DNA of 64,000 nt from a virus: IMG/VR virus record IMGVR_UViG_3300028024_000008, positions 1 through 64,000 of that record; one strand, written 5' to 3'. The notes beneath the pieces were generated by a model. That model made no database searches. It worked only from the letters and a program-made list of their open reading frames with translations, and was not told the DNA's origin. Positions 1-64,000 of the stretch are shown one piece after another; the first letter of the stretch is position 1, and each line of letters starts with the position of its first letter. Both the position numbers and the translations under genes were made by a program.

Positions 1-521
1 CCCCCCACGCTGGCCCGCACGCTGGCCCCCACGCTGGCCCCCACGCTGTCCCACACGCTGTCCCACACGCTGGCCCCCACGCTGTCCCACACGCTGGCCC
101 ACACGCTGGCCCGCACGCTGTCCCACACGCTGTCCCGCACGCTGTCCCCCACGCTGTCCCGCACGCTGTCCCCCACGCTGTCCCGCACGCTGTCCCCCAC
201 GCTGTCCCACACGCTGTCCCACACGCTGTCCCACACGCTGTCCCACACGCTGGCCCGCACGCTGTCCCCTATTTCGACCTCGAGCTTCTTGCGAAGCTCT
301 CGGTCGGTCAGAATCGCGTACCAAATGGCACCAGCCATCGGTGAAGTGGAGAAAACTACCCTCGGCTTCGGCAGACCGGCAGCCTGATAGGCGAGCTCGA
401 TCGCTTTTTCCGCGCGGTCACGGTCCATCGGCTCTGTCGAAAGCCCGATCTGCGTCCATTTATCCGTCCAGACCGGCAAGAGTGCGGTTTGTTCCGGTGT
501 CAATTTTTCGATGCGAGCCAC
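1..521 (-). CDS. DUF6745-type repeat protein, N-terminal part (runs off window start)
   Basis: The minus-strand frame is open from a GTG at 521 to the window edge. A perfect AGGAGG lies at 527-532, five bases before the GTG. The N-terminus (MARIEKLTPEQTALLPVW) and the conserved stretch around residues 21-80 match proteins annotated as DUF6745. From about residue 85 the chain becomes 4-residue repeats such as WDSV, GDSV and RASV, which is typical of this family. The C-terminal half is found at the other window end (63385-64000), which implies the molecule is circular or the contig was opened here. Function is unknown. The gene follows a small conserved partner (583-918) in the early left operon. 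The family and frame are clear; the missing junction cannot be seen. Confidence 0.85.
   Translation of the reverse strand, partial: MARIEKLTPEQTALLPVWTDKWTQIGLSTEPMDRDRAEKAIELAYQAAGLPKPRVVFSTSPMAGAIWYAILTDRELRKKLEVEIGDSVRASVWDSVWDSVWDSVWDSVGDSVRDSVGDSVRDSVGDSVRDSVWDSVRASVWASVWDSVGASVWDSVWDSVGASVGASVRASVG
6..269. repeat. 22-copy tandem repeat of a 12-bp unit
   Basis: The unit CACGCTGKCCCN is repeated without interruption about 22 times at an exact 12-bp period. Variation is limited to T/G at one position and the last base. Because 12 is a multiple of 3, copy number can change without a frameshift. On the minus strand every unit encodes four residues of the form (R/G/W)-(D/A)-S-V inside the DUF6745 gene. 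The array reaches the window start, so the true copy number is unknown. Confidence 0.97.
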
Positions 522-582
522 GATATCCTCCTGATAATCCGTGCGAGGACCGGCGCACCGGCCCTCTGACAGACCATCAGGA

Positions 583-918
583 TCAATCGGCGACGTTGCG
601 GATGGCCTGGGGCGAGTACTCCCGCTGGATCGTCACGTCGTAATGACCGGCGGGCAGCTGGATGGTCGCATGCTCTTCATGTTGCAGGGCGGCGCCGGCC
701 GGGTCGGCAATGCTGAGATAGGTCGCGCCGCCGTTGCCGCTATCACGGAACAGCTTGACCTTGGGATTGTGGATCGCATGGCTGTGGCCGGTGACTTCAC
801 CATAGGCAAGGACAACGGCGCCCTTGTCCCGCGGCACTTCGGTGGCGACCGCGACCGGTTCGGCGCGCTCACGAATCAGCACGTCACCCTGGCGGTAGAG
901 CTTCAATTTCTTGGTCAT
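583..918 (-). CDS. Conserved small partner of DUF6745 protein
   Basis: The product has 111 residues starting MTKKLKLYRQGDVL. I chose the ATG at 918 because GAGGAG sits six bases upstream; the in-frame ATG at 954 has no comparable site. The chain has motifs RQGDVLI, GEVTGHSHAI, ALQHEEHA and a C-terminal REYSPQAIRNVAD. From memory this protein is commonly encoded next to DUF6745 proteins in phages and bacterial genomes. The conserved histidines (GHSHAI, HEEH) could bind a metal, but this is inference. It ends 61 bases before the DUF6745 start, so the two are probably co-transcribed. Function unknown. Confidence 0.85.
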   Translation of the reverse strand: MTKKLKLYRQGDVLIRERAEPVAVATEVPRDKGAVVLAYGEVTGHSHAIHNPKVKLFRDSGNGGATYLSIADPAGAALQHEEHATIQLPAGHYDVTIQREYSPQAIRNVAD

Positions 919-950
919 GGTCATCTCCTCAAAAGATGGGTTGGGTGATC

Positions 951-2189
951 TCACATCACGCCGATCGAGACGGCGTGTTTCTTCAGTTTCTCGAAGCGCT
1001 CGATGATCGGCTTGCTGGCCGGGTCATCAGCCTTGCGGAGGACAACCGTGAATCCTTCGTTGAAGGATTCGATGTTGTCGGAGGTCCAGATATCGTGCGG
1101 TTCCGGAAAGGTCGCGACGATGTTCTCCATCTTGTCGAGCCAGCCGGTGATGCTCGGAATCGTCTCGACGGTCGTCGTCCGGGGATCATAGAAATCGAGG
1201 CCCTTGCCGCCCTCCGGCTGCTTTCCTTCGGCGGGGCTTTGGTGCTTTGCCGGCTCCCCGCTGCCGTCCGTGCCGGCCTCGGCGTTTGCGCCCTGCGAAT
1301 CCGGACGCGCTTTATTCTTGTTTTTGTCCTCGTCTGGCCGGCCGTCGCCCTGATCGGCATCGGTGGCATCCTTACGGAATTGCGCCTGAGTCGGACGGTC
1401 GGGCGCCTGAGTCGGTGTGATCACCTCGACGCCGCCACCAAGATCGATGGTATGGCCTTCCATCTCGTCATTCGTCATCCAATCGCCGACCTCTTCGGGG
1501 AATGCCGCGCGCAAGGCAGAGGCCTCGGCGACCTTCTCCAGCATGAAACTCGGCTTGCGGGACCATATGTCATTGGGCAGATCGGTCTTGCCCTGCCGGC
1601 CATAGCTCTCGACGAATTTCACCCGGGGGCCCGGATAGGCGCGGGGCGTGCCGGCGCGGTCGAGCCGATAGAGCGTCACCTCGCACCAGTCCGGCGCGAT
1701 GACCTCGACAGTCTTTTCCGGCTGCTTGACCTTGTTGCCGTTTTCCCAGACCTCAGGAGAGCCCTTGAAGATGAATTTCTTGTCCGGGCCCCAGGTCGGC
1801 TTATCCTTGCCGGCATAATCTGCCGTCCGAAACGCGGTGGTGCGCAGCTCGCCGATGCCGGGCCAGACGGTATCGACCATGCGGCGCAGCTGGTTGGAGT
1901 AGATCGGTACGATATGGACGACGCGCTTGAAGGGGTCGAGCTTTCGCGCCCGGCAATAGCTGAGGGCCAGGAGGATGCTGTCAACCGATGTCGCCAGCGG
2001 GTAGCAAGCATCGATCAGCGCCCGCCACATGCCTTCATTGATCTCCGGAAACTGCCGCTGCACCTCTGGATGCCAGGGCAGGCGAGGGGCCGGCAATGGC
2101 GCCAGCTGGCCCTTGCTCTGCGGCTCCTGCGCGAAGCCCTGGTCCTGCTGCTGCGGGCGTTCCTTGGTCTGTGTGTTCTGCTTAGCCAT
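951..2189 (-). CDS. bet: RecT/Bet-family single-strand annealing protein
   Basis: This 412-residue protein would anneal complementary single DNA strands during phage recombination or recombination-dependent replication. Residues about 35-245 form the RecT/Bet core: SVDSILLALSYCRARKLDPF (69-88), the IYSNQLRRMVDTVWPGIGEL region, and the family signature MLEKVAEASALRAAFPE (216-232). The N-terminal 30 residues are Gln-rich. The C-terminal third is charged and low in complexity, then ends in a more conserved stretch. The start is supported by GGGGAAAGCC nine bases upstream. In lambda the comparable gene (bet) also lies in the PL operon beside an exonuclease; no recognisable exonuclease gene is adjacent here. 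A RuvC-like resolvase is encoded in the right operon. Confidence 0.9.
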   Translation of the reverse strand: MAKQNTQTKERPQQQDQGFAQEPQSKGQLAPLPAPRLPWHPEVQRQFPEINEGMWRALIDACYPLATSVDSILLALSYCRARKLDPFKRVVHIVPIYSNQLRRMVDTVWPGIGELRTTAFRTADYAGKDKPTWGPDKKFIFKGSPEVWENGNKVKQPEKTVEVIAPDWCEVTLYRLDRAGTPRAYPGPRVKFVESYGRQGKTDLPNDIWSRKPSFMLEKVAEASALRAAFPEEVGDWMTNDEMEGHTIDLGGGVEVITPTQAPDRPTQAQFRKDATDADQGDGRPDEDKNKNKARPDSQGANAEAGTDGSGEPAKHQSPAEGKQPEGGKGLDFYDPRTTTVETIPSITGWLDKMENIVATFPEPHDIWTSDNIESFNEGFTVVLRKADDPASKPIIERFEKLKKHAVSIGVM

Positions 2190-2233
2190 GCTGGCTTTCC
2201 CCGGATGATGGATGGTGAAATATCGAACTGGCG

Positions 2234-2581
2234 TTAGGTGGTGGCGTCGGTCCTACGGAAGCCGCTGCAGCTGCCGTCACCTTCGATCACGGCGACAATC
2301 GGGCCCCACCCTTTGTGAGGGCCTTCGCTGAAGATGCCGCAGAAGCCATTAATGACGCCGAGAAAACCGACGACGGGCTGGTTATCAGCGAAGTTCGCTT
2401 CATAGGCCCCGGGAGCGCTCTTGAGATCGCCCCAGATACCAGCCTGCACAGTCGGATGACCGAGGACGTCAAGGTTGCATGGCACCCTGGCTGCGACCAG
2501 CTTGCCCATGCCGACTGGATCGAGCTTGGCCAAGGTGTCCAGGAAGGTGACGAGGTCGTCCGTTGCGGGATGAATTGCCAT
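2234..2581 (-). CDS. Hypothetical protein between RecT and coiled-coil protein
   Basis: The 115-residue product begins MAIHPATDDLVTFLDTL, with AAGGAG eight bases before the ATG. Residues about 30-60 contain RVPCNLDVLGHPTVQ, and the C-terminal half is glycine-rich with a KGWGPIVAVIEGDG stretch. Small proteins with an RVPCN...HPTVQ pattern occur near annealing-protein genes in other alphaproteobacterial phages, as far as I recall, but I know of no function. It lies between the RecT gene and the coiled-coil gene in the same operon. No signal peptide or membrane segment is visible. Confidence 0.8.
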   Translation of the reverse strand: MAIHPATDDLVTFLDTLAKLDPVGMGKLVAARVPCNLDVLGHPTVQAGIWGDLKSAPGAYEANFADNQPVVGFLGVINGFCGIFSEGPHKGWGPIVAVIEGDGSCSGFRRTDATT

Positions 2582-2592
2582 CGTGAGACTCC

Positions 2593-3801
2593 TTAGCGGA
2601 CGACCGTATTGACGTCCTCGAAGATGATGACGCCGGCCAGTTCGCGGCCATCGGCGTCGACGTAAGAGCGGATCGCGCGCTCCAGCGCCGCCTGGTCGAA
2701 ATGCTGCGCCAGCTTCAGGATGTCACCGCGCAATGCGGCCATATCGGTGATCTGGAAATCCCAGTCGGTGCGGAGAGATGCCGTGGCGCCGTGATCGCCG
2801 CGGACCTGGCCGAATTCATGGGGCTTCGCCTCGATGACGCGGGTTTCCTTGACGATCGCCGCCGTCTCGCGCTCAGAAGCCTGCACGACGCGGGCGTCGG
2901 CCTTTTCGACCTTCTTGGCGCCGGCTTCTTCGGCCAATTTGATCCGGGCGGCATTCCGTTCTTCCTGCTCCAGGCGCTGGCGCTCCAGCCGGGTCTGTTC
3001 CTCGGCCGCCGCCAGCCGCTCGCGCTCAGCCTTCAGCCGATCGGCCTCGGCAGCTTTGCGCTGGCGCTCGGCAGCTTCCTCGGCTTCCTTGGCCGCCTTG
3101 ACCGCGGCATCGCGCTTGCGGCCCGCCTCGGCGGCCTCCTCGATCGCTTTGCGGCGGTCTTCCTCGGCCCTGGCCCGGGCCTGCTCAGCCTCCTGCCGCT
3201 GGCGCTCGGCCGCTGCCGCCCGCTCCTTGGCCTCACGTTCCAATGCCTCGGCCTGGCGCTGGCGCTCCTCGGTCTCGCGGCGCTGCGCATCGGCCTTTTC
3301 ACGGGCTTCACGGGCGATGCGCTCGGCTTCCTCGCGCGCCGCCGCCGCTTTGGCTTCCTCTTCCTTGCGCAGCCGCTCGGCCTCTTCGCGCTTTTTACGG
3401 GCCTCTTCCTCGGCGAGTTTGCGCTTGCGGTCGGCCTCCTTCTCCTGAAAGACCTGCAGGCGGCTCTCGACCGTCTCCTTGTCCTTTTTCAAAAGATTGA
3501 TCGGCTTCATGAAAAGGTTCTGCACGGCGGCGGCGGCGTTATCATGCGGCGCCTTCTCCGCGGCGCGGGTGGTGTTGAGATCCTTGACGCCGTAACCGAT
3601 CTGCTTGGCGAAATCGGCCGCCTTGCGGGCCGTCTCCTCGTCATCGATCGTCTCCGGCACCGCGCCCATGCCGGCATGCAGATCATTCGCCCGCTTGAAC
3701 AGGAAATCGTGCTTTTCCTGCAGGTTGTCGACGATCTGCTGTTCAGCGGAAACGACGGCAATATTGGTGAGATCCGGGATCTCGGCGACGGCAACGCTCA
3801 T
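2593..3801 (-). CDS. Coiled-coil phage protein of the RecT neighbourhood
   Basis: The product has 402 residues. Residues 1-115 are a conserved globular part beginning MSVAVAEIPDLTNIAVV. Residues about 118-300 are almost wholly Glu/Lys/Arg/Ala and should form one long coiled coil. The last 80 residues are globular again (VRGDHGATASLRTDWDF and the end FEDVNTVVR). This C-terminal signature recurs in phage proteins encoded beside RecT-type annealing proteins, so a role in DNA metabolism is likely but unproven. The start is supported by GGAGG 10 bases upstream, and the ATG overlaps the previous stop by four bases (ATGA). The opposite strand is open for 434 codons, an artefact of the repetitive charged codons. 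Confidence 0.85.
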   Translation of the reverse strand: MSVAVAEIPDLTNIAVVSAEQQIVDNLQEKHDFLFKRANDLHAGMGAVPETIDDEETARKAADFAKQIGYGVKDLNTTRAAEKAPHDNAAAAVQNLFMKPINLLKKDKETVESRLQVFQEKEADRKRKLAEEEARKKREEAERLRKEEEAKAAAAREEAERIAREAREKADAQRRETEERQRQAEALEREAKERAAAAERQRQEAEQARARAEEDRRKAIEEAAEAGRKRDAAVKAAKEAEEAAERQRKAAEADRLKAERERLAAAEEQTRLERQRLEQEERNAARIKLAEEAGAKKVEKADARVVQASERETAAIVKETRVIEAKPHEFGQVRGDHGATASLRTDWDFQITDMAALRGDILKLAQHFDQAALERAIRSYVDADGRELAGVIIFEDVNTVVR

Positions 3802-4163
3802 TTACGTGAACCTCCAAAGATAGGCGGCATCTGCCGCAGGTCGACGGGTTTGCGGGGATTGGCTTCCGGCTCGTCGGGGGCATGCTTGGCAGCCCATTGC
3901 CGCAACGCGCAGCGCCAATTGTATTCGGCCTCCGGGGTCGGCTCGCCGGCACACCAGGGCCAGACCTTCTCGATCGGCACCTCTTCATCGCCGAGCAGGG
4001 CATGAAAGGACGGCGACCGATCCAGCAGCTCGCCGGTGTCAGGGTCGCGCGACGGCCGGAACTCGATCTTCACCGGGACCCACGGGCCGCGCTTTATAAG
4101 GCGCATCTTGTAGAGCCCTGGCGTCGGCGTGCTGATATCGTGGGAATCGCGGAGATCAAGCAT
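3798..4163 (-). CDS. Conserved hypothetical phage protein
   Basis: This is a 121-residue protein starting MLDLRDSHDISTPTPGLYK. The ATG at 4163 overlaps the end of the preceding gene by eight bases; the longer frame to 4274 would run deep into that gene and lacks a better ribosome site. The pattern LYKMRLIKRGPWVPVKI..., a Trp-Cys pair (VWPWCAGEP) and the tail NPRKPVDLRQMPPIF are typical of a widespread phage family of unknown function encoded near recombination genes. No metal-site, membrane or export features are evident. Confidence 0.85.
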   Translation of the reverse strand: MLDLRDSHDISTPTPGLYKMRLIKRGPWVPVKIEFRPSRDPDTGELLDRSPSFHALLGDEEVPIEKVWPWCAGEPTPEAEYNWRCALRQWAAKHAPDEPEANPRKPVDLRQMPPIFGGSRK

Positions 4164-4341
4164 TCCGTTTGCGCTTCCCAGAACGTTCGGCGGCGCGGCG
4201 GCTGGCCTCGGTCTCGGCGATGACCTGTTCGACACCTTCGCGGTAGATGCGGAAGTTGCCAAGATGTTGGTCACACCAGGCCATTTGCTTCGGGCCGAGA
4301 CCGCGCGGCTTGCCGGCCGGCTTCAGGGCGACGGCTACCAT
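4156..4341 (-). CDS. Small basic hypothetical protein
   Basis: The product is 61 residues, MVAVALKPAGKPRGLGPKQM to KRKRNA. The ATG at 4341 overlaps the stop of the upstream micro-ORF as ATGGTAG, and the gene overlaps the next start by eight bases, so it is translationally coupled on both sides. It is very basic, with a central helix-prone segment (RIYREGVEQVIAETEASRRAAER) that I describe rather than assign. Function unknown. Confidence 0.7.
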   Translation of the reverse strand: MVAVALKPAGKPRGLGPKQMAWCDQHLGNFRIYREGVEQVIAETEASRRAAERSGKRKRNA

Positions 4342-4457
4342 GCCAGCACCCATGACCAGGCGATATAGACGCCGAGACCGGCGGCCAGGATGACGAATTG
4401 CGCAAGGCCGCCCCAGGTCAGGGCATGGGCTACTGCGTTGCGTGTATCGCGTTTCAA
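4335..4457 (-). CDS. 40-residue single-span membrane micro-protein (TTG start)
   Basis: A TTG at 4457 with GGAG seven bases upstream opens a 40-codon frame. The TTG overlaps the previous stop (TTGA), and the stop overlaps the next ATG, as throughout this operon. After a short basic N-terminus (MKRDTRNAVAH), residues about 16-39 are hydrophobic (GLAQFVILAAGLGVYIAWSW) and should form one transmembrane helix. Function unknown; the coupling at both ends argues that it is a real gene. Confidence 0.65.
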   Translation of the reverse strand: MKRDTRNAVAHALTWGGLAQFVILAAGLGVYIAWSWVLAW

Positions 4458-4678
4458 GCTGCGTCTCCATCATTAGGGGCTGGACTGAAACGAATCGTCT
4501 CGCCTCGAAGGGCGAGGGCGTGCCGGCTGTTCTGCCGCAGGCGAAAGCTCGGGCCGATATCGACCAGGCGCCAGAGCTTCTCCTTGTGCTGGCGATGCGC
4601 GGTAAGCTCGACGATCGGCTGTGCCAGCTCGGAGCTGGCCTGCCAATAGGCGCGCGTCTTTTCCTCGAGATAGCTCAT
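4454..4678 (-). CDS. Small hypothetical protein
   Basis: A 74-residue protein, MSYLEEKTRAYWQASSELAQ and onward. The ATG at 4678 overlaps the preceding stop by four bases, which fixes the start. The sequence is polar with a helical first half and a His/Lys stretch (LTAHRQHKEKLW). No family recognised. Confidence 0.75.
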   Translation of the reverse strand: MSYLEEKTRAYWQASSELAQPIVELTAHRQHKEKLWRLVDIGPSFRLRQNSRHALALRGETIRFSPAPNDGDAA

Positions 4679-5013
4679 GCGATCACCGTCGATGCGTCCC
4701 ACTCGGCGCGGATGGCTTCGGCGACCATCTTCTCGGCGAGGCGCAGATCACCTCGCTCCATAGCCTCGAAATGCGCGGTGCCGTCGAGGCGATTGAAACG
4801 AGCGCGTTCGATCACGTCAGATGGACAATTCTGGCCAATGAGCACAAACCAATGATGGCCACCGAATTGGTCCTCCGCGCGCTTGATCGTGACAAGTGGC
4901 TCTACAATTGGCCTCACATGCATGATCGATGAGGCCCGCACGATCGACGGCGCAACGATCAGCCCAGCGGCCATGCGCAGCAACTGACGGCGAGGAAGGA
5001 CGAGACCGGTCAT
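4675..5013 (-). CDS. Small protein with twin-arginine-like N-terminus
   Basis: The product has 112 residues. The ATG at 5013 overlaps the previous stop (ATGA), excluding the longer frame to 5103. Residues 1-29 look like a Tat-type signal: LPRRQLLRMAAGLIVAPSIV with an Arg pair ahead of a moderately hydrophobic stretch and AAGLIVAPSIVRASS before a possible cleavage point. The remainder includes EDQFGGHHWFVLIGQNC and a helical C-terminus (RLAEKMVAEAIRAEW). Similar RR-leader proteins occur in other alphaproteobacterial phages as hypothetical proteins. Export of an early phage protein is unexpected; the export call is inference from the N-terminus. Confidence 0.8.
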   Translation of the reverse strand: MTGLVLPRRQLLRMAAGLIVAPSIVRASSIMHVRPIVEPLVTIKRAEDQFGGHHWFVLIGQNCPSDVIERARFNRLDGTAHFEAMERGDLRLAEKMVAEAIRAEWDASTVIA

Positions 5014-5252
5014 ATGCCGGCACCCGCGTAGAGCGCCAAGGCGGGCGGCGTCATGCCGATGACAAAGCCCTCGGCATCGGTCTGATCGGCAAGATAGCTC
5101 CACCAGCTGCGGACCCGGATCGCCAGCTGGCGCTCGCCGCAGACGTCCTCGACGGCATGGACGACATAAAGACCCTGCGGCGTATGGCTGAAGCCCTCCG
5201 CCATCATGATCTGATCGCCGGGCGTCAGGTCTTCGAGCTTGATCTGCCGCAT
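5010..5252 (-). CDS. Small conserved protein, tandem paralogue A
   Basis: The product is 80 residues, MRQIKLEDLTPGDQIMMAEG and onward. The ATG at 5252 follows the previous stop after one base. It aligns along its whole length with the next gene upstream (5254-5493): both have (V/I)KL(N/E)DL(K/T)PGDQ, a Gly-Phe-rich turn, an xVYxVE-type strand, and an ending (F/Y)(V/L)IG(M/L)T. This is a clear tandem duplication. The fold looks like an all-beta small domain. Function unknown. Confidence 0.8.
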   Translation of the reverse strand: MRQIKLEDLTPGDQIMMAEGFSHTPQGLYVVHAVEDVCGERQLAIRVRSWWSYLADQTDAEGFVIGMTPPALALYAGAGI

Positions 5253-5253
5253 C

Positions 5254-5493
5254 TCAGTGCACCTGCATGCCGGCGGCACGCGTCAGGCCGATGAGATAGC
5301 CGTCATCGCCCTCCTGGCCAGCGAGGTCATGCCAGCCCGAGGCGCATTTGATGGCGTAATACGGCGTACCGTCGCGGCCTTCGACTTCATAGACGGTATG
5401 AACGCCGCCTTCGATGCGGGTGAAGCCGTTATCGGCGACCAGCTGGTCGCCCGGCTTGAGATCATTGAGCTTGACGCGCGAGATAGTACTCAT
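5254..5493 (-). CDS. Small conserved protein, tandem paralogue B
   Basis: The product is 79 residues, MSTISRVKLNDLKPGDQLVA and onward. The ATG at 5493 overlaps the stop of the upstream micro-ORF (ATGA). It is the sister of 5010-5252, with the same KL-DL-PGDQ start and a YLIGLT end. The GDQLVADNGFT pattern is found in small phage proteins of unknown role. Both copies are kept intact, which suggests each is used or that they form a heteromer. Confidence 0.8.
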   Translation of the reverse strand: MSTISRVKLNDLKPGDQLVADNGFTRIEGGVHTVYEVEGRDGTPYYAIKCASGWHDLAGQEGDDGYLIGLTRAAGMQVH

Positions 5494-5633
5494 CCGAACA
5501 CCTCTCTTAGCAGTGCCAGCGCGCCGAACACGCTGACGAAGAAGGCCACCAGCAGCCAAAAGTAGAAGGGCGCCGCACTCGGCCGCGCGGCATTCTCATT
5601 GGCGGGTTTACGGACGCCGATCTCATCCATCAT
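5490..5633 (-). CDS. 47-residue membrane micro-protein
   Basis: The frame starts with ATGATGGATGAG; the ATG at 5633 overlaps the previous stop as ATGA. The first 22 residues are polar. They are followed by a hydrophobic span PFYFWLLVAFFVSVFGALAL and a short basic tail, giving one transmembrane helix. The stop overlaps the following ATG. Function unknown. Its size and position beside another hydrophobic micro-ORF suggest a small membrane-active protein, which is inference. Confidence 0.65.
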   Translation of the reverse strand: MMDEIGVRKPANENAARPSAAPFYFWLLVAFFVSVFGALALLREVFG

Positions 5634-5767
5634 CGACCGCCCAGCACGAAGATCTTCAAGGCGAGCCACGTCGCGTCGAGGAAGAACGACCCGACCATGA
5701 TGCGGAAGATGAAGGCGAGGCCGGGATTGTGGATCGGTGCCCAGAGCCAGTTGACAAGACGCAGCAT
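5630..5767 (-). CDS. 45-residue hydrophobic micro-protein
   Basis: The ATG at 5767 directly abuts the sigma-factor stop (TGAATG), and the stop overlaps the next ATG. The product MLRLVNWLWAPIHNPGLAFI... has two hydrophobic patches and the pattern FLDATWLALKIFVLGGR. It is probably membrane-associated. No family recognised; coding status rests on coupling and composition. Confidence 0.6.
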   Translation of the reverse strand: MLRLVNWLWAPIHNPGLAFIFRIMVGSFFLDATWLALKIFVLGGR

Positions 5768-6253
5768 TCAGCAGCCCTCCGCCCAGGCCATCAAATCGCT
5801 GCGCGTGCGGGAAATGCGCGATCGCACGGTCCCGACCGGCACCTGTTGGATCTCAGCAATCGTCTCGTATTTCTCGCCCTCACCGGCCAGATAGAATGCG
5901 ACACGGCGTTCCATGGGAAACCTGGCCGAGCCAGCCATAATCTCGCTGACGAAGACCGCATCTTCCTGCCGGGCCGGAGAGATGACGGCTGCTGGCGACA
6001 GATCCGGATCAAGTTGGACGGTCGGCCGACGCGCTGCCTTGCGGCTATCGTTGATGAAGCCGTTCTTCAGGATGACAAAGAGCCATGCAGCGAGGTTGGT
6101 CCCGGGCTTGAATGATTCCTCATGGCGGAGCGCCCGCTCGAGTGTGTCCTGCAGCAGATCCTCAGCGGCGGACCGGTTGCGGGTAAGCTTCATCGCCGCC
6201 GCGAACAGCATCGGCATGGCGGCGAGCAGCCCGTCGTTGAAGGGCGCGGTCAT
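5768..6253 (-). CDS. ECF-type RNA polymerase sigma factor
   Basis: This 161-residue protein has the two-domain layout of ECF sigma factors, which direct host RNA polymerase to special promoters. Sigma region 2 covers about residues 14-70 (RSAAEDLLQDTLERAL, then AAWLFVILKN). A linker of about 40 residues follows. Region 4 covers about 112-158, with the helix-turn-helix KYETIAEIQQVPVGTVRSRI. No anti-sigma gene is recognisable next to it. The start overlaps the previous stop by four bases. Position in the PL operon suggests that it turns on a later gene class or redirects host transcription; the target promoters are not identified. Capture from a host EcfG/ECF paralogue is likely. Confidence 0.9.
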   Translation of the reverse strand: MTAPFNDGLLAAMPMLFAAAMKLTRNRSAAEDLLQDTLERALRHEESFKPGTNLAAWLFVILKNGFINDSRKAARRPTVQLDPDLSPAAVISPARQEDAVFVSEIMAGSARFPMERRVAFYLAGEGEKYETIAEIQQVPVGTVRSRISRTRSDLMAWAEGC

Positions 6254-6645
6254 AGGCCACCCGCCCGCGCGGTGGCCCGCTGGATCTGCGAGAGCAGGGC
6301 GGGGATGCCTTCCTGCAGCGCGTTATCCTCGAAGCCGGAGATGAAGCTTTCTGCCGCCTGCAGCGCCCTCAGCATCTCCGCCTCGATCGGCCGATCGGCC
6401 TCCGTCACCGGTTCGGCGACGGCCTCGCGCAAGGTCTGCTCGGCCTCGGCGATGAAGGAAGCATTACTGGCACCGCCGATCTGCCGAAGCCGGTCGGTCA
6501 GGTTTTCGAGGGTGCGATAGAGCTGCTCGCCGTGGCCGCGAACGCGCCGCGCCAGCTCGGCATCCTTGGCGCGGGCTGCGATCATCTCGGCCTGCGGGAT
6601 CTTGCCGTCATAGGAGGAATGGAGGCAGTCGACATAGCTGATCAT
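6250..6645 (-). CDS. Hypothetical protein upstream of sigma factor
   Basis: The product has 131 residues beginning MISYVDCLHSSYDGKIPQAE. Most of it appears alpha-helical and acidic (residues 45-115), with no membrane segment. The gene overlaps its neighbours by four bases on both sides. A helical protein directly before a sigma gene could be an anti-sigma or partner protein, but no anti-sigma motif (for example a zinc HxxxCxxC) is visible, so this is only a possibility. Confidence 0.75.
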   Translation of the reverse strand: MISYVDCLHSSYDGKIPQAEMIAARAKDAELARRVRGHGEQLYRTLENLTDRLRQIGGASNASFIAEAEQTLREAVAEPVTEADRPIEAEMLRALQAAESFISGFEDNALQEGIPALLSQIQRATARAGGL

Positions 6646-6845
6646 GCAGCCACCTCGGGCTTGAGCGCCTGCGCGGTGACGACGGCATCGCTCAGGATCT
6701 TGATAAGCTGCAGGGCATCCGGAACGTCGAGAAAGATCGTGAGATCTCGGCTAGCGGTAAGCTGGATGCGCGGCTCGCCCTGCCGGTTGAGATAGGTCTT
6801 CGCCTCGGTGATGCGCCCTTCGGCGCTCGTCATTGCGCTAATCAT
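6642..6845 (-). CDS. Small hypothetical protein
   Basis: A 67-residue protein, MISAMTSAEGRITEAKTYLN and onward, overlapping both neighbours by four bases. It has a beta-rich middle (EPRIQLTASRDLTIFLDVP) and a helical C-terminus (ALQLIKILSDAVVTAQAL). No family recognised. A second in-frame ATG four codons in could also serve as the start. Confidence 0.7.
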   Translation of the reverse strand: MISAMTSAEGRITEAKTYLNRQGEPRIQLTASRDLTIFLDVPDALQLIKILSDAVVTAQALKPEVAA

Positions 6846-7069
6846 GCGACGGCTCCCGCGGCTTCGACCCGCGCCAGGCGCTGCGCCTCGAGCCGGCGCG
6901 CCGCTTCCAGGGCCCGCGGCAGCTCATGCAGCAGGTTGGCGGTCTCTTCGATGCTGAGATGAAGCGCGAAGTGCCCGAGGCTTTCGAGCGCGACGCTGGC
7001 CGGCGATTGGAGGATCTGGCTGGCCCGGGCCATGACCGGCCCCGTTGTCTGGGTGGTGCAAGTCGCCAT
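6842..7069 (-). CDS. First gene of the left early operon, small hypothetical protein
   Basis: The product is 75 residues, MATCTTQTTGPVMARASQIL and onward, helical and rich in Ala/Leu/Glu. It is the promoter-proximal gene of the leftward operon, about 135 bases after the predicted start of transcription. The 5' region holds a strong hairpin (7106-7134), and GGGAGGG lies shortly before the ATG. In lambda the same position is taken by the antiterminator N. No arginine-rich N-like motif is visible here, so function stays unknown. Confidence 0.7.
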   Translation of the reverse strand: MATCTTQTTGPVMARASQILQSPASVALESLGHFALHLSIEETANLLHELPRALEAARRLEAQRLARVEAAGAVA

Positions 7070-7105
7070 TTTCCCGTTTCCCTCCCCCGTCCCTGTCCCC
7101 AGGGA

Positions 7106-7134
7106 CCCCGGCGCGGGGGATGGACGCGCCGGGG
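7106..7134 (-). promoter_or_regulatory. Strong hairpin in leader of left operon
   Basis: CCCCGGCGCG at 7106-7115 is perfectly complementary to CGCGCCGGGG at 7125-7134, giving a 10-bp GC stem with a 9-base loop. It lies in the untranslated leader between the predicted PL start and the first gene. There is no T-tract, so it is more likely an RNA-stability or antitermination element than a terminator. Confidence 0.6.
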
Positions 7135-7210
7135 CTGGGGACTTCAGTTCATGGTGACCTCGGGGGTAAGGCTGGTTTCCATGAAGCCGGCGCTTGACCG
7201 CCGGTGACCA

Positions 7211-7264
7211 ACAGTCGCGTCAAATCGCGATCCAGTCAAGCGAGAAATCGCGACATAACGCGAT
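7211..7264 (-). promoter_or_regulatory. Left early promoter with two repressor operators (PL/OL)
   Basis: On the minus strand TTGACT (7239-7234) and GACTGT (7216-7211) are separated by 17 bases. The spacer holds an operator, GTCGCG-N6-CGCGAT on the plus strand at 7214-7231. A second operator with perfect arms, ATCGCG-ACATAA-CGCGAT, is at 7247-7264 just upstream. The spacer is almost identical to that of the right promoter at 8464-8492, so both promoters should be silenced by the same repressor. Transcription would begin near 7204 and run left into 7069. Confidence 0.75.
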
Positions 7265-7438
7265 ATAGGGGAGGCGCGAGGCGGCCAAGGGACAGGAAAC
7301 GGTGCTCAATTCCCTGTGATAAAAGGGGAATGGCGCGCGCCATCGGCGCGAAAAATTTTCGCCACTCGCGCCTTTTCGCGCTCAGAGAAGGGGAAATAGG
7401 CGGGACGGGGAGCTCAACTCTCTCTCCGCCCCGGCACC
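7265..7438. other. Non-coding stretch between PL and repressor end, with palindromes
   Basis: No gene is supported here. It holds a 14-bp palindrome ATGGCGCGCGCCAT (7330-7343), an inverted repeat GCGAAAA-A-TTTTCGC (7348-7362), and a weak operator-like CTCGCG-N6-CGCGCT (7365-7382). Downstream of the repressor gene these may form its terminator or further protein-binding sites. Confidence 0.5.
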
Positions 7439-8407
7439 TCAAATCATGCGGAGATCGGTGATCTTATAGATGCCCACGACTTTCGCGCGGTCGATCTTGA
7501 CAGATTGTTCGGGGTTCAATTGGAGCAATTCGACATAGGTGTCCGTCTTGCGGACGAATTGCTTCACGATGGCCAGATGATCCTGCAGCTCGACGACGAC
7601 ATCGTCGCCCGCTCGCGCCGGCAGCCTCGGATCAAGGATAACCGTCTCGCCAGGCCGAAACCTTGGCAGCATGCTTTCGAAGGCAACGAGCAAACCTGCC
7701 GCTTTCTCGACGCCGGCTAGGCGCGCTGGCCGTTCGACATACATGACAGGATTTTGATAATCGATCTCCGCACCGTCGAAACTGCCCTTCACCGAGCCGA
7801 AGACCGGCAGATCGTTGGTGGCCATGTCCACCTCTCTCGTCAGGGTTAGATCAAAGTCTCCCCTGCGCATAATATGCTGAAATATATCAGATTTTGACGA
7901 ACTCCGTTCCATCGTATCCACATCCCCAAGATCTTGTTTGCGAAGATCAGAGGGCTCCAGGCCTAATAGACCGGCAAGTTTAATTCCCTCCTCTTCGGGT
8001 AGGACTGTGGACATGGAATTATTAATATATTCTCGCAAATAGGTTTCATGTCTCCCAATGCCGAGAGACAGGGTGTCGAGCTCGTAGCCGAGTGCCTCGG
8101 CTCGATCGGCGATCAATTTTCCTACGGCACTGGGCGGCATTGGCTGCGGCGCGCCATCGGCTGGCGCATCTTCGCCGAGCAATACATGCATCGGCACACC
8201 CTCGGACCTCGACAGCTTGTCATAGGTCTCCACCTGCATGCTCAGGGTTTTGCCCTTGAGGAAGTCCCGAACAGTCGACGCAGAGACCTTAGCCCGGACG
8301 CAAATAGCATTCTGGGAACCCCTTCCCGCCTTTCGCTGGACGGCGAAGAATTTCTTCAGGGCCAATCTGCGCTCTATCGCGCTAATTCCTCGATTCTTTT
8401 CGGGCAT
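7439..8407 (-). CDS. CI-like repressor with two HTH domains and S24/LexA-type C-terminus
   Basis: This 322-residue protein should maintain lysogeny by binding the TCGCG...CGCGA operators. Residues about 10-78 form a first helix-turn-helix (ICVRAKVSASTVRDFLKG). Residues about 92-155 look like a second (AVGKLIADRAEALG..., then GIKLAGLLGLEPSDL). Residues about 198-318 are a LexA/CI-type S24 domain. The likely nucleophile Ser245 lies in FESMLPRFRPGE and the general-base Lys282 in HLAIVKQF. A conserved PVFGSVKG segment near residue 201 may be the self-cleavage region. Two HTH units in one repressor are unusual. A -10-like TAAAAT sits five bases before the ATG, so the message may be leaderless. RecA-stimulated induction is inferred from the S24 fold. 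Confidence 0.9.
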   Translation of the reverse strand: MPEKNRGISAIERRLALKKFFAVQRKAGRGSQNAICVRAKVSASTVRDFLKGKTLSMQVETYDKLSRSEGVPMHVLLGEDAPADGAPQPMPPSAVGKLIADRAEALGYELDTLSLGIGRHETYLREYINNSMSTVLPEEEGIKLAGLLGLEPSDLRKQDLGDVDTMERSSSKSDIFQHIMRRGDFDLTLTREVDMATNDLPVFGSVKGSFDGAEIDYQNPVMYVERPARLAGVEKAAGLLVAFESMLPRFRPGETVILDPRLPARAGDDVVVELQDHLAIVKQFVRKTDTYVELLQLNPEQSVKIDRAKVVGIYKITDLRMI

Positions 8408-8412
8408 GTCGC

Positions 8413-8499
8413 ATTTTAACGTGGTTCGCGCTTTATCGCGTGCGCGAAGTAACGCGATTTAATTTGACAGCATCGCGATATGACGCGATTATGCGGGTC
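8413..8499. promoter_or_regulatory. Divergent control region: right promoter and three operators
   Basis: On the plus strand TTGACA (8464-8469) and GATTAT (8487-8492) are 17 bases apart, which is a near-ideal sigma-70 promoter. Three operators of form NNCGCG-N6-CGCGNN occur: 8425-8442, 8441-8458 and 8472-8489. The last (ATCGCG-ATATGA-CGCGAT) lies between -35 and -10. On the minus strand TAAAAT at 8418-8413 is the likely -10 for the repressor gene. Both predicted transcription starts fall within a base or two of the start codons at 8407 and 8500. This is a lambda OR-like switch. Confidence 0.8.
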
Positions 8500-8751
8500 A
8501 TGTTCATTGCCAAGTCCATTGAGAAGATCAGAGCGTTCCGTGTCAGCCGTGGCTGGACACTGAGCAAACTCGCTCGCGAAGCAGGACTTCGCGAGAGTTC
8601 CATTCGCGATCTCGACAGGGATAGCTGGAATCCCGAGAGCAAAACGCTGCGCAAGTTGGAGACGATCATTCCGTCGGACTTCCAGCCGTCTGCCGGCGAA
8701 GTCGCGATGGAGATCAGCGCTGTTTCTTCGTCGGAAGGGCCGGACCAATGA
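8500..8751 (+). CDS. Cro-like HTH protein
   Basis: The product has 83 residues from the ATG at 8500 (MFIAKSIEKIRAFRVSRGW). A helix-turn-helix spans about residues 7-45 (WTLSKLAREAGLRESSIRDL). It is the first gene right of the operators and mirrors the repressor, so it should be the lytic-side regulator. No ribosome site precedes 8500 or the in-frame ATG at 8491. The predicted transcription start is at about 8499-8500, so I take 8500 as a leaderless start. The end overlaps a convergent gene by 38 bases. Confidence 0.75.
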   Translation: MFIAKSIEKIRAFRVSRGWTLSKLAREAGLRESSIRDLDRDSWNPESKTLRKLETIIPSDFQPSAGEVAMEISAVSSSEGPDQ

Positions 8752-8965
8752 TCTCGTCGGCGGCGATGCGCATGTATTCACGTCCGCGCATCTCGTCGCT
8801 GGGCGCCCAGCCATTGCGAAATTGGAAGTTGTCGATTGAGTGCTCTACGCCCTGCGTGAAGGTCTTGGCAAATTTCGGGTTGCCATGGAAGGCATGGGCG
8901 AGAAGCTGCGTTAAGATGATCTGCGCCGCGAGGGCCTCAGCGCGCTCTTTGAATTTCCGCATCAT
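8714..8965 (-). CDS. Small hypothetical protein, convergent to cro-like gene
   Basis: An 83-residue product, MMRKFKERAEALAAQIILTQ and onward, has AGAGGAAA just before ATGATG at 8965. The sequence is plausible for a folded protein (HGNPKFAKTFTQGVEHSI, NFQFRNGWAPSDEM). It would be transcribed towards the repressor and overlaps the cro-like gene tail to tail. Coding status is moderately supported by the ribosome site and composition; the opposite frame (8748-9047) looks like its shadow. Confidence 0.5.
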   Translation of the reverse strand: MMRKFKERAEALAAQIILTQLLAHAFHGNPKFAKTFTQGVEHSIDNFQFRNGWAPSDEMRGREYMRIAADEIIGPALPTKKQR

Positions 8966-9193
8966 TTTCCTCTCCCTTCCGGCGGTTGCACTGCGAGCCC
9001 TGCTAGGCTCGCTCCCAAGCACCGCCGTTTTCCGAAGGGTGCTTTAATGGCTGCTTCAACAGTCATCCGCACCTCTATCGATCGGCAGGCGCTCCAACGC
9101 CGGCCGAATGCGCGTCCGCTTCGAGAACCGCGAGCCATTCCAAGACACCGAGCCCTCTCATCGCGTGAAAATCATGCGACGGAGAGAGCCGAA

Positions 9194-9574
9194 ATGTCCT
9201 ACCCCAATACCGGGAAAGTTTTACCGAACCCGCGGCAATGCCGTGACGAGCATCGCGCCCGCATCGCTGCCGCGCTCCGGCTTGCGCTGCAGAGCGGCCA
9301 CTGGACGAAAGAGCAGATCATCTCGACCGCTCATATCGACCGGAAGACACTCGACAACTGGCTGAACGGATATTGCGATCCGACCAGCTGGCGCATTGCC
9401 GAGGTCTCCAACCTGCTCGGTCCCTGGTTCTTCATGCACATCTTTGGCGGCGATGTTGGTCGCGCCATGTTTGACCGGTTGCAAGCGCGCGTTGCCGCAG
9501 CGCTCAGTCAGCAGAGCATGGAGGCGGACCTCCGCGAAATCGCCGCCCAGATCTTCGAGAGGAAGGTAGGGTAA
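9194..9574 (+). CDS. HTH-containing regulatory protein
   Basis: The product has 126 residues from the ATG at 9194 (MSYPNTGKVLPNPRQCRDEH), preceded by GGAGAGAG; the longer frame to 9047 has atypical composition. A helix-turn-helix covers about residues 25-60 (GHWTKEQIISTAHIDRKTLD and onward). The C-terminal half contains PWFFMHIFG and helical segments. Its position after the cro-like gene resembles that of a CII-type activator, but no specific family is recognised. Confidence 0.75.
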   Translation: MSYPNTGKVLPNPRQCRDEHRARIAAALRLALQSGHWTKEQIISTAHIDRKTLDNWLNGYCDPTSWRIAEVSNLLGPWFFMHIFGGDVGRAMFDRLQARVAAALSQQSMEADLREIAAQIFERKVG

Positions 9575-10329
9575 TGACTCCTCTCGCTCATCGAATCACG
9601 AACGAACTGATGCTGCCAATAAAGCGGCGCACATTCGTCGACAACTGCGGGTTGCTCGGTAAGCTCGATGACATTCACTGCTTTGAAGTCACTCCAGTTC
9701 TTGGGGTTGCAGCTAACCTAGCATTCAAGGTTGAGGAAGCGAGACGCGACACGGTTGGCATCTGCGACGACTTGCTATTTCTGCCGGCCCCTCGGACCTG
9801 GGTGGAATTTGAATCGCATGGGGGGCGCGCCGGCTTCCTTCTAGAGCAGAAAGAGACTCATACCGAAGTGCGCGCCGCCTTTCAGCATGATGATCGCTTT
9901 GAATCTGCTCCGCGCATCGATCACTTTTCGTCTCGGCCAATCGAGATGGATGCCTTTGGGTGGGGATTTGTCGCTGCAGTCCTGATGATGATTAATAGGC
10001 CGAAGATTTTTGGCCGTCGCCAGCATGATCCGCATCGTGGTCTTGCGCGAAAGCTGTTGGCTGGCCGCAGCATCTGCGGTCGGTTTCCTCTCCGCGCCTG
10101 GACAGAAATCATCCTTGAAGTCACGCCTCCGCGCGATGCTTCGAATGATGAGCCGTCAGAGACGCAGTTAACGGGGCAGCGCGCTCTCCATTTCGTGCGC
10201 GCCCATCTCGGCATTCGATGGGGTCAGCTCGTTTTGATTTCAGCTTGTTGGCGAGGAGATGCCTCCCTTGGCATCCGCCAGAGCAGATACCTCGTCGTCC
10301 CACCGAAATCCATGGAGGCATCAGCATGA
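9574..10329 (+). CDS. Conserved hypothetical phage protein
   Basis: The product is 251 residues, MTPLAHRITNELMLPIKRRT and onward. The ATG overlaps the previous stop as TAATG. Motifs include DDIHCFEVTPVL, LLFLPAPRTWVEFE, KIFGRRQHDPHRGLARKLL, FPLRAWTEIIL and LTGQRALHFVRAHLGIR. Proteins with this set occur widely in the early region of alphaproteobacterial phages; no function is established to my knowledge. The His/Arg-rich RRQHDPHRGLAR and the HFVRAHLRIR-like end suggest nucleic-acid contact, which is inference. Confidence 0.85.
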   Translation: MTPLAHRITNELMLPIKRRTFVDNCGLLGKLDDIHCFEVTPVLGVAANLAFKVEEARRDTVGICDDLLFLPAPRTWVEFESHGGRAGFLLEQKETHTEVRAAFQHDDRFESAPRIDHFSSRPIEMDAFGWGFVAAVLMMINRPKIFGRRQHDPHRGLARKLLAGRSICGRFPLRAWTEIILEVTPPRDASNDEPSETQLTGQRALHFVRAHLGIRWGQLVLISACWRGDASLGIRQSRYLVVPPKSMEASA

Positions 10330-10427
10330 GCGGCAAACCGGGCTTTCTCCCGAGCATCCGGATTAAGATTCCCTTCACCTCCTGGGTCATCACGCTCGCC
10401 GTGCCGGCCTGGATCAGCCGCATCTGA
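10326..10427 (+). CDS. 33-residue hydrophobic micro-protein
   Basis: The ATG at 10326 overlaps the previous stop (ATGA). The 33 residues begin MSGKPGFLPSIRIKIPF and continue into a hydrophobic SWVITLAVPAWISRI end. It is probably membrane-associated. Coupling to the gene before it is the main support. Confidence 0.5.
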   Translation: MSGKPGFLPSIRIKIPFTSWVITLAVPAWISRI

Positions 10428-10469
10428 TTTTCAGAAATCCAAGGGGGAAGCATCCGGTCCCCGACCATG

Positions 10470-10563
10470 ATGCGGCGATGTGGTCTGAGGACCCAGCGCC
10501 ACCGATGCCAAGCCGGTGGAAGGCCGGCAACCTTCTGTCAACCCATAGAAAGGAAAGCAGGAC
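10470..10563 (+). promoter_or_regulatory. Candidate SAM-I/IV-type riboswitch
   Basis: The non-coding leader of the next gene contains GGTCTGAG (10482-10489), ACCCAGCGCCACC, a 6-bp hairpin CCACCG (10499-10504)/CGGTGG (10514-10519), and then GGCCGGCAACCTTC. The order GGTC-TGAG, CCAGCG, hairpin, GGCCGGCAACC closely resembles the conserved core of SAM-IV and SAM-I/IV-variant riboswitches. The 5' GTCTG could pair with CAGGAC just before the ATG at 10564, which would mask the ribosome site when ligand is bound. The call is from remembered consensus, not a covariance search. Confidence 0.5.
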
Positions 10564-10839
10564 ATGTCCTGGTCTTATAACAAAACCGGTCGCGCCTCGA
10601 AGCTGGCCGAGGTCGTGAAAGATGGCTTCGCTTCAACTGGTGACTGCCCGGCCGGCAGCGCGGAGGAAGCGGCGAAGAATGCGCTTGGCGACGTCGCAGC
10701 GGCGCTTTGCGGCAGCCTCGCCGGTGACAAGGTCTGCGTGATCGAGGCCAGCGGCTCTGCCTGGAACAACCAGGACGGCACGGCGAACAGCCAGGCCTGC
10801 CAGTTCAAGTTCTCCACCGTCGGCGATTTCATCGAATAA
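10564..10839 (+). CDS. Conserved small protein behind candidate riboswitch
   Basis: The product is 91 residues, MSWSYNKTGRASKLAEVVKD and onward. Residues 1-55 are helical with two cysteines (DCPAGSAEEA, AALCGSLAG). The second half is beta-like (KVCVIEASGSAW...CQFKFSTVGDFIE). Similar MSWS...-type proteins are common in early regions of phages of alphaproteobacteria without known function. AAAGGAAAG precedes the ATG. It is the first gene after the candidate SAM riboswitch, so it or the following genes may relate to SAM use. Confidence 0.85.
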   Translation: MSWSYNKTGRASKLAEVVKDGFASTGDCPAGSAEEAAKNALGDVAAALCGSLAGDKVCVIEASGSAWNNQDGTANSQACQFKFSTVGDFIE

Positions 10840-10969
10840 CTGATCTTCGGGCGCGCGATCCGGCGGTCGATCGGCGGCCGACCGGGCATACCAAGCAGCG
10901 ATTGGGGCGCCCTGATTCATTTCCCGATCGCAGCAAGCCGCCGACCTATCCCTTTCTCAGGAGAGTCAT

Positions 10970-11638
10970 ATGGCCGCCAAACTGCCCAAGCCCAGGAGCA
11001 AGAAGTCCGCGACCACCACGCAACCGGAACCGGAAGCCAAATCCGCCAAGCCGACGGCTTCGGCCCAGCCGCCGGCGCCGAATGCGCTCAGCCCCAGCCA
11101 GATGAAGGAGTTCGCCAAGAAGGCAGTCCGGCTGGAGAAGAACTATCAGTCGACGCGTGAGCGCGCCCAAGCCGAGATCTCGAGCGAACTCGGCATCTAC
11201 CGCGCGCATCTGAAGGACTTCAAGAAGCAGGGTGGCAATCCGGACGATCTGACCTGGTACATCCAGATGCTGAAGCGCGACCCGGACGAGATCGCCCGCG
11301 AGACCAACCGGCGCAATGAACTGGCGAAGCTGATGGATCTGCCGCTCTTCGCCCATGTCGGCGTCATGAAGGACGGCCGCACCGTCGCCACGGCGATCGA
11401 GGACGCGAAGACTGGCCCTGCATCAACGATTGAGCAGATCGAGGCCGAGGGCTATGTCGCCGGCAAAGCGGCCAAGCCCATGTCGGTCTGCGAATATGCA
11501 GAAGAGACGCCCGAGCATGATGCATTTCTGGCGGGATGGAAGAAGGGCCAGGGCGAAAACGCTGGTGTCAAGGCGCTGCCGAATGGCGGCCGCAAGGCCA
11601 ACGGCAAAAACGGTGCGGCGGGAGCGATGGCGCACTGA
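10970..11638 (+). CDS. Rmf-like C-terminal domain protein with helical core
   Basis: This is a 222-residue protein. Residues 1-40 are Pro/Ala/Lys-rich and disordered. Residues about 44-125 form a helical region (MKEFAKKAVRLEKNYQSTRE, then TWYIQMLKRDPDEIA), reminiscent of GapR-type DUF2312 helices. Residues about 148-192 carry a ribosome-modulation-factor-like pattern, EGYVAGKA...PEHDAFLAGWKKGQG. The tail is Gly/Asn/Lys-rich. GGAGAG precedes the ATG. A GapR-like DNA-binding part joined to an Rmf-like part recurs in alphaproteobacterial phages. Binding of DNA or ribosomes is inferred from resemblance only. Confidence 0.8.
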   Translation: MAAKLPKPRSKKSATTTQPEPEAKSAKPTASAQPPAPNALSPSQMKEFAKKAVRLEKNYQSTRERAQAEISSELGIYRAHLKDFKKQGGNPDDLTWYIQMLKRDPDEIARETNRRNELAKLMDLPLFAHVGVMKDGRTVATAIEDAKTGPASTIEQIEAEGYVAGKAAKPMSVCEYAEETPEHDAFLAGWKKGQGENAGVKALPNGGRKANGKNGAAGAMAH

Positions 11639-11640
11639 TC

Positions 11641-12147
11641 ATGACCGACCGCAGGCTGGCATTCCTTGACATCGCGAAGTCCGCTGGCTGGGCGACCTCC
11701 AACGGTCGCGCCGACGTGCTTTTCGGCGTCAAGGAATTCCCGCGCGGTCAGCTCGCGACGACTGGCCAGGTCTTCCGCCTCTACCGGCAATGGCTCAGCG
11801 ACTTCATTGCCATACACAATCCCACCGATCTCGCCTTCGAAGCGCCGATGTTTGCCGGCAACGCGGGCGAGGTTGCCTATCTGCTGATCGGCATGGCGGC
11901 GATCACCGAAGAGTTCTGCAACGAGCGAGGCATACCCTGCTATCAGCAGACACCTGACGAGATCCGCAAGCATCTGCTCGGCTTTGCCCGGGGCAATGAC
12001 ATCAAGAGCCATGTCGGCTTCAAGCTGCGCCAGCTCGGTTACGATGTGGCTGATCACAATGCCGCCGATGCCTTGGCCGGCCTCATCTACATGCAGGACT
12101 GCTTTCTGCCGGAAACGGCCGCGATTCTCGCCGGAACGGCGCAATGA
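11641..12147 (+). CDS. RuvC-like Holliday-junction resolvase
   Basis: The product has 168 residues from the ATG at 11641, two bases after the previous stop. It has the RNase-H-like layout of RuvC: Asp10 in LAFLDIAKSAGWA, Glu67 in DLAFEAPMFAG, and a C-terminal DHNAADALAG with Asp138 and Asp143. These acidic residues would hold the catalytic metals. In phages such enzymes cut branched DNA before packaging. It fits with the RecT annealing protein in the left operon. The next gene overlaps by four bases. Confidence 0.88.
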   Translation: MTDRRLAFLDIAKSAGWATSNGRADVLFGVKEFPRGQLATTGQVFRLYRQWLSDFIAIHNPTDLAFEAPMFAGNAGEVAYLLIGMAAITEEFCNERGIPCYQQTPDEIRKHLLGFARGNDIKSHVGFKLRQLGYDVADHNAADALAGLIYMQDCFLPETAAILAGTAQ

Positions 12148-12350
12148 CGGCGGAACGCAACCCCGGCCCCGACTGCAGCCTCTTCGTCGGCGATCATGTC
12201 GTCCACATGGAAGGCTGGGAAGGCGCCGTCGAGGCGATCAGCATCCTCGCCGATGGTGCCATCGAGGTCAAAGTCTCCCGCGATACCGGCGGCACATGGA
12301 CCGGGCTTCGCGGCTATCTGCAATTCGATGGCCGCAACAAAGCGGCATAG
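12144..12350 (+). CDS. Small hypothetical protein
   Basis: A 68-residue protein, MTAERNPGPDCSLFVGDHVV and onward, whose ATG overlaps the resolvase stop. The middle is beta-rich (VHMEGWEGAVEAISIL, GAIEVKVSRDTGGTW), suggesting a small SH3-like barrel (KOW/Tudor-like); this is inference. No family recognised. Confidence 0.75.
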   Translation: MTAERNPGPDCSLFVGDHVVHMEGWEGAVEAISILADGAIEVKVSRDTGGTWTGLRGYLQFDGRNKAA

Positions 12351-12358
12351 GGGGCGAT

Positions 12359-12664
12359 ATGTTCAAGAATATTCTACTGGGCGCCGCGATGGCGATGGGC
12401 AGCTTCCTGCGCCTGCCGGCGACCCATCCGCACCATGATGACGGCCGGCATCGAGAGATCCCGGCGAGCCGTGTCCGGCGTCATTCACGCCGCAGCAAGC
12501 AGGCGCTGAACCAGAAGCCGGTCTTCCTGCGCGATGAATGGACCATCATGGTGGCACGGCTGACCAACTGGCAGCGCAATCAATGGGCCCGCGCCGGCTA
12601 TCCAGGTCTCGTCAAGCGCGATGTCACCAAGCTTCGTCTCTATGCGGATATGAGCCGTCGGTAA
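12359..12664 (+). CDS. Small basic protein with hydrophobic N-terminus
   Basis: The product is 101 residues from the ATG at 12359 (MFKNILLGAAMAMGSFLRLP), with GGGG five bases upstream. The first 20 residues are hydrophobic and may be a signal or anchor. The rest is very basic and His/Arg-rich (RVRRHSRRSKQ), ending WQRNQWARAGYPGLVK. No family recognised. Confidence 0.65.
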   Translation: MFKNILLGAAMAMGSFLRLPATHPHHDDGRHREIPASRVRRHSRRSKQALNQKPVFLRDEWTIMVARLTNWQRNQWARAGYPGLVKRDVTKLRLYADMSRR

Positions 12665-12687
12665 CAGATTGAGGGACAGGGGCAGAC

Positions 12688-13566
12688 ATGGGGCAAGCAG
12701 CGCGGGCGATCCAGGAACCGGTGACACAGCTTTCCCAGCTCGGTGAGCGGCCGCAGCTGGTCTGGCTGCCGATCGGCAAGCTCGAGACCGATCCTTCCTA
12801 TCAGCGCAGCATGGCCGGCCGCGTCAGCCAGAAGCTGATCCGTCACATTGCTCTCAATTTCACCTGGTCGCGCTTCCAGGTCCTGACCGTGACAGCGAAG
12901 CCAGGCGAGGGCTGGACCGTGCCGGGTTGGCTGATCATCGACGGCCAGCACAGGGCGGCGGCGGCGCTTCTCCGCGGCGACATCGCGGAATTGCCCTGCA
13001 TCATCCTCGATCTGCCGGACCGGGCCGCCCAAGCGCAGGCCTTCGTCGCCCTGAACCGCGACCGGGTCGCCATCAACCGGCTGCAGATGCATCATGCCGC
13101 CGCGGCGGCTGGTGATCCGGCTTCGATCCAGCTCAATGAGATCTGCGCCGCCGCCGGCATCGAGATCCCGCGCAACATCGTGCCGAAGGGGATCTTGAAA
13201 GCGCACCAGACCATGGCCGTCTCGACCCTGCAGCGCATCCTTCGCGAGCAGGGCGCCGAAACCATCCAGGGCGCCTTGAAGCTGACACGTCTCGCCTGGC
13301 CGAGCCGACCGTGCCCGGCGGATCTGATCGATAGCATCGCTTTCTTCATCTCGAACCAGCACGGCGAGTTCGACCTCGATCATCTGCTGATGATCCTGAA
13401 GCTGAGAATGCCGGATTCCTGGCTCGAGATCAGCCGGCGCCGGAAATATGAGGATAACTGCAAGATCACCCGCGCCGTGACGCTGTCGATCATGGCGACC
13501 TATAACGCCAAGGCTCCGGCGAATCTCGCGAAACTGAAGCTGGAGGTCGCCAATGCCGGCGCCTAG
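12688..13566 (+). CDS. ParB/Srx-fold protein
   Basis: The product is 292 residues, MGQAARAIQEPVTQLSQLGE and onward. Residues about 28-130 resemble the ParB/sulfiredoxin fold: IGKLETDPSYQRSM, then WLIIDGQHRAAAALLRGD. This fold binds nucleotides and, in ParB, loads on DNA. The C-terminal half is helical with no recognised HTH. There is no ParA partner, so plasmid-type partition is unlikely; phage ParB-like proteins are often found near replication genes and some have nuclease activity. The stop is overlapped by the next gene by 14 bases. Confidence 0.85.
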   Translation: MGQAARAIQEPVTQLSQLGERPQLVWLPIGKLETDPSYQRSMAGRVSQKLIRHIALNFTWSRFQVLTVTAKPGEGWTVPGWLIIDGQHRAAAALLRGDIAELPCIILDLPDRAAQAQAFVALNRDRVAINRLQMHHAAAAAGDPASIQLNEICAAAGIEIPRNIVPKGILKAHQTMAVSTLQRILREQGAETIQGALKLTRLAWPSRPCPADLIDSIAFFISNQHGEFDLDHLLMILKLRMPDSWLEISRRRKYEDNCKITRAVTLSIMATYNAKAPANLAKLKLEVANAGA

Positions 13567-14722
13567 CAAGATGCCACCGATCAGCCGCGAAGAGGCCGAG
13601 TATCTCATCGCGCGGCACATCGCCGAGAAGGGTGTCACGCTTTGCAAGGCGGGCGTCGCCATCGGGGCGCCGGTGCATCAGCTGCAAGCCGACCCGGCAA
13701 CGATGCTCAAGTTTCCGGATGGCGGGTCGCTGCCTTCGACCGGCGGTGGTGCACGCGCACAGATCAAGGAGATCGCGCGGCGGAAACAGGAATTCATCGA
13801 GATCAACACGTTGTCAGGCTTCAAACCCGGAACCGATGTCCCGCCAAAACCGGCGCCGCGGCCGGTCATGGTGACGATCCATGCCGCGAAGCCCCTGGCC
13901 AAGCCGACAGCTGCGGCGCTGCAGGCCGTGGCGCATGTTGCGGCGGCTGCCGATGGGGGGGGCATGCCAGCTAAGCGCGCCTATACCCAACATGAGGGGC
14001 CGAAACGCCGCTTCGAGAAGCATTTCAAGCCCGGCAAGCCGAACGTGCTGGCGCGTGATCATGCTGCCATCGTCAACGCCCATAGCTTCTTCCCATCGAC
14101 CGTCAAGCCGGCCGCCGGCGAGTTCCAGCTGCTGAAATCCGGCGAACATCAGCGCAAGATCGGCAGCCATGTCGTCAAGGGCGACTGGGCGCAGATGCCG
14201 ATCTTCACCCTGACGCTGGAGGAGCGCACGACCTGCCCGCGGTCCTGCGGTCATTGGCGCGACTGCTATGGCAACAACATGCATTGGTCGACGCGGATCT
14301 CGGCAGATGAAACCTTCCTGCCTAAGTTGGAGCGCGAGCTTGGCGCCTTGAACATGATCCACCGCGACGGCTTCGTCGTCCGGCTGCATATCCTTGGTGA
14401 CTTCTTCTCGGCCGATTACGCCAGGTTCTGGCAGCGCATGCTGGCGACACTCCGAGCCCTCAGGATCTTCGGCTATACCGCCCGAACCCCTTCCGATGCC
14501 ATCGGCGTGGTCATCGATTCGATGAACCGGGAATCGCGCGGAAACTGCCTGATCCGCTTTTCCAATGGCGTCGCATATGTCCCCCGCACGGTGACGATCG
14601 ACAAGCCGGAGCAGGCCGGTGCGGCGATCATCTGCCCGGCGCAGACCGAGAAAACCGCCTGCTGCGGCACCTGCGCGCTATGTTGGTCGAGCGATAAACC
14701 AATCGCGTTCCTGAGGCATTGA
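13553..14722 (+). CDS. Cysteine-rich Gp88-like phage protein
   Basis: This is a 389-residue protein. Residues 1-55 look like a small helical domain (MPPISREEAEYLIARHIAEK), followed by a Pro/Ala linker with GGGG. The conserved part begins about residue 170 and contains a cysteine cluster, TTCPRSCGHWRDCYGNNMHW, and a second near the end, ICPAQTEKTACCGTCALCW, closing with PIAFLRH. The combination resembles phage Gp88-family proteins, whose function is unknown. The arrangement CxxxCxxxxxxC plus a C-terminal CC..C..C could hold an Fe-S cluster or zinc. HILGDFFSADY is another conserved block. Confidence 0.8.
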   Translation: MPAPSKMPPISREEAEYLIARHIAEKGVTLCKAGVAIGAPVHQLQADPATMLKFPDGGSLPSTGGGARAQIKEIARRKQEFIEINTLSGFKPGTDVPPKPAPRPVMVTIHAAKPLAKPTAAALQAVAHVAAAADGGGMPAKRAYTQHEGPKRRFEKHFKPGKPNVLARDHAAIVNAHSFFPSTVKPAAGEFQLLKSGEHQRKIGSHVVKGDWAQMPIFTLTLEERTTCPRSCGHWRDCYGNNMHWSTRISADETFLPKLERELGALNMIHRDGFVVRLHILGDFFSADYARFWQRMLATLRALRIFGYTARTPSDAIGVVIDSMNRESRGNCLIRFSNGVAYVPRTVTIDKPEQAGAAIICPAQTEKTACCGTCALCWSSDKPIAFLRH

Positions 14723-14723
14723 G

Positions 14724-15110
14724 ATGGGGATCGATCTTCACGCGCATATCAAGCGGCTGGCGGGCGAACTCGAAGAGGCGAAGCTCAGGATCCGTGAACT
14801 CGAGGACGCCCTCGGCGCCGGTTTTCAGGCACCGCTAGCCCTCGGCCTGACGAAACATGAGGGGCAGCTGCTCGGCCTTCTGGTCAAACGCCAGGCCGTC
14901 ATGCGTGAGATGGCGATGGCGGTCATGTATGGAGACGCCGCGCGGCAGCCGCAGGATGACCGCATTCTCGATGTCTATATCGCCAGGATCCGCAAGAAGC
15001 TGGATCAGTTCGGTATCGAGATAAAAACCATGTGGGGCTCCGGCTGGGTGATCGAGCCTGAGCACAAGGCCAAGATCCATGCGCTCACGGCCGATGAGGT
15101 GCCGGTATGA
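14724..15110 (+). CDS. Winged-helix (OmpR/PhoB-type) regulator without receiver
   Basis: The product is 128 residues. Residues 1-35 form a short coiled coil (LAGELEEAKLRIRELEDAL). Residues about 42-112 match the Trans_reg_C winged helix: LTKHEGQLLGLLVKRQAVM, RILDVYIARIRKKLDQF (recognition helix) and the wing TMWGSGWVI. There is no phosphorylation receiver. CtrA-like stand-alone winged helices are known from alphaproteobacterial phages. It is placed directly before an MT-A70 methyltransferase, as CtrA regulons and DNA adenine methylation are linked in these bacteria, but a functional tie here is inference. Confidence 0.85.
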   Translation: MGIDLHAHIKRLAGELEEAKLRIRELEDALGAGFQAPLALGLTKHEGQLLGLLVKRQAVMREMAMAVMYGDAARQPQDDRILDVYIARIRKKLDQFGIEIKTMWGSGWVIEPEHKAKIHALTADEVPV

Positions 15111-15679
15111 GAACCGACTGGCCCTTCGGCGAGCTGCAGATGTTTGGCTTCGATCTCGTGATGATCGATATCCCCTGGTCGTTCGAAACCTGGAGCGATG
15201 CCGGCAAGCGGGAAAAATCGCCCGAAAGCCACTACGAGACGATGACTCTCGACGAGATCCGATCTTTGCCGGTCATGGATCTCTTTGGCCGGGACGGTCT
15301 TCTTTGGGCTTGGGCGACACACCCGATGATCGATCAGCAGATCGACATGGTGAAGCGTTGGGGCTTCAAGTTCGTAACCACCGGCGTTTGGGTGAAGCGG
15401 ACACGGACTGGGAAGCTAGCCTTTGGCACCGGTTACCGCCTTCGCTGCGCCTCTGAACCCTTCATCATCGCCACCACCGGCAGTCCTGTTACCAGCAGGT
15501 CGATCCGCACCGTCATCGAAGGCCCGATCCGTGACCATAGCCGGAAGCCGGATGAGGCTTATAGAGAGGCTGAAAAGATGATGCCGAACGCGCGCCGCGC
15601 GGACGTCTTTGCCCGCCAACGGCGTTCAGGGTGGGCAGCTTTTGGCAACGAAATCGACAAGTTTAAGGCCGTGGCGTAA
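15107..15679 (+). CDS. MT-A70-family adenine methyltransferase
   Basis: The product is 190 residues. The catalytic (D/N)PPW-type motif appears as DIPW at residues 21-24 (FDLVMIDIPWSFETW). Further family blocks are MTLDEIRSLPVMDLFG, GLLWAWATHPM, GFKFVTTGVWVK and the substrate-side RTVIEGPIRDHSRKPDEAY. It should move a methyl group from SAM to the N6 of adenine in DNA, giving protection from host restriction or marking phage DNA. Overlap with the preceding winged-helix gene is four bases. The Ile in DIPW replaces the usual Pro but is seen in phage members. Confidence 0.9.
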   Translation: MRTDWPFGELQMFGFDLVMIDIPWSFETWSDAGKREKSPESHYETMTLDEIRSLPVMDLFGRDGLLWAWATHPMIDQQIDMVKRWGFKFVTTGVWVKRTRTGKLAFGTGYRLRCASEPFIIATTGSPVTSRSIRTVIEGPIRDHSRKPDEAYREAEKMMPNARRADVFARQRRSGWAAFGNEIDKFKAVA

Positions 15680-17169
15680 TGGGGAACATGCCAGCCCCGC
15701 AGTCGCGTGAGATCGAATTTCCGCCAGACCTCTTCGTGCCGGAAGCCGAGATCGCCTTGCTTGCCGCGATCATGGCCGATAACTCGGTCATCTACCGCGT
15801 CAACGGCTGGCTGGAGCCGACATATTTTGGTGATCCGCTGCGGGCCCGTATCTTCGAGGCCATGCGCGCCATGGCGAAGGACAAGGCCAAGATCAACTCG
15901 GTGACCTTGCTGCCATACTTCGCGCAGGACCGCGCCTTCGCCGATTGGGAAGGCATGACGCCGCAGAAATATCTCGTCGATCTGGCGCAATCGGTTGTCA
16001 GCGTGATCAATGGCGAGGATTACGGCCGGCCGATCGTCGAGGCCTTTGTGCGCCGAAAACTGATGCGGCAGGCGGAAGAGCTGACCGAAAGTGCCATCAA
16101 TGACCGCTTCGAAATGGATGGCGGCAGCTTCTCCCTGACGCCGGAACAGGCGACGGCCAAGATCATCGCCGACAATCGTCAGAAGCTGCTGGATCTCGAG
16201 GAGACGCTGCAGGGGCCGAAGGAAGCCGAGACCCTCGAATCTATCGGCGATAGAGCATTGCAGGCGATCGAGGCGTCATACCTTGCCAAGGCGCCAGTCG
16301 GTGGCATTCCGACCGGCTTGGTGGACCTCGATAAGAAACTCGGTGGCTTCTTTCCCGGCGAGCTCGTGATCGGTGGCGGCCGGCCCGGCATGGGCAAGAC
16401 GGTCTTTGCCGCTACCTGCGCCTGGCGGGCGGCCTATGGCGGCATCCCGTCGGTCTTCTTCTCGAAGGAAATGTCGTCCGAGCAGCTGTTCCAGCGCATC
16501 CTCGCCATGGAGACCGGAATCGGCACCGAGAAGCAGCGGACCGGCAAGATCAGCGATCAGGAATTCAGCGACCTCATCGAAGCGAAAAGGCGTATCGGCG
16601 CCCTACCAATCCACATCATCGATGAGGCCCGTATCACGACATCGATGATCGAAGCAAAGGCCCGAGGCATCCTGAAGCCGGGAAAGCCCGGTATCGTCAT
16701 CATCGACTATCTCCAGCTGATTACCGGCGAGGGCGGCTCCCGCAATGCCAACCGGGTCGAGGAGCTGACCAAAATCACCCGGGAGCTGAAGCTGATGGCA
16801 AAAAGTCTGCGCGCCCCCGTCCTGGCGCTTTCCCAGATCAATCGCGGGGTCGAGGGCCGAGATGACAAGCGGCCGCAGCTGGCCGATCTCCGCGAATCCG
16901 GATCGATCGAGCAGGATGCCGACCAGGTCCTGCTGTTCTACCGGGAGGAATATTACCTCGAACGGAATGAGCCGAGGCGCAAACCCGGGGAAGGCGACGC
17001 CTCCTTCAAGGAGCGCTGGAATGACCATCAGGCCGACATGGAGCGCTGCCGCGGCCTCGCCGAGATCATCGTCGGCAAACAGCGCTTCGGGTCGGGTGGT
17101 GCCGTCAAAGTGGCCTTCCTGGGTGAAGCGCAGCGGTTCGACGATTTGCAGCATGGGGGCTATGAGTGA
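15679..17169 (+). CDS. dnaB: Replicative DNA helicase, DnaB family
   Basis: This 496-residue protein should unwind DNA at the phage replication fork. Residues about 15-130 are the DnaB N-terminal helical domain. The RecA-like motor spans about 210-470, with Walker A GGGRPGMGKT (about 232-241), Walker B GIVIIDYLQLI (about 338-348), the ALSQINRGVEGR segment and DLRESGSIEQDADQVLLFYR. The C-terminus (VGKQRFGSGGAVKVAFLG) is typical. The ATG overlaps the stop of the methyltransferase (TAATG). The next gene is a DUF1376 replication protein starting in overlap, a standard phage helicase/initiator pair. Confidence 0.95.
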   Translation: MGNMPAPQSREIEFPPDLFVPEAEIALLAAIMADNSVIYRVNGWLEPTYFGDPLRARIFEAMRAMAKDKAKINSVTLLPYFAQDRAFADWEGMTPQKYLVDLAQSVVSVINGEDYGRPIVEAFVRRKLMRQAEELTESAINDRFEMDGGSFSLTPEQATAKIIADNRQKLLDLEETLQGPKEAETLESIGDRALQAIEASYLAKAPVGGIPTGLVDLDKKLGGFFPGELVIGGGRPGMGKTVFAATCAWRAAYGGIPSVFFSKEMSSEQLFQRILAMETGIGTEKQRTGKISDQEFSDLIEAKRRIGALPIHIIDEARITTSMIEAKARGILKPGKPGIVIIDYLQLITGEGGSRNANRVEELTKITRELKLMAKSLRAPVLALSQINRGVEGRDDKRPQLADLRESGSIEQDADQVLLFYREEYYLERNEPRRKPGEGDASFKERWNDHQADMERCRGLAEIIVGKQRFGSGGAVKVAFLGEAQRFDDLQHGGYE

Positions 17170-18200
17170 CCGACCTTCCCGCACCTTTGACGAACGAAAG
17201 CCATGACGTCCGCAACCTGGATGGCTTCATGTTGAACGTCGAAAGATTGATGGCGAGCGAGCTGATGGCGCTCTCTTCCGGCGACGAGTTCAAGGCCGCA
17301 GTTGCACTTTGGTGCAGGGCTTGGAAACAAATTCCCGCAGGAAGTCTTCCAGATGATGATCGCGTCCTTGCTTCGTACTCAGGAGCTGGCAGGAAATGGA
17401 AAAAGGTTAAATCCATGGCTTTGCGCGGCTTTGTCAAATGCAATGACGGCCGCCTTTACCACCAGACGCTCTGCACCGATGTACTGCGAGCCTTTGAAAA
17501 GAAACAGGAAAGAAGGGATAGGACACAGGCAGCGACGGAAGCCAGGCGCCGCGCGGCCGAAGAACGGGAAGCATCGTCACGTCAACGCGACGACCAACGT
17601 AACGATATTCGTAACGACCATCGTAACGATGACCGTAACGTTCACGTAACGACCTCCCATAGACAGGACAGGACAGGACAGGACTATAAGAAAGAAAACA
17701 ACCAGTCTGAAATTAAGACCCAGCCTAAGCCTGACACAGGGCCGGCGGGCGAGCCGCCGAAGGCTCGGGCTGAGCCGCTGCATGAGCGCTATCGGGAGGT
17801 TCAGGCCAGGGTCGAGGCGATCGCCGACAATCCGAAGCTGTTGGTCTTCGGTCGGATCGATCGTTGGCTGAAGGACGGCGCAGATCCTGAGGCCGACATC
17901 TACCCGACCATCGAGCGCCTCAAGGGGCGCTGGAGAGGCGGCAACCTCGAATTCTTCGACGGCGCCATCGCCGATTCGATCGCTGCCCGCAAGAAGCCGC
18001 TTCAGGCCGGAGCGGCATCATCCGCCGAACGCTCGGCTCAGCATCGAACGATCGCCGGGCCAGATGATTTCACCTGGGAGCTGCGCCTCGCGGCCTTTCG
18101 CACCAAAGGCACGTGGAATCCGCTCTGGGGCGCCAAACCCGATGAGCCAGGATGTCTAGCGCCGAAGCATCTGCTGGCGGGCAAAACCGATGCGGCGTGA
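17166..18200 (+). CDS. DUF1376 replication protein carrying the probable origin
   Basis: This 344-residue protein starts with GTG overlapping the DnaB stop (GTGA). Residues about 17-105 are a DUF1376 domain (MLNVERLMASELMALSSGDE, then LYHQTLCTDVLRAFEKK), which is winged-helix-like and found in phage replication initiators. Residues about 118-185 are an Arg/Asp/Asn-rich linker (RNDIRNDHRNDDRN) encoded by DNA iterons. The C-terminal third is helical and may contact DnaB. Placement directly after DnaB, with iterons inside the gene, matches the lambda O arrangement, so it is probably the initiator. Confidence 0.85.
   Translation: MTDLPAPLTNESHDVRNLDGFMLNVERLMASELMALSSGDEFKAAVALWCRAWKQIPAGSLPDDDRVLASYSGAGRKWKKVKSMALRGFVKCNDGRLYHQTLCTDVLRAFEKKQERRDRTQAATEARRRAAEEREASSRQRDDQRNDIRNDHRNDDRNVHVTTSHRQDRTGQDYKKENNQSEIKTQPKPDTGPAGEPPKARAEPLHERYREVQARVEAIADNPKLLVFGRIDRWLKDGADPEADIYPTIERLKGRWRGGNLEFFDGAIADSIAARKKPLQAGAASSAERSAQHRTIAGPDDFTWELRLAAFRTKGTWNPLWGAKPDEPGCLAPKHLLAGKTDAA
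17598..17717 (+). other. Probable replication origin: iterons, purine repeats, AT-rich stretch
   Basis: Five copies of CGTAACG(A/T) begin at 17598, 17610, 17622, 17634 and 17645, one helical turn apart (12, 12, 12, 11 bp). They are followed by a tandem GGACA repeat (17661-17684) and an AT-rich stretch (17684-17717) in otherwise GC-rich DNA. Iterons followed by an AT-rich unwinding region inside the initiator gene is the layout of lambdoid origins. No binding data exist. Confidence 0.7.
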
Positions 18201-18384
18201 TCCGACGAGCCCATTGGGTGACTGGCAGAGCGATATCTGCACGCTCAGTCCGGAGCAGATCAAGGATTACCGGCGCCGCGCATTCCATGCCGGTTTCTTC
18301 GATATCAAGCTCGATGACTACCGCCTGGCTGAAAGCGAGCGGCAGGTATTGATCAGCATCGGTCAACGCATTTGGGGGAGATGA
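18190..18384 (+). CDS. Small hypothetical protein
   Basis: A 64-residue protein, MRRDPTSPLGDWQSDICTLS and onward, overlapping the end of the DUF1376 gene by 11 bases and the next gene by four. The C-terminus (LAESERQVLISIGQRIWGR) is helical and basic. No family recognised. Coding status is supported by the overlaps. Confidence 0.7.
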   Translation: MRRDPTSPLGDWQSDICTLSPEQIKDYRRRAFHAGFFDIKLDDYRLAESERQVLISIGQRIWGR

Positions 18385-18836
18385 TGATCATGGCGAAACG
18401 CCGGCCAGAGCGGCAACCGGACGTCTGGGATGGCTGGGCCCCGACTGATGAGATGATCCTGCGTGCGGCCGCCAGCCGGCCTTTCTGGACGTTCTGGGAG
18501 CGCGAGAAGGTCGAGAGCATCCAGGAGCTTTACGACGCCTTCACCATGCGCTGCTCGGCCCTGCTGGTGCGATCATTCGATCCGGCGCGGGTACAGCGGC
18601 GAGCTGCGCCATTCATGTCCCAGGCCGAGGAGGATATCTATGGCCGGCTGGTGCAATGGCTGCGCGATGTCCACGACGCCGGCCTCAAGCGCTATGTGCC
18701 AATGGTGCAGGGCGTGGTTGTTAACGAAGATCAATGTCCTGACGAGCACCTGTTCGGGCGCATTGTCAGCTTCCATGTGAAGATCCGGCAGGCTGAGCTT
18801 CAGCGGTATGGTATCCAGCGAAACAAGACGCGGTAG
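18381..18836 (+). CDS. Hypothetical protein in the Q (late antiterminator) position
   Basis: The product is 151 residues, start ATGATGATCATGGCGAAACG, with GGGGGAG directly upstream and ATGA overlap with the previous stop. It is helical with WEREKVESIQELYDAFTMRC and AEEDIYGRLVQWLRDVHDAG, and ends ELQRYGIQRNKTR. I see no zinc finger or known antiterminator motif. It is the last gene before a strong promoter that runs straight into an intrinsic terminator and the packaging genes, which is exactly where lambdoid phages encode Q. A late-gene regulator role is therefore inferred from place only. Confidence 0.75.
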   Translation: MMIMAKRRPERQPDVWDGWAPTDEMILRAAASRPFWTFWEREKVESIQELYDAFTMRCSALLVRSFDPARVQRRAAPFMSQAEEDIYGRLVQWLRDVHDAGLKRYVPMVQGVVVNEDQCPDEHLFGRIVSFHVKIRQAELQRYGIQRNKTR

Positions 18837-18845
18837 CACCAGATA

Positions 18846-18875
18846 TTGACAATCGATAGGGAACGGCCGTATATC
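18846..18875 (+). promoter_or_regulatory. Probable late promoter (PR'-like)
   Basis: TTGACA at 18846-18851 and TATATC at 18870-18875 are 18 bases apart (17 to GTATAT). This is the only perfect -35 box I noticed outside the immunity region that lies in an intergenic gap. Transcription would start near 18882 and meet a terminator after roughly 70 bases, as in lambda PR'. Confidence 0.65.
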
Positions 18876-18925
18876 TTGTTTCGCGCTGGGCGAGCTGCGC
18901 CTAAATGCAGCCGCCGATCATCCAC

Positions 18926-18957
18926 AAAACCCCGAGCCCCATGGCCGGGGTTTTTGC
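18926..18957 (+). terminator. Intrinsic terminator in late leader (tR'-like)
   Basis: AAAACCCCG (18926-18934) pairs with CGGGGTTTT (18946-18954), the loop itself can extend the stem (GCC/GGC), and five T residues follow. It lies between the late promoter and the HNH/terminase genes, so late expression would need antitermination. Confidence 0.8.
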
Positions 18958-18972
18958 TTTTCCGGAGATGGC

Positions 18973-19317
18973 ATGGCGAAGCGACGGCTGATCACCTTAT
19001 CGAGTCGTGTCCAGCCGCTGCGTCAGCCGCTGCTGGCGCCGAAGCCGAAGCAACGCGACCCGTTCTATGGCAGCTCGGAATGGAAGAAGCTGATCGCCGA
19101 GATTGTCCAGGAGCGTGGCCGGCGCTGCCAAGCCAGTGGTTGTGGCCGGACGCATGACGCCGATGGTCGGCCGATCAGGGTGTTTGGGGACCACGATATC
19201 GAGCTCAAAGACGGCGGCGCGCCACTAGATCGCAGCAATATCAAGCTGTTATGCGGCAGCTGTCACACCCTGAAGACGAACGCAGCCCGCGCCGAACGCG
19301 CCGCCAAAGTCTGGTAA
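18973..19317 (+). CDS. HNH endonuclease of the packaging module
   Basis: The product is 114 residues with GGAG six bases before the ATG. The N-terminus is basic. The HNH core has zinc-type cysteine pairs: RCQASGCGRT, then FGDHDIELKDGGAPLDRSN, and LLCGSCHTLKT. It would nick DNA using a metal at the DH..N..H site. HNH genes directly before terminase are common in cos-type HK97-like phages, where the nuclease works with TerS/TerL in cutting and packaging. I infer that role here. Confidence 0.9.
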   Translation: MAKRRLITLSSRVQPLRQPLLAPKPKQRDPFYGSSEWKKLIAEIVQERGRRCQASGCGRTHDADGRPIRVFGDHDIELKDGGAPLDRSNIKLLCGSCHTLKTNAARAERAAKVW

Positions 19318-19475
19318 GTGCAAGATTTCGAAGCAAAATCAAAGGGGTATGGGGGTTTGATTCTGCCGAACGGCTAGGGGCTGAGACCGCGTCGGTGGCA
19401 CGTTCATAAAATTTTTTCCGGCGCCTGAGATTTCGGCGCGATTGCCCAAACCCCCAAAATAATCGAGCGACTTCA
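19318..19475. other. Intergenic region before terminase; possible cos or TerS-binding region
   Basis: No ORF is supported. The stretch has a G-run (GGGGTATGGGGG), AT-rich AAAATTTTTT and CCCAAACCCCCAAAATAAT. A gap between HNH and small terminase often holds cos in HK97-like phages. I see no decisive cos sequence, so this is only a candidate. Confidence 0.3.
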
Positions 19476-19928
19476 ATGACGCAGCCAAGGCGCAAGCGAG
19501 GCAGGCCAGCGTTCAAGCCGACCGCTGCGATGCGCCGGACGGTCGAGCGCATGATGGCCTGCGGCGACAGCAAGGACACGATTAGCCGAGCGATCGGCTG
19601 CAGCATCCCGACGCTGGAACAGCACTTCGAGAACGAGCTGAAAAACGGCTACGCGAAGAAGCGCCAGGAAGTGCTGAACATGATGTTCGAAGGTGCGCGT
19701 AAGGGCAATGCCGCGCTGATCAAGCGCCTCGAGGAGATGACCCGGGCGGCATTGCCCTTCGATGAGCCGGCTGCAGCAGCTGACAAGCCTGATGCCGCGG
19801 CGGCCGTTCCCCAGGGTGGTAAACCGAAGGGTAAGAAGGAACAGCAGCGGGCTGAAGCCCTGGCCGCCGGCGTCAATTCCGAATGGGGCGATGACCTGGC
19901 GCCGCTGCCGGGAACCCGGCCGAATTGA
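19476..19928 (+). CDS. terS: Terminase small subunit
   Basis: The product is 150 residues. A basic N-terminus (RRKRGRPAFKP) leads into a helix-turn-helix (MACGDSKDTISRAIGCSIPT, residues about 28-48), then EQHFENELKNG and oligomerisation helices. The C-terminal 60 residues are Ala/Pro/Lys-rich. This layout is typical of the TerS DNA-recognition subunit, and the large subunit follows in a TTGA overlap. It selects phage DNA for packaging. Confidence 0.88.
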   Translation: MTQPRRKRGRPAFKPTAAMRRTVERMMACGDSKDTISRAIGCSIPTLEQHFENELKNGYAKKRQEVLNMMFEGARKGNAALIKRLEEMTRAALPFDEPAAAADKPDAAAAVPQGGKPKGKKEQQRAEALAAGVNSEWGDDLAPLPGTRPN

Positions 19929-21637
19929 TCACCTGGACGACTGCTAGGCCTGACTGGGAACAGCGGATCATTGCCCGGGAAAGCCTTTTGCCGGACGGTC
20001 TGCCGATAGATCGGCACCGAGCAGCAAAGGCCCTTCGGATCTTCAAGCGGCTGAAGGTCTCCGATATCCCCGGGAAGCCGACGCTTGGCGAGTGCTGCCC
20101 GGAATGGATATTTGATCTCGTCTGGGTCGTCTTCGGTTGCTTCGACTCAGAACTGAAGCGCCAGCTGATCCGCCAGATCTTCGTGTTGATCAGCAAGAAG
20201 AACGGCAAGAGCACGATCGCCGCCGGCATCATGATGACAGCGCTCATCATGAATGAGCGTGCGATGGGCGAATTCTTGATCCTGGCGCCGACCAAGGATG
20301 TCGCCGATAACAGTTTCGATCCCGCCTATGGGATGGTGATGGAGGACAGCGCACTTCTTGCGAGGTTCAAGCCCTCGAATGTAATGCGCGAGATCGTTAA
20401 CCGGCTGGACGGATCGAAGTTGATCGTCAAGTCGGCCGATGCCGATGTCGTCGGCGGCACGAAGGCGACTGCGGTATTCATCGACGAGCTTTGGCTGTTC
20501 GGCAAGAAGCTGCAGGCAGCGAATATCCTGTCGGAGGCGACCGGCTCGCAGGCCTCGCGGCCGGAAGGCTTCGTCATCTATGCGACGACGCAAAGCGACG
20601 AGCAGCCGGCGGGCGTCTTCAAGCAGAAGCTCAAATACTTCCGCGCCGTGCGCGATGGCAAGATCGATGATCCGACATCGTTGCCGCTGATCTATGAATA
20701 TCCAGAGGCGATGGTCAAGGCGAAGGCCTATCAGGACCGGACAACCTGGTATATCCCAAATCCGAGCCTCGGGAAGTCTGTCGACGAACAGTGGCTGATA
20801 ACCACATTCGCGCAGAAACAGCAGGAAGGCCCGGGCGAGGCCAGCCTGTTCATTGCCAAGCATTTCAATGTCGAATCCGGCCTCGGGCTGAAATCCGACG
20901 ATTGGGTCGGCGCGAACCATTGGGAAGCGGCGGCAGATGTTGCGCTCACGCTGGAAGAGCTGCTTGACCGCAGTGAGGTCGTAACGGCCGGGATCGATGG
21001 CGGCGGCCTTGATGATCTGCTCGGCCTGGCGATCCTGGGCAGGGAGCGCGACACGCGCCGCTGGCTGCTCTGGATCCATGCATGGGCTCACCCGACGGTT
21101 TTGGAGCGGCGGACCGATATCGCCACCAAACTGAAAGACTATGAGGAGAACGGCGACCTCACTCTGATCGAGGAGGTCGGTGAGGACATCGAGGCACTGT
21201 GCCAGATACTGGACCGGGTCAATGATACCGGGCTGTTCCCAGAGAAGGACGGGATCGGCGTGGACCCGGCTGGGATCACCGAGATCGTCGATGCGCTGGA
21301 GTTGCGCGGCTTCTCTGCCGGCGGCGAGGGCGGCGAAGATGCCAACATCGTGGCGATCAGGCAGGGCTGGACGCTGACAATGACGATCAAGACCGTTGAA
21401 CGGAAGCTCGCCGGCAAGAAGTTTGTTCACGGCGGGACACCGCTCATGAACTGGTGCGTCAGCAATGCCAAAGTTGTCCCGGCCGGCAATGCGATCACGA
21501 TCACGAAACAGGCGGCCGGCTCGGCGAAAATCGACCCGTTGATGGCGACCTTCGATGCCGCGGCATGCATGGCCAAGAATCCGGTGGCTGGCGGCCGCTT
21601 CATCTACAACGAGCGCGACGCAATCATCCTTGCTTGA
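19925..21637 (+). CDS. terL: Terminase large subunit
   Basis: This 570-residue protein starts at a TTG overlapping the TerS stop. The ATPase part has a Walker A variant ISKKNGKST (residues 89-97) and Walker B AVFIDELW (183-190), with a coupling motif ATTQSDE (220-226). The nuclease part begins with GIDGGGLDDLLGLAI (356-370), and a later acidic residue lies in GIGVDPAG. It is the HK97-type motor that pumps and cuts DNA at the portal. Neighbours TerS, HNH and portal confirm the call. Confidence 0.95.
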   Translation: MITWTTARPDWEQRIIARESLLPDGLPIDRHRAAKALRIFKRLKVSDIPGKPTLGECCPEWIFDLVWVVFGCFDSELKRQLIRQIFVLISKKNGKSTIAAGIMMTALIMNERAMGEFLILAPTKDVADNSFDPAYGMVMEDSALLARFKPSNVMREIVNRLDGSKLIVKSADADVVGGTKATAVFIDELWLFGKKLQAANILSEATGSQASRPEGFVIYATTQSDEQPAGVFKQKLKYFRAVRDGKIDDPTSLPLIYEYPEAMVKAKAYQDRTTWYIPNPSLGKSVDEQWLITTFAQKQQEGPGEASLFIAKHFNVESGLGLKSDDWVGANHWEAAADVALTLEELLDRSEVVTAGIDGGGLDDLLGLAILGRERDTRRWLLWIHAWAHPTVLERRTDIATKLKDYEENGDLTLIEEVGEDIEALCQILDRVNDTGLFPEKDGIGVDPAGITEIVDALELRGFSAGGEGGEDANIVAIRQGWTLTMTIKTVERKLAGKKFVHGGTPLMNWCVSNAKVVPAGNAITITKQAAGSAKIDPLMATFDAAACMAKNPVAGGRFIYNERDAIILA

Positions 21638-21643
21638 GGCGAA

Positions 21644-22969
21644 ATGAGCTTCCTGAAACGACTGTTCAGCCGTGAAGCTGCAACGGGCGAGGGTGTCTCT
21701 GCGCCTGCGGCGAAGGCAGCGGCCGAGGGCGGTACATGGTCAGGTGGCACATTCTCGCTGCCGTCATTGGCCGGCTCGGTGCGGTCGCTGACCGGCGTCA
21801 CCATGAACCAGGTGACGGCGCTGCAGGTCTCGACCGTCTTCGCCTGTGTTTCGATCCGGGCCGAGGATGTCGCGCGCTGCACAGCCAGGCTGTACCGACA
21901 GCTTCCGGATGGTGACAGGGCAGAGATCAGCCCGAAGCAGCATCCGATCGCCCTGTTGTTGAAGCGTCCGAACGATTTTCAGACCTGGTTCCAGTTTGTC
22001 GAACAGATGGAACTCAATTGTCTGCTGCATCAGAACGCCTATGCGGTGAAGCTCTATGACCGCCGCGGCAACATCGAAGAGGTGATCCCGATCAACCCGG
22101 CGCAGGTCATCATGATGGCCGGCCCGGATGGTCGCCTGATGTATAACGTCGCCCGGCTGGGCCTCTGGGAACAGGCGAAGCTGTCCGATTACGGCGCGGT
22201 GATCGCCGCCGAGGACATCATCCATCTTCGCGGCCTGACCCTGAATACGTTGCTCGGCTATTCGCGGATCCAGCTGGCGCGGGAAGCGATCGGCCTCGCC
22301 ATGGCTCAGGAGCAGCAGGCGGCACGCTGGATCGGCAACGGCGCCCGGCCGTCCGGCATCCTGAAGACCGACAAGAGCTTGACGGATGAGGGCGCCAAGC
22401 GGCTCAAGAGCCTGTGGCAATCGCTGGTCGGCGGCCTCATCAATACCGGCTCGACGCCGGTGCTGGAGAACGGCCTCAGCTGGGAAAAGCTCGGCATGGA
22501 TTCCGTCGACATGGAATTCGCCCAGTCCCGCAAGGATCAGATCCTGGAGATCTGCCGCTTCTTCCGGATGCCGCCGCACAAGGTCGGCATGATGGATGGC
22601 GTCGCCAAGGCATCGCTTGCCCAGCAGGACCAGGATTACGTCAACAACACGATCATGCCGGATCTCGAGCGCTGGGAGACCAGCCTGGAGCGCACCTTTG
22701 ATCTCGACCTTTCCGACTACGAGATCGATTTCGACGAGACGCAGCTCGCCCGGGCCGATGTGCAAACCCGCTACACCAACTATCGCACCGGCATCATGAG
22801 CGGCTTCCTCAAGCAGAACGAGGCCCGCAAGGCCGAAAATCTCAAGCAGGACCCAGACGGCGACAAGTTGCTCGTTCCGTCGAGCATGGTGCCGCAGGGC
22901 AGCGACATCAATGGATCGGCCGATGATGGCGCCGGCCGGCCGCCCGCAGGTCAATCCGAGAAGGTGTGA
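21644..22969 (+). CDS. HK97-family portal protein
   Basis: The product is 441 residues, MSFLKRLFSREAATGEG and onward. The family blocks ALQVSTVFACVSIRAEDVA, LLLKRPNDFQTWFQFVE, LLGYSRIQLAREAIGLAMAQ and the conserved RFFRMPPHKVG are all present. It forms the dodecameric ring through which DNA passes. It follows the terminase with a six-base gap and precedes the protease, the normal HK97 order. The C-terminal tail is Asp/Gly/Pro-rich. Confidence 0.95.
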   Translation: MSFLKRLFSREAATGEGVSAPAAKAAAEGGTWSGGTFSLPSLAGSVRSLTGVTMNQVTALQVSTVFACVSIRAEDVARCTARLYRQLPDGDRAEISPKQHPIALLLKRPNDFQTWFQFVEQMELNCLLHQNAYAVKLYDRRGNIEEVIPINPAQVIMMAGPDGRLMYNVARLGLWEQAKLSDYGAVIAAEDIIHLRGLTLNTLLGYSRIQLAREAIGLAMAQEQQAARWIGNGARPSGILKTDKSLTDEGAKRLKSLWQSLVGGLINTGSTPVLENGLSWEKLGMDSVDMEFAQSRKDQILEICRFFRMPPHKVGMMDGVAKASLAQQDQDYVNNTIMPDLERWETSLERTFDLDLSDYEIDFDETQLARADVQTRYTNYRTGIMSGFLKQNEARKAENLKQDPDGDKLLVPSSMVPQGSDINGSADDGAGRPPAGQSEKV

Positions 22970-22970
22970 C

Positions 22971-24254
22971 ATGAACAAGAAATTTGCCAATGCCGCCGTC
23001 GTGAAAAGCGACGGTCTCGGCGATCGCCAGATTCGTGTCCGTGCCTCGGATGCGACGGTCGATATGGTCGGCGATATCCTGATCCCGAAAGGCTGCTCGC
23101 TGCGCGGCAACACGCAGACGGTCAAGGTCTTCGCCGATCATGAATCGAAGATCGCCAATACGCTCGGCAGCGCCGAGGTCACGATCACCGACAAGTCGGT
23201 CGATGCCGTCATCACCTTCCTGGAAAAGGGCATCAGCGATCTCGCCGATCTCGCCTGCAATCTCTACAAATCAGGCGTCCTGACCGACGTCTCGGTTGGC
23301 TTCGATCCGGAGGAGGCGGAACCGCGCAAGGGCGGCGGCATCGTCTTCACCAAATGGAAACTCCTCGAGATCTCCTGTGTCGGCATCGGCTGCAACGACA
23401 ACGCCGTGACGACCGCCAAATCGGCGGAATTCGATGGCGCGCGGTTCTGGCTGGAATCGGACGAGCATATGTCAATTGAGCAGACCGCCAGGGCCGGAGA
23501 AGTGCTCAAGGCGTGGCTTGCCGATCCGGCAACGCCGCTGGTGCTCGGGAAAGGTTTCCACCTGAAATCCACCATCGTCCAGAAGGCCGATGAAACCGAT
23601 TGGCGTGTCGGCGCAGCGAGCGATCTCCCGCTTGGCGATGACGGCACCTGGGATGGACCGGCCGCCGCCAAGAAGATGCTGGATGATGCCGAAGGCGAAG
23701 ACGGCAAGATCGATGCCACCAAGGCCAAACGCGGCTTCCTGGTCTATGACCTGAAGAACGCCGCAGAACGCGGCGGCTACAAGCTGCCTTTCGCCGAGCT
23801 CATCGACGGCGAGCTGAAGGCCATGCCAGGCGGTCTCCGCGCCGCGGCGTCCCGTCTTTCCGGTACCGACATCCCCGACGCAGCCAAGGAAAAGGCCCGG
23901 AGCGTCATCGACAGCTATGAGGCGAAGATGAAAAACGACAAGGCGATTGCCCGCATCAAAACGAAGCTCCTCGAGCGCCTCAAGACCAAGGGTCTCTATG
24001 ACGTGGCCTATCTGGCGGAATGCCTGCAGACGCTGGGCTGGCTCCAGATGGGCGCCGAGGATGAGGCCGATTGGGAAGGCGATGATTCGCTCGTCCCCGG
24101 CATGCTCGCAAATGCGCTGCAGGCTTGTGCCGACGCCCTGGTTGCGATGGCGAAGGAAGAATCCGACGAGCTGCTGGCCGTCGCGCTCGGCAAAGCCCGG
24201 ACGCAGGTTCGCACCAAGAACGCCATCACCAAACGGGCGAAACAGGTCGCCTGA
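22971..24254 (+). CDS. Prohead protease fused to a second domain
   Basis: The product is 427 residues from the ATG at 22971, one base after the portal stop; the upstream in-frame ATG lies inside the portal gene. Residues 1-150 are an HK97 gp4-like serine protease with His57 (VFADHES), Ser108 (LTDVSVGFDP) and Glu133 (LLEISCVGIG). Residues about 200-325 form a separate domain (RRGFLVYDLKNAAERGGY-type block, LPFAELIDGELKAM, AKEKARSVIDSYEAK), followed by a helical tail. HK97 proteases are usually near 200-230 residues, so this is a long fusion. The second part may be a scaffold, which is inference. Confidence 0.88.
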   Translation: MNKKFANAAVVKSDGLGDRQIRVRASDATVDMVGDILIPKGCSLRGNTQTVKVFADHESKIANTLGSAEVTITDKSVDAVITFLEKGISDLADLACNLYKSGVLTDVSVGFDPEEAEPRKGGGIVFTKWKLLEISCVGIGCNDNAVTTAKSAEFDGARFWLESDEHMSIEQTARAGEVLKAWLADPATPLVLGKGFHLKSTIVQKADETDWRVGAASDLPLGDDGTWDGPAAAKKMLDDAEGEDGKIDATKAKRGFLVYDLKNAAERGGYKLPFAELIDGELKAMPGGLRAAASRLSGTDIPDAAKEKARSVIDSYEAKMKNDKAIARIKTKLLERLKTKGLYDVAYLAECLQTLGWLQMGAEDEADWEGDDSLVPGMLANALQACADALVAMAKEESDELLAVALGKARTQVRTKNAITKRAKQVA

Positions 24255-24287
24255 CTAATTCCGGCAGCCGCCGGGATTGCCCCTTCC

Positions 24288-24346
24288 GCCCTTGGGCAAG
24301 GCAGCGGCGACGCGATGTCGCCGCGTCCCCACTGAAGGAGCCTCTC
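24288..24346 (+). promoter_or_regulatory. Leader element of the capsid gene: shared 17-mer plus hairpin
   Basis: GCCCTTGGGCAAGGCAG (24288-24304) is repeated exactly at 33441-33457 before the tail-tube gene. Here it is followed by a perfect 8-bp hairpin GCGGCGAC (24304-24311)/GTCGCCGC (24317-24324) and GAAGGAG before the capsid start. There is no T-tract, so it is likely an RNA-stability or processing element that raises expression of the two most abundant virion proteins. Confidence 0.55.
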
Positions 24347-25636
24347 ATGGCTAAAAACCGCGCAGAGCTGGTCGCCAAGCGCCTCCAGCTCTCCGATCGC
24401 ATGAACGCGATCGCCGAGATGCCGGCGGCTGAAATGACGCCGGAAGTTACCAAGGAGTTCGACGATGCCGAGACCGAGATCAAGGGTCTCGATAAGGAAA
24501 TCGACAAGCTGGATCGGGCATTCCAGGCCTCGGCCGCCAAGGCGATGCCGGTCGGCGGCGGCGCACAGCCGGCGGCGACTGTCCCGGCCCGCGCCAAGGA
24601 GAAGGATTATCCGGTCGGCCGCTATGTGAAATCCCTCTACGCCGGCGGCGGCAGCGTGCATCAGGCCGCGGACCATGCCAAGCGCACCTATGGTGATGAC
24701 GACGTCGTCACCAAGGCGCTGAGCACCGCGGTTGCCGCCGATGGCGGTGCGCTCGTGCCGGAAGACTTCGCCGACCAGGTGATCGAGCTGCTGCGTCCGG
24801 CGACGGTGGTTCGTTCCAGCGGTGCCCTCACGGTGCCGATGCCGCGCGGTACCATGCGCATGCCGCGTCAGACCTCCGGTGTGACCGGCAGCTATGGTTC
24901 GGAAGGCGGTTCGCTGTCGGCCGAGCAGGCTCAGTTCGGCGATATCGTCGCGACGTTCAAGAAATTGCGCGTCCTGACGCCGATCTCGAATGATCTCCTG
25001 CGTTATGCCTCGCCGCAGACCGATCGCATCGTCCAGCAGGATATCGTCCTCGGCCTGGCCCGCACGGAAGACTTCGCCTTCCTGCGCGGTGACGGCACCC
25101 AGGATTATCCGGTCGGCCTGAAGACGATCGCCACCCGGGCCGGCAATACCGTCCCGAGCAACGGCACGCCGACCCTCGACACGGTCTCCGCGGAACTGAA
25201 TAACGCGGTGCTGAAGCTGTCGCAGGCCAATATCCCGATGCTGGAGCCGGCCTGGTTCTTCCATCCCCGGACCGAGCTCTTCCTCAAGAACCTGAAGAAC
25301 GCCAACGGGTTCTACGTCTACAAGGACGAGATGAGCGAAAACAAGACGCTGCTCGGCTATGCCTTCAAGAACACGACGGCGATCCCGGCCAATCTCGGCG
25401 TCGGCGGCGATGAATCGGAGATTTATTTCTCCGATATGGCGCAGATCATGATCTTCGACTCCCTCGCTCTCAGCCTCGCGATGTCGACCGATGCCACCTA
25501 TACGGCGGCGGATGGTTCCCAGCGCAACGCCTTCGAGCGCGACGAGACGCTGATGCGCGGTATCGCCGAGCATGACTTCCATGCCCGGCATGACACCGCT
25601 GTCGCCCTCATCACCGCCGTCAAGTGGAAGTTCTAA
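24347..25636 (+). CDS. Major capsid protein, HK97 fold
   Basis: The product is 429 residues starting MAKNRAELVAKRLQLSDRMN after GAAGGAG. Residues 1-75 are a coiled-coil delta/scaffold region, Ala-rich up to about residue 85, which the protease should remove. The rest has HK97 capsid marks: YVKSLYAGGG, ALSTAVAADGGALVPEDFA, LLRPATVVRSSGALTVPMPR, GSEGGSLSAEQAQFGDIVAT, PISNDLLRYASP and a C-terminal HDTAVALITAVKWKF. It assembles the icosahedral shell. Its neighbours are protease and decoration-like genes. Confidence 0.95.
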   Translation: MAKNRAELVAKRLQLSDRMNAIAEMPAAEMTPEVTKEFDDAETEIKGLDKEIDKLDRAFQASAAKAMPVGGGAQPAATVPARAKEKDYPVGRYVKSLYAGGGSVHQAADHAKRTYGDDDVVTKALSTAVAADGGALVPEDFADQVIELLRPATVVRSSGALTVPMPRGTMRMPRQTSGVTGSYGSEGGSLSAEQAQFGDIVATFKKLRVLTPISNDLLRYASPQTDRIVQQDIVLGLARTEDFAFLRGDGTQDYPVGLKTIATRAGNTVPSNGTPTLDTVSAELNNAVLKLSQANIPMLEPAWFFHPRTELFLKNLKNANGFYVYKDEMSENKTLLGYAFKNTTAIPANLGVGGDESEIYFSDMAQIMIFDSLALSLAMSTDATYTAADGSQRNAFERDETLMRGIAEHDFHARHDTAVALITAVKWKF

Positions 25637-25648
25637 CCGCCAGCTAAC

Positions 25649-25677
25649 CGGATCGGGCGGTGAGAGCCGCCCATCCG
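25649..25677 (+). promoter_or_regulatory. Strong intergenic hairpin after capsid gene
   Basis: CGGAT (25649-25653) and GGGCGG (25655-25660) pair with CCGCCC (25667-25672) and ATCCG (25673-25677), one bulged C. No T-tract follows, so it is more likely a 3' stabiliser of capsid mRNA than a full terminator. Confidence 0.6.
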
Positions 25678-25693
25678 AACAGAGGAGATCATC

Positions 25694-26164
25694 ATGCAGC
25701 GGATTCTCGCTACCGATCCGGCGAGCGTGCTCAAGGCTGTCATTGCCAGCACGATCCAGGACGTCACCGCCGGCGCGACGCCGGATAACCACAATGTCAC
25801 CGGCCTCGCCATTGACCGCGAGACCATGCATTTGCCGCCGGCGGCAGTGCTGGCGGTTTATTTCGAGGCCGTGCTGGGCGCCGCCAAGACGCTCGCCATC
25901 AAAAACGTCTCGATCCAGCACAGCGACGACGGCGCCACCAACTGGGCGACCTATCTGACCCTGACCGATCCCGGCGTTGTCGCCACCGGCCAGAGCGGCG
26001 GCTCGACCGAGCGCGGGCAGGTGCAGAACAGCGTCAACCTGTCCGGCGCCAAGCGTTGGGTCCGGACCATGTTCACGCCGGATCTCTCCGCGACCAATAC
26101 CGACACCTGTGAGGTCATGAGTTCGCTCATCTTCACCGGCTTCGACACCATCCCGCACGCCTGA
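25694..26164 (+). CDS. Probable head decoration or minor virion protein
   Basis: The product is 156 residues, MQRILATDPASVLKAVIAST and onward, with AGAGGAG before the ATG. It is beta-rich, with AVLAVYFEAVLGAAKTLAIK, SIQHSDDGATNWATYL and RWVRTMFTPDLSAT. Proteins of this type with a 'difference of time or dose'-like immunoglobulin pattern follow capsid genes in several siphophages. The placement between capsid and connector suggests a decoration protein. Not matched to a named family. Confidence 0.7.
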   Translation: MQRILATDPASVLKAVIASTIQDVTAGATPDNHNVTGLAIDRETMHLPPAAVLAVYFEAVLGAAKTLAIKNVSIQHSDDGATNWATYLTLTDPGVVATGQSGGSTERGQVQNSVNLSGAKRWVRTMFTPDLSATNTDTCEVMSSLIFTGFDTIPHA

Positions 26165-26176
26165 GGTGCGGCACCG

Positions 26177-26199
26177 GCCGGCGCCATCCCGGCGCCGGC
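26177..26199 (+). promoter_or_regulatory. 9-bp GC hairpin between structural genes
   Basis: GCCGGCGCC (26177-26185) and GGCGCCGGC (26191-26199) form a perfect stem with loop ATCCC. A short T/C stretch follows, not a true T-tract. It may tune expression of genes after the decoration gene. Confidence 0.6.
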
Positions 26200-26220
26200 A
26201 TCTCTCTCCGGAGTTTCTCC

Positions 26221-26385
26221 ATGATCATCGAATTCCAGAAGACCGTTACGCCCTACGTGAAAGGTGACGTCGCCGATATCCGTGACGATACGGCCAGGGG
26301 CCTGATCGAGAAGGGTGCCGCGAAGAGCTACCAGACCCGCGATGCCCGTCCCGCGGAGAACAAGCAGCGTCAATCCGGTCAGTAA
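26221..26385 (+). CDS. 54-residue small structural-module protein
   Basis: ATG at 26221 with GGAG nine bases upstream opens MIIEFQKTVTPYVKGDVADI and onward, 54 residues ending NKQRQSGQ. The first part resembles small head proteins of the type (I/V)xFxxxxxPYxxGDVAxx...A..LI..G.A, common between capsid and connector genes in HK97-like phages. It is co-directional and 11 bases before the connector gene. Confidence 0.75.
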   Translation: MIIEFQKTVTPYVKGDVADIRDDTARGLIEKGAAKSYQTRDARPAENKQRQSGQ

Positions 26386-26396
26386 GGTCCAGAACA

Positions 26397-27068
26397 ATGC
26401 GGGTCGTCAGCACGGTCCTGATAAAGGCAGGCAGTGCCGCGCTGACGACCTGGTCGGACGTCCAGCTTGAGCTCGGCCTGAAAGATGCCGATCGCGCCTG
26501 GACCGAGAAGGCAATCACCCGGGTGAGCGCGATCATCGCGCAATACTGCAACCGGGTGTTCGGCCTACAGGTCATCCAGGACGAGTTCATCCCGGAAAAC
26601 CAGCCTTTCGGCTGGCAATATCCGGACACGAAAGAGGATCTGAGGCTGAGTGCATGGCCGGTGCAGGGGGCGGCCTCGGTTGCCCTACCGGACCGCACTT
26701 TATTGGATGGCGTCGACTATCGCCTTGACCCGAAGAGCGGCGAGCTGTTCCGGATCGATGAAGTCGGCCAGATCATCCCCTGGATCCCGCTCACGGTGAC
26801 GGCGGTTTATGAGGCCGGCTACATCCTGCCGAATGACAGCGGTTATGTTGCCGGCGATGCCTCGGCGCTGCCGGCCGACATCCAGGATGCCGCGATTTCG
26901 CTGGTGAGGGCCCGGTATTTCGCCCGTAAGCGCGATCCATTGCTGAAATCCGAGGACGTGCCGGATGTCGGCGCCGCGCAATATTGGATCGGTTCCGTCG
27001 GCGACAAGCAGATGCCGAGCGACATCGCCTCAACCCTCGATAACTACCGTCCCGGCGTCATCGCATGA
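26397..27068 (+). CDS. Head-tail connector (HK97 gp6-like)
   Basis: The product is 223 residues starting MRVVSTVLIKAGSAALTTWS. Helical N-terminal part AWTEKAITRVSAIIAQYCNR leads to a beta-rich middle and a C-terminal block AISLVRARYFARKRDPLLKS. This matches the gp6-like adaptor family that forms the ring under the portal. The next gene overlaps by four bases. Confidence 0.82.
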   Translation: MRVVSTVLIKAGSAALTTWSDVQLELGLKDADRAWTEKAITRVSAIIAQYCNRVFGLQVIQDEFIPENQPFGWQYPDTKEDLRLSAWPVQGAASVALPDRTLLDGVDYRLDPKSGELFRIDEVGQIIPWIPLTVTAVYEAGYILPNDSGYVAGDASALPADIQDAAISLVRARYFARKRDPLLKSEDVPDVGAAQYWIGSVGDKQMPSDIASTLDNYRPGVIA

Positions 27069-27436
27069 GCCCGACCGAGGCGATCAGTATGCTTGACCGG
27101 CAGCTGGCGAATAATGGCAAATCGGTTGCCATGAAGAAGCGCATCGGCGGCGGCCTGAGTGGCTTCGAACAGTATTTCTGCAAGGCGATGCACCGCACCT
27201 GGACCAAGGGCCGCGGCAGCGATGAGCTCGCCGACGGCATCCAACAGCAGTTCACGCTCCTTGTTTTCTCGCCGACAGATATTCCGGCAGGGTTCGGGTC
27301 GCTTTCCGGCGGCCAGCCCTGGCCCGACGTCGGCGACATCGTCAGCGCCGATGGTCGCGACCGTGAGATAAAGGCCAGCAATCCGATCTTCATGGATGAC
27401 GTGCTGGTCAGGATCAATTGTCAGCTGGTTGGCTGA
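27065..27436 (+). CDS. Probable head-closure or minor structural protein
   Basis: The product is 123 residues, MSPTEAISMLDRQLANNGKS and onward. Basic helices in the first 55 residues are followed by beta strands (QQFTLLVFSPTDIPAGFGSL, PDVGDIVSADGRDREIK). The place right after the connector fits a head-closure protein. The family is not recognised from sequence. Confidence 0.7.
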   Translation: MSPTEAISMLDRQLANNGKSVAMKKRIGGGLSGFEQYFCKAMHRTWTKGRGSDELADGIQQQFTLLVFSPTDIPAGFGSLSGGQPWPDVGDIVSADGRDREIKASNPIFMDDVLVRINCQLVG

Positions 27437-27439
27437 CGA

Positions 27440-28096
27440 ATGATCCATTCGACCGCGAAATGGTCGGGCTCCATGGCCCGGCCGGAGACGGCCTGGCGCG
27501 CGGATCCGGTCTGGGCCGGCGAGATGGTCGTCTGTGTCGCCTCTGGGGCCAGCCTGATGCAGGCGGATATCGATCTCTGCCGCGGCCGCCGGGTGATCGC
27601 CGTCAATGATTGCTGGCGCCTGGCGCCCTGGGCGGACTGCCTATTCGCCGCCGATGCCTCCTGGTGGCAGGCCAAGGGCCCGAGGCCCGATGAATTCGCT
27701 GGCATGCGGGTGACAACGGACCGGACCAACCCGCCCGGCTGCAAAGTGATGCTCTGGAACCGGATGACGGGACTGGCCGCCGATCGGCGCTATCTCTGCA
27801 CCGGTGCCAATTCCGGATACTCGGCCGTCAATCTGGCGGTTCATCTGAACAACGGTACCGCGCCGATCGTGCTGCTCGGTTACGACATGACCGGGGAACA
27901 CTTCTTCGGCCGGCATCCGGAACCGCTCCGCAACCCTGAGGAATCGCATTTCCGGCAATGGCGCGAGAACTTCGCGACGCTGGCGGAAGCCGCGGCCAAG
28001 CGGGACCGGCCAATTGAGATCATCAATGCAAGCCGGGAAACGGCGCTGACCTGTTTTCCGTGCATGCCGCTCGAGGAGGCGCTGCAACTTCAATGA
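27440..28096 (+). CDS. Putative glycan-modifying transferase, MptE/sialyltransferase-like (copy 1)
   Basis: The product is 218 residues. The fold marks are VVCVASGASLMQADIDLCRG, RRVIAVNDCWRLAPWADCLF, then CTGANSGYSAVNLAVHLNNG and PIVLLGYDMTGEH. The SGxSL start, VN(D) pair and GxNSGxxAxNLA block recall CST-I-like sialyltransferases and related Rossmann proteins carried by phages. It shares the NSG..A.NLA and V/I-L-(G)-(Y/F)-DM blocks with 30288-30884. It opens a seven-gene island set into the head-tail genes. Donor and acceptor are unknown; the enzymatic call is from motif resemblance. Confidence 0.65.
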   Translation: MIHSTAKWSGSMARPETAWRADPVWAGEMVVCVASGASLMQADIDLCRGRRVIAVNDCWRLAPWADCLFAADASWWQAKGPRPDEFAGMRVTTDRTNPPGCKVMLWNRMTGLAADRRYLCTGANSGYSAVNLAVHLNNGTAPIVLLGYDMTGEHFFGRHPEPLRNPEESHFRQWRENFATLAEAAAKRDRPIEIINASRETALTCFPCMPLEEALQLQ

Positions 28097-28491
28097 TCAA
28101 GATCACAAGCGAAGGCGGGAACGGTTCTGGCACCAAGATCACGGATACAGAAACCGGCTATGAGATTAATCGCTGGGCCGCCGGTCTCGACGTTTCAATC
28201 AAGAGCGCAGATAGCCCAGTTACGGCGCTCGTTCAGCTGGCAATGGTTGAGCTCGACATAGAGGCCGAGCGGGTCCGTTATGCGCTCTATGATCCTGACA
28301 CCCACCAATTGCGCGAGATCGCTCAAATTGTCTTCGCAGACGGCAAGACGCTGGATTTCAGCGGCAATGGCGCGCCGAGGCCGTTGCAGGACATGAATTT
28401 CGACCATGCGGTGAAGACGCTGCATCACTCGATCCAGTTCCGCACTCAGGCTGCGATCGATGCTTGCTTCGATCGGGATGCCGGGGTCTGA
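28093..28491 (+). CDS. Hypothetical protein within glycan island
   Basis: The product is 132 residues from the ATG at 28093, in ATGA overlap with the previous gene; the longer frame lies inside that gene. It is acidic, with a beta-rich N-terminal half (TKITDTETGYEINRWAAGLD, VTALVQLAMVELDIEAE) and a helical end. No family recognised. Being locked by overlaps between transferase genes suggests a role in the same pathway or a virion protein that the island modifies. Confidence 0.75.
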   Translation: MIKITSEGGNGSGTKITDTETGYEINRWAAGLDVSIKSADSPVTALVQLAMVELDIEAERVRYALYDPDTHQLREIAQIVFADGKTLDFSGNGAPRPLQDMNFDHAVKTLHHSIQFRTQAAIDACFDRDAGV

Positions 28492-29675
28492 TGCCCTATC
28501 CTGATGTGATCGGCGAATATGAGACGATCGAGGCATGCAAGACGCGCTCGATCGCAAGGTTCGGTGACGGCGAGTTCAATCTGGCGGTTGGGCGCAAATG
28601 TGTCAGCCAGGAGGCCGATGATCGGCTCGCTGCCGAGCTGCGGGCGATCCTGGCCGGCCCGACCGCCTGCATGGTCGGGATCCCGAACATCGCACAGAGC
28701 CCGCGCGCCATCTCCTGGCAGAAATACGCCGATGGCCCGGCCGGGCAGCTGCTCGGCAAGGGCCCGTTCTATTCGAGTTTCATCACCCGGCCGGACAACG
28801 CGCCGCATATCGACACCCCGGCCTACTGGGATGCGATGTGGTCGCTCTGGCGCGGCAAGGATATCACTCTCGTGCTCGGCGATCGCCGCTCGCTGCGCCC
28901 GGAGATGCTCGCGGATGCCGCGCGCCTGACGGTGATCGAGGATCTGCGGCCAGTCACCGAGGGCGGCTGGACCAAGCATGCCTATCGGCATGTCGGCGAG
29001 ATCGAGGAGCGCATCGGCACGCCGGCCGGTACCGTCATCATGTGCCTCGGCGCGACGGCAACGGTTCTCGCCGAACGCCTGGCGCGCAAAGGTGTCCATG
29101 CCCTGGATCTCGGCCATGCCGGCATGTTCGCCCGCCATGCCGGCATCTATCGCTACAGCCAGGACGATCTCTGCTCGCCGGCCTACCGGCAAATGCTCGC
29201 TCTGGTCCGAAAGAATGTGAAGGGCTGGGGCGGCGATGGCGCCAAACATGCCGATGAGGTGCGACGCCTGGTCGCTGAGTTCGAGGCGGTGACCATCCTG
29301 GATTATGGATGCGGCGCCGGGAAACTGGCTGACGCAATGTCGCCCCAACGCGTGATGCAGTATGACGCCGGCATCGAGGGCAGGGCCGGCATGCCGAAGC
29401 CGGTCGACCTGGCGGTCTGCACGGATGTATTGGAGCATGTCGAGCTGGAAAAGCTGGATGCAGTTCTCGATCATCTCTTCCGGCTCGCAGGCAAGGCGCT
29501 CTATGTCGTGATTTCGACCCGGCCGGCGAAAGCGGTTCTGCCCGACGGCCGCAACGCCCATTTGATCGTGCAGCCCGGGCCCTGGTGGGTCGCCAAGTTC
29601 CAGGAGCAGGGCTGGAAGGGTCCTTACCGCATCGAAGATGACGGCAAGGAAGTCAGGCTCTGGTTCAAGAAATGA
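28491..29675 (+). CDS. GT-D-type glycosyltransferase fused to SAM methyltransferase
   Basis: The product is 394 residues from the ATG at 28491 (TGATG overlap). Residues about 8-240 resemble the GT-D/DUF1792 glycosyltransferase fold, starting with the hallmark SIARFGDGEFNLAVG (residues 20-34) and followed by VIMCLGATATVLAERLARKG and DLGHAGMFARH. From about 262 a class I methyltransferase begins: VTILDYGCGAGKLADAM (residues about 266-282), VDLAVCTDVLEHVELEKLD and YVVISTRPAK. Joining sugar transfer and methylation in one chain suggests a methylated glycan product. Confidence 0.8.
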   Translation: MPYPDVIGEYETIEACKTRSIARFGDGEFNLAVGRKCVSQEADDRLAAELRAILAGPTACMVGIPNIAQSPRAISWQKYADGPAGQLLGKGPFYSSFITRPDNAPHIDTPAYWDAMWSLWRGKDITLVLGDRRSLRPEMLADAARLTVIEDLRPVTEGGWTKHAYRHVGEIEERIGTPAGTVIMCLGATATVLAERLARKGVHALDLGHAGMFARHAGIYRYSQDDLCSPAYRQMLALVRKNVKGWGGDGAKHADEVRRLVAEFEAVTILDYGCGAGKLADAMSPQRVMQYDAGIEGRAGMPKPVDLAVCTDVLEHVELEKLDAVLDHLFRLAGKALYVVISTRPAKAVLPDGRNAHLIVQPGPWWVAKFQEQGWKGPYRIEDDGKEVRLWFKK

Positions 29676-30295
29676 TCAGCCGCGCCGACTGGTCGCCAAA
29701 GGTCAGCGATGAAGCCTTCGCTTTCCTGGCGATCCAGCGCGGCCGACTGAACGATATCGTCGGCAACCGGCCGGCATGGCTCGAAGCCTATAAGGCGTCG
29801 CTGTTCGACTGGTATGAGAATGCGCTGCCGTACCTGCCGGAGACCTGCGGGTCGATCTGCGATATCGGCGGCGGGATGGGCGGTATCGATGCGCTGCTGA
29901 GTCGGCATTACGGTGGCGTCGATGTCTTCATCCTCGACGGCGTCGCCGATCAGCCGGTTTTCGCGCAGACCAACCGACCGTTCAATGACATGCGGGTAAC
30001 GGCTCGATTTCTGGCGGCGAACGGCGTCGAGACCTTCGGTTATTTCCCGCCGGGTGCCCGCTCGACGGAAACCAGGTTCGATCTGATCCTGAGCACGCAG
30101 GCCTGGGGCTTCCATCTCCCACCGGCGGCCTATGCCGAATTCGCCCTCGATGGCTGGCGGACCGGTACCCGCATGATCATCGATCTGCGGCGCGGCCGCA
30201 GCGACTGGCGCCAAGGGCTGGAAGCGGATTTCGGTCGGGCCGAGATCATTTATCAGGACTGCAAGTTCGAAAGGCTGGTCTTCGGGCATGCCTGA
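29672..30295 (+). CDS. SAM-dependent methyltransferase-like protein
   Basis: The product is 207 residues with four-base overlap to the fusion gene. Motif I is SICDIGGGMGGIDALLSRHY (about residues 61-80), followed by DVFILDGV as motif II and LILSTQAWGFHLP further on. This is a class I methyltransferase layout. The target could be a sugar or the glycoprotein. A pairing with the methyltransferase half of the preceding gene would give two methyl transfers in the island. Confidence 0.75.
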   Translation: MISRADWSPKVSDEAFAFLAIQRGRLNDIVGNRPAWLEAYKASLFDWYENALPYLPETCGSICDIGGGMGGIDALLSRHYGGVDVFILDGVADQPVFAQTNRPFNDMRVTARFLAANGVETFGYFPPGARSTETRFDLILSTQAWGFHLPPAAYAEFALDGWRTGTRMIIDLRRGRSDWRQGLEADFGRAEIIYQDCKFERLVFGHA

Positions 30296-30884
30296 CGTGA
30301 TCACGGTCCTGGCGGGCGGCTGGTCGGCTGGTCTGCTGGACCTCGCACGGCTGCCGGGCTTCGTGATCGGGGTCAATGACAGCGCCATCCATGCGCGCTG
30401 CGACCATGTCGTCTCGATGGACCGGCTCTGGACCGAGCATCGGGCGGCGCATCTCGCCTTCTGCAATGTGCCGGCGCATATCCGCGGCGCGGCACTAAAG
30501 AACGTGAAGCCGTGGCCGGCGCTGCAGCGGTTCGATTGCGATCATAGGTCAGCCGTGTTCTCGGACGACCCCGGCATCCTGAACGGGACGAATTCCGGGC
30601 TCTGTGCCTTCAATCTCGCCTACCAGATGCGGCCGAAGCAGATCTTCCTGGTCGGCTTCGATATGCAGCGCGGGCCGAATGGGGAAGGGCACTGGTTCCA
30701 GGATTACAGCTGGGCGCCAGGCGGGGCGACCAAACAGGGCAAATACAATGCCTGGGCAATGGAATTCCATTGCGCCGGCGGCAAATGCTCTGCGGCCGGA
30801 ATCGAGGTTTTGAATATTGGTGAGCGGTCACTGATCGACGCTTTCCCGAAGATCAACAGCAAGGATTTCGGTCGTTACCAATGA
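30288..30884 (+). CDS. Putative glycan-modifying transferase, MptE/sialyltransferase-like (copy 2)
   Basis: The product is 198 residues, MPDVITVLAGGWSAGLLDLA and onward, overlapping its neighbour by eight bases. It shows FVIGVNDSAIHARCDHVVSM, a core ILNGTNSGLCAFNLAYQMRP and IFLVGFDMQRGPNGEGHWF, parallel to copy 1 at 27440. The His/Trp-rich segment after FDM is where the active site of related transferases lies. It is either a second transferase of the pathway or a diverged duplicate. Substrate unknown. Confidence 0.65.
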   Translation: MPDVITVLAGGWSAGLLDLARLPGFVIGVNDSAIHARCDHVVSMDRLWTEHRAAHLAFCNVPAHIRGAALKNVKPWPALQRFDCDHRSAVFSDDPGILNGTNSGLCAFNLAYQMRPKQIFLVGFDMQRGPNGEGHWFQDYSWAPGGATKQGKYNAWAMEFHCAGGKCSAAGIEVLNIGERSLIDAFPKINSKDFGRYQ

Positions 30885-31576
30885 GAGATGTGACGTTCTG
30901 CCTCGCCTATTACCTGAATCGAGGCATGTTGCGGGAGCAATACCGCCAGCTCCGCGCGCTGCCCGCCGACCTGAAAGAACATCTTCGTCTCATCGTCGTC
31001 GATGACGGCTCGCCGGATCCGGCCTGGGCCGATGATCTCGGCTTCCCGATGCGTCTCTACCGGATGCAGAAGGACATCGCCTGGAACCAGGACGCCTGCC
31101 GCAACCTGGCGGTCAAGGAGGCCGAAACCGACTGGGTGCTGATGACGGATATGGATCATGTCGTTCCGGAGCAGACCTGGCGCCGCGTCGTCACCGGCAG
31201 CCTCGATCCGAACACCGCCTATCGCTTCGCCCGCGTCTCGATGCCGAAGCGCGACGCTTATAAGCCGCATCCCAACAGCTGGCTGATGACGACAGCGGTC
31301 TTCGAGAAGGCCGGCGGCTATGACGAACGCTTCGCCGGCTATTACGGCACCGATGGTGACTTCGTCGGCCGGCTGAGCGCCCAGGCGCCGATCGAGCAGC
31401 TGAAGGAGCACATCATCCGCTACCCGCGCGAGGTCATTCCGGATGCCTCGACGACGACCCTGGCGCGGAAGTCGGAAGAGAACGGCGAGGCGATCAAGCG
31501 GATCAAGGCCGAGCGCAAGCTGGAAACCGATGGCCGCCCGAAGCGCTATCAGACGCCCTGGGAGCGCCTTGCCTGA
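30881..31576 (+). CDS. Family 2-type glycosyltransferase
   Basis: The product is 231 residues with a GT-A fold: LRLIVVDDGSPDPAWADDLG (nucleotide-sugar binding, residues about 36-55), WNQDACRNLAVKEAETDWVL, and the DxD-type metal site LMTDMDHVVP at about residues 87-96. KAGGYDERFAGYYGTDGDF is the typical acceptor-side ED/TD block. It should add a sugar from a nucleotide donor. Four-base overlap with the previous gene. Confidence 0.85.
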   Translation: MRDVTFCLAYYLNRGMLREQYRQLRALPADLKEHLRLIVVDDGSPDPAWADDLGFPMRLYRMQKDIAWNQDACRNLAVKEAETDWVLMTDMDHVVPEQTWRRVVTGSLDPNTAYRFARVSMPKRDAYKPHPNSWLMTTAVFEKAGGYDERFAGYYGTDGDFVGRLSAQAPIEQLKEHIIRYPREVIPDASTTTLARKSEENGEAIKRIKAERKLETDGRPKRYQTPWERLA

Positions 31577-31578
31577 TC

Positions 31579-32286
31579 ATGCTGTCGATCGTCTGCTTTA
31601 AATGGAAACCGAAGGGCGCCTATCGGTCGACCTTCGGGCCTCAGACCGTCAACATCCTGAAGCGCATGGTTGGCCGGCATTATGCCAAGCCGCACCGCGT
31701 GATCTGCGTCACCGATGACGCGCGCGATATCGATCCGGATGTCGAGATCGTGCCGCTCTGGGACGATTATGCCAACGTGCCGTCACCGCATGGTGCCGGC
31801 AATCCGAGCTGCTACCGCCGCCTGAAGGCCTACAGCAAGGAGGCGGCCGACTGGTTCGGCCCGCGCTTCGTGATCCTCGACCTGGACTGCGTCATCGTGC
31901 GCGACATGGTGCCGGTCTGGGACACGCCGACGGATTTCTGCATCTGGGGCGATACCAACCCGACGAGCCCGTATAACGGCTCGATGCAGCTGATGAATGC
32001 TGGCGCCAGGGCGCAGGTCTGGGAGACCTTCGATCCGATCGAAAGCCCGAAGCGGTCAAAGGCGATGGGGTATTTCGGGTCGGATCAGGGCTGGATCGCC
32101 GCCTGCCTCGGCCCGAACGAGAATAAATGGTCGACCGTCAACGGGGTCTATAGCTACCGCAATCACATAGCACGCGCCGGCGGCAAGTTGCCGGCGAACG
32201 CGCGGATCGCCTTTTTTCACGGTCAAACGGATCCATGGCATCCCCAGGCGCAAGCACTGGACTGGGTGAGGGAGCATTACCGCTGA
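31579..32286 (+). CDS. GT8-like glycosyltransferase
   Basis: The product is 235 residues. The DxD site lies in FVILDLDCVIVRDM (residues about 96-109). Further blocks are YNGSMQLMNAGAR, YFGSDQGWIAACLG and the end IAFFHGQTDPWHPQA. This resembles GT8/glycogenin-like and related phage transferases, which use nucleotide sugars with a metal. It closes the island; the next gene, a neck protein, overlaps as TGATG, so island and morphogenesis genes share one transcript. Confidence 0.8.
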   Translation: MLSIVCFKWKPKGAYRSTFGPQTVNILKRMVGRHYAKPHRVICVTDDARDIDPDVEIVPLWDDYANVPSPHGAGNPSCYRRLKAYSKEAADWFGPRFVILDLDCVIVRDMVPVWDTPTDFCIWGDTNPTSPYNGSMQLMNAGARAQVWETFDPIESPKRSKAMGYFGSDQGWIAACLGPNENKWSTVNGVYSYRNHIARAGGKLPANARIAFFHGQTDPWHPQAQALDWVREHYR

Positions 32287-32993
32287 TGGCCGAAGATTTC
32301 AGCCGCATCGTCGATCTTGGCGCCGAGCTGCAGCGCGATCTCGCACAGTTGTTGCCGCAGGAAGTCAAGGAACTGCATATCACCTATGCCAAAGAGGTGA
32401 AGGCCTCGGAAATGTCGGCCAGCGGCTTCCGGCCGGCCGAAGTGCAGACCATCGTCGACGGCCGGACGCCGGCGGCAGAGGAACAGGTGCAGCCCTTCGG
32501 CATCATTGCTTACCGGTTCGGCTCGATCGTCGATGTGGCCTTCGAGGTCCGTGATCTGCTGATCGAGAAGTCGCCGAAGGGCGAAACCGGGCTCTATGCC
32601 TCAAGCTGGTTTGCCATCGTCAACGGCGAGCCGGTGGCCTGGGAGGCGCTCGAGCAGACCTGGAAGCCGGGCCAGGAGATCTGGATCAGCAACGACCAGC
32701 CGTATTCGCGCATCCTGGAGATGGGCGCTGATCCCAATGGGCCGCTGCGCGTCTTCAAGGTGCCGGCGCACACGACGCAGAAGATCCTGCCGGAGGCCCG
32801 CAGCCGATTCGGCAATCTGGTGCGCATCAATGACACCTTCATCGACCTGCATGGTCCCGGAACCGGAAAGGCCAAGCCAAGCCCGACGCATGGTAGCTCG
32901 GTCCCCTGGATCCTGCAGAATTCGCAGGGCCGCAAGGGCCGGCTGGCTGGCGACCCGATCAACTATCCTGCCGTGGTCATCACACCGCTATGA
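32286..32993 (+). CDS. Neck/tail-completion protein (HK97 gp10-like)
   Basis: The product is 235 residues from the ATG at 32286 (TGATG overlap), beginning MAEDFSRIVDLGAELQRDLA. The first 60 residues are helical. The core has FGSIVDVAFEVRDLLIEKSP, GLYASSWFAIVNG, and the family-like PYSRILEMGADPNGPLRVFK. It matches the gp10-like neck/completion family in layout and position before the tail terminator. Confidence 0.75.
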   Translation: MAEDFSRIVDLGAELQRDLAQLLPQEVKELHITYAKEVKASEMSASGFRPAEVQTIVDGRTPAAEEQVQPFGIIAYRFGSIVDVAFEVRDLLIEKSPKGETGLYASSWFAIVNGEPVAWEALEQTWKPGQEIWISNDQPYSRILEMGADPNGPLRVFKVPAHTTQKILPEARSRFGNLVRINDTFIDLHGPGTGKAKPSPTHGSSVPWILQNSQGRKGRLAGDPINYPAVVITPL

Positions 32994-33421
32994 ACATCAT
33001 CGAAGCCCGCCAGGCCGTGAAGCAATACGTCACCGATCACTGGACGACGACGCCGGTCGTCTGGCCCAACCCGGCCCGGCCCGGAAAGGGACCGCCGAAG
33101 AAGATATCGGACATCGATCCACACTGGATCGCCCTCGAACTTCTCGACCTCAGGGCGGATACCGGCCTCGGTGAAGCCGGCAGCCGTTTCGCGCAGGATG
33201 ACGGCCTCTTCATCATCAATGCCTTCGCGCCGGTGATGACCGAAGAAGACGCGATCTGGAACATCACCTTTCAGTTCAGCGAGATGTTCCGCGCGCTGAA
33301 ACTCGATGGCTTGCAATTCATGTCGCCGCGCATTCAGCCATCGGCCACGAAGGCCAGCGATGACGGCGCTTGGTACGCCCTGACGGCGACGGTGCCATTC
33401 ATGCTCTTAGGTACCGTCTGA
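32990..33421 (+). CDS. Probable tail terminator/completion protein
   Basis: The product is 143 residues, MNIIEARQAVKQYVTDHWTT and onward. An N-terminal helix is followed by beta strands (WIALELLDLRADTGLGEAGS, DGLFIINAFAPVM) and WYALTATVPFMLLGTV. Size and place directly before the tail-tube gene fit the tail terminator that caps the tail. No named family is certain. Confidence 0.7.
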   Translation: MNIIEARQAVKQYVTDHWTTTPVVWPNPARPGKGPPKKISDIDPHWIALELLDLRADTGLGEAGSRFAQDDGLFIINAFAPVMTEEDAIWNITFQFSEMFRALKLDGLQFMSPRIQPSATKASDDGAWYALTATVPFMLLGTV

Positions 33422-33440
33422 TAGACGGGCAGCCCTCATA

Positions 33441-33487
33441 GCCCTTGGGCAAGGCAGTGATCGAGGCGCCTCCGGGCGCCTTTTTCT
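33441..33487 (+). terminator. Shared 17-mer followed by intrinsic terminator-like hairpin
   Basis: GCCCTTGGGCAAGGCAG at 33441-33457 repeats the element before the capsid gene. AGGCGCC (33464-33470) and GGCGCCT (33475-33481) then form a stem with loop TCCG, followed by TTTTTC. It could end or attenuate transcription ahead of the tail-tube gene, or form the processed 5' end of its mRNA. Confidence 0.65.
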
Positions 33488-33501
33488 TTATGGAGCCCCC
33501 T

Positions 33502-33966
33502 ATGACGACCACAACTCCGTTACCAGCCTCTGGTTCCAAGCTCTATATCGGCGGCATCGGCGCCCTCGATTCCGAAACCGGTTGGACCTTGATCGGCAAC
33601 GTCATCACCATGGGTGAATACGGCGCCAAGGACGACACGATCGACTATGTCGATCTCGGCTCCGGCATCCATATCAAATTGAAGGGGCCGACCAATGCCG
33701 GCGCCATGGCCGCGACGCTTGCTAAGATCCCGAGCGACGCCGGGCAGGCGGCTCTTAAGGCCGCCTATGAGGACAAGGTCAATGACTATAATTTCAAGGT
33801 TGAATGGCCGGACCGTCCGTCGCATAGCGGTGGCACGCCCTCGACTGAAAAGTTCAAGGGCAAGGTCATGGGCTACACGACCAATATCCAGAACGCGAAC
33901 AGCGTCATCCAGGCCGGCGTCGCGATCGAGCTGAACAGCGTGCCGGAATTCATCCCGGCAGCCTGA
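33502..33966 (+). CDS. Major tail tube protein
   Basis: The product is 154 residues from the ATG at 33502 (MTTTTPLPASGSKLYIGGIG), with GGAG eight bases upstream; the frame to 33445 runs through a terminator hairpin. It is beta-rich, with WTLIGNVITMGEYGAKDDTI, YNFKVEWPDRP and GYTTNIQNANSVIQAGVAIE, as in phage tail-tube proteins. It is flanked by hairpins on both sides and followed by the tail chaperone, matching the normal order for the most abundant tail protein. Confidence 0.88.
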   Translation: MTTTTPLPASGSKLYIGGIGALDSETGWTLIGNVITMGEYGAKDDTIDYVDLGSGIHIKLKGPTNAGAMAATLAKIPSDAGQAALKAAYEDKVNDYNFKVEWPDRPSHSGGTPSTEKFKGKVMGYTTNIQNANSVIQAGVAIELNSVPEFIPAA

Positions 33967-33988
33967 CACATAATCCCTTCTGACCCGA

Positions 33989-34018
33989 CCGCCGCAATCC
34001 CTGCGGCGGTTTTCTTTT
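33989..34018 (+). terminator. Intrinsic terminator after tail tube gene
   Basis: CCGCCGCA (33989-33996) and TGCGGCGG (34002-34009) make a perfect 8-bp stem with loop ATCCC, followed by TTTTCTTTT. It should lower expression of the chaperone and tape-measure genes relative to the tube. Confidence 0.8.
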
Positions 34019-34027
34019 GGAGCAACC

Positions 34028-34378
34028 ATGTCGAATTTGAATGACGGCGAAGTGCAGATTGTCCTCGGCGACGAAACCGTCACCCTGGAGCCGACGATCG
34101 AGGCCGTGAAATCACTCTCGCGGCTCTATGGCGGCCTGCAGGGTGCCCTGAAAGCCTGCAGCAACCAGGATATCGAGGCGCAGGCGGCGATCGTGCAGAT
34201 CGGCGCCAATATCGAAGACAAGGCCGATATCAAGACGCTACCGCTGCGGATCTATAAGGCCGGCATGCTGAAGACGACGCCGCTGCTCAACGATTACATC
34301 CTGATGCTGATGAATGGCGGCAAGCCGCTGGTCGAGCAGACCGACAGCGGAAACGACGCGGGAAACTCACCTGGCTGA
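34028..34378 (+). CDS. Tail assembly chaperone, short form (G-like)
   Basis: The product is 116 residues, MSNLNDGEVQIVLGDETVTL and onward, with GGAG six bases before the ATG. It resembles the GTA gp10/GTA_TIM-like chaperone family: short beta start, then helices (AVKSLSRLYGGLQGALKACS, LNDYILMLMNGG). A -1 slippery heptamer GGGAAAC lies 12 bases before its stop. In siphophages the G and GT chaperones bind the tape measure and bring in tube subunits. Confidence 0.85.
   Translation: MSNLNDGEVQIVLGDETVTLEPTIEAVKSLSRLYGGLQGALKACSNQDIEAQAAIVQIGANIEDKADIKTLPLRIYKAGMLKTTPLLNDYILMLMNGGKPLVEQTDSGNDAGNSPG
34360..34366 (+). other. -1 ribosomal frameshift heptamer GGGAAAC
   Basis: In the chaperone frame the codons read GCG GGA AAC TCA, so the phase is exactly G GGA AAC, the X-XXY-YYZ pattern. 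Slipping back one base gives GGG AAA CTC ACC TGG, which enters a frame open to 34617. The site lies just before the zero-frame stop at 34376-34378, as in other G/GT tail chaperones. Confidence 0.8.
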
Positions 34379-34617
34379 GCATTGAGGACTACTGCGTCCA
34401 CCTCTACGGCATCGCTAGAGGGGTGCTCGGCTTTAACGAACGCGAGGCAATGCGGACACCGATGCCTCGGATCGAAATCGCCCACAAGGCACGGCTCGAT
34501 TTCGAGATCGACATCAATCCCATGATCAAGAAACCGGAAGCGTTTCCGATTCCGACGCAAACGCCGGAGGAGTTCTTCGCAATGCTGAGGCGCAGGAATA
34601 AGGCCAAGAATGGCTGA
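34366..34617 (+). CDS. Tail chaperone frameshift extension (T-like part of GT)
   Basis: This frame is read after the -1 slip and adds 83 residues (LTWLSIEDYCVHLYGIARG and onward) to the first 113 of the short form, giving a 196-residue GT product. There is no good start codon of its own before a GTG at 34423. The extension has an acidic-aromatic start and an Arg/Lys-rich end (MLRRRNKAKNG) and overlaps the tape-measure gene by eight bases. The T part normally contacts the tape measure. Confidence 0.8.
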   Translation, partial: LTWLSIEDYCVHLYGIARGVLGFNEREAMRTPMPRIEIAHKARLDFEIDINPMIKKPEAFPIPTQTPEEFFAMLRRRNKAKNG

Positions 34618-37600
34618 CACCTATCAGAAGATCTATCAGGTCGTCATCGACGCCTCGAAGGCGAGGACGGGTGGCGCTGAGCTGGTCAACGCCATCAACC
34701 AGATCATCCAGGCTGGCGGCCAGGCACAGACCGCGACGGCCAGCCTCTCCAGGCTGAGTGATCAGGTCGATGCGATTGCGCGCAGGGTGACGCCGGGGCT
34801 GCGGGATTCCCAGGCCTATGCGGCGTCACTGGCGCGGATCGGACAGCTTGCAGAGGCCAGCGGCAAGCCACTCTCGGACTACGCCGACCTGATCGATCTC
34901 GTTACCCTGAAATACGACGCCAGCGCCCGCGCGGCCAAGGTCTTCCAGGATGCCAACAGTGCCGCGATTGCATCGCTGAGCCAGGTCAATTTGGCCCAGC
35001 TCGCCGAGCAGCAGGCCAATCAATACCAATCGCTTCTGAATGATCGCATCCAGCTTGCCGGGTCGAACCGTGTATCGCAGACCAGCGGATCGACCGAGGC
35101 GCCATTTGCGGCCGTTCCGACCGCCAATAACACCGCCCTCGCGGCGCTCTTGAAGCAGCAGGAAGAAGAGGAACAGCAACAAGCCGCCGCACAAGCTCGC
35201 CTTCAGGCCTTCACGGCGAAATATGAGCCGCTAACGGCCGCGACTCAGCGCTATACCGCCGCCGTCGCCGAACTCAAAGCGATGCGCAGTGCTGACGAGA
35301 TCAGCGAGGAACGCTACACCGCAGCGCTCAAGATCGAACAGACGGCCCTCGATGCCGTGACGGCTGCCCAAGCGCGAGCCGCCAAGGGTGGCGGCTCGCT
35401 CTTCGGCCTCAATAATATCGGCCGCATGGAATTGCAGGCCTCGGCGATCAACTTCGTCCAGGGCATCTCCGCCGGCATCTCTCCCCTTCGCATGCTTCAA
35501 ACCGAGGCGCCACAGGTCTTCGGCGCCTTTATCCAGGGCGGTTTGAAGGTCAGCGCCTCGATGATTGGCATGGGTGCTGCGATCACTGGCGCGGCGCTTG
35601 TGGTGGGCGGCATCGGATACGCTTTTGAAGCGGGTTCAAAGCAGGCCAACGCCTTTAACCAGGCGATGCGGCTGACGGCGGACTCGTCCGGCATGACGAG
35701 CACGCGCCTCGAACAGATCATCGCTTCGGCGCAGAAATTCAGCGATATCGGCGCCCTGTCTGCTCGCTCCGTCGCGACAGAGATGACGGCCAGCGGCAAG
35801 CTCAGCGCCGATGTCATCGAACGACTGACCGGCCTGACCGAGGATTATGCCAGGGCCACCGGCCAGACGGCTGAAAAAGCCGGTACCGAGCTGACCAAGC
35901 TCTTCAGCGACCCCAAACAGGGGATGCAGCAGCTTGACGATCAGTACAATCTCCTCGATCAGCAGCAGCGCCGTTATATCGAGCAGCTCATTGCTCAGGG
36001 CGATCGGACCGGGGCGCAGATCGCGCTCTCGGATGCCCTGGCTGGTCGCATCCACAACGTTGCCGACAATGTCGGGTATCTCGGGCAGGTCCTAAAAGAA
36101 GGTGGTCGTCTCTGGCAGGATTTCTGGAACGCCGCCGACAACATCGGGCGCCCGGAGACGACCGGGCAGAAGCTTGACGATCTGGATGCGAAGATCAAGA
36201 AGCTGCAGGCCGACCGGGATGCCCAGAGCCATGCATTGCTTGGGCAATTTCTGCCGTTCTCGGGTCAAAATCGCCTTCAGGACCTCATCAATCAGCGCTC
36301 CATCGTCCAGGCTCAGCAGGCCGCCGAAGAGCAGAAGGCCCAGTCCGACGCCGCAGCAGCCCAGTTTAAGACGCTCACCAAGAACGTGGGCGACGCGGCA
36401 GAAAAATACGATACCTTCACCACCAAGCAGAAGGCGCTGACGCTCGAAGTCAGCAATTATGCCAATGCCCTGAGACAACTCTATGCGGTAGCGCCTCACG
36501 CAGGTCCGCAGGGCGCGGCTTCATCTGCCCGCGATCAGGCCATTCTCGATGCCCAGACAGCGCAGCGCTTTGCCGCCGCCGAACTGGCGGCGATGCGGAC
36601 GCCACAGGATGAGGCCATTGCCCGGTCGAATATCGATAAGCAGGTAGCGGCCGCCGGTCCGATTGCCCGGGCGGCGCTGCAGGCGCGCCTGACCGCCGAA
36701 GATGCCGCCCGGCATAACGTGCAGATCCTGGCGCAGCCGAATGCCGAGGACCTGATCAAGCAGCAGGGCTCTTTGGCGGCCGAAAACGCGATCCGCCAGC
36801 AGACGACCGCTGTCCGTGACCAGAATGCCCAGCTCGATCTCAATGCCCGGCTGACCCTGGCCACCGGCGAAGCCTGGATGAAATCGGCCACCGAGGGCGC
36901 CATGGCCGCGGCGCGGCAGCAAGCCGCCGTCGAGGCGCTGACCCAGCCGATCAATGTCGGCGCCCGCACGCTGCAGATCCTCAACCAGCAGGTCAACGAA
37001 GCCGTCACCGCCGGCGCGCAGCAGGTCCGCTCGCTTGATGACCAGGTCGCGGCTCAGCAGCGCCTGGCCGCTGCCGCCAAGGACGGCCCGCTCGCTGAGC
37101 ATCAGGCCGAGGTTACCAACCAGATTGCTGCGGCAACCAAGGACCTGAACGATAAGCTGCAATTGGCTTTTGCGACGAAAAACACGAAGGCAGCAGCCGA
37201 CCTGCAGGCCGAAATAGCGGGGATTGCGCAGAGGACCAGAGATGCCGATGCCGCCGCGAAGGAATATGCCAACAACCATTGGCTGACCAACGCCGTGACG
37301 GACCAGGGCTATCAGAAGCAGCTCCTACAGGTCCAGCTCGCCAATGTCGGCGCAAACGATAACCAGCAGCAGAGAGCGTTGGCGATCGCTCAGGCGCAGA
37401 TCGATCTCGTGAAGCAGCATATCGATCTTCAGAGCGAGCAGGCAAAGAACTACGTCCAGGGCGCCGCTGATCTCGCCGACTATAATGCCGAGCTGACCCG
37501 GCAGAAGGCGATCGCCTCCGAGCTACCGAATGCCTTCGACCAGGCCTTCGACCGGATCGGCCAGGCCGTTACCCAGTTCGCGGTGCAGGGCGGCAATGCC

Positions 37601-38194
37601 TTCCAGTCGCTGCAGAACGTCGGCAACGCGGTCCTGTCCGAGCTTTTCCAGGAAGCGCTCAAGCTGTCGGTCGTCAACCCGCTGAAAAACTGGATGAACG
37701 GCGACAACGCACTGCCGACCTGGGATGCCGTCATGAATCGCGTGACACAGGGCAGCGGGTCAGGCCCCAGCGGCATGACCGCCAGCCAGGGCCGCATCGG
37801 CAGCGTGTCCGGAGCGGGTGATAGCGGCGGCTGGCTGTCCGGTATCGGCTCCTGGATTGGTTCGTTCTTCGCCGATGGTGGCGTCATGACCTCGCGCGGC
37901 CGCCTGCCGCTCCGCGCCTATTCCACCGGCGGCGTCACATCGACGCCGCAGCTCGCCATGTTCGGCGAAGGCTCGACCCCGGAAGCCTATGTCCCGGTTC
38001 CGTCCGGCCGCATCCCGGTCGAGATCCGCAACTTCCAGCCGGCGCAGGCCGCGAACAGCAACAGCGAGCGCCAGCTCGTTGTTCATTTCAACTTCCAGAC
38101 CGCGGCCGCCGTGGACGCCTTCAACCGCAGCCCGTCTCAGCATGCCTATAAGGCTGCCCGCGCCCTGCAATCCTCTCTCGCAAGGAACGGCTGA
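34610..38194 (+). CDS. Tape measure protein
   Basis: This 1194-residue protein sets tail length. It is mostly helical and Gln/Ala-rich, with coiled-coil stretches at about 20-250 and 520-960. A Gly/Ala-rich hydrophobic segment lies near 300-345 (MIGMGAAITGAALVVGGIGY). The C-terminal 120 residues are globular (ADGGVMTSRGRLPLRAYSTG, then FGEGSTPEAYVPVPSGR), a common end of tape measures. It follows the frameshifted chaperone and precedes the tail-tip genes. It is the longest helical gene of the window. Confidence 0.93.
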   Translation: MADTYQKIYQVVIDASKARTGGAELVNAINQIIQAGGQAQTATASLSRLSDQVDAIARRVTPGLRDSQAYAASLARIGQLAEASGKPLSDYADLIDLVTLKYDASARAAKVFQDANSAAIASLSQVNLAQLAEQQANQYQSLLNDRIQLAGSNRVSQTSGSTEAPFAAVPTANNTALAALLKQQEEEEQQQAAAQARLQAFTAKYEPLTAATQRYTAAVAELKAMRSADEISEERYTAALKIEQTALDAVTAAQARAAKGGGSLFGLNNIGRMELQASAINFVQGISAGISPLRMLQTEAPQVFGAFIQGGLKVSASMIGMGAAITGAALVVGGIGYAFEAGSKQANAFNQAMRLTADSSGMTSTRLEQIIASAQKFSDIGALSARSVATEMTASGKLSADVIERLTGLTEDYARATGQTAEKAGTELTKLFSDPKQGMQQLDDQYNLLDQQQRRYIEQLIAQGDRTGAQIALSDALAGRIHNVADNVGYLGQVLKEGGRLWQDFWNAADNIGRPETTGQKLDDLDAKIKKLQADRDAQSHALLGQFLPFSGQNRLQDLINQRSIVQAQQAAEEQKAQSDAAAAQFKTLTKNVGDAAEKYDTFTTKQKALTLEVSNYANALRQLYAVAPHAGPQGAASSARDQAILDAQTAQRFAAAELAAMRTPQDEAIARSNIDKQVAAAGPIARAALQARLTAEDAARHNVQILAQPNAEDLIKQQGSLAAENAIRQQTTAVRDQNAQLDLNARLTLATGEAWMKSATEGAMAAARQQAAVEALTQPINVGARTLQILNQQVNEAVTAGAQQVRSLDDQVAAQQRLAAAAKDGPLAEHQAEVTNQIAAATKDLNDKLQLAFATKNTKAAADLQAEIAGIAQRTRDADAAAKEYANNHWLTNAVTDQGYQKQLLQVQLANVGANDNQQQRALAIAQAQIDLVKQHIDLQSEQAKNYVQGAADLADYNAELTRQKAIASELPNAFDQAFDRIGQAVTQFAVQGGNAFQSLQNVGNAVLSELFQEALKLSVVNPLKNWMNGDNALPTWDAVMNRVTQGSGSGPSGMTASQGRIGSVSGAGDSGGWLSGIGSWIGSFFADGGVMTSRGRLPLRAYSTGGVTSTPQLAMFGEGSTPEAYVPVPSGRIPVEIRNFQPAQAANSNSERQLVVHFNFQTAAAVDAFNRSPSQHAYKAARALQSSLARNG

Positions 38195-38814
38195 TGTCGG
38201 GGTTCGATGAGATCCGCATGCCGGCGAACCTGGCGGCCGGCGCCGTCGGCGGCCCCGGCTTCAGCACGACCGTGTTTCCGCTGAATTCCGGTTTCGAGAA
38301 GCGCAACCAGAATTGGGCGAAGTCGCGGTATCGCTGGACGCTGACCCACTGGATGAAAAGTGACGCCGACATCCTGGCGATGATCACGTTCTTCCAGCGG
38401 CGCGCCGGCAAGGCGAACGGCTTCCGTTTCCAGGATCTCGCCGATTATCAGGTCACCGCCTATCAGCAGTTCGCGACCGGTGATGGCGCCGCGACACAAT
38501 TTCAGCTCAACAAGACCTATACCGATGCTCTCGGCTCCTATCAGCGCATCATCAAGAAGCCGGTCACCGGGACGCTCAGCATCAAGGCCGGCAGCTCGGT
38601 CATCACCGAAGGCGTCGGCTCCAGCCATTTCACCTGCGACTATACCACCGGCATCGTCACCATCGGCACGGCGCCGGCCTTGTCGACGGCGATCTATTGG
38701 ACCGGCCAGTTCGATGTTCCGGTCCGGTTCGATACCGACCAGCTGGATATCAATTTCCATCTGTTGCGGATCGGTTCCGCCGAAGGCCTCGACATCGTGG
38801 AGCTGCGTCTGTGA
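38194..38814 (+). CDS. Distal tail protein, DUF2460 family
   Basis: The product is 206 residues starting MSGFDEIRMPANLAAGAVGG, overlapping the tape measure at one base. Blocks GFSTTVFPLNSGFEKRNQNW, FFQRRAGKANGFRFQDLADY, and PVRFDTDQLDINFH are typical of DUF2460, the GTA gp12-type distal tail (Dit-like) ring at the tail end. Confidence 0.92.
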   Translation: MSGFDEIRMPANLAAGAVGGPGFSTTVFPLNSGFEKRNQNWAKSRYRWTLTHWMKSDADILAMITFFQRRAGKANGFRFQDLADYQVTAYQQFATGDGAATQFQLNKTYTDALGSYQRIIKKPVTGTLSIKAGSSVITEGVGSSHFTCDYTTGIVTIGTAPALSTAIYWTGQFDVPVRFDTDQLDINFHLLRIGSAEGLDIVELRL

Positions 38815-39926
38815 AGGCGACCACGGCGCCGATGGATACACATCTGGCCGGCGATCTCACCAAGATGACGCTGTGCTGTCAGGTCACCCGCAGGGACAAC
38901 CAGGTCTTCCGCATGACGACGCATGATCAGGACGTCGAATATCCGGCCGGATCGGGCGTCATCTATTCATCGTCCTTCGGATCGATCCCGAACGCCGTCG
39001 ATATCAGCACCGATTACTCGGTGGCGACCCAGAACTATTTCGGCTTCTGGGATGACGCCGAGGTCTCCGAAACCGACATGATCGTCGGCAAGTTCAACGG
39101 CGCCGATGTCCGGATCTTCCTGCTCAATTGGTCGGACACCTCGGCGACGATGGGGCAGATCAAGGAATTTCGCGGCAATTTCGGCCAGGCGTCGCTGACC
39201 AAACAAGGCTTCTTCCAGATCGAGCTCCGCTCGATGATGCAGAAGCTGCAGCAATTGCTCGGCAGCTATTACAGCCAGACCTGCCAGCACAGCCTCGGCG
39301 ACAGCAAGTGCCGGGTGCCGATCAAGCCGGACGACATCCTGCGCGATACCGATTATGTGCTCGGGCAGATCGTCAAGGTGCCGGATATTGTGCCGGCGCC
39401 GGACAGCAGCGCCTATCATGACAGGATCTTCACCTGCACGACGCCGGGTCATACCGATGTCGTCGCGCCGCCCTATGACTATACCGTCGGCAATATGACG
39501 ACCGACGGCACCGCCGTCTTCACCGCATCGGAAGCCTGGACCCGCGCCGGCACCGTGGCCGCCGGCACCCAGACGACCGCCGGCGACAAGCACAAATTCA
39601 ATGTGACATTGACAGAGGCCCGCGCCGTCGATGGCTGGTTCGCGGCCGGGGCGTTGACCTGGGAGACCGGCAACAACGCCGATCTGCCGCCGATCGAAGT
39701 GAAAGGCTGGACGCAGACCGGCGCCATCATGCAGCTGCGCTACGCGACCCCGTTTGCCCCGCAGCCGGGTGACAAGTTCCGGGTCTACAAGGGCTGCAAC
39801 CTATTTCTCTCCGGGTGCAAGGGCTTCAACAACGTCATCAACCGCCTGGGGTTCGACAACATCCCCGGCGAAATCGCGATTCTCGGCTACGGCATCGGTG
39901 ACGGCAATGTCAGTGTCGGGACCTGA
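38811..39926 (+). CDS. Baseplate hub protein, DUF2163 family
   Basis: The product is 371 residues from the GTG at 38811 (GTGA overlap). DUF2163 marks are LTKMTLCCQVTRRDNQVFRM, TTHDQDVEYPAG, and GQASLTKQGFFQIELRSMM, then a cysteine set TCQHSLGDSKCRV and FRVYKGCNLFLSGCKGFNNV. In GTA gp13-type proteins such cysteines bind an Fe-S cluster; that likely holds here. It follows the DUF2460 gene in the usual order. Confidence 0.92.
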   Translation: MKATTAPMDTHLAGDLTKMTLCCQVTRRDNQVFRMTTHDQDVEYPAGSGVIYSSSFGSIPNAVDISTDYSVATQNYFGFWDDAEVSETDMIVGKFNGADVRIFLLNWSDTSATMGQIKEFRGNFGQASLTKQGFFQIELRSMMQKLQQLLGSYYSQTCQHSLGDSKCRVPIKPDDILRDTDYVLGQIVKVPDIVPAPDSSAYHDRIFTCTTPGHTDVVAPPYDYTVGNMTTDGTAVFTASEAWTRAGTVAAGTQTTAGDKHKFNVTLTEARAVDGWFAAGALTWETGNNADLPPIEVKGWTQTGAIMQLRYATPFAPQPGDKFRVYKGCNLFLSGCKGFNNVINRLGFDNIPGEIAILGYGIGDGNVSVGT

Positions 39927-40335
39927 GATCGCCGCCGCCGCCCGCAAATGGCTGGGCGTCAAATGGCGCCATCAGGGCAGGTCGGAACGGGGCGTCGATT
40001 GCATCGGCATCGGCGCCTGTGTCGCCGCCGATCTCGGCTTCAAGATCGCAGACCGCACGAATTACGGCCGGGAGCCGATACCGGCCGAGATCGTCGCGGC
40101 CTTTCGCGCCAATGGCTTCAAAGAAGTCATTCCGAGGACCGCGCGGCAGATCGGCGACGTCCTCGTCTTTCGTGATGGCCGACATATCCGGCATGTCGGC
40201 ATCCAGTCGGAGAAGCATGATGTCCCGCATTTGATCCATGCAACGGCCGGCCTCCGCCAGGTCGTCGAGGAACCGCTGACGCCGGATTGGATGGGGAAGC
40301 TGGTCTATGTCTTCAGGTTCCCCGGGGTCGATTGA
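39907..40335 (+). CDS. NlpC/P60-type cell-wall peptidase of tail tip
   Basis: The product is 142 residues from the ATG at 39907, overlapping the hub gene by 20 bases. The catalytic Cys32 is in GVDCIGIGACVA and His96 in HIRHVGIQ; WLGVKWRHQGRSERG is the conserved start. It would cut peptidoglycan peptides during DNA entry, as the GTA gp14 peptidase does. Confidence 0.9.
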   Translation: MSVSGPEIAAAARKWLGVKWRHQGRSERGVDCIGIGACVAADLGFKIADRTNYGREPIPAEIVAAFRANGFKEVIPRTARQIGDVLVFRDGRHIRHVGIQSEKHDVPHLIHATAGLRQVVEEPLTPDWMGKLVYVFRFPGVD

Positions 40336-40338
40336 AAT

Positions 40339-43300
40339 ATGGCACGTACCGCGATCGTCACCGGCGCCGGGCTGCTTGGCGCCGCGATCGGCTCTGAGTT
40401 CGGGAGTCCAGGTCTCGGCTTCGCGCTGGGCAGCGCCGCCGGCTCAGTTGTTGCCAGTTTCGCCGTGCCGAGCGGGTCGCCGACAAAGGGTCCGCGCCTC
40501 ACCGATCTCAAGGTTACGTCCTCGGCCTATGGCGCCTTCATTCCGATTGGCTACGGAACCGTCATTGTCGGCGGCAACATCATCTGGTCGACCGATCTCA
40601 AGGAACATAAGAAAAAGAGCAAGAGTGGCAAGGGCAGCAGCGATACCGCCAGCACGGTAATCAACTTCTATTACACCGCTTCTTTCGCCCTCGGTCTCGC
40701 CTATGGTCCGGCCGAGGATGTGCTTCGCATCTGGTTCGACGACAAGCTCTATTTCGATAAGACCGGCACCGGTCCTGTCATCAGGAAGGGCGGCTTAAGC
40801 TTCCGCTTCTATCCGGGCGATGACAGCCAATTGCCGGACCCGTCGATCGTCGCGGCGCTCGGTGAAGAGAATACGCCGGCCTGGCGGGGGCTTGCTTACA
40901 TCGTCTTCGATGAACTCGATCTGAGCCCATTCGCCAACCGGATCCCCTCGATCAAGGTCGAACTCACCTACAATGCGATCCCGACTTTTCCCTATACGCC
41001 ACTGACAATTCCTTCGGGTGCGCCGGCGCCGGTAGGAAATTTTCTCGCTGTGGATATCAACCGCAACGTTGCCTACACGATGTCCTCTGGCGGCGGTTAT
41101 CTGGAGCGCATCAACCTCGATACGATGATGCTGGATTTCTGGAAAGATTCCAACGTCGTCAATTTCATTGGAAATGGCTTCGCAAAGGCAACATTGGGTA
41201 TCGGCCTCGATGGCTATGTTTATGGCTCGGATGGTACGGCGTCGAATGACACCCCACTATTAAAAGTCAACCCCGAGACGCTGACGGAAATCTTTGAGGC
41301 CCGTTACGGTGAAGACGCCGCTTTTGACGGCTATCCCGCGAATGTTACAGGTACAGCGCATGATATCGCCTCGGTCCAGAATTTCGGCGTCAATGCTGTA
41401 AATACCTATGCGATTGTCATCAGCCAGTTCGCGGCGACCGGATATGTCGGCGTCTTTACCGTCAATGGCGGCCCATCCACTGCCGAGGACATCACCGCTG
41501 GCTCCCTGCCGATCTCGTTGGCGGGCTGGTCACAAGGCACACCGGGCGAAGGTCCTGCGTCCTATATGGTTGGGGCGACTGACCTCTCCAGTGTTGGTGC
41601 GATCGATACCGTCGAATCCTGGGCCTATGCCTATGGCATGCTGGACAATGGCAAAATCGTCAGGGTCATCATCGCCGGCTATCCGCTGTTTCAGGATACA
41701 GAAGGTGGTGGTACTGAGGCCTTGGCGAAAGGCTGCGCGATCGATTATTTCGATCCGCTTGAACTGGACGACCTCTCCGTCGCCATCGGGAAATCCGCCG
41801 GATACTATTTTGCCTATAACAACATCGGCACCGGCTGGTGGGATCAGACCGATGATACAATCATCTTTACCTGCCGGTTGAACAAGTCGGTCGGCGGTTC
41901 CGATGTCCTGCTCGTGAAATATCGGCCGGATAAGCAGAATCTTCTCGACCCGATCAATACCGTTGTTTGGGCAATGATCGTACCCAGTGACCTGTTCACC
42001 GGGTCGACCCATGGGACAAAGCTGATCGGCAACCGCCTCGCTTACATGCTGGGGAGCACGGTCTATCAGTTCGATACCAATACCGGCGCGATGACAACCC
42101 AGGTCTGGCCGATCGCTGCGACCGATGGCAGCTTTCCACAGGTCTATGATACCGATTCCGACAGTCTTCTCGTCTTCATCACCGGACACAATTGGACCCG
42201 GATTTATCTCAACCGCGGCACCGGTGACGGTACGACGGATGGCACCATTGTCGCCGATCTCTGCAGCCGCGTCGGTTACGGCCCAGGTGACATCGATGTC
42301 TCGCAGCTGACAGATCCGGTATACGGCTTCCTGGTCAGCAACCAGTCGGCGATAAAGGACAATATCCTGGCGCTCGGCCAGGCGTTCTTTTTTGATGCCG
42401 TCGAGAGCGATTACAAGATCAAGTTTGTGAAGCGCGGCGGATCGTCAGTCGTGACGATCCCGCAAGACGACATGATGTGGCTTGGTAACAATGGTTCCGA
42501 CAAAAATCCGCAGTTCATGTCGGATGATGACACGCAGGACGTCGATCTGCCGTTTGCCGTTTCCGTCGCGTTCCTGAACAAGGATCAGCAGGATCAGCAA
42601 GGCAGCATGGAATATCGCCGCATCGACGCGCCGGACGCGACGATGGGCTCGCAGAACCGGACAACGGCGCAGCTGCCGATCGTGATGACCGGGACCGATG
42701 CCTTGAAGATCGCGGAACAGGCGCTCGATGCCGCCTGGGGCAGCCGGCGTCGCTACGGCCATATGCTGCCGCCGAAATATCTGAAATATGACGGCACCGA
42801 TGTCGTCACCTTCTCCTATTCGGACGCAACATCGACCCTGGCTCGGATCATTCAGCTCGGCACCGGTGCCGATTTCTCGCTTGATGTCACCAGCGCTTCC
42901 GAAGACCCGACCGTTTATGGCGGCACGCTTGTCGCCGACAATGCGAACTACCCGGCGCAGGTCATCGCCGGGCCTGCGGTCGGCAAGCTGTTCGTCCTCA
43001 ATATCCCGCTGCCACGCGATGTGGACGATACCGGTGGCGTTGGATCACGGGTCTATCTGGCGACCTCCGGGTATGGCGCCGCAACGAACCCAGGCCGTGT
43101 CATCATGCGGAGCTATGATCAAGGCGTCACCTGGGACGAAGTGACCCGGACCTATCTCGATGCGACCTGGGGCAGCTGCATCACGGCGCTTCCCGACACG
43201 ACACATCCATTCGCCTGGAACGATGATTATAGCCTCACGATCCAACTGACCGATCCCGGCAACGAAGCCCTGGCGAGCGTCACGGACGATCAGGTTTATG

Positions 43301-44622
43301 CTGGCAGCAACGTCGCCGCCATCATCAAATCCAACGGTGAGGCCGAGATCATCCAATTCGGCACTGTCACCGTGAACACGGATGGCAGCTACACGCTGTC
43401 GCATTTCCTGCGCGGCCGGCGCGGGACCGAAGTCAATACGGCCGGCCATGCGATCGGCGACTATTTCCTGCTGCTTGATGCGAATGAGATGACGTCGGTC
43501 GTCGTGCCGCTGAACGACATCGGTCGGTCCGTCATGTGGAAAGTCGTGACGGCCGGCCAGGTGGCGGCCGATGTGGACGGATTCACACGGATCACGACAG
43601 GAGCCGACCTTAAGCCTTACGCCGTCGATCATATCGCCGTCGCCGCATCCGGGTCGGACCTCAATCTCACCTGGGTACGCCGCACCCGTCTCGGCGGCGG
43701 CCTCTTCGACGGCACCGGCACAGTGCCGCTGTCGGAGACCTCGGAAGCTTATGAGATAGATATTCTCTCCGGCCCGGGCGGCATCGTAAAGCGGACCCTA
43801 TCTGGCCTGACATCGCCGGCGGCGACCTATACCGGCGCGCAGATCCTGGCGGATTTCGGCACATCCATCAGCAGCCTGACGCTGAAAATCTATCAGCTGA
43901 GCGGCATCGTCGGGCGTGGCTTTGCCAAGGAAACGACACTTGCCGTTACCGGCCTGCCGAGCTTGTCGCCAACCGCTGTTCCAGCGATTCCAACTGGTTT
44001 GGCATCTGCGTCTTCGGCGGGACAGAACGCGCTTAGCTGGAACGCGAATGTGTTGGGCGATTATGTCACCGCCTATCACCTCTATCGGGCCGCAGGAACC
44101 GGCGCCGCCTTCGCTGATGCTAGCCTGATCTGGTCAGGTAGTTCTAATTCCTATGTTGATGGCGGATTGTCGGTCGGCCAGAAGAACACCTATTTTCTGA
44201 CCGCGACAAACGCGATCGGGACGTCCTTAAATACGGCGGGTCTCGACACGACTGCCGGCGTCATCGTCAAGGATCTTCGGATCGTCGGCGGCACTCCTGG
44301 TGTCAAGCCAACGGGCCTGCAAGAACTCCTGTTGATGGTGATGCTCTCCGGCGATGCGTTGCCGAAGGACCTCATCCATAACGGCGTCAATAGCAAGATC
44401 AGCTGCGAAGTCGCGCCGACCGCCAATTACACGATCACGCTGAAGAAGAATGGTTCGACCATCGGAACCGGCACGATATTGGCTGGTCACACGACCGGGA
44501 CATGGACGTTTACCTCGGCCGTCACTTTCGCCGATGGCGATCTCTTCACCATCACGGCGCCGGCATCTGACGCGACCATGTCCGGTCTCGCTTTGACGAT
44601 CCTCGGCTCCCGCACGACCTGA
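40339..44622 (+). CDS. Large tail tip/hub protein (GTA gp15-like, J-like)
   Basis: This 1427-residue protein starts with a hydrophobic Gly/Ala stretch (GAGLLGAAIGSEFGSPG). The signature GPRLTDLKVTSSAYGAFIPI then NIIWSTDLKEH, and FYYTASFALGLAYGPAEDVL, matches phage tail tip proteins of the GTA gp15/lambda J kind. The middle part (about 230-620) is a beta-propeller-like insertion with repeated DG/TG strands. Near residues 1215-1310 an Fn3-like domain occurs (AVPAIPTGLASASSAGQNAL). It should form the central hub and carry receptor-binding elements. Confidence 0.9.
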   Translation: MARTAIVTGAGLLGAAIGSEFGSPGLGFALGSAAGSVVASFAVPSGSPTKGPRLTDLKVTSSAYGAFIPIGYGTVIVGGNIIWSTDLKEHKKKSKSGKGSSDTASTVINFYYTASFALGLAYGPAEDVLRIWFDDKLYFDKTGTGPVIRKGGLSFRFYPGDDSQLPDPSIVAALGEENTPAWRGLAYIVFDELDLSPFANRIPSIKVELTYNAIPTFPYTPLTIPSGAPAPVGNFLAVDINRNVAYTMSSGGGYLERINLDTMMLDFWKDSNVVNFIGNGFAKATLGIGLDGYVYGSDGTASNDTPLLKVNPETLTEIFEARYGEDAAFDGYPANVTGTAHDIASVQNFGVNAVNTYAIVISQFAATGYVGVFTVNGGPSTAEDITAGSLPISLAGWSQGTPGEGPASYMVGATDLSSVGAIDTVESWAYAYGMLDNGKIVRVIIAGYPLFQDTEGGGTEALAKGCAIDYFDPLELDDLSVAIGKSAGYYFAYNNIGTGWWDQTDDTIIFTCRLNKSVGGSDVLLVKYRPDKQNLLDPINTVVWAMIVPSDLFTGSTHGTKLIGNRLAYMLGSTVYQFDTNTGAMTTQVWPIAATDGSFPQVYDTDSDSLLVFITGHNWTRIYLNRGTGDGTTDGTIVADLCSRVGYGPGDIDVSQLTDPVYGFLVSNQSAIKDNILALGQAFFFDAVESDYKIKFVKRGGSSVVTIPQDDMMWLGNNGSDKNPQFMSDDDTQDVDLPFAVSVAFLNKDQQDQQGSMEYRRIDAPDATMGSQNRTTAQLPIVMTGTDALKIAEQALDAAWGSRRRYGHMLPPKYLKYDGTDVVTFSYSDATSTLARIIQLGTGADFSLDVTSASEDPTVYGGTLVADNANYPAQVIAGPAVGKLFVLNIPLPRDVDDTGGVGSRVYLATSGYGAATNPGRVIMRSYDQGVTWDEVTRTYLDATWGSCITALPDTTHPFAWNDDYSLTIQLTDPGNEALASVTDDQVYAGSNVAAIIKSNGEAEIIQFGTVTVNTDGSYTLSHFLRGRRGTEVNTAGHAIGDYFLLLDANEMTSVVVPLNDIGRSVMWKVVTAGQVAADVDGFTRITTGADLKPYAVDHIAVAASGSDLNLTWVRRTRLGGGLFDGTGTVPLSETSEAYEIDILSGPGGIVKRTLSGLTSPAATYTGAQILADFGTSISSLTLKIYQLSGIVGRGFAKETTLAVTGLPSLSPTAVPAIPTGLASASSAGQNALSWNANVLGDYVTAYHLYRAAGTGAAFADASLIWSGSSNSYVDGGLSVGQKNTYFLTATNAIGTSLNTAGLDTTAGVIVKDLRIVGGTPGVKPTGLQELLLMVMLSGDALPKDLIHNGVNSKISCEVAPTANYTITLKKNGSTIGTGTILAGHTTGTWTFTSAVTFADGDLFTITAPASDATMSGLALTILGSRTT

Positions 44623-44669
44623 ACCATCTCACATCGGCGCGAGAAGCGCCGCCGAAAGGCCTTAACGCG

Positions 44670-46190
44670 ATGGCACTCATCATCCGCGATAGTTTCGCGC
44701 CATATGCTTCTATCACTGATGCCGGCCTGTCTTATTGGGACGTAGTAAATTCATCCCTCACCTTGTCATCGGCGACAACGCGGTTCGGTGAGGGGCAGTC
44801 TATACGTTCCGCCTCTGGTGGAACCGCTGGCGTCATGTTGCAAAAGGCGATGACATCGAACCAGCAGACGATCTTCGCTGCCTTCGCCTTCATCTGGAAT
44901 GCAGCATTTTCCGGGACGAACGAGGTCATCGGCGTCCAATATCTCGATGGTGCGACGGCACAGGTAACTATCTGCCTTAGGTCAGACGGTGCCGTTGTAG
45001 TGCGGCGCGGCGGCAATGCCGGGACCGTGGTTCAGACCTTTACTGGTGTCTTTTCGGCAAACGCTTGGACGCATATCCAGATCAAGACCGTGATCGACGG
45101 ATCTGCTGGCGAGGTGCATATCCGGCTCAACGGCAATTCGTCGGACGACTTCGCGGCAACTGGGCTCAACATCAAATCCTCGGCGAATAGTTATGGGAAT
45201 GTTGTTGTCTTAAATCAGACCGTTCTGAATGGCACGACCAGCGTTGTCTTCTGCCAGCACCTCGCTTTCTTCGACAGTTCGGGAAGTGCCCCATGGAACA
45301 ACTGGGTCGGTGATATCCGCGCCAATATCATCCGCCCCTCGGCCGATACAGCACAGAAGCAATTCGCCCCGAGCCCGGCGACTTCAACCAACTTCGGCGA
45401 ACAGACACAGGTCAGCACCAATACGCTAGCCATCACTGCCGGGCAGATCCGTGTTGCCAGGATCATCACGACTCCGGTCGGCGGCACGCTCGGCAAGGCA
45501 ACGGCAAATTTCAACGCCGCGATGACCGGCAATGCCAAGATTGCTCTCTATGACAGCGATGGTGCCGCTGGTGTTCCCGGAACGCTCATAGCAACGTCTA
45601 ACCAGGTCACCAATCCCATCATCGGGACGAACGATTTCACGTTCTCATCGCCACCACTTCTCAGAATCGCGCATCAGTATTACCTCGCGATCCTCACGGA
45701 TACGAACTGCACGTTGAAGGGCGCCACCGGCTCTTCAACGACCTATATCCAGACACAGGCTTATGCGTCAGGATTCCCGGCGACTATGACGCCAGCCGGC
45801 AGTACCGCAACCGATCCTGTCCTGTTCGGCACGATCACGGCGACGAATTCCGGCTGCGTCCAGGAACTCACCGAAGACGGAACGACGACCTATGTCTTCG
45901 ACAGCACGGTCGGTCACTACGACCTCTATGATTTCGATGATCTCGCCGCCACCCCGGCCTCAATCCTGGGTCTTTCGCTGCGTGGTTTTGTCTCGAAATC
46001 GGACTCCGGTGCCAGGTCTGGTGCCCTCACCATGAAATCGGGGGCGACCAGCCAGGACAGCGCGACTGCTGTTCTGTCAACCACGATGTCAAATCTCGTG
46101 ATGGTACAGGATACTGACCCGAATACCGGGGTGGCCTGGACCTCTGCCGCGATCAACGCCCTGCAGGCCGGACTTAAAGTCGCCGCCTGA
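44670..46190 (+). CDS. Tail fibre-like protein with LamG/concanavalin-type domain
   Basis: The product is 506 residues. Residues about 1-215 form a jelly-roll lectin-like domain (IFAAFAFIWNAAFSGTNEVI, then WTHIQIKTVIDGSAGEVHIR). A second beta part follows at about 250-420 with IALYDSDGAAGVPGTLIATS. The last 80 residues hold SALTMKSG-type short repeats typical of phage fibre ends. Probably binds host polysaccharide. A hairpin CGGCGC/GCGCCG lies before its start. Confidence 0.75.
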   Translation: MALIIRDSFAPYASITDAGLSYWDVVNSSLTLSSATTRFGEGQSIRSASGGTAGVMLQKAMTSNQQTIFAAFAFIWNAAFSGTNEVIGVQYLDGATAQVTICLRSDGAVVVRRGGNAGTVVQTFTGVFSANAWTHIQIKTVIDGSAGEVHIRLNGNSSDDFAATGLNIKSSANSYGNVVVLNQTVLNGTTSVVFCQHLAFFDSSGSAPWNNWVGDIRANIIRPSADTAQKQFAPSPATSTNFGEQTQVSTNTLAITAGQIRVARIITTPVGGTLGKATANFNAAMTGNAKIALYDSDGAAGVPGTLIATSNQVTNPIIGTNDFTFSSPPLLRIAHQYYLAILTDTNCTLKGATGSSTTYIQTQAYASGFPATMTPAGSTATDPVLFGTITATNSGCVQELTEDGTTTYVFDSTVGHYDLYDFDDLAATPASILGLSLRGFVSKSDSGARSGALTMKSGATSQDSATAVLSTTMSNLVMVQDTDPNTGVAWTSAAINALQAGLKVAA

Positions 46191-46441
46191 TGACCGACTT
46201 CCGCACAACTGAGATTTTTGCCGAGGTCTGGTCTCTCGCGACACCCGCATATCAGGCGACGGAGATCGTCGGTGAAGTCTGGTCGGTGATGACGCCGGCT
46301 ATGCAACTGACGGACTTCTTCATTGAGCTATGGGCCCCGACCGCGACGGCCGGAACACGGTATCAGGCCGGTTTCTTGGGGATCGAGGTCTGGACCATGA
46401 CCGCAACAAACACCGCACCATTCTTCTTCGTGATCACATAG
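46190..46441 (+). CDS. Small virion protein with four internal repeats
   Basis: The product is 83 residues, overlapping the fibre stop (TGATG). It is made of four units of about 17-20 residues: TEIFAEVWSLATPA, TEIVGEVWSVMTPA, TDFFIELWAPTATA and LGIEVWTMTAT. Each has an acidic-hydrophobic strand ending in W. Similar short repeats (such as VTQLAVEALTT units) lie beside fibre genes in other phages. A fibre-associated beta structure is inferred. Confidence 0.7.
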   Translation: MTDFRTTEIFAEVWSLATPAYQATEIVGEVWSVMTPAMQLTDFFIELWAPTATAGTRYQAGFLGIEVWTMTATNTAPFFFVIT

Positions 46442-46451
46442 GCAGGTCAGT

Positions 46452-47150
46452 ATGCCCATCTCATATAGTCCGATCCTGGCAATTCCCCACGTATCCGAGT
46501 CTCAGAATGACAAGGAAGTGCCGATCAACGGCGGGATCGATCTTCTCGAAGCGGCGCTCTGCGATACGCTGGACGTCGACGTCACATCAGCCAACCAGAC
46601 GGTTACCGATGACAACTATCGGCAGCATATGCGCTTCCGGATCATCGGTGCGACGACGGCTGGCCGGGCGGTGATCCTCGGCAATAATCCGATCAAGCGC
46701 CTGGTCATTCTTCGATCGTCAGCATCGAATACGCAACCGGTCTTGATCGAGCGTGGCTCGACAACGATCACGCTCTACCCAGGGCAGACGATATTCGTCT
46801 ATACCAACGGCACGGCGAATGGTCTCGATCGCATGGACGTTCCGGGGAAGGTGATGCCGTATTCGGTCGCCGGCAATCATCTCATCCTGTCAGGCGACGC
46901 CGGCGCCTATATCTTCTGCACGGCCAGCACGCCGAGCGCGATGATTATCGCCTCGAACCAGGATTCGCCGATGGATATCGGCACGCGCATCTGGTTCATG
47001 CAGAAGGGGACCGGCCAGATATCCCTCGCTGCCGGTACAGGCGTGACGATCCTGACAGCGCGCAGTCTGACATCGCGGGCGCAATATTCTGAAATCCGCA
47101 TCACCAAGATCGATACCGATACATGGCTCGCCAGCGGCGACCTGACCTGA
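46452..47150 (+). CDS. Tail fibre or spike-associated protein
   Basis: The product is 232 residues, MPISYSPILAIPHVSESQND and onward, with AGG before the ATG. It resembles phage proteins of the DUF2793 type: short N-terminal attachment (KEVPINGGIDLLEAAL) followed by regular beta strands (AVILGNNPIKRLVILRSSAS, MIIASNQDSPMDIGTRIWFM). It is the last gene before a terminator, so it ends the tail transcript. Confidence 0.75.
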   Translation: MPISYSPILAIPHVSESQNDKEVPINGGIDLLEAALCDTLDVDVTSANQTVTDDNYRQHMRFRIIGATTAGRAVILGNNPIKRLVILRSSASNTQPVLIERGSTTITLYPGQTIFVYTNGTANGLDRMDVPGKVMPYSVAGNHLILSGDAGAYIFCTASTPSAMIIASNQDSPMDIGTRIWFMQKGTGQISLAAGTGVTILTARSLTSRAQYSEIRITKIDTDTWLASGDLT

Positions 47151-47174
47151 TGCCTGCCAAATAGTCGCTCTCGG

Positions 47175-47195
47175 CCGCCGTCGGGCGGTTTTTTT
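47175..47195 (+). terminator. Intrinsic terminator after tail genes
   Basis: CCGCC (47175-47179) and GGCGG (47184-47188) with loop GTCG form a stem, followed by seven T residues. It separates tail genes from the lysis cassette. Confidence 0.85.
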
Positions 47196-47215
47196 ATGCC
47201 TGGAGGGGAAAAAGA

Positions 47216-47449
47216 ATGGATCACCTGAGCATCAGGACCGAAGCAACCTTGGGGGCGGGTCTGATGACGACGCCCTTTTGGGTTTCGCTGCTGAACAACA
47301 TCGGCTGGGTCGCCAGCATCATCGCCGCGGTGTGCGGCGCCATCGTCGGCATCCATGCCGTCTGGCGGATCTGGAGCAATCGCAAAAAGCCGGATACGAC
47401 AGCGGCCAAAAAGGCCGACGAAGACGACCTCGATATTCTCGCTCCATGA
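47216..47449 (+). CDS. Small membrane protein, possible holin or anti-holin
   Basis: The product is 77 residues with GGAGGGGAAA before the ATG. A hydrophobic span WVASIIAAVCGAIVGIHAVW (about residues 31-50) gives one membrane helix, followed by a charged tail with KKADEDDLD. Size and position at the start of the lysis genes fit a holin-class protein. The class is not certain. Confidence 0.65.
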   Translation: MDHLSIRTEATLGAGLMTTPFWVSLLNNIGWVASIIAAVCGAIVGIHAVWRIWSNRKKPDTTAAKKADEDDLDILAP

Positions 47450-47463
47450 ACAGGAGATCATCC

Positions 47464-47820
47464 ATGAGGATCTTGATCGCGGCGGCTTCGGCCGCCTTTT
47501 TGCTGCTCTGCGCGGCCGCCAGAGCCGATCCGGCGCCAGCCTGCATTCCGCTGCAAGCCGTCGTCATGCATATCGCGGCCAACAACCCCAGGCAACACTT
47601 CACACTGATCATCGCGTCACCAGCGGAAGCAGCACTTCTGGTGCCCTATCTCGCCAAGAGAGCCGGTCATCCGGAAATGAAGGGCGATGACGTCGCCGCC
47701 TTAAGGGCCGATGGCGATCCCGGCAACTGGTACGCCATGGTCCTTTATCACGGCTGCGTCGAGATCGGCATGGCGGTGTCAATCGACGATCTTCAATCGG
47801 TGCTTGGCCGCGGCACCTGA
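47464..47820 (+). CDS. Exported small protein of lysis cassette
   Basis: The product is 118 residues from the ATG at 47464, with GGAG seven bases upstream. Residues 1-25 form a Sec signal peptide (MRILIAAASAAFLLLCAAAR, cleavage near ADP). The mature part has CIPLQAVVMHIAANNPRQHF and GCVEIGMAVSI, with two cysteines that could form a disulfide in the periplasm. Function unknown. Location suggests a lysis accessory or inhibitor. Confidence 0.75.
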   Translation: MRILIAAASAAFLLLCAAARADPAPACIPLQAVVMHIAANNPRQHFTLIIASPAEAALLVPYLAKRAGHPEMKGDDVAALRADGDPGNWYAMVLYHGCVEIGMAVSIDDLQSVLGRGT

Positions 47821-47856
47821 TAACGACCCCATCAACCAGCCTGAAAGGCAAGCATC

Positions 47857-48216
47857 ATGCTGAAAAGCCTGCTCACCCTCGAAAATCTCTGGAAGGGCCT
47901 CGGCCATATCACCCGCTGGGTCCTGATCCCGTTCCTGGTCCTGGCTGCGGTAATCGCCGGAGCGCTCATCATCAATGCCGACAGCATTGGTCTCGGCATC
48001 AAGAACACTGTCGCGGCGGCACTCTTCGTCTTTATGGCCGTGACGACGCTCTGGCTGTGCTCACGCTGGCTGGACTGGCTCTCCGAAACGAGGTTTAAAA
48101 AAGATGTCGCTCCACTTCTCAAGCAGAACACTCTGGCTCTGGCTATCTATTACACTGGCCGCTGGATTGGCCTCGCCTTCCTGGTCGGCACAGTTTACGC
48201 CACGGTACGATTCTGA
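47857..48216 (+). CDS. Three-span membrane protein, holin candidate
   Basis: The product is 119 residues with hydrophobic spans at about 20-41 (WVLIPFLVLAAVIAGALIIN), 50-70 (NTVAAALFVFMAVTTLWL) and 92-115 (ALAIYYTGRWIGLAFLVGTV). It lies just before the transglycosylase and overlaps it by 113 bases. Among the candidates this looks most like a class I holin. Experimental proof would be needed to separate it from 47216-47449. Confidence 0.65.
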   Translation: MLKSLLTLENLWKGLGHITRWVLIPFLVLAAVIAGALIINADSIGLGIKNTVAAALFVFMAVTTLWLCSRWLDWLSETRFKKDVAPLLKQNTLALAIYYTGRWIGLAFLVGTVYATVRF

Positions 48217-48697
48217 CATCCGCGGTGCGGTCGCTCAGTTCTGGCCTGAAGGGCCGGATTGGACCTGGTGGAAGGCGCAGCTCTACCAGGAAAGCCGCCT
48301 GGACCCGCAAGCAATGTCTCCGGTGGGCGCAAGGGGGCTGGCGCAGACGATGCCAGCTACATGGGCAGAAATAACGCGCCAGCTGCACTGGGGCAATGTC
48401 AGCCCGCATTCGCCGCGCCATTCGATCTATGGTGGTGCCTTCTATATGCGGCGGATGCAGCTCGCCTGGACCTTCAAGCGCACGATCGAGGAGCGCCAGA
48501 AGCTGGCCCAGGCAAGCTACAACGCCGGCACCGGCCACATCATCGAAGCCCAGGACGCCTGCCATGGCGCCTTGGCCTGGGATGAAATCAAGGCCTGCCT
48601 GGCGCAGATCACCGGCGCCGCCAATGCCCAGCAGACCATCGACTACGTGACGCGGATCGCCGACTGGCGCCGGCAGATCCTCAGCACGCCGCACTGA
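48104..48697 (+). CDS. Exported lytic transglycosylase (endolysin)
   Basis: The product is 197 residues. Residues 1-29 form a Sec signal (LWLWLSITLAAGLASPSWSA). The SLT fold follows with catalytic Glu63 in LYQESRLDPQAMSPVGARG, then LAQTMPATW and ASYNAGTGHI. It breaks glycan strands of peptidoglycan. The signal peptide is coded in another frame within the 3' end of the holin candidate, so the overlap is real. With its own export signal it does not strictly need a holin to leave the cell. Confidence 0.9.
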   Translation: MSLHFSSRTLWLWLSITLAAGLASPSWSAQFTPRYDSDIRGAVAQFWPEGPDWTWWKAQLYQESRLDPQAMSPVGARGLAQTMPATWAEITRQLHWGNVSPHSPRHSIYGGAFYMRRMQLAWTFKRTIEERQKLAQASYNAGTGHIIEAQDACHGALAWDEIKACLAQITGAANAQQTIDYVTRIADWRRQILSTPH

Positions 48698-48763
48698 TCA
48701 CAGCCTGAATTTCCGATCCTTCAACCGCGCCGCCTGAACGGCAGCAGAGAGCGGAGCTTTGTC

Positions 48764-49534
48764 ATGGACAGACTTAAAAGCAATATCGGCCGGCGTTACG
48801 ACTGGATCCCGGACCTGCCGGATCACCGCGATGATGTCTATCAGGTGAAGCGCCGTCTAGCGCTGCCGACGAAGGTCGATCTCTCGGCGAAATGCTCGCC
48901 GGTCGAGGATCAAGGCGATCTCGGCAGCTGCACCGCCAATGCGCTCGCCGGCGCCCTCGAATTTCTCGAGGATGTCGACGGCACGCCGTTCAAGGATATT
49001 AGCCGGCTCTTCATCTATTACGGCGAGCGGGCGATCGAGCATACCATCAACCAGGATAGCGGCGCGCAGATCCGCGACGGCGTCAAGTTCTTGCACCAGA
49101 TCGGCGTCTGCTCTGAAGATCTCTGGCCCTATGTCATCGCCAAGTTCAAGCAGCGGCCGCCGGCAGCCGCCTATGCCGATGCCAGCGGCCGCAAGATCAC
49201 CAGCTATAGCCGCGTCATCGGCATCAATGCGCTGCGGGCCTGCCTGGCGGCCGGCTTCCCGGTCGTGTTCGGCTTCACGGTCTATGACGGCTTCGAGAGC
49301 GATGCCGTCGCCAGGACCGGCAAGCTGAACATGCCGAAACCGACGGAACGGGCGCTGGGCGGCCATGCCGTGCTGGCGGTCGGCTATGACGACGGGACCA
49401 AGCGGGTGAAGGTCAGGAACAGCTGGGGCGCTGGCTGGGGCCTGAAGGGCTATTTCACGATGCCCTACGACTATATCGGCAATCCGCAGCTCGCCGACGA
49501 TTTCTGGACCATCCGCGCCGGGAGCCAGCTGTGA
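48764..49534 (+). CDS. Papain-like (C1) cysteine protease
   Basis: The product is 256 residues. The papain triad is clear: Gln50 and Cys56 in VEDQGDLGSCTANALAGALE, His201 in GGHAVLAVGYDDG, and Asn219 in VRNSWGAGWGLKGYF. There is no signal peptide or pro-region. C1 proteases are uncommon in phages and unexpected within lysis genes. It could process virion proteins, be injected, or act on host proteins in late infection. The next gene starts in GTGA overlap. The fold call is firm; the role is open. Confidence 0.9.
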   Translation: MDRLKSNIGRRYDWIPDLPDHRDDVYQVKRRLALPTKVDLSAKCSPVEDQGDLGSCTANALAGALEFLEDVDGTPFKDISRLFIYYGERAIEHTINQDSGAQIRDGVKFLHQIGVCSEDLWPYVIAKFKQRPPAAAYADASGRKITSYSRVIGINALRACLAAGFPVVFGFTVYDGFESDAVARTGKLNMPKPTERALGGHAVLAVGYDDGTKRVKVRNSWGAGWGLKGYFTMPYDYIGNPQLADDFWTIRAGSQL

Positions 49535-50004
49535 CCGGCCTCGTCAAGACCGGGCTCGCTTCTGTCACCGGTGGCACGTCGGTCTGGCTGCCTTGGGCGA
49601 TCGCTGGTCTCATCATCGCCGGTCTCGGCGGTGCCGTCTGGGTGCAGACCTCGCGCCTGCATGCCGCCGAAACGGAAACCACCTCAGCCAAGCATGATCT
49701 CGGCATCGCGCAGTCGGATGTCACCCGCTGGACGGCTCATAGCAGCGAGCAGGATGCCGAGATCGCCAGCCTGAACAAGCAGCTCGCCCAGCGCGTCGCC
49801 GATGCTGCTGCCGCTGACCAGGCCGCCCAGGCGAATGCCGATGCCCAAGCGGCGGCCGTCGCCAATCTCCAGATCCAACTGAAACGATTGAAGGAGCAGG
49901 CTCATGCGCATCCCGACCAGGTGCGGCCTCTTGGCCCTATTGTTCTTGACGTCCTGCGCAGCGGGCAAGCCGGAACCACTCCCGCCGCTCCCGGCAGGCA
50001 CTAA
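49531..50004 (+). CDS. Inner-membrane spanin (Rz-like)
   Basis: The product is 157 residues from a GTG overlapping the protease stop. One membrane span at about 19-40 (WLPWAIAGLIIAGLGGAVWV) is followed by a long Ala/Gln coiled coil (residues 45-125) and a Pro-rich end. This is the Rz layout, with the periplasmic coil that reaches the outer-membrane spanin. The partner gene begins inside it at 49904 in another frame. Confidence 0.85.
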   Translation: MTGLVKTGLASVTGGTSVWLPWAIAGLIIAGLGGAVWVQTSRLHAAETETTSAKHDLGIAQSDVTRWTAHSSEQDAEIASLNKQLAQRVADAAAADQAAQANADAQAAAVANLQIQLKRLKEQAHAHPDQVRPLGPIVLDVLRSGQAGTTPAAPGRH

Positions 50005-50194
50005 GACCGTCTACGTCTATAAGCCGCTTCCCGACGAGCTGCGCCGGCCCTGCCCGAAGGTCGACTATGATCCGGCCGAGGTCGTCAATGACGTCGATCT
50101 TGCCGGATTGTGGAAGCGCGAGCAGGCGAGGGGCGACTGCAACGAAGGCAAGCTGAACGCGATCGATAAGCTTTATCGGGGAGCACCGGAATGA
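49904..50194 (+). CDS. Outer-membrane spanin lipoprotein (Rz1-like)
   Basis: The product is 96 residues with a lipobox LFLTSC, lipidated Cys18 expected. The mature part is Pro-rich at first (AAGKPEPLPPLPAGTK), then VYVYKPLPDELRRPCPK and a helical end. It starts in the +1 frame inside the Rz-like gene and continues 190 bases past it. It should fuse inner and outer membranes with the Rz-like partner in the last step of lysis. Confidence 0.85.
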   Translation: MRIPTRCGLLALLFLTSCAAGKPEPLPPLPAGTKTVYVYKPLPDELRRPCPKVDYDPAEVVNDVDLAGLWKREQARGDCNEGKLNAIDKLYRGAPE

Positions 50195-50304
50195 TCCGCG
50201 TCATTGCGCTTGCGGCCGCCCTGGCGCTCGCCGGCTGCGCAGCGCTGCTGGTCCGGCATCAGGATCACGGCTTCTCCCTCAAGATCCTGACCATCCATAT
50301 ATGA
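50191..50304 (+). CDS. 37-residue lipoprotein
   Basis: The ATG at 50191 overlaps the spanin stop (ATGA). The product is MIRVIALAAALALAGCAALL and a short polar end. LALAGC is a perfect lipobox, so the mature chain would be a 22-residue lipid-anchored peptide. The stop overlaps the next ATG. A third membrane-anchored peptide beside two spanin genes is unusual. Confidence 0.65.
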   Translation: MIRVIALAAALALAGCAALLVRHQDHGFSLKILTIHI

Positions 50305-50570
50305 CCGACGCGGTGAAACCCTCGGTGGGCGACGATTGCCATAACTGCAGAGGCGGCCGGCTCTACTACGATGGCGGCCTGGTGCGTGGCGTATCGCATC
50401 TGGCTTGCTTCGCCTGCGGCTGGCGCCCGGAAGCCGTCCAGGCCGGGCGGATGCCGCCGCGTGAGACCTTCTGGCTGACGGCCGAGGCTCGCGGGGTCAG
50501 CCGGGCGCAATTCGACCTGGAATGGGACGAATATCAGCGCTCAAAGCTGCCAAGCGTTAACCATTCCTAG
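50301..50570 (+). CDS. Small zinc-ribbon protein
   Basis: The product is 89 residues, MTDAVKPSVGDDCHNCRGGR and onward. Two CxxC pairs, CHNC and CFAC, about 23 residues apart form a zinc ribbon. The second half is helical with WLTAEARGVSRAQFDLEWDE. No family recognised. It ends the lysis transcript before the acyltransferase. Confidence 0.75.
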   Translation: MTDAVKPSVGDDCHNCRGGRLYYDGGLVRGVSHLACFACGWRPEAVQAGRMPPRETFWLTAEARGVSRAQFDLEWDEYQRSKLPSVNHS

Positions 50571-50627
50571 GTGGATTTTCCGATTGAGACTTTGCTGCTA
50601 TTCTATCCGCCTGGATAGGAGAACATC

Positions 50628-51707
50628 CTGCAGCGCAATTTCGGCCTCGACCTGATGCGAGCCGCCGCCATCCTCATGGTGGTGACGGTCCATGCGCCGA
50701 AGACATTCCCTGGCGAGCAGATTCCCTCCATGTTGAGCGTCGATCTGTTCTTCGCGCTGAGCGGCTTCCTGATTGCCCAGATGATGGTCGAGCGGTTCGA
50801 TGGCATCTCGACTTGGCCGGCATTGCGGGCTTTCATGCTGAACCGCTGGCTGCGGATCTTCCCGCTCTATTACCTGACCCTCGCCGCTTTCCTCGTCTAT
50901 GCCGCCCTGCGATATCCGCCGAGCTGGACCGGCGGATCGTTCGTGGCACCCTGGCAGTTCGTTTTCTTTCTATCGGACCTGACCGCCGGCCGGCCCAATG
51001 ACCATGGCTATTTCTCCTTTTTCCTTGTCTCGTGGTCGCTGTCGATCGAGGAGCTGTTCTATTTCGGCTGCCCGCTGGTGGCGCTGCTGACCGGCCGGTG
51101 GCGCCGATCGCCGATATTCTGGATCTGCCTTGGCGCCGCAGTCATCGTCGCGACCATTTTGGCGCGGCTCTGGGTATATCTGCAGGTCGACGACGGATCC
51201 CTGACCGAGGATAGCGCCTATCGCCGCGCGACGTTCCTCCGGGCGGATGTCTTTGTCTATGGGGCGGCGATCTATTGGCTCTGCCAGCGGGGATTCTTTA
51301 CCCGCCGGAATGCGCTGCTGGTCGCGGCCATCGGCCTTGTGACCTTGCTGTGGTGCGCCGTTCATTATATCGCCGCGCCGGACGGCTTTTTCAGCAAGAT
51401 CTGGCTGCTGTCCCTGGTGCCGATGGCCTGCGCCATGCTGATCCCGGCGGCGATGATGCTGCCGGCGCCGAATGTGATCGGCGGCCTGATCCGGCTGCTC
51501 AGCACGCGGACATATGCGCTCTATCTCACCCACATGCTGGTGCCGGCCGTCTGGTTCATCTTCGTGGCGATCACGCCGACAAACTATCTCTGGTCGCTGG
51601 CGATCTCATTCCTTCTCGCCAATCTCCTGCATATCGCCTTGGAGCGGCCGTTCATGCAGTTGCGCCCAATGGATGCATCACATAAGGTTCCCGCCCTGGC
51701 AGAATGA
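50628..51707 (+). CDS. Acyltransferase 3 family (O-antigen acetylase-like)
   Basis: The product is 359 residues if started at CTG 50628, which has AGGAG six bases upstream; the first in-frame ATG (50655) would remove the conserved NFGLDLMRAAAILMVVTVHA, including the start of helix 1. About ten membrane helices follow, with catalytic His22 in VVTVHA and the RWLRIFPLYYLTL motif. Family members move acetyl groups onto surface glycans, as Oac of phage Sf6 does. Placed at the end of the late region near integrase, it is a probable lysogenic conversion gene changing host receptor polysaccharide. Confidence 0.85.
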   Translation: MQRNFGLDLMRAAAILMVVTVHAPKTFPGEQIPSMLSVDLFFALSGFLIAQMMVERFDGISTWPALRAFMLNRWLRIFPLYYLTLAAFLVYAALRYPPSWTGGSFVAPWQFVFFLSDLTAGRPNDHGYFSFFLVSWSLSIEELFYFGCPLVALLTGRWRRSPIFWICLGAAVIVATILARLWVYLQVDDGSLTEDSAYRRATFLRADVFVYGAAIYWLCQRGFFTRRNALLVAAIGLVTLLWCAVHYIAAPDGFFSKIWLLSLVPMACAMLIPAAMMLPAPNVIGGLIRLLSTRTYALYLTHMLVPAVWFIFVAITPTNYLWSLAISFLLANLLHIALERPFMQLRPMDASHKVPALAE

Positions 51708-51716
51708 GGATGTGGG

Positions 51717-51884
51717 ATGACAACGGGGCAAACGATTCTGCTTGCCGGTCTGGCGGCGACTATTGTGACTGTTGCTGTCCTCAGGATGGATAGCAGCAAA
51801 ACCACCAATAAGGCGATGTGTCAGGCAATTGCGGCGGCTGGCGCCGATCCTGCTAGGCAGTCTACAATCACCTGTCAGCCCTGA
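51717..51884 (+). CDS. 55-residue membrane micro-protein
   Basis: The ATG at 51717 has GAGGATG nine bases upstream. MTTGQTILLAGLAATIVTVA opens with one membrane helix (residues 6-22). The rest is polar and has two cysteines (KAMCQAIAAAG, STITCQP). It stops six bases before the convergent gene 51891-52136. Function unknown. Confidence 0.6.
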   Translation: MTTGQTILLAGLAATIVTVAVLRMDSSKTTNKAMCQAIAAAGADPARQSTITCQP

Positions 51885-51890
51885 TCCCGC

Positions 51891-52136
51891 TCACGCTTTG
51901 CTGTCCGGTCGTTCGTTCCTCACCGGCAGGTCATAGCTGATGGAATGGGCCTTGAGCGGTTCGCCGCGGCGGATGATCCAGTTCGATGCCTCGATATGGT
52001 CTGCTAGCCAGCCGGCCAATATCTCGGGGTCGATCTGGTGCGCGCGTCGTTTGGCTGGGCTCAAGCGCTTCTGCAGTTCCATCCTGAGATCAAAAGCCAG
52101 CGCCTTTTTGATCTCTGCCGACATCTTTTCGCCCAT
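51891..52136 (-). CDS. Small hypothetical protein downstream of attP region
   Basis: The product is 81 residues, MGEKMSAEIKKALAFDLRME and onward, with GGGGGAAG four bases before the ATG. It is helical and basic (LQKRLSPAKRRAHQIDPEIL). It lies beyond the integrase gene and the attP-like region on the same strand, so in the prophage it would be separated from int. Function unknown. Confidence 0.7.
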   Translation of the reverse strand: MGEKMSAEIKKALAFDLRMELQKRLSPAKRRAHQIDPEILAGWLADHIEASNWIIRRGEPLKAHSISYDLPVRNERPDSKA

Positions 52137-52208
52137 GGCTTCCCCCGCTGAAATGTTCGCATATCGTTCTCATGTGGCAGGTAGGAGTCAAGACCGCTCG
52201 CGGCCTCG

Positions 52209-52407
52209 AAAAGGTGCGACAATGGGCTGAGGAAAAGGTGCGGAATGCTGGGACATTCGCCGACTGTCGCACTCTCGCTAAGCGGCTGATTTTCTTCAAT
52301 TGTGGCATGCCGTCCCTGGGCACCATCGCATTTCCAAGCATTTGAAAACGCTTCACTTTGTGCCGGCTTTTGTCGCACCTTTCGTGAACTGCGCTTCAGG
52401 TGCGACA
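52209..52407. other. Probable attP: tRNA 3'-end-like core with integrase arm sites
   Basis: CCGTCCCTGGGCACCA (52310-52325) reads as the 3' end of a tRNA with CCA. It fits an acceptor stem of GCCCAGG type, as in tRNA-Phe. Around it are copies of AAAGGTGCGACAA or its complement at 52210-52222, 52233-52245 (variant), 52265-52272 (short), 52368-52380 and 52397-52408. The layout of repeated arm sites flanking a core beside int is that of tyrosine-integrase attP sites. The last two arm sites lie within the 3' end of int. Confidence 0.65.
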
Positions 52408-53504
52408 ATCTCGTTCTCTTTTGGTGCCTCGCGGCTGAGATATTTCATGCCGCTGGCGGCCAGCTTATTGCGGTTCGCCTTGCGGGTATAGACCGCTGCT
52501 TGCTTCGGGCTTTCCCAGCCATAGATCGCCATCAGCTGGTATTCGGTAGCGCCGTTGTTCGCCGCGATCGTGGCGCCCGCCTTGCGCAATCCATGCGCCG
52601 AGCAGCCGATCAGTCCCGCAAGGCGGCATTGCCTGCCGAACCAGTTGCCGAAGCCACCATGTGAGTAGGCCTTGCCGTGGTCGGTGACGAGATAGGTCAG
52701 ATGATTATTCGGCGTCGCGTCGAGCACTTGCTGCAGCTCAGGCAGCACCGGAATGAAGCGCTCCTTCAGCACCCGCTTGCGACCCTTCCATTCTCTGAAA
52801 TGGAGGACGGGACCGCAATATTCTTCCATCTCGATATGTTTTGCCATTTGCCGCCCGAGCTTGATGACGTCTGACCGCCGCACGCCGGTAAAGAGCAATA
52901 GAGCCATCGCCAGGCGCGGCTTGGTTCCGATCGGCCAGCGCTTCTCGAACTGTGCGATCTCCTCAAGAGTCCAGGTATGGAACCCCTCGGGATTGTTGCT
53001 TTCCAGATAAGGCACGTCGGCCGCCGGGTTGGCCTCGGCGTATTCCATGGCGATTGCCCATTTGAAGACCTGCCGCAGCGCCTTGATGAAGCTGTTCGCC
53101 GCCTCTGGCCGGCTCGACATGGCGTCACGGTCCTGGCGTAGGTTCCGGGCCCGGAGTGGCTTGAAGGGCAGGTGGCCGTCTCGCTGGCTGAATTTCTCCA
53201 GGATCAGCTTCCGGGCATGCTGTGTCGCCGGCTCGAGGGTCTTGAATTCGGCGCTCTTGTAATACTCGGTCAGCAGCCACGCCAGGGTGCCACTGGCGGG
53301 CGCCAGGGCTTTCTTGGGCAATCCAAGGCCATTGGCGGCCCGGAACTCCAGCGCCTGCAGGCCGTCCTTGTAGCTCTGAAGGAAGGCGGTTGTGCCTGGC
53401 GCGCCCTTGACCCGGATCCGCTTGCCATGGCGCCTGACATACCATTTCTCGTTCCCGTGCCGATCGGTCTCATGGGAGAGATAGGGAAGGTCGATCTGGG
53501 TCAT
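52353..53504 (-). CDS. int: Tyrosine integrase
   Basis: The product is 383 residues from the ATG at 53504, in ATGA overlap with the excisionase gene. An arm-binding N-terminal part (YVRRHGKRIRVKGAPGTTAF) and a core-binding helix domain (about 75-160) precede the catalytic part: Arg in FTGVRRSDVIKL (about residue 210), Lys in REWKGRK, His304 and Arg307 in SAHGLRKAGAT, and nucleophile Tyr339 in AAVYTRKANR. The second His is replaced by Trp (IYGWES), as often seen. It integrates and excises the prophage at the nearby attP. Confidence 0.94.
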   Translation of the reverse strand: MTQIDLPYLSHETDRHGNEKWYVRRHGKRIRVKGAPGTTAFLQSYKDGLQALEFRAANGLGLPKKALAPASGTLAWLLTEYYKSAEFKTLEPATQHARKLILEKFSQRDGHLPFKPLRARNLRQDRDAMSSRPEAANSFIKALRQVFKWAIAMEYAEANPAADVPYLESNNPEGFHTWTLEEIAQFEKRWPIGTKPRLAMALLLFTGVRRSDVIKLGRQMAKHIEMEEYCGPVLHFREWKGRKRVLKERFIPVLPELQQVLDATPNNHLTYLVTDHGKAYSHGGFGNWFGRQCRLAGLIGCSAHGLRKAGATIAANNGATEYQLMAIYGWESPKQAAVYTRKANRNKLAASGMKYLSREAPKENEIVAPEAQFTKGATKAGTK

Positions 53505-53752
53505 CGCTTGTCCCAAGGGTTTTCCTCCTCGGAAGTTGGCAACGCGGAAAAGGCGGCGTCAAGGGCCAGCCGATCCCATATGACGCGAGTGTTAACCTTT
53601 TTGGCCTCCGGCATCCGGCCGTCTTTAACCATTTCATCGAAGAGGCTGGGCGAGACGCCGATATAGGCCGCCGCCTCGACGCGGGAAAGACCGCGGGGCG
53701 GGCAGGAGGCCGGCAGGATGTCAGCGCGGCGGCGCGGCGCCTCGACGTTCAC
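53501..53752 (-). CDS. xis: Excisionase/AlpA-like HTH protein
   Basis: The product is 83 residues, MNVEAPRRRADILPASCPPR and onward. The winged-helix HTH is GLSRVEAAAYIGVSPSLFDE (residues 20-39), followed by VKDGRMPEAKKVNTRVIWDR, the AlpA/MerR-like pattern. It is next to int with overlapping stop and start. It probably acts as recombination directionality factor. Confidence 0.85.
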   Translation of the reverse strand: MNVEAPRRRADILPASCPPRGLSRVEAAAYIGVSPSLFDEMVKDGRMPEAKKVNTRVIWDRLALDAAFSALPTSEEENPWDKR

Positions 53753-54045
53753 TATTGGGGCATCCTTCTCGGTTTCCTATGCAGGTCCTGTGGAGGATCG
53801 CGGTGCATTACCGCTCTTTTCATGTCGGGTCGCACCCGGCTGACATAGAGATGGACGCCATCAGCCTCTGGCAGTCCGTCCTCAGGCATCAGGTAGTGAA
53901 CCTGGTTAATTATCCAGATAACGCCACGGAGCTCTGAATCAGGCAGGCCAGTGAACTCGATCAGTTCGCCGACGCGAGGCACTACAGGGCTTTCCGATTG
54001 CGCGAAGCTCTCTTCTTCGTCTCTGTCAAAAAAATATAGATGCAT
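53752..54045 (-). CDS. Hypothetical protein
   Basis: The product is 97 residues, MHLYFFDRDEEESFAQSESP and onward. It contains PVVPRVGELIEFTGLPDSEL and ADGVHLYVSRVRPDMKRAVM, a beta-rich pattern. It overlaps the excisionase start by one base (TGATG-type junction). No family recognised. Confidence 0.7.
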   Translation of the reverse strand: MHLYFFDRDEEESFAQSESPVVPRVGELIEFTGLPDSELRGVIWIINQVHYLMPEDGLPEADGVHLYVSRVRPDMKRAVMHRDPPQDLHRKPRRMPQ

Positions 54046-54066
54046 CTTGCTGCTCCGTCGCCGTCT

Positions 54067-54639
54067 TCAGGGCACCGCCCCGGTCGCCATTTGCTTCGGT
54101 GGTGCGCACCGGTCCTCCTTCGGCGCCGTTTGGGCATAATGGCGGAGCGCCCGAATGATCAGATCATCGTGCGCGACCAGTAGGGCGTCGGTCACTTCCC
54201 TGTCGTCATAGTTCGAGGCCTTCATCCGCTCGATCTCGGCGATTACCCGGTGAGCCTCGGTGAACGTCTTCGGCAGCACACAAGGTGCGTCAGTCATGGG
54301 GTGACGGTCTTCGGCGGTATACTTCTTCTTAGCCAAGCTGGCGGGGTCGAGGGCGCGGATCTGATCGGCTAACACTGGATAGGCGCCCTGTATCCCGATC
54401 GCCGCCATCTCCAGCCCTTCGCGCAGGCAACGTTGGAAGGATGCCTCACTCTTCGCCGAATAATGTACGGGGCCTACCTTGAATGCATCCCGCTCCTCGG
54501 TCATCGCCTCGATAAACGCATCTCTTTCATCAATCATTCTAAGCATAAATGCCGCCAAACTCTCGCCGGCCAACTCTGTAACCTTGAAATCTTGAGTGAC
54601 CATCTTTCTAATGTCAGCCAGTCTTTCTTCGTCCGTCAT
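54067..54639 (-). CDS. Hypothetical protein
   Basis: The product is 190 residues, MTDEERLADIRKMVTQDFKV and onward, mostly helical. It has MLRMIDERDAFIEAMTEERD and AEDRHPMTDAPCVLPKTFTE. It overlaps the next gene by four bases. No domain recognised. Base composition is less GC-rich than the late genes, as for most of this arm. Confidence 0.7.
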   Translation of the reverse strand: MTDEERLADIRKMVTQDFKVTELAGESLAAFMLRMIDERDAFIEAMTEERDAFKVGPVHYSAKSEASFQRCLREGLEMAAIGIQGAYPVLADQIRALDPASLAKKKYTAEDRHPMTDAPCVLPKTFTEAHRVIAEIERMKASNYDDREVTDALLVAHDDLIIRALRHYAQTAPKEDRCAPPKQMATGAVP

Positions 54640-54902
54640 GGCTTCACATCCGATTCAGAGAACAGCGTGTCGCAGATGATATCGGCTATATTCACCGCCA
54701 TCGCTTCCACCGGAAACTCTGGCGCGGCTTGGAGCATGGCGCGATAGGAGACGATCTCACCAACAATGACGTTAGCCTCCGGCCGCGTCATTGTTAGATG
54801 CTGCCGCGCCTCCCATCCGGCGTCCTGCATCTCTTCCGTCGCGCTCTCCGGCACCATGGCCCAGCGCGATCCGTCGATGGGGTTGATTAGGTAGGTTGGC
54901 AT
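54636..54902 (-). CDS. Small hypothetical protein
   Basis: The product is 88 residues from the ATG at 54902 (MPTYLINPIDGSRWAMVPES), with GGAGG nine bases upstream and the previous stop overlapping (TAATG). The middle is helical (EANVIVGEIVSYRAMLQAAP). No family recognised. Confidence 0.7.
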   Translation of the reverse strand: MPTYLINPIDGSRWAMVPESATEEMQDAGWEARQHLTMTRPEANVIVGEIVSYRAMLQAAPEFPVEAMAVNIADIICDTLFSESDVKP

Positions 54903-55063
54903 TATTGCATCCTCCAAACGACGCGCCCATTTATGTCTTCAACGCGCAATGTACCAGGATTGCATTCAGCAATTGCTTTGGCATCTTGGTCGTCTTTTAG
55001 TTCCACGGGATACCAACCGATGTCTCGAAAGAAGATGTAAACCGTCATTTCCGTATCTTCCAT
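54902..55063 (-). CDS. 53-residue hypothetical protein
   Basis: The ATG at 55063 overlaps the previous stop (TGATG), and the stop overlaps the next ATG (TAATG). The product MEDTEMTVYIFFRDIGWYPV continues to VEDINGRVVWRMQ, a compact beta-alpha-beta pattern. It is similar in style to short phage proteins of the form '...GWYPVELKDD..A.AEANPGTLRV', which occur in early arms. Function unknown. Confidence 0.7.
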   Translation of the reverse strand: MEDTEMTVYIFFRDIGWYPVELKDDQDAKAIAECNPGTLRVEDINGRVVWRMQ

Positions 55064-55722
55064 CACTCCCCTCGCGCGGCTTCGGCGGAGAGGAAGGCAG
55101 ATATTTTCAGATCCAACGTTGCGTCACCGCCGCTGTCTTCATTCAGGATCGCTGGCGATTCGCCTTTGACCAAGTGATACAGTTCCTCCAGCAACTCCCG
55201 CGCCTCGTCGGGCTGTGTGGCGCGGAGGGCCGTCTGTGCATTAGAGATAGCGCCAAGCGCGCGATTACGGGCGCGCTCCATCATCAATTCGGGTATTCGC
55301 TCGTCACCTGCTTCGTCATCATCCGCCGCCGCGACCGGCTGCGCTGCGCCGAAGGGGTCCACCCCAATATTGTCAGGCTTTGTTCGAAAGGCGTGCAGGA
55401 TCTCGCTGGCAGATCGCCGCGATCCGCCAATGAGATCAGTTACCGCGTAATCGATCAGCTTCAATAATGCCGCTTCTGTCGGCGTCGCGAGGATCGGTTG
55501 CCATCCGCAGGTCGGGCATTGGCAGAGATCGGCATCAGGCGAGGTCGAATGCGCAAGGGCGGCTCGAGCCTTCCACGCTTCAACAGCTATTCCATCATCT
55601 TTATCGTAGCACCAACCTAGCTCATAGGCTTTGGTTTCTGCACGCATGGGTGTTGCCCCATAAGGCTCGGGACGCTTTAATCCCCATGCGACAAATGCCT
55701 CCCGCTCGCGATCCGTGGTCAA
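55063..55722 (-). CDS. Hypothetical protein with CxCPxCG motif
   Basis: The product is 219 residues, MTTDREREAFVAWGLKRPEP and onward. Residues about 65-75 hold CQCPTCGWQP, a possible half zinc site. The N-terminal AFVAWGLKR...AYELGWCYDKDDGIAVEAWKA pattern is common in accessory proteins of Rhizobiales phages. The C-terminal half is helical and acidic. Function unknown. Confidence 0.75.
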   Translation of the reverse strand: MTTDREREAFVAWGLKRPEPYGATPMRAETKAYELGWCYDKDDGIAVEAWKARAALAHSTSPDADLCQCPTCGWQPILATPTEAALLKLIDYAVTDLIGGSRRSASEILHAFRTKPDNIGVDPFGAAQPVAAADDDEAGDERIPELMMERARNRALGAISNAQTALRATQPDEARELLEELYHLVKGESPAILNEDSGGDATLDLKISAFLSAEAARGE

Positions 55723-56465
55723 GGCTTAGGCTCCCCGCAGCAAATAGTTTTGGAGGTCGGTAATTCGCCGAAATGTAGACGAGCTTTATCTTGATCGAAG
55801 AACGCTTCGCCGCAGTGGAAACACACCCACGGCAGCCCAAACGGCATCGTATAAGTATCACCACCGCCATATTGAGGTATGCGATCTTGACGCGATAGAC
55901 GAGCGCCAAGCCTACCCGTCAACCGCTCAATCTCCGCCTCCTTCTCGGCAAGCTGGCGGCGCAATTCGGTGATCTCTAAAGCCGTATCAACTATCTTACG
56001 TGTGTCAGCGACGACTTTGTCAGGGTCTTCACCGTTCGCAACCAAATCAGCACGCAACTCGTCTTCCGACATCTGCATGATTTTATCGACTTCGGCATAT
56101 TCTTGCAGACGCGCATTCTCTTCCTGCAACCGCTTCACTTCCTCGATCAGCGGCTTGGCTGCGCGGTCAAGACGTTCAATCTCAGCAATGATCAGCGCGG
56201 CAGCGCGAACGAGATCGCGACGTCGGTCTTTTGGTTTCCACCACCTCCGACCCCAAGGCCATAACATCGACGGCTTGAATGTTTGGCGTTCCATCGGGTT
56301 ATTTGGCCTCGGCTTTTCCATCATATAGCCGAGGGCATAGCAGGCTGCGGCCCTGGCCATCTCGCCGTGTGCGTGCTCATCATCATGTTCTGGCGTCCAG
56401 CCCTCGACGCTGATCTGTCGCTGGCGTTCGGCAATCACATCAGCGATGGCGCTAGTTTCTTTCAT
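55719..56465 (-). CDS. Phage accessory protein with conserved ERQRQ domain
   Basis: The product is 248 residues. Residues 1-100 carry the phage pattern ADVIAERQRQISVEGWTPEH, DDEHAHGEMARAAACYALGY, then WKPKDRRRDLVRAAALIIAE. The region resembles a helical domain found in many phage early proteins, sometimes compared to MazG-like folds. Residues about 105-185 are a coiled coil. The end has CFHCGEAFFDQDKARLHF, a zinc-finger-like pair, and TICCGEP. Function unproven. Confidence 0.75.
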   Translation of the reverse strand: MKETSAIADVIAERQRQISVEGWTPEHDDEHAHGEMARAAACYALGYMMEKPRPNNPMERQTFKPSMLWPWGRRWWKPKDRRRDLVRAAALIIAEIERLDRAAKPLIEEVKRLQEENARLQEYAEVDKIMQMSEDELRADLVANGEDPDKVVADTRKIVDTALEITELRRQLAEKEAEIERLTGRLGARLSRQDRIPQYGGGDTYTMPFGLPWVCFHCGEAFFDQDKARLHFGELPTSKTICCGEPKP

Positions 56466-56836
56466 TGCCCTTGCCCCTGTGCGTTGAAAGTGGCGAGGAT
56501 TTGATCCTCAGTTGGATCTGGCTCTTCGCCTGCATAATGCAGACAATAGTCAAGCGTGAACCTAATCAAAGCGCAGTCCCGCGCCTCATCTGAGGCCTTT
56601 GCGGTGACAGTGCTTAGGGCGTCACGCATTGGTTTCATTTCGTCCCAAGTTTCTTTACAGGCGCCAGATAATTTCGTGGTTCGCCCCTTCTGCTCGGCGC
56701 GGGCGTAGGCGAGGGCTGCAGAGAAGCCGGCAAGAAATGCGTCTTCAGGCACAAGCGGCTGGCGGCAGATCGCACGCCAATCGTTCCACCTTTTCCACTC
56801 AAACGCAGCCCGGTCTTGCTCTGTGATTGGGGTCAT
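56462..56836 (-). CDS. Hypothetical protein
   Basis: The product is 124 residues, MTPITEQDRAAFEWKRWNDW and onward, helical, with LVPEDAFLAGFSAALAYARA and LIRFTLDYCLHYAGE. It overlaps both neighbours by four bases. No family recognised. Confidence 0.7.
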   Translation of the reverse strand: MTPITEQDRAAFEWKRWNDWRAICRQPLVPEDAFLAGFSAALAYARAEQKGRTTKLSGACKETWDEMKPMRDALSTVTAKASDEARDCALIRFTLDYCLHYAGEEPDPTEDQILATFNAQGQGQ

Positions 56837-57051
56837 GGCTGAAGCCCTCCGTTACAACACAGAGACGCCAGCCGCTTTGCCTTCATATTTGCCAGGATAA
56901 CGAGCGCCTGCGCCACAAAGTCCGCTTGATCACGCTCCGCATGAAGCTGTCGGTCATAGGTTTCCTGCATAACCTGGGTTATTACTGTGGCCTCTGCATT
57001 GAGTTCATTGGCAAGAGCGAGCAAGCTATCTGGCGTTGTGTGATCGGTCAT
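56833..57051 (-). CDS. Small helical hypothetical protein
   Basis: The product is 72 residues from the ATG at 57051, which overlaps the previous stop (ATGA). MTDHTTPDSLLALANELNAE opens a helical chain ending AKRLASLCCNGGLQP. The pattern is similar to 63096-63383, which also has a DSL/SQL-A-ANEL start, so the two may be distant relatives. Function unknown. Confidence 0.65.
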   Translation of the reverse strand: MTDHTTPDSLLALANELNAEATVITQVMQETYDRQLHAERDQADFVAQALVILANMKAKRLASLCCNGGLQP

Positions 57052-57203
57052 GATTGCACCCACATGAGATGATGCCATAAATACCAAATCGCCCATCCTG
57101 CTCCGCCGATGATCGCAACGGCGGCAAGAATGATTCCGACGATTGCCCAAAACATCATCGCTGCTATCGCCGGGCCTAATTGCCGTCCAAAACTGCTATC
57201 CAT
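57048..57203 (-). CDS. 51-residue membrane micro-protein
   Basis: The ATG at 57203 lies inside the end of the upstream gene (8-base overlap), with GGGGAG ten bases upstream. The product MDSSFGRQLGPAIAAMMFWA continues with IVGIILAAVAIIGGAGWAIW, giving one long membrane helix. Function unknown. Confidence 0.6.
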   Translation of the reverse strand: MDSSFGRQLGPAIAAMMFWAIVGIILAAVAIIGGAGWAIWYLWHHLMWVQS

Positions 57204-57576
57204 TGCGAACATACTCCCCATAGCCGACGCGCCGAATTGCATTGCGCCGGGCCAAATATGAAAAGGCGTTATAGACGTGCTTACGCTTGGTGGCATCGCC
57301 CTCACTGTTCACTTGGCGCATGAAGTCAGCGACGCGGATTGTCCCGTCGCATTGGCTGATGAAATCACGGGCCTTCATGGCGATGTCAGTCAACGCCATG
57401 CCGTCTAGAGAAGGAGCCCTTAATCGTTTAATCTCGTCATCCTGCCGCATCACCATCGCCAGCAGAGCCTCAATAGCCTTGGCCGCTTCATTGATACACG
57501 GCACCCAATCACGTTGGCGCAGGAACTTTACCAGTCGCTCCAATTCTTCGATCTCTTGCGCGGTGAGGCCGGTCAT
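57196..57576 (-). CDS. Hypothetical protein with possible winged-helix end
   Basis: The product is 126 residues, MTGLTAQEIEELERLVKFLR and onward. Helices occupy the first 60 residues. From about 65 to 125, ARDFISQCDGTIRVADFMRQ, KHVYNAFSYLARRNAIRRVG and YGEYVRNG suggest a winged-helix fold. DNA binding is inferred. Confidence 0.7.
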   Translation of the reverse strand: MTGLTAQEIEELERLVKFLRQRDWVPCINEAAKAIEALLAMVMRQDDEIKRLRAPSLDGMALTDIAMKARDFISQCDGTIRVADFMRQVNSEGDATKRKHVYNAFSYLARRNAIRRVGYGEYVRNG

Positions 57577-57824
57577 GATTGCACACCTGTTAAAAGATAG
57601 TCGGTCGTGACGTTCAAATACTTGGCGATTTTGACCAAGCTGTCGAAGCCGATGCTGTTAGATTTGTTGTTGACCAGGCGCCATGCAACACCGTGCGAGA
57701 TATCGCATTCGACCTCTAGCGCCTTGATAGTAAGGCCGCGCTCAGAGAGCAATCTTGCGACACGTCCGCCTGGGGTATCAGGAAATGACGCCGATATCCC
57801 TTCGCCGCAGTGCGGGCATCTCAT
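57573..57824 (-). CDS. XRE-type HTH protein with N-terminal CxxC
   Basis: The product is 83 residues from the ATG at 57824, overlapping the previous stop (ATGA). It begins MRCPHCGEGI, a zinc-knuckle-like pair. It then shows an XRE helix-turn-helix GLTIKALEVECDISHGVAWR (residues about 31-50), VNNKSNSIGFDSLVKIAKYL and TTDYLLTG. A second regulator in the distal left operon. Confidence 0.8.
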   Translation of the reverse strand: MRCPHCGEGISASFPDTPGGRVARLLSERGLTIKALEVECDISHGVAWRLVNNKSNSIGFDSLVKIAKYLNVTTDYLLTGVQS

Positions 57825-57976
57825 CGTCTCAACTCCCTGCGCAGCTGCGCTGCTTGGCGTCGTTTCAGGCATTCCGCCTCAGTGTCGTATCCGCACGCCT
57901 CACGCCAGATCAGCCATGCCAGATAGCCGCTGTTGAGCAGTAGATACGGCAGGCCGATGGCGAGAGAGGGGATCAT
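57821..57976 (-). CDS. 51-residue membrane micro-protein
   Basis: The ATG at 57976 overlaps the previous stop (ATGA), and its stop overlaps the next ATG. The product MIPSLAIGLPYLLLNSGYLA has a hydrophobic first half and a charged second half with two cysteines (EACGYDTEAECLKRR). It is probably a type-I or type-II single-span protein. Function unknown. Confidence 0.6.
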   Translation of the reverse strand: MIPSLAIGLPYLLLNSGYLAWLIWREACGYDTEAECLKRRQAAQLRRELRR

Positions 57977-58239
57977 CCGATGCCTCCTGCTCGCTCAATC
58001 GCCTGTATGCGGATACGCTCCCAGGCATGGTCCGCAATCATCTGGCACCGCTCCAAAGTTTCACCTTGAACGCCACGCTTGATGAGGCGATTGGCGCGGC
58101 TGTACCTTTTCCGATGATGAGCATCGCCGAGCCGCCAATGCTTCCAGCAGATGATGCGGGTCCCTTCCTCGTACTTCGCCTTTGGAGCGGTACGGCGGCA
58201 GAACGGCACCTCGCAGGCGATGCGGTCGGGCTTGGTCAT
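57973..58239 (-). CDS. Small cysteine-containing basic protein
   Basis: The product is 88 residues from the ATG at 58239 (ATGA overlap), MTKPDRIACEVPFCRRTAPK and onward. The set CEVPFC ... IICWKHW could bind zinc in a treble-clef-like site. RYSRANRLIKRGVQGETLER is basic. Similar small phage proteins lie near replication genes. Function unknown. Confidence 0.7.
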   Translation of the reverse strand: MTKPDRIACEVPFCRRTAPKAKYEEGTRIICWKHWRLGDAHHRKRYSRANRLIKRGVQGETLERCQMIADHAWERIRIQAIERAGGIG

Positions 58240-59939
58240 GGAAACAGCCAATCTGCTGCTTTGACCGTCCCGCGCCCGCTGGGCTCGATCAACCCATAGG
58301 CGGCAACGGCCGACATATAGACCCCGGCCGTGCTGGCAGTCGGCGACAGCCCAACACTTTCAGCAACGGCATCCCGGCGGATATCCTTCGGCCAGGCACG
58401 ATAGATGACATCGAAGACACGCTGCTCCTGAGCGCCTAAAAGACCGCGCGCCATTTGATAGAGATCTTCGCGCGTCGTCGCCGTCGGCATGTTTGCCGCC
58501 TTCAGCCCTGCCGGCGTCAGCGCGATCTTGCCGGGCGATGTTTCGAGCAGTCCTGCTTTGACCAGCTGCGAGACGTAGACGCCGAAGGTGGAAGCCTTCG
58601 GACTATAGCCGGCAACGACACAGGCCCTATCACGGTCGGCTGGATCCTGGCCGATCTTGCGCCACCAGGCGACTGCGTCGAGGACGCGCTGCTGTGCCGG
58701 CGTGATGCCTTCGCTGGGAGGATTGGAGCGGACGACGGGACTCGAACCCGCGACACTCGGCTTGGAAGGCCGATGCTCTACCGACTGAGCTGCGTCCGCT
58801 TTGTGAGTTGGCACCTTCATCGGCGATGGTGCGCCGCGACGCTCTCCTGGCACCACATGGTTGCCATCATAGTAATCGAGATGCCCACGGACCCGCTTCA
58901 GGAGTTCGTCCCACCCGCCAACATATCCCTCGTTATAAGCGCCAAGGCGCATGGCATCGATCTCGGCCTGAGATATGGATGGCACCGATACCTGTGCCGG
59001 CGCAGCCTTCAACTGCTTCTCCAGCTCGGCAACGCGTCGCCGCAATGCGACCGGATCATCTGCCTCAGCCGCCTTCACGGCATCACCGATCAATGCCCGC
59101 AGCTTCTCAGGATCGACCTGAGCGGTCTTGACCTCATGCCGATGATCGTCATCGGTCGGGGTGGCGCTGTTGTCATAGGTCGTGATGCGCGGGAACTTGA
59201 CGAGATCGGCGATATTGGCCTCCCCGGATATCACCCAGCCTTCACCGGTCTTGAGGCCGGCCAGCGAGCGGGAGACCTTCTCGGCAACGTCCTTGGCGAC
59301 GTTTCCCCGCAGCCATTCCTTGACCGGCGTCTGATCGGCCGGCAGCGTCAGCCGGTGCGCGATAAGCGTCTCGCAGCTGCCGAGCACGGCATTGTGCAGC
59401 GATTGGGTCCGCTGCGTCACCACCACCAGGCGAATGCCCTTCGACCGGCCGGCAGTTGCCAGCTTCTTCGCGAAGTGGATGGTCAGGTTCTCGCCGCCGA
59501 AGCCCGCCCGTTCTTTCGGGGCGAATTCGTGCGCCTCCTCGATGACCAGGTAGAGGATACCGCGCATCTTCCGCAACAGGGCCGGTGCGAATTCCGTGAA
59601 GAAGGTCTGCAGGCCGCCCGGCTTGAAATCGGCCATGTCGATGATACTCAGCGGCAGGTCACCACCGGCCACCAGCTCGCCGATCGGCTTGCCCGCCGTC
59701 TCCTGGATCTGCACATGGCCGTGCGGGCCGCCCAGGATCTGGAATGGCAGGCCTGGGCGCTTGCCGTCGGCGCTTGACGTCAGGCCCCACCAGTCGGACT
59801 TGATCGGGTCCAGAATGCACACCCGGGCGCCCTGGGCCACGACATGCTCGACCAGCAGCTTGGCGGTCGAGGTCTTGCCCGAGCCAGTCTTCCCGACCAC
59901 AGCAGTATGCTGGCCGATGATCTCCTTGAAGATCTTCAT
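58236..59939 (-). CDS. HerA/FtsK-like ATPase with C-terminal winged helices; contains tRNA gene
   Basis: The product is 567 residues. Residues 1-260 are a HerA/DUF87-type ATPase: Walker A AVVGKTGSGKTST (13-25), Walker B GILYLVIEEAHEFAPKERAG (about 125-144), KKLATAGRSKGIRLVVVTQR (sensor region). A coiled coil follows at about 290-325. Two winged-helix units end the chain, VLDAVAWWRKIGQDPADRDR and VFDVIYRAWPKDIRRDAVAE. Between them and the coil, residues about 381-405 (QSVEHRPSKPSVAGSSPVV) are the in-frame translation of a complete tRNA gene. Close ATPase homologues I can recall lack this segment. It may move or sort DNA. Confidence 0.85.
   Translation of the reverse strand: MKIFKEIIGQHTAVVGKTGSGKTSTAKLLVEHVVAQGARVCILDPIKSDWWGLTSSADGKRPGLPFQILGGPHGHVQIQETAGKPIGELVAGGDLPLSIIDMADFKPGGLQTFFTEFAPALLRKMRGILYLVIEEAHEFAPKERAGFGGENLTIHFAKKLATAGRSKGIRLVVVTQRTQSLHNAVLGSCETLIAHRLTLPADQTPVKEWLRGNVAKDVAEKVSRSLAGLKTGEGWVISGEANIADLVKFPRITTYDNSATPTDDDHRHEVKTAQVDPEKLRALIGDAVKAAEADDPVALRRRVAELEKQLKAAPAQVSVPSISQAEIDAMRLGAYNEGYVGGWDELLKRVRGHLDYYDGNHVVPGERRGAPSPMKVPTHKADAAQSVEHRPSKPSVAGSSPVVRSNPPSEGITPAQQRVLDAVAWWRKIGQDPADRDRACVVAGYSPKASTFGVYVSQLVKAGLLETSPGKIALTPAGLKAANMPTATTREDLYQMARGLLGAQEQRVFDVIYRAWPKDIRRDAVAESVGLSPTASTAGVYMSAVAAYGLIEPSGRGTVKAADWLFP
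58724..58799 (-). tRNA. tRNA-Gly (anticodon TCC)
   Basis: This 76-base gene has a perfect acceptor stem GCGGACG/CGTCCGC and a D arm GCTC-AGTCGGTA-GAGC. The anticodon arm is TCGGC-CTTCCAA-GCCGA (anticodon TCC). The T arm is GCGGG-TTCGAGT-CCCGT, and the 3' end is an encoded TCCA. All conserved positions are present, so it should be functional. It lies on the coding strand inside the HerA-like gene, in frame and without stops. It reads GGA codons, which are rare in GC-rich genomes. Confidence 0.95.
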
Positions 59940-60238
59940 CCGTTCCCCTTTGTCGGCATGTACCGTGCCTCGAATTCCTTGATGAAGCCGTCCAGCTCGG
60001 CCTGGATCAGCGCCAGGCGGTTGAGATCGCCATCGGTGGCGTCGTCGCCATCATCGAGCGTGCGCAACAGCGTCGCGAAGACATGCTGGGCGCCAGCAAA
60101 GAAGGCGGTCCGCATCTCTGCGAGCTGGATGGCGGGCGCGTCGGTCGGGATCGTCATCACGCGCAGGCTGTGCCAGCCGGCCTCAATCAGCTTGCCGCTA
60201 TTGGCAAGCTCGCGTTCCAGTTCTTCAATCTGGCTCAT
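59936..60238 (-). CDS. Small helical hypothetical protein
   Basis: The product is 100 residues from the ATG at 60238 (MSQIEELERELANSGKLIEA), overlapping the previous stop. It is helical and acidic with AEMRTAFFAGAQHVFATLLR and a C-terminus GFIKEFEARYMPTKGNG. Such proteins commonly precede the HerA-like gene in phages. Function unknown. Confidence 0.75.
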   Translation of the reverse strand: MSQIEELERELANSGKLIEAGWHSLRVMTIPTDAPAIQLAEMRTAFFAGAQHVFATLLRTLDDGDDATDGDLNRLALIQAELDGFIKEFEARYMPTKGNG

Positions 60239-60633
60239 GCAGCCTCCTGTAAGCCGGCTCGTTCCCGGCGATCTTCCAGCCGCGCGAGTGTCTCCAATCG
60301 CACAGCAATCGACTGATGCAGGCGGCCAAGACGACGGCCGATCTCCATATTGTTGACGCCCTGCTTGGCGAGAGCGAGAAGCTCGGCATCTTCCTCCGGA
60401 CTGAACCGGCGGATCGTCCGGTCCCGGCATTTTATGACGGGCTTGCCCCGATAGGCCGGGGCGACAATCGCGGGCGGTCTCCCCTCGACCTCGATCACAT
60501 AATGCCGGCAGGCATATTCGACTGTCGAATGAGAGCGGCCGATCTTCCGACCGATCCGCTCATAGGACCAGCCTCGGCCGCGCAGCTCTTCGATGGCGGC
60601 GATCTCTGCTTCGCTCAGTCGTTTGCGTGTCAT
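60235..60633 (-). CDS. Double-HTH DNA-binding protein (Myb/GcrA-like)
   Basis: The product is 132 residues from the ATG at 60633 (ATGA overlap), MTRKRLSEAEIAAIEELRGR and onward. The first HTH is GWSYERIGRKIGRSHSTVEY (residues about 21-40). The second, Myb-like, is RRFSPEEDAELLALAKQGVN followed by IGRRLGRLHQSIAVRLETLA. Such double HTH proteins bind DNA; GcrA-like regulators are typical of alphaproteobacteria and their phages. Confidence 0.8.
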   Translation of the reverse strand: MTRKRLSEAEIAAIEELRGRGWSYERIGRKIGRSHSTVEYACRHYVIEVEGRPPAIVAPAYRGKPVIKCRDRTIRRFSPEEDAELLALAKQGVNNMEIGRRLGRLHQSIAVRLETLARLEDRRERAGLQEAA

Positions 60634-60947
60634 GCCCGCTTCTCCCGCTGAGCCATTCTGACCGCCTGGCGGCCGATCTCGGTAATGAACCACTCGGCCG
60701 AATAGTCGCTGTCATTGACCCAGGTAAAGAGTCCGATGCCGGCCACACTGCGCCGAGCTTCACGCCGCACCAGGCCGCGCCAGTAAAGAGCACGGATGAC
60801 CCGCATCGGGTACAGATGGCCGATAGGATTTCGCTTCGGCCGCCGGCCGGTGCGCGGGTCTGCCGAGCTGAGGCAGAGCAGCATCGCGTCGCTAAGCTGC
60901 AGGTCGACCTTGCCGCCGGCGGGGAAGGGGATGATTTGGGCTGTCAT
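60630..60947 (-). CDS. Hypothetical protein, possible winged helix
   Basis: The product is 105 residues, MTAQIIPFPAGGKVDLQLSD and onward. YPMRVIRALYWRGLVRREAR and FITEIGRQAVRMAQREKRA suggest a winged-helix-like fold. It overlaps both neighbours by four bases. Function unknown. Confidence 0.7.
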   Translation of the reverse strand: MTAQIIPFPAGGKVDLQLSDAMLLCLSSADPRTGRRPKRNPIGHLYPMRVIRALYWRGLVRREARRSVAGIGLFTWVNDSDYSAEWFITEIGRQAVRMAQREKRA

Positions 60948-61378
60948 TGCTTTGCCATCCTGTCATAGAGAACGACATTCGCCGTCGCAGCGAGATTCAT
61001 GCACGCTGCAGTGGGGATGGAGATCAAGTCCCGGCATCGTTCGGTTAAATGTCGCGGCAAGGAGCCGTCCTCCGGCCCGAAAATATAGAAGGCCCGTTCC
61101 GGGTGACGATATCGAAAGAGCGAGCGTGCTGAAGGATCGATCTCGACGGCAACCGGAACGCAATCGTGTGGCAATGCGCCAAGCAGATCGGCGACATGAA
61201 GTGTCGGTATATGCCGCCGGGCATCGGTTGTGTCCGAGGCCTGCCTGCGGTATCGGTGTCCCTGGATGACGATCAGGGATGCGCTATAGCAAAAGGCCGC
61301 GCGCATCACGCCACCGACATTGTGGTCAGTCTTCGGATTGAAAAGGCCGATTGCGGCGAAACCACGGCCACGCATCAT
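60944..61378 (-). CDS. SPOUT-family (TrmH-like) RNA methyltransferase
   Basis: The product is 144 residues. The TrmH/SpoU signatures are present: FAAIGLFNPKTDHNVGGVMR (motif 1, residues 7-26), RAFYIFGPEDGSLPRHLTER (motif 2) and LISIPTAACMNLAATANVVL (motif 3, the knot). It would methylate a tRNA or rRNA ribose. Phage-borne members are uncommon. The same operon encodes a tRNA-Gly. The catalytic Arg of motif 1 appears as VMRAAF. Confidence 0.88.
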   Translation of the reverse strand: MMRGRGFAAIGLFNPKTDHNVGGVMRAAFCYSASLIVIQGHRYRRQASDTTDARRHIPTLHVADLLGALPHDCVPVAVEIDPSARSLFRYRHPERAFYIFGPEDGSLPRHLTERCRDLISIPTAACMNLAATANVVLYDRMAKQ

Positions 61379-61710
61379 GCGATCTCCATCGAAAGCTGGC
61401 CGCGCTTCCTGTCGCGCGTGCGCCTGGCATTGGTTTGATGATGATGGTGGTCATAGGCGAGATGGCACTTCTGGCACATCGCCTTTAGGTTATCGTCACC
61501 GCAGTTCTCCGGCGTATGATCGAGATGTGCTACTGTCAGCACGACGGTCTTGCCGGTGATCGGATGCGGTTTGCCGTGCTCGGCCGTGCAGCGCGTGTCT
61601 CCGACCGTTTGCTCACAGCGGCCGCCGGCTCGATCGAAGCGGATGCGATGGCTGATCTGCTTCCAGTCCTTCGGATAGCGCTTGCGATTCTCGAGGCGGA
61701 TCGGCATCAC
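61375..61710 (-). CDS. HNH endonuclease
   Basis: The product is 111 residues. The HNH core is RCEQTVGDTRC, LTVAHLDHTPENCGDDNLKA and MCQKCHLAYDHHHHQ, with Cys pairs for zinc and His-Asn-His for metal and phosphate. It is a second HNH nuclease besides the one at the terminase. It may be a free-standing homing-type nuclease or serve in host DNA attack. Overlaps neighbours by four bases. Confidence 0.88.
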   Translation of the reverse strand: MMPIRLENRKRYPKDWKQISHRIRFDRAGGRCEQTVGDTRCTAEHGKPHPITGKTVVLTVAHLDHTPENCGDDNLKAMCQKCHLAYDHHHHQTNARRTRDRKRGQLSMEIA

Positions 61711-62444
61711 GCCGGCTCCTTCATCTGATCGATGTTGGTCTTGTGGACAGTGAAGCTCAGGGCAACGACATCGGGGTTAGCGTCCCAGGATTCGGGGCCG
61801 TGTAGATGGCGCCACAAGCGGGCGAAGACCAAGCCGGCTGAGACGCCATCGGCGCAGCGCAATTCAACCTCCGGTAAACCTGGGACATAGGTGCATAACA
61901 GGTTACCGGATGGCTCGTTCTTTACGACGCCTTCAGCGATGGCATCCGCCTCGCTGATATCCTGCAGCCGCTCTATCTTGGTGGCGGTCACGACCAGGGT
62001 CAGGCGGCTGGCCCAGCGTGGCATGTGGATAGGCGGCACGAGTTTGCCGCCGGTCAGATCCGGATCGTCTGATCGATAGGCGAGCAGGTTCCACCAATTG
62101 CCGAACGCTTCCGACTCTCTATCGTGATTCGACGTGACAACGCGCAGATCGTGATCAGCCTCGTAATGGATGCAGTGGTCAAAGTCCTCATCTTCGACCG
62201 CCTTCACTGTCTCTCGCACCCAAAGCCGATCGCCGGGCTGCACCTTCTGCCAGGGCGATAGTTTAGGCGCGTCACAAGTCGGGCAGACATCATAGCCGTG
62301 CCGGCATTCGATGGCCGGTTCGCACTTAGCTGCCGCGATAGCCACTCGTGAAGATTTCCACGCCAGCCGCCTGGTCATGGTCTTGCGCCCGTCCAGCAGA
62401 GCGCGCACCATGGGGCCGCTGAAGATGACGGGGATATCGGTCAT
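61707..62444 (-). CDS. ASCH/PUA-like phage protein
   Basis: The product is 245 residues, MTDIPVIFSGPMVRALLDGR and onward. Conserved blocks are KTMTRRLAW, VQPGDRLWVRETVKAV, PPIHMPRWASRLTLVVTATK and RLQDISEADAIAEGV. This is a widespread phage protein with an ASCH/EVE-like beta-barrel expected to bind modified nucleic acid. A short cysteine set CRHGYDVCPTCDAP is inserted near residue 50. Function not established. Confidence 0.85.
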   Translation of the reverse strand: MTDIPVIFSGPMVRALLDGRKTMTRRLAWKSSRVAIAAAKCEPAIECRHGYDVCPTCDAPKLSPWQKVQPGDRLWVRETVKAVEDEDFDHCIHYEADHDLRVVTSNHDRESEAFGNWWNLLAYRSDDPDLTGGKLVPPIHMPRWASRLTLVVTATKIERLQDISEADAIAEGVVKNEPSGNLLCTYVPGLPEVELRCADGVSAGLVFARLWRHLHGPESWDANPDVVALSFTVHKTNIDQMKEPA

Positions 62445-62923
62445 TCGATGTACCCGCGCTTGGCGATGTCCTTCAGCTGCCGCGCAAGCTGTGTCACTTC
62501 GGCTTGGACATAAGCATCATCGCGATAGACATCATCGCGAAAGGCTGCCCAGCCGCATCTGGCGTCGCTGGCTGGCGTTTGATCGCCGGCGTGCGCACAA
62601 TCGAAGCCGAGCCACCAAATGCGATGAGGGCGGCCAGCCTCGGGGACATGGCATATGCCAAATTCACCAGCATCCTCTCGGCAGAACGCCGCGAAAGTCA
62701 GTCCGCCATGCGCATCAACCGGCACATCGTCATAGTCCTTCCCGAAGGAGGGATGACCTTCCGAGACACCGACATAGCCGCACCAGACGCCAGAATGGTT
62801 GCGGACCATGAGACAGTCCAGGTTTGTGGCCTCATCCACCCATTGGCGCTTGTCGGGTTCATCGAGCCATGGACCATGCCCCCAGGCCTTCTTGTCGAGC
62901 TCAGAATTGTAAAGGGCCTTCAT
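62441..62923 (-). CDS. Conserved phage accessory protein
   Basis: The product is 160 residues, MKALYNSELDKKAWGHGPWL and onward. The blocks GPWLDEPDKRQWVDEATNLD, CLMVRNHSGVWCGYVGVSEG and WWLGFDCAHAGDQTPA are hallmarks of a common early phage protein of unknown function. Many Trp, Asp and His residues suggest a metal-dependent enzyme, but no named activity is known to me. Confidence 0.85.
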   Translation of the reverse strand: MKALYNSELDKKAWGHGPWLDEPDKRQWVDEATNLDCLMVRNHSGVWCGYVGVSEGHPSFGKDYDDVPVDAHGGLTFAAFCREDAGEFGICHVPEAGRPHRIWWLGFDCAHAGDQTPASDARCGWAAFRDDVYRDDAYVQAEVTQLARQLKDIAKRGYIE

Positions 62924-62931
62924 ATCGCCTC

Positions 62932-63090
62932 CTATTTCCTCGCCGCTTCTGACAGGATCTCGATTGCTCTTTGCGGGTCGTCATCATCGATCGCGTTGAT
63001 CGCGCGGCCGATGGCGAGACGCATCCGATGGTTTTCGAAGAGCAGGGCGGCCTTATCGACCGCCGCCACTGCCCAGGCAAAGAAGCGCAT
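62932..63090 (-). CDS. 52-residue hypothetical protein
   Basis: The ATG at 63090 opens MRFFAWAVAAVDKAALLFEN and continues AINAIDDDDPQRAIEILSEA, 52 residues. It lies between two supported genes, five bases after the next stop upstream, and its stop is eight bases before the following ATG with an AGGAGG-like site between. The helical chain has no recognised family. Confidence 0.65.
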   Translation of the reverse strand: MRFFAWAVAAVDKAALLFENHRMRLAIGRAINAIDDDDPQRAIEILSEAARK

Positions 63091-63095
63091 GATCG

Positions 63096-63383
63096 TCAAA
63101 GCTTCGCCCGCTTCCGGGCTTCTGCCCTGATTGCCAGAAGAAACTCGGCATGGCTTTCGATCAGCTGCTGCAGGCCGGAGAGACCGAGGAGCGGATCCTT
63201 ATTGTTGAGATCCACAAGATGGATCGCTATGTTCGCGGCGAACAGACTGACAATGGCCATGACATCGCCGCCACCCTGCAGCTTGTGCCGATCGAAGACT
63301 GGCCACGCCGCCTCGGAAAGCTCATTGGCGATTGCCATCAGCTGGGACGTCTTCTCGCGATGCTGTCGGTCGGTCATTTCCAT
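63096..63383 (-). CDS. Small hypothetical protein
   Basis: The product is 95 residues, MEMTDRQHREKTSQLMAIAN and onward (the second Met at 63377 is an alternative start). It is helical with LSEAAWPVFDRHKLQGGGDV and LQQLIESHAEFLLAIRAEAR. It begins one base after the DUF6745 stop. Function unknown. Confidence 0.7.
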   Translation of the reverse strand: MEMTDRQHREKTSQLMAIANELSEAAWPVFDRHKLQGGGDVMAIVSLFAANIAIHLVDLNNKDPLLGLSGLQQLIESHAEFLLAIRAEARKRAKL

Positions 63384-63384
63384 C

Positions 63385-64000
63385 TCAGGTCTCGATCTGC
63401 GGATAATACTGCTTGCCGGTCAGCCCGAATGTGCTGGCGATGGCGTTACGTGCCGTAAGCTTCTGCGGATCGCCGAATTGCTGATCTGCGAGCAGGGGCC
63501 GGCATTCCGGATGGACGCGGAGCGTGTAACGCTTCCAGCTGCCATCTGGCTCAGGCGTCGAATTGATGACATGGACCATGACGAGCGGCTCATCATCGCG
63601 GACATTCTTGCGATAGAGCGTGCCGACGCCTTCTTCGTGATCGAGGATCTCGGCACTGCCGGCGAGTAGGTATTTGTCGAAGCCGAAGCGCTCCATCATG
63701 ACGCGCCGGACCTCGGCGTTCTGCTCGGCATCGATCAGGTCGACCGTGATGCGCTCCGGATGCAGGATGATCCAGTCCGGAACGCGGACGCCGTGCCAGG
63801 AATAGACGCCCCAGCCATCACGATATTCGATCGCGGCGCGGTCTTCGCAATGGAGCCGGCCTTGATCATCGCGCGCCAGGTGGCGCGGCCGATCGGTTAC
63901 GAGACAGACTTTCTCCATCGGCCAGAACCAGCCGGCCGACTGCGTCAGCTCGATCAGGCCGACAAGACGCTCGGTCTGCTGGACCAGGGCGCAATTCTGG
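63385..64000 (-). CDS. DUF6745-type protein, C-terminal part (runs off window end)
   Basis: The minus-strand frame is open from the window edge to the stop at 63385. The first visible residues, QTERLVGLIELTQSAGWFW, and then VCLVTDRPRHLARDDQGRLH, YRDGWGVYSWHGVRVPDWII, EQNAEVRRVMMERFGFDKYL and MVHVINSTPEPDGSWKRYTL match the C-terminal domain of DUF6745 proteins. The ATG at 63918 is internal to that domain. The N-terminal half with the 4-residue repeats is at 1-521, and the two partial codons at the ends keep frame if joined. A short part between repeats and this domain, normally present, is missing from the window. Confidence 0.88.
   Translation of the reverse strand, partial: QNCALVQQTERLVGLIELTQSAGWFWPMEKVCLVTDRPRHLARDDQGRLHCEDRAAIEYRDGWGVYSWHGVRVPDWIILHPERITVDLIDAEQNAEVRRVMMERFGFDKYLLAGSAEILDHEEGVGTLYRKNVRDDEPLVMVHVINSTPEPDGSWKRYTLRVHPECRPLLADQQFGDPQKLTARNAIASTFGLTGKQYYPQIET

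Follow-up and report, generated by a model that had tools for sequence, protein, structure and literature searches.

A complete tRNA-Gly gene in frame within the linker of a phage HerA-like ATPase gene, and the recurrence of the arrangement among homologues

A complete tRNA-Gly(UCC) gene lies wholly within a HerA-like ATPase gene of a phage, on the same strand and read in frame as protein, and tRNAs of several isotypes occupy the corresponding linker in homologous genes of other phages. The sequence analysed, referred to here as the window, is a stretch of 64,000 nucleotides (positions 1 to 64,000) of the IMG/VR record IMGVR_UViG_3300028024_000008. The gene and its parts are located in the window as follows.

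58236..59939, minus strand: HerA-like ATPase ORF of 567 aa, open across the tRNA
59010..59939, minus strand: HerA/FtsK-type ATPase part, approximately residues 1-310, from Pfam, an AlphaFold model and a fold match
58722..58877, minus strand: disordered linker, residues 355-406, pLDDT below 50, its second half being the tRNA
58724..58799, minus strand: tRNA-Gly(UCC), complete, with CCA encoded, equal to codons 381-406 of the ORF
58764..58766, minus strand: anticodon TCC, tRNA positions 34-36, from ARAGORN and the sequence
58239..58706, minus strand: C-terminal tandem winged-helix part, residues 412-567

The tRNA is the only one detected by ARAGORN in the 64-kb window, and its sequence is present once in the entire record of 64349 bases. 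It scores 68.9 bits (E = 8e-13) with Rfam RF00005 and has the features of a bacterial-type tRNA gene, with 21 of 21 stem pairs standard, a TTCGA T loop and an encoded CCA; its sole oddity is position 8, which is an atypical C and not U. Its first base is the start of codon 381 (frame 0). The sequence-only reading, which had placed an intact tRNA-Gly(TCC) inside a HerA-like ORF on the same strand, is upheld, as ARAGORN, Rfam and the open frame of 567 codons agree.

The N-terminus of the ORF matches DUF87/HerA (PF01935, E = 8e-10, above the Pfam cut-off) and HerA structures are at the top of the fold search (E approximately 1e-11), which places the protein among the HerA/FtsK-type ATPases. With the hexameric members of this group (DUF87; PDB 8xav, 4d2i) it shares the ATPase fold and sequence, but it differs from them in possessing C-terminal tandem winged helices joined via a long disordered linker. 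In the AlphaFold model, which was built on 26 homologues and has a mean pLDDT of 84, values below 50 are found solely at residues 355-406, of which the tRNA encodes 381-406. Two further claims of the initial reading are thereby borne out, namely that the tRNA lies in frame in a linker with a coiled coil on one side and winged helices on the other, and that this site is permissive.

Two observations concern the C-terminal part itself. The recognition segments of the two winged helices nearly match within each protein (SPKASTFGVY and SPTASTAGVY in the window, KRSSRDAY twice in the homologue L174), vary among homologues and seem to change together within a protein, which perhaps fits a repeated DNA site. 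In addition, the type of C-terminal domain swaps at the linker between close relatives (L012, L198 and L257 compared with their relatives), so that herA genes look modular, with the linker as the exchange point.

Profile searches of viral contigs yielded approximately 200 distinct herA homologues. Besides the window, six of these contain, in the same linker, a full-length tRNA on the sense strand, and the share of homologues with a linker tRNA is approximately 3.5%.

L002, sense: tRNA-Gly(UCC) in the herA linker
L034, sense: tRNA-Gln(UUG) in the herA linker
L084, sense: tRNA-Ala(UGC) in the herA linker
L174, sense: tRNA-Arg(CCG) in the herA linker
L257 and its twin record L260 (two records, identical protein), sense: tRNA-Arg(CCG) in the herA linker
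L301, sense: tRNA-Ile(UAU) in the herA linker

The single tRNA insertion that had been supposed is therefore replaced by a recurrent arrangement with five isotypes (Gly, Gln, Ala, Arg and Ile), in which all three reading phases are used. Every full-length linker tRNA has no fewer than 19 standard stem pairs out of 21, the acceptor and T stems are fully paired in all seven, and CCA is encoded in all except L301. The linker is enriched in tRNAs approximately tenfold, as the linkers make up 3.4% of the bases but contain 6 of the 19 tRNAs of these loci (p = 3e-5), or 5 of 18 when the two Arg cases are counted once (p = 3e-4). No antisense tRNA was found in herA, all seven being sense, despite the fact that the frames of tRNAs are open equally often in the antisense (61/120) and sense (54/120) directions. 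The linkers with a tRNA are 96-123 aa long, against a family median of 112 aa; a simple lengthening insertion is not supported, because the tRNA replaces linker of normal length.

Chance and misassembly are excluded, because L002, an independent phage record with a protein 78% identical (larger segment), likewise carries tRNA-Gly(UCC) there and in the same frame. A DNA-pattern search for further copies returned L002 alone, genome searches covering one genome from each of the G227 and G155 families were empty, and the sole match in a class-wide genome search was an already known Bradyrhizobium homologue. L002 also has, at 2115-3120, an in-frame intein-like insertion of approximately 335 codons in the ATPase part, following EEAHEF and ending in VTGN before CPKERAG, which is absent from the window homologue.

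The level at which the linker tRNAs are constrained may be estimated from the only two same-isotype pairs, window/L002 (Gly) and L174/L257 (Arg). The herA genes of the window and L002 are approximately 85% identical in nucleotides on both flanks of the linker region, the linker is unalignable up to the first base of the tRNA, and the alignment resumes approximately 13 bases past the CCA. Third codon positions differ at 1 of 25 sites in the tRNA but at 151 of 466 outside it (p = 0.0014). Changes at first and second positions are instead more frequent in the tRNA (6/50 versus 41/932, p = 0.028). As judged from these counts, this pattern is the reverse of that of protein-level constraint. The proteins of L174 and L257 are 60% identical and differ in their winged-helix recognition segments, and their third positions differ at 3 of 25 sites in the tRNA versus 294 of 513 elsewhere (p = 1e-5). 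Their acceptor pairs 4-69 (C-G versus G-U) and 5-68 (C-G versus A-U) are changed on both sides and pair 6-67 on one side, and all three are still paired.

Conservation at the RNA/DNA level is thus observed in both pairs. Because third positions are conserved in the tRNA, the surrounding linker is unalignable and the acceptor changes are paired, the constraint would appear to act on RNA or DNA and not on the peptide, unless the members of a pair are independent insertions. The same signature in third positions and paired changes would be expected had similar tRNAs been inserted recently and independently. With respect to dual coding, the frame is open in all the linker tRNAs and RNA-level constraint is seen in two pairs, a signature also expected from independent insertion.

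We lean toward the explanation that these are nested dual-use tRNA genes, lying in frame in the herA linker, co-transcribed with herA and later decaying to plain linker. The tRNAs would have been captured by the linker, in which any open sequence of 25 codons would be tolerated. The herA mRNA, presumably from an early operon, would be transcribed through the tRNA; RNase P and 3'-end nucleases would cut some of the transcripts and release the tRNA, and uncut transcripts would be translated into a HerA-like protein whose linker is encoded by the tRNA. The released tRNA may be charged, and tRNA and protein output may compete. The switch between tRNA and protein raised in the initial reading, in which processing would destroy the mRNA, would be logical, because a cut at the 5' end of the tRNA would deprive the ATPase message of its stop codon. 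Captured tRNAs may be kept while useful and then fade to ordinary linker, as in L201 (see below). A stronger claim, that this class of phages keeps functional tRNAs nested in an early HerA-like motor gene, with each transcript giving either tRNA or motor protein and tRNA supply coupled to the loss of motor message, is offered as a tentative and rather unlikely possibility.

What the tRNA of the window is kept for is not accounted for by the demand for GGA codons. The initial suggestion of retention for GGA decoding is weak, since GGA makes up just 8.6% of the Gly codons. Nor is there any sign that the tRNA is a recent copy of a host tRNA in a sample of 289 alphaproteobacterial genomes, in which the best match is 87% identical and has a different anticodon. 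An RNA methylase of the SpoU family, which might act on tRNA, is encoded at 60944-61378 in the same early gene cluster.

The strongest rival to nested dual-use genes, which we regard as possible if somewhat unlikely, is that the tRNAs landed in the linker by illegitimate recombination and persist for their open frame, with a functionless RNA, the recent ones being still intact. The linker is disordered and hypervariable and codon demand is low, as this reading would have it. Moreover, its end state exists: L201, found by a covariance model from 18 tRNAs (seven of them linker tRNAs), has in the same linker place and frame a decayed Arg-type remnant, ungapped, with 25.6 bits and 15 of 21 pairs, that still serves as linker. 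Partial erosion is seen in L084, which has D-stem damage and, like L257, C56U; L002 has two stem mismatches. Such non-canonical features of single copies, together with C8 in the window and the lack of CCA in L301, would speak against full tRNA function. On the other hand, a purely passive origin is at odds with the sense orientation of seven of seven tRNAs when antisense frames are equally open, with the third-position constraint in two pairs and with the paired acceptor-stem changes between L174 and L257.

Alternatively, the cloverleaf may be a regulatory RNA that mainly serves, by attracting RNase P (or else a tRNA-binding factor), to have the herA mRNA cut, thereby splitting the ATPase from the winged helices or limiting HerA, the tRNA being a by-product. 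The position of the tRNA between two functional parts, the constant strand and the full pairing of the acceptor and T stems are consistent with such a role, for which the isotype would be immaterial, as the five isotypes suggest. This is nevertheless improbable, because a cut at the tRNA 5' end yields a message lacking a stop codon, and because the rarity of the tRNA among homologues indicates that the regulation of HerA generally does without it.

The linker tRNA might also be an attP, with integration into a host tRNA splitting herA. Two features of the window are relevant here.

52353..53516, minus strand: tyrosine integrase, relatives of which adjoin tRNA-Phe
52312..52325, plus strand: 14-bp 3' end of tRNA-Phe next to the integrase, the likely attP core

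In favor of an attP, each of the five tRNA-bearing phages that were checked has a tyrosine integrase gene 1-6 kb downstream, on the strand of herA (the integrase of the L174 phage, counted among the five, is below the Pfam cut-off). In SSV-type integrase genes, the att site is the 3' part of a tRNA. The suicidal archaeal integrases of this type carry the att site within the int coding sequence (PMC8371274). There, as in herA, att- or tRNA-related sequence is read in frame as protein. They differ from the herA case in that the att site lies in the int gene and is cut on integration, whereas a whole tRNA including CCA lies in an ATPase gene in the herA phages, at least three of which have separate attP-like sites. 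In bacterial genomes, integrases related to that of the window lie approximately 100 bp from tRNA-Phe (L229-L231), and the tRNA-Phe 3' end in the window is equally far from the matching integrase residue. L084 has a tRNA-Val(CAC)-like 3' half approximately 250 bp past int, and the L174 phage has a separate tRNA-Arg(CCU) directly past int; furthermore, the herA units are whole tRNAs and not 3' halves. The herA tRNA is thus not the attP in at least three phages, because attP-like tRNA ends of other isotypes adjoin the integrase; as a general reading an attP is highly improbable, and it was rejected. By the same sequence comparison, tRNA-Phe is the predicted attB of the window phage.

In the tRNA-dependent lysogeny of actinobacteriophages, the phage tRNA is of the isotype that is disrupted at attB (PMC10865867). 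The window phage resembles these in being temperate, with a tyrosine integrase and its own functional-looking tRNA gene, but differs in having a Phe-like attP with a Gly tRNA and in having the tRNA inside a protein-coding frame. With a Phe-like attP core and a Gly tRNA in herA, the isotypes do not agree as such lysogeny demands.

In the window, near the integrase end, a papain-family cysteine protease (48764-49534) and an O-acetyltransferase (50655-51707) are possible lysogenic conversion genes. An array of 12-bp units (CCCACACGCTGT) is present at 2-268 of the window, and the same units are found at the end of the 64349-base record, which is probably a circular genome opened within the array.

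That two genes, for an ATPase and a winged-helix protein, with a tRNA between them (the normal, intergenic place of tRNAs) were fused by sequencing or assembly error deserves next to no credence, since the frame is open in seven phages from separate records and tRNA-less homologues have the same fused domains, joined by an equally long linker.

Overlapping tRNA and protein genes that share bases are found in mitochondria, and most are short overlaps at the ends; the herA tRNA likewise shares its bases, but lies entirely inside the ORF and in its frame. In the open-licence full-text literature, no account was found of a bacterial or phage protein gene that contains a whole tRNA in frame; this is weak evidence but in line with the initial statement that no precedent was known. 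The closest counterparts are the att sites within archaeal integrase genes (PMC8371274) and ordinary tRNA genes of phages; one report retrieved (PMC6409571) deals with tRNA clusters and not with nesting in ORFs. The components are ordinary, and it is the arrangement and its recurrence that are rated new.

A whole tRNA doubling as in-frame coding sequence, evolved repeatedly and with five isotypes, indicates that structured RNA genes can fill linker codons. The nested tRNA is a natural test case for the division of one transcript between RNA processing and translation, and L201 represents a route by which tRNA genes turn into protein sequence. As automatic annotation discards one of the two where a tRNA and an ORF overlap, more cases may be hidden.
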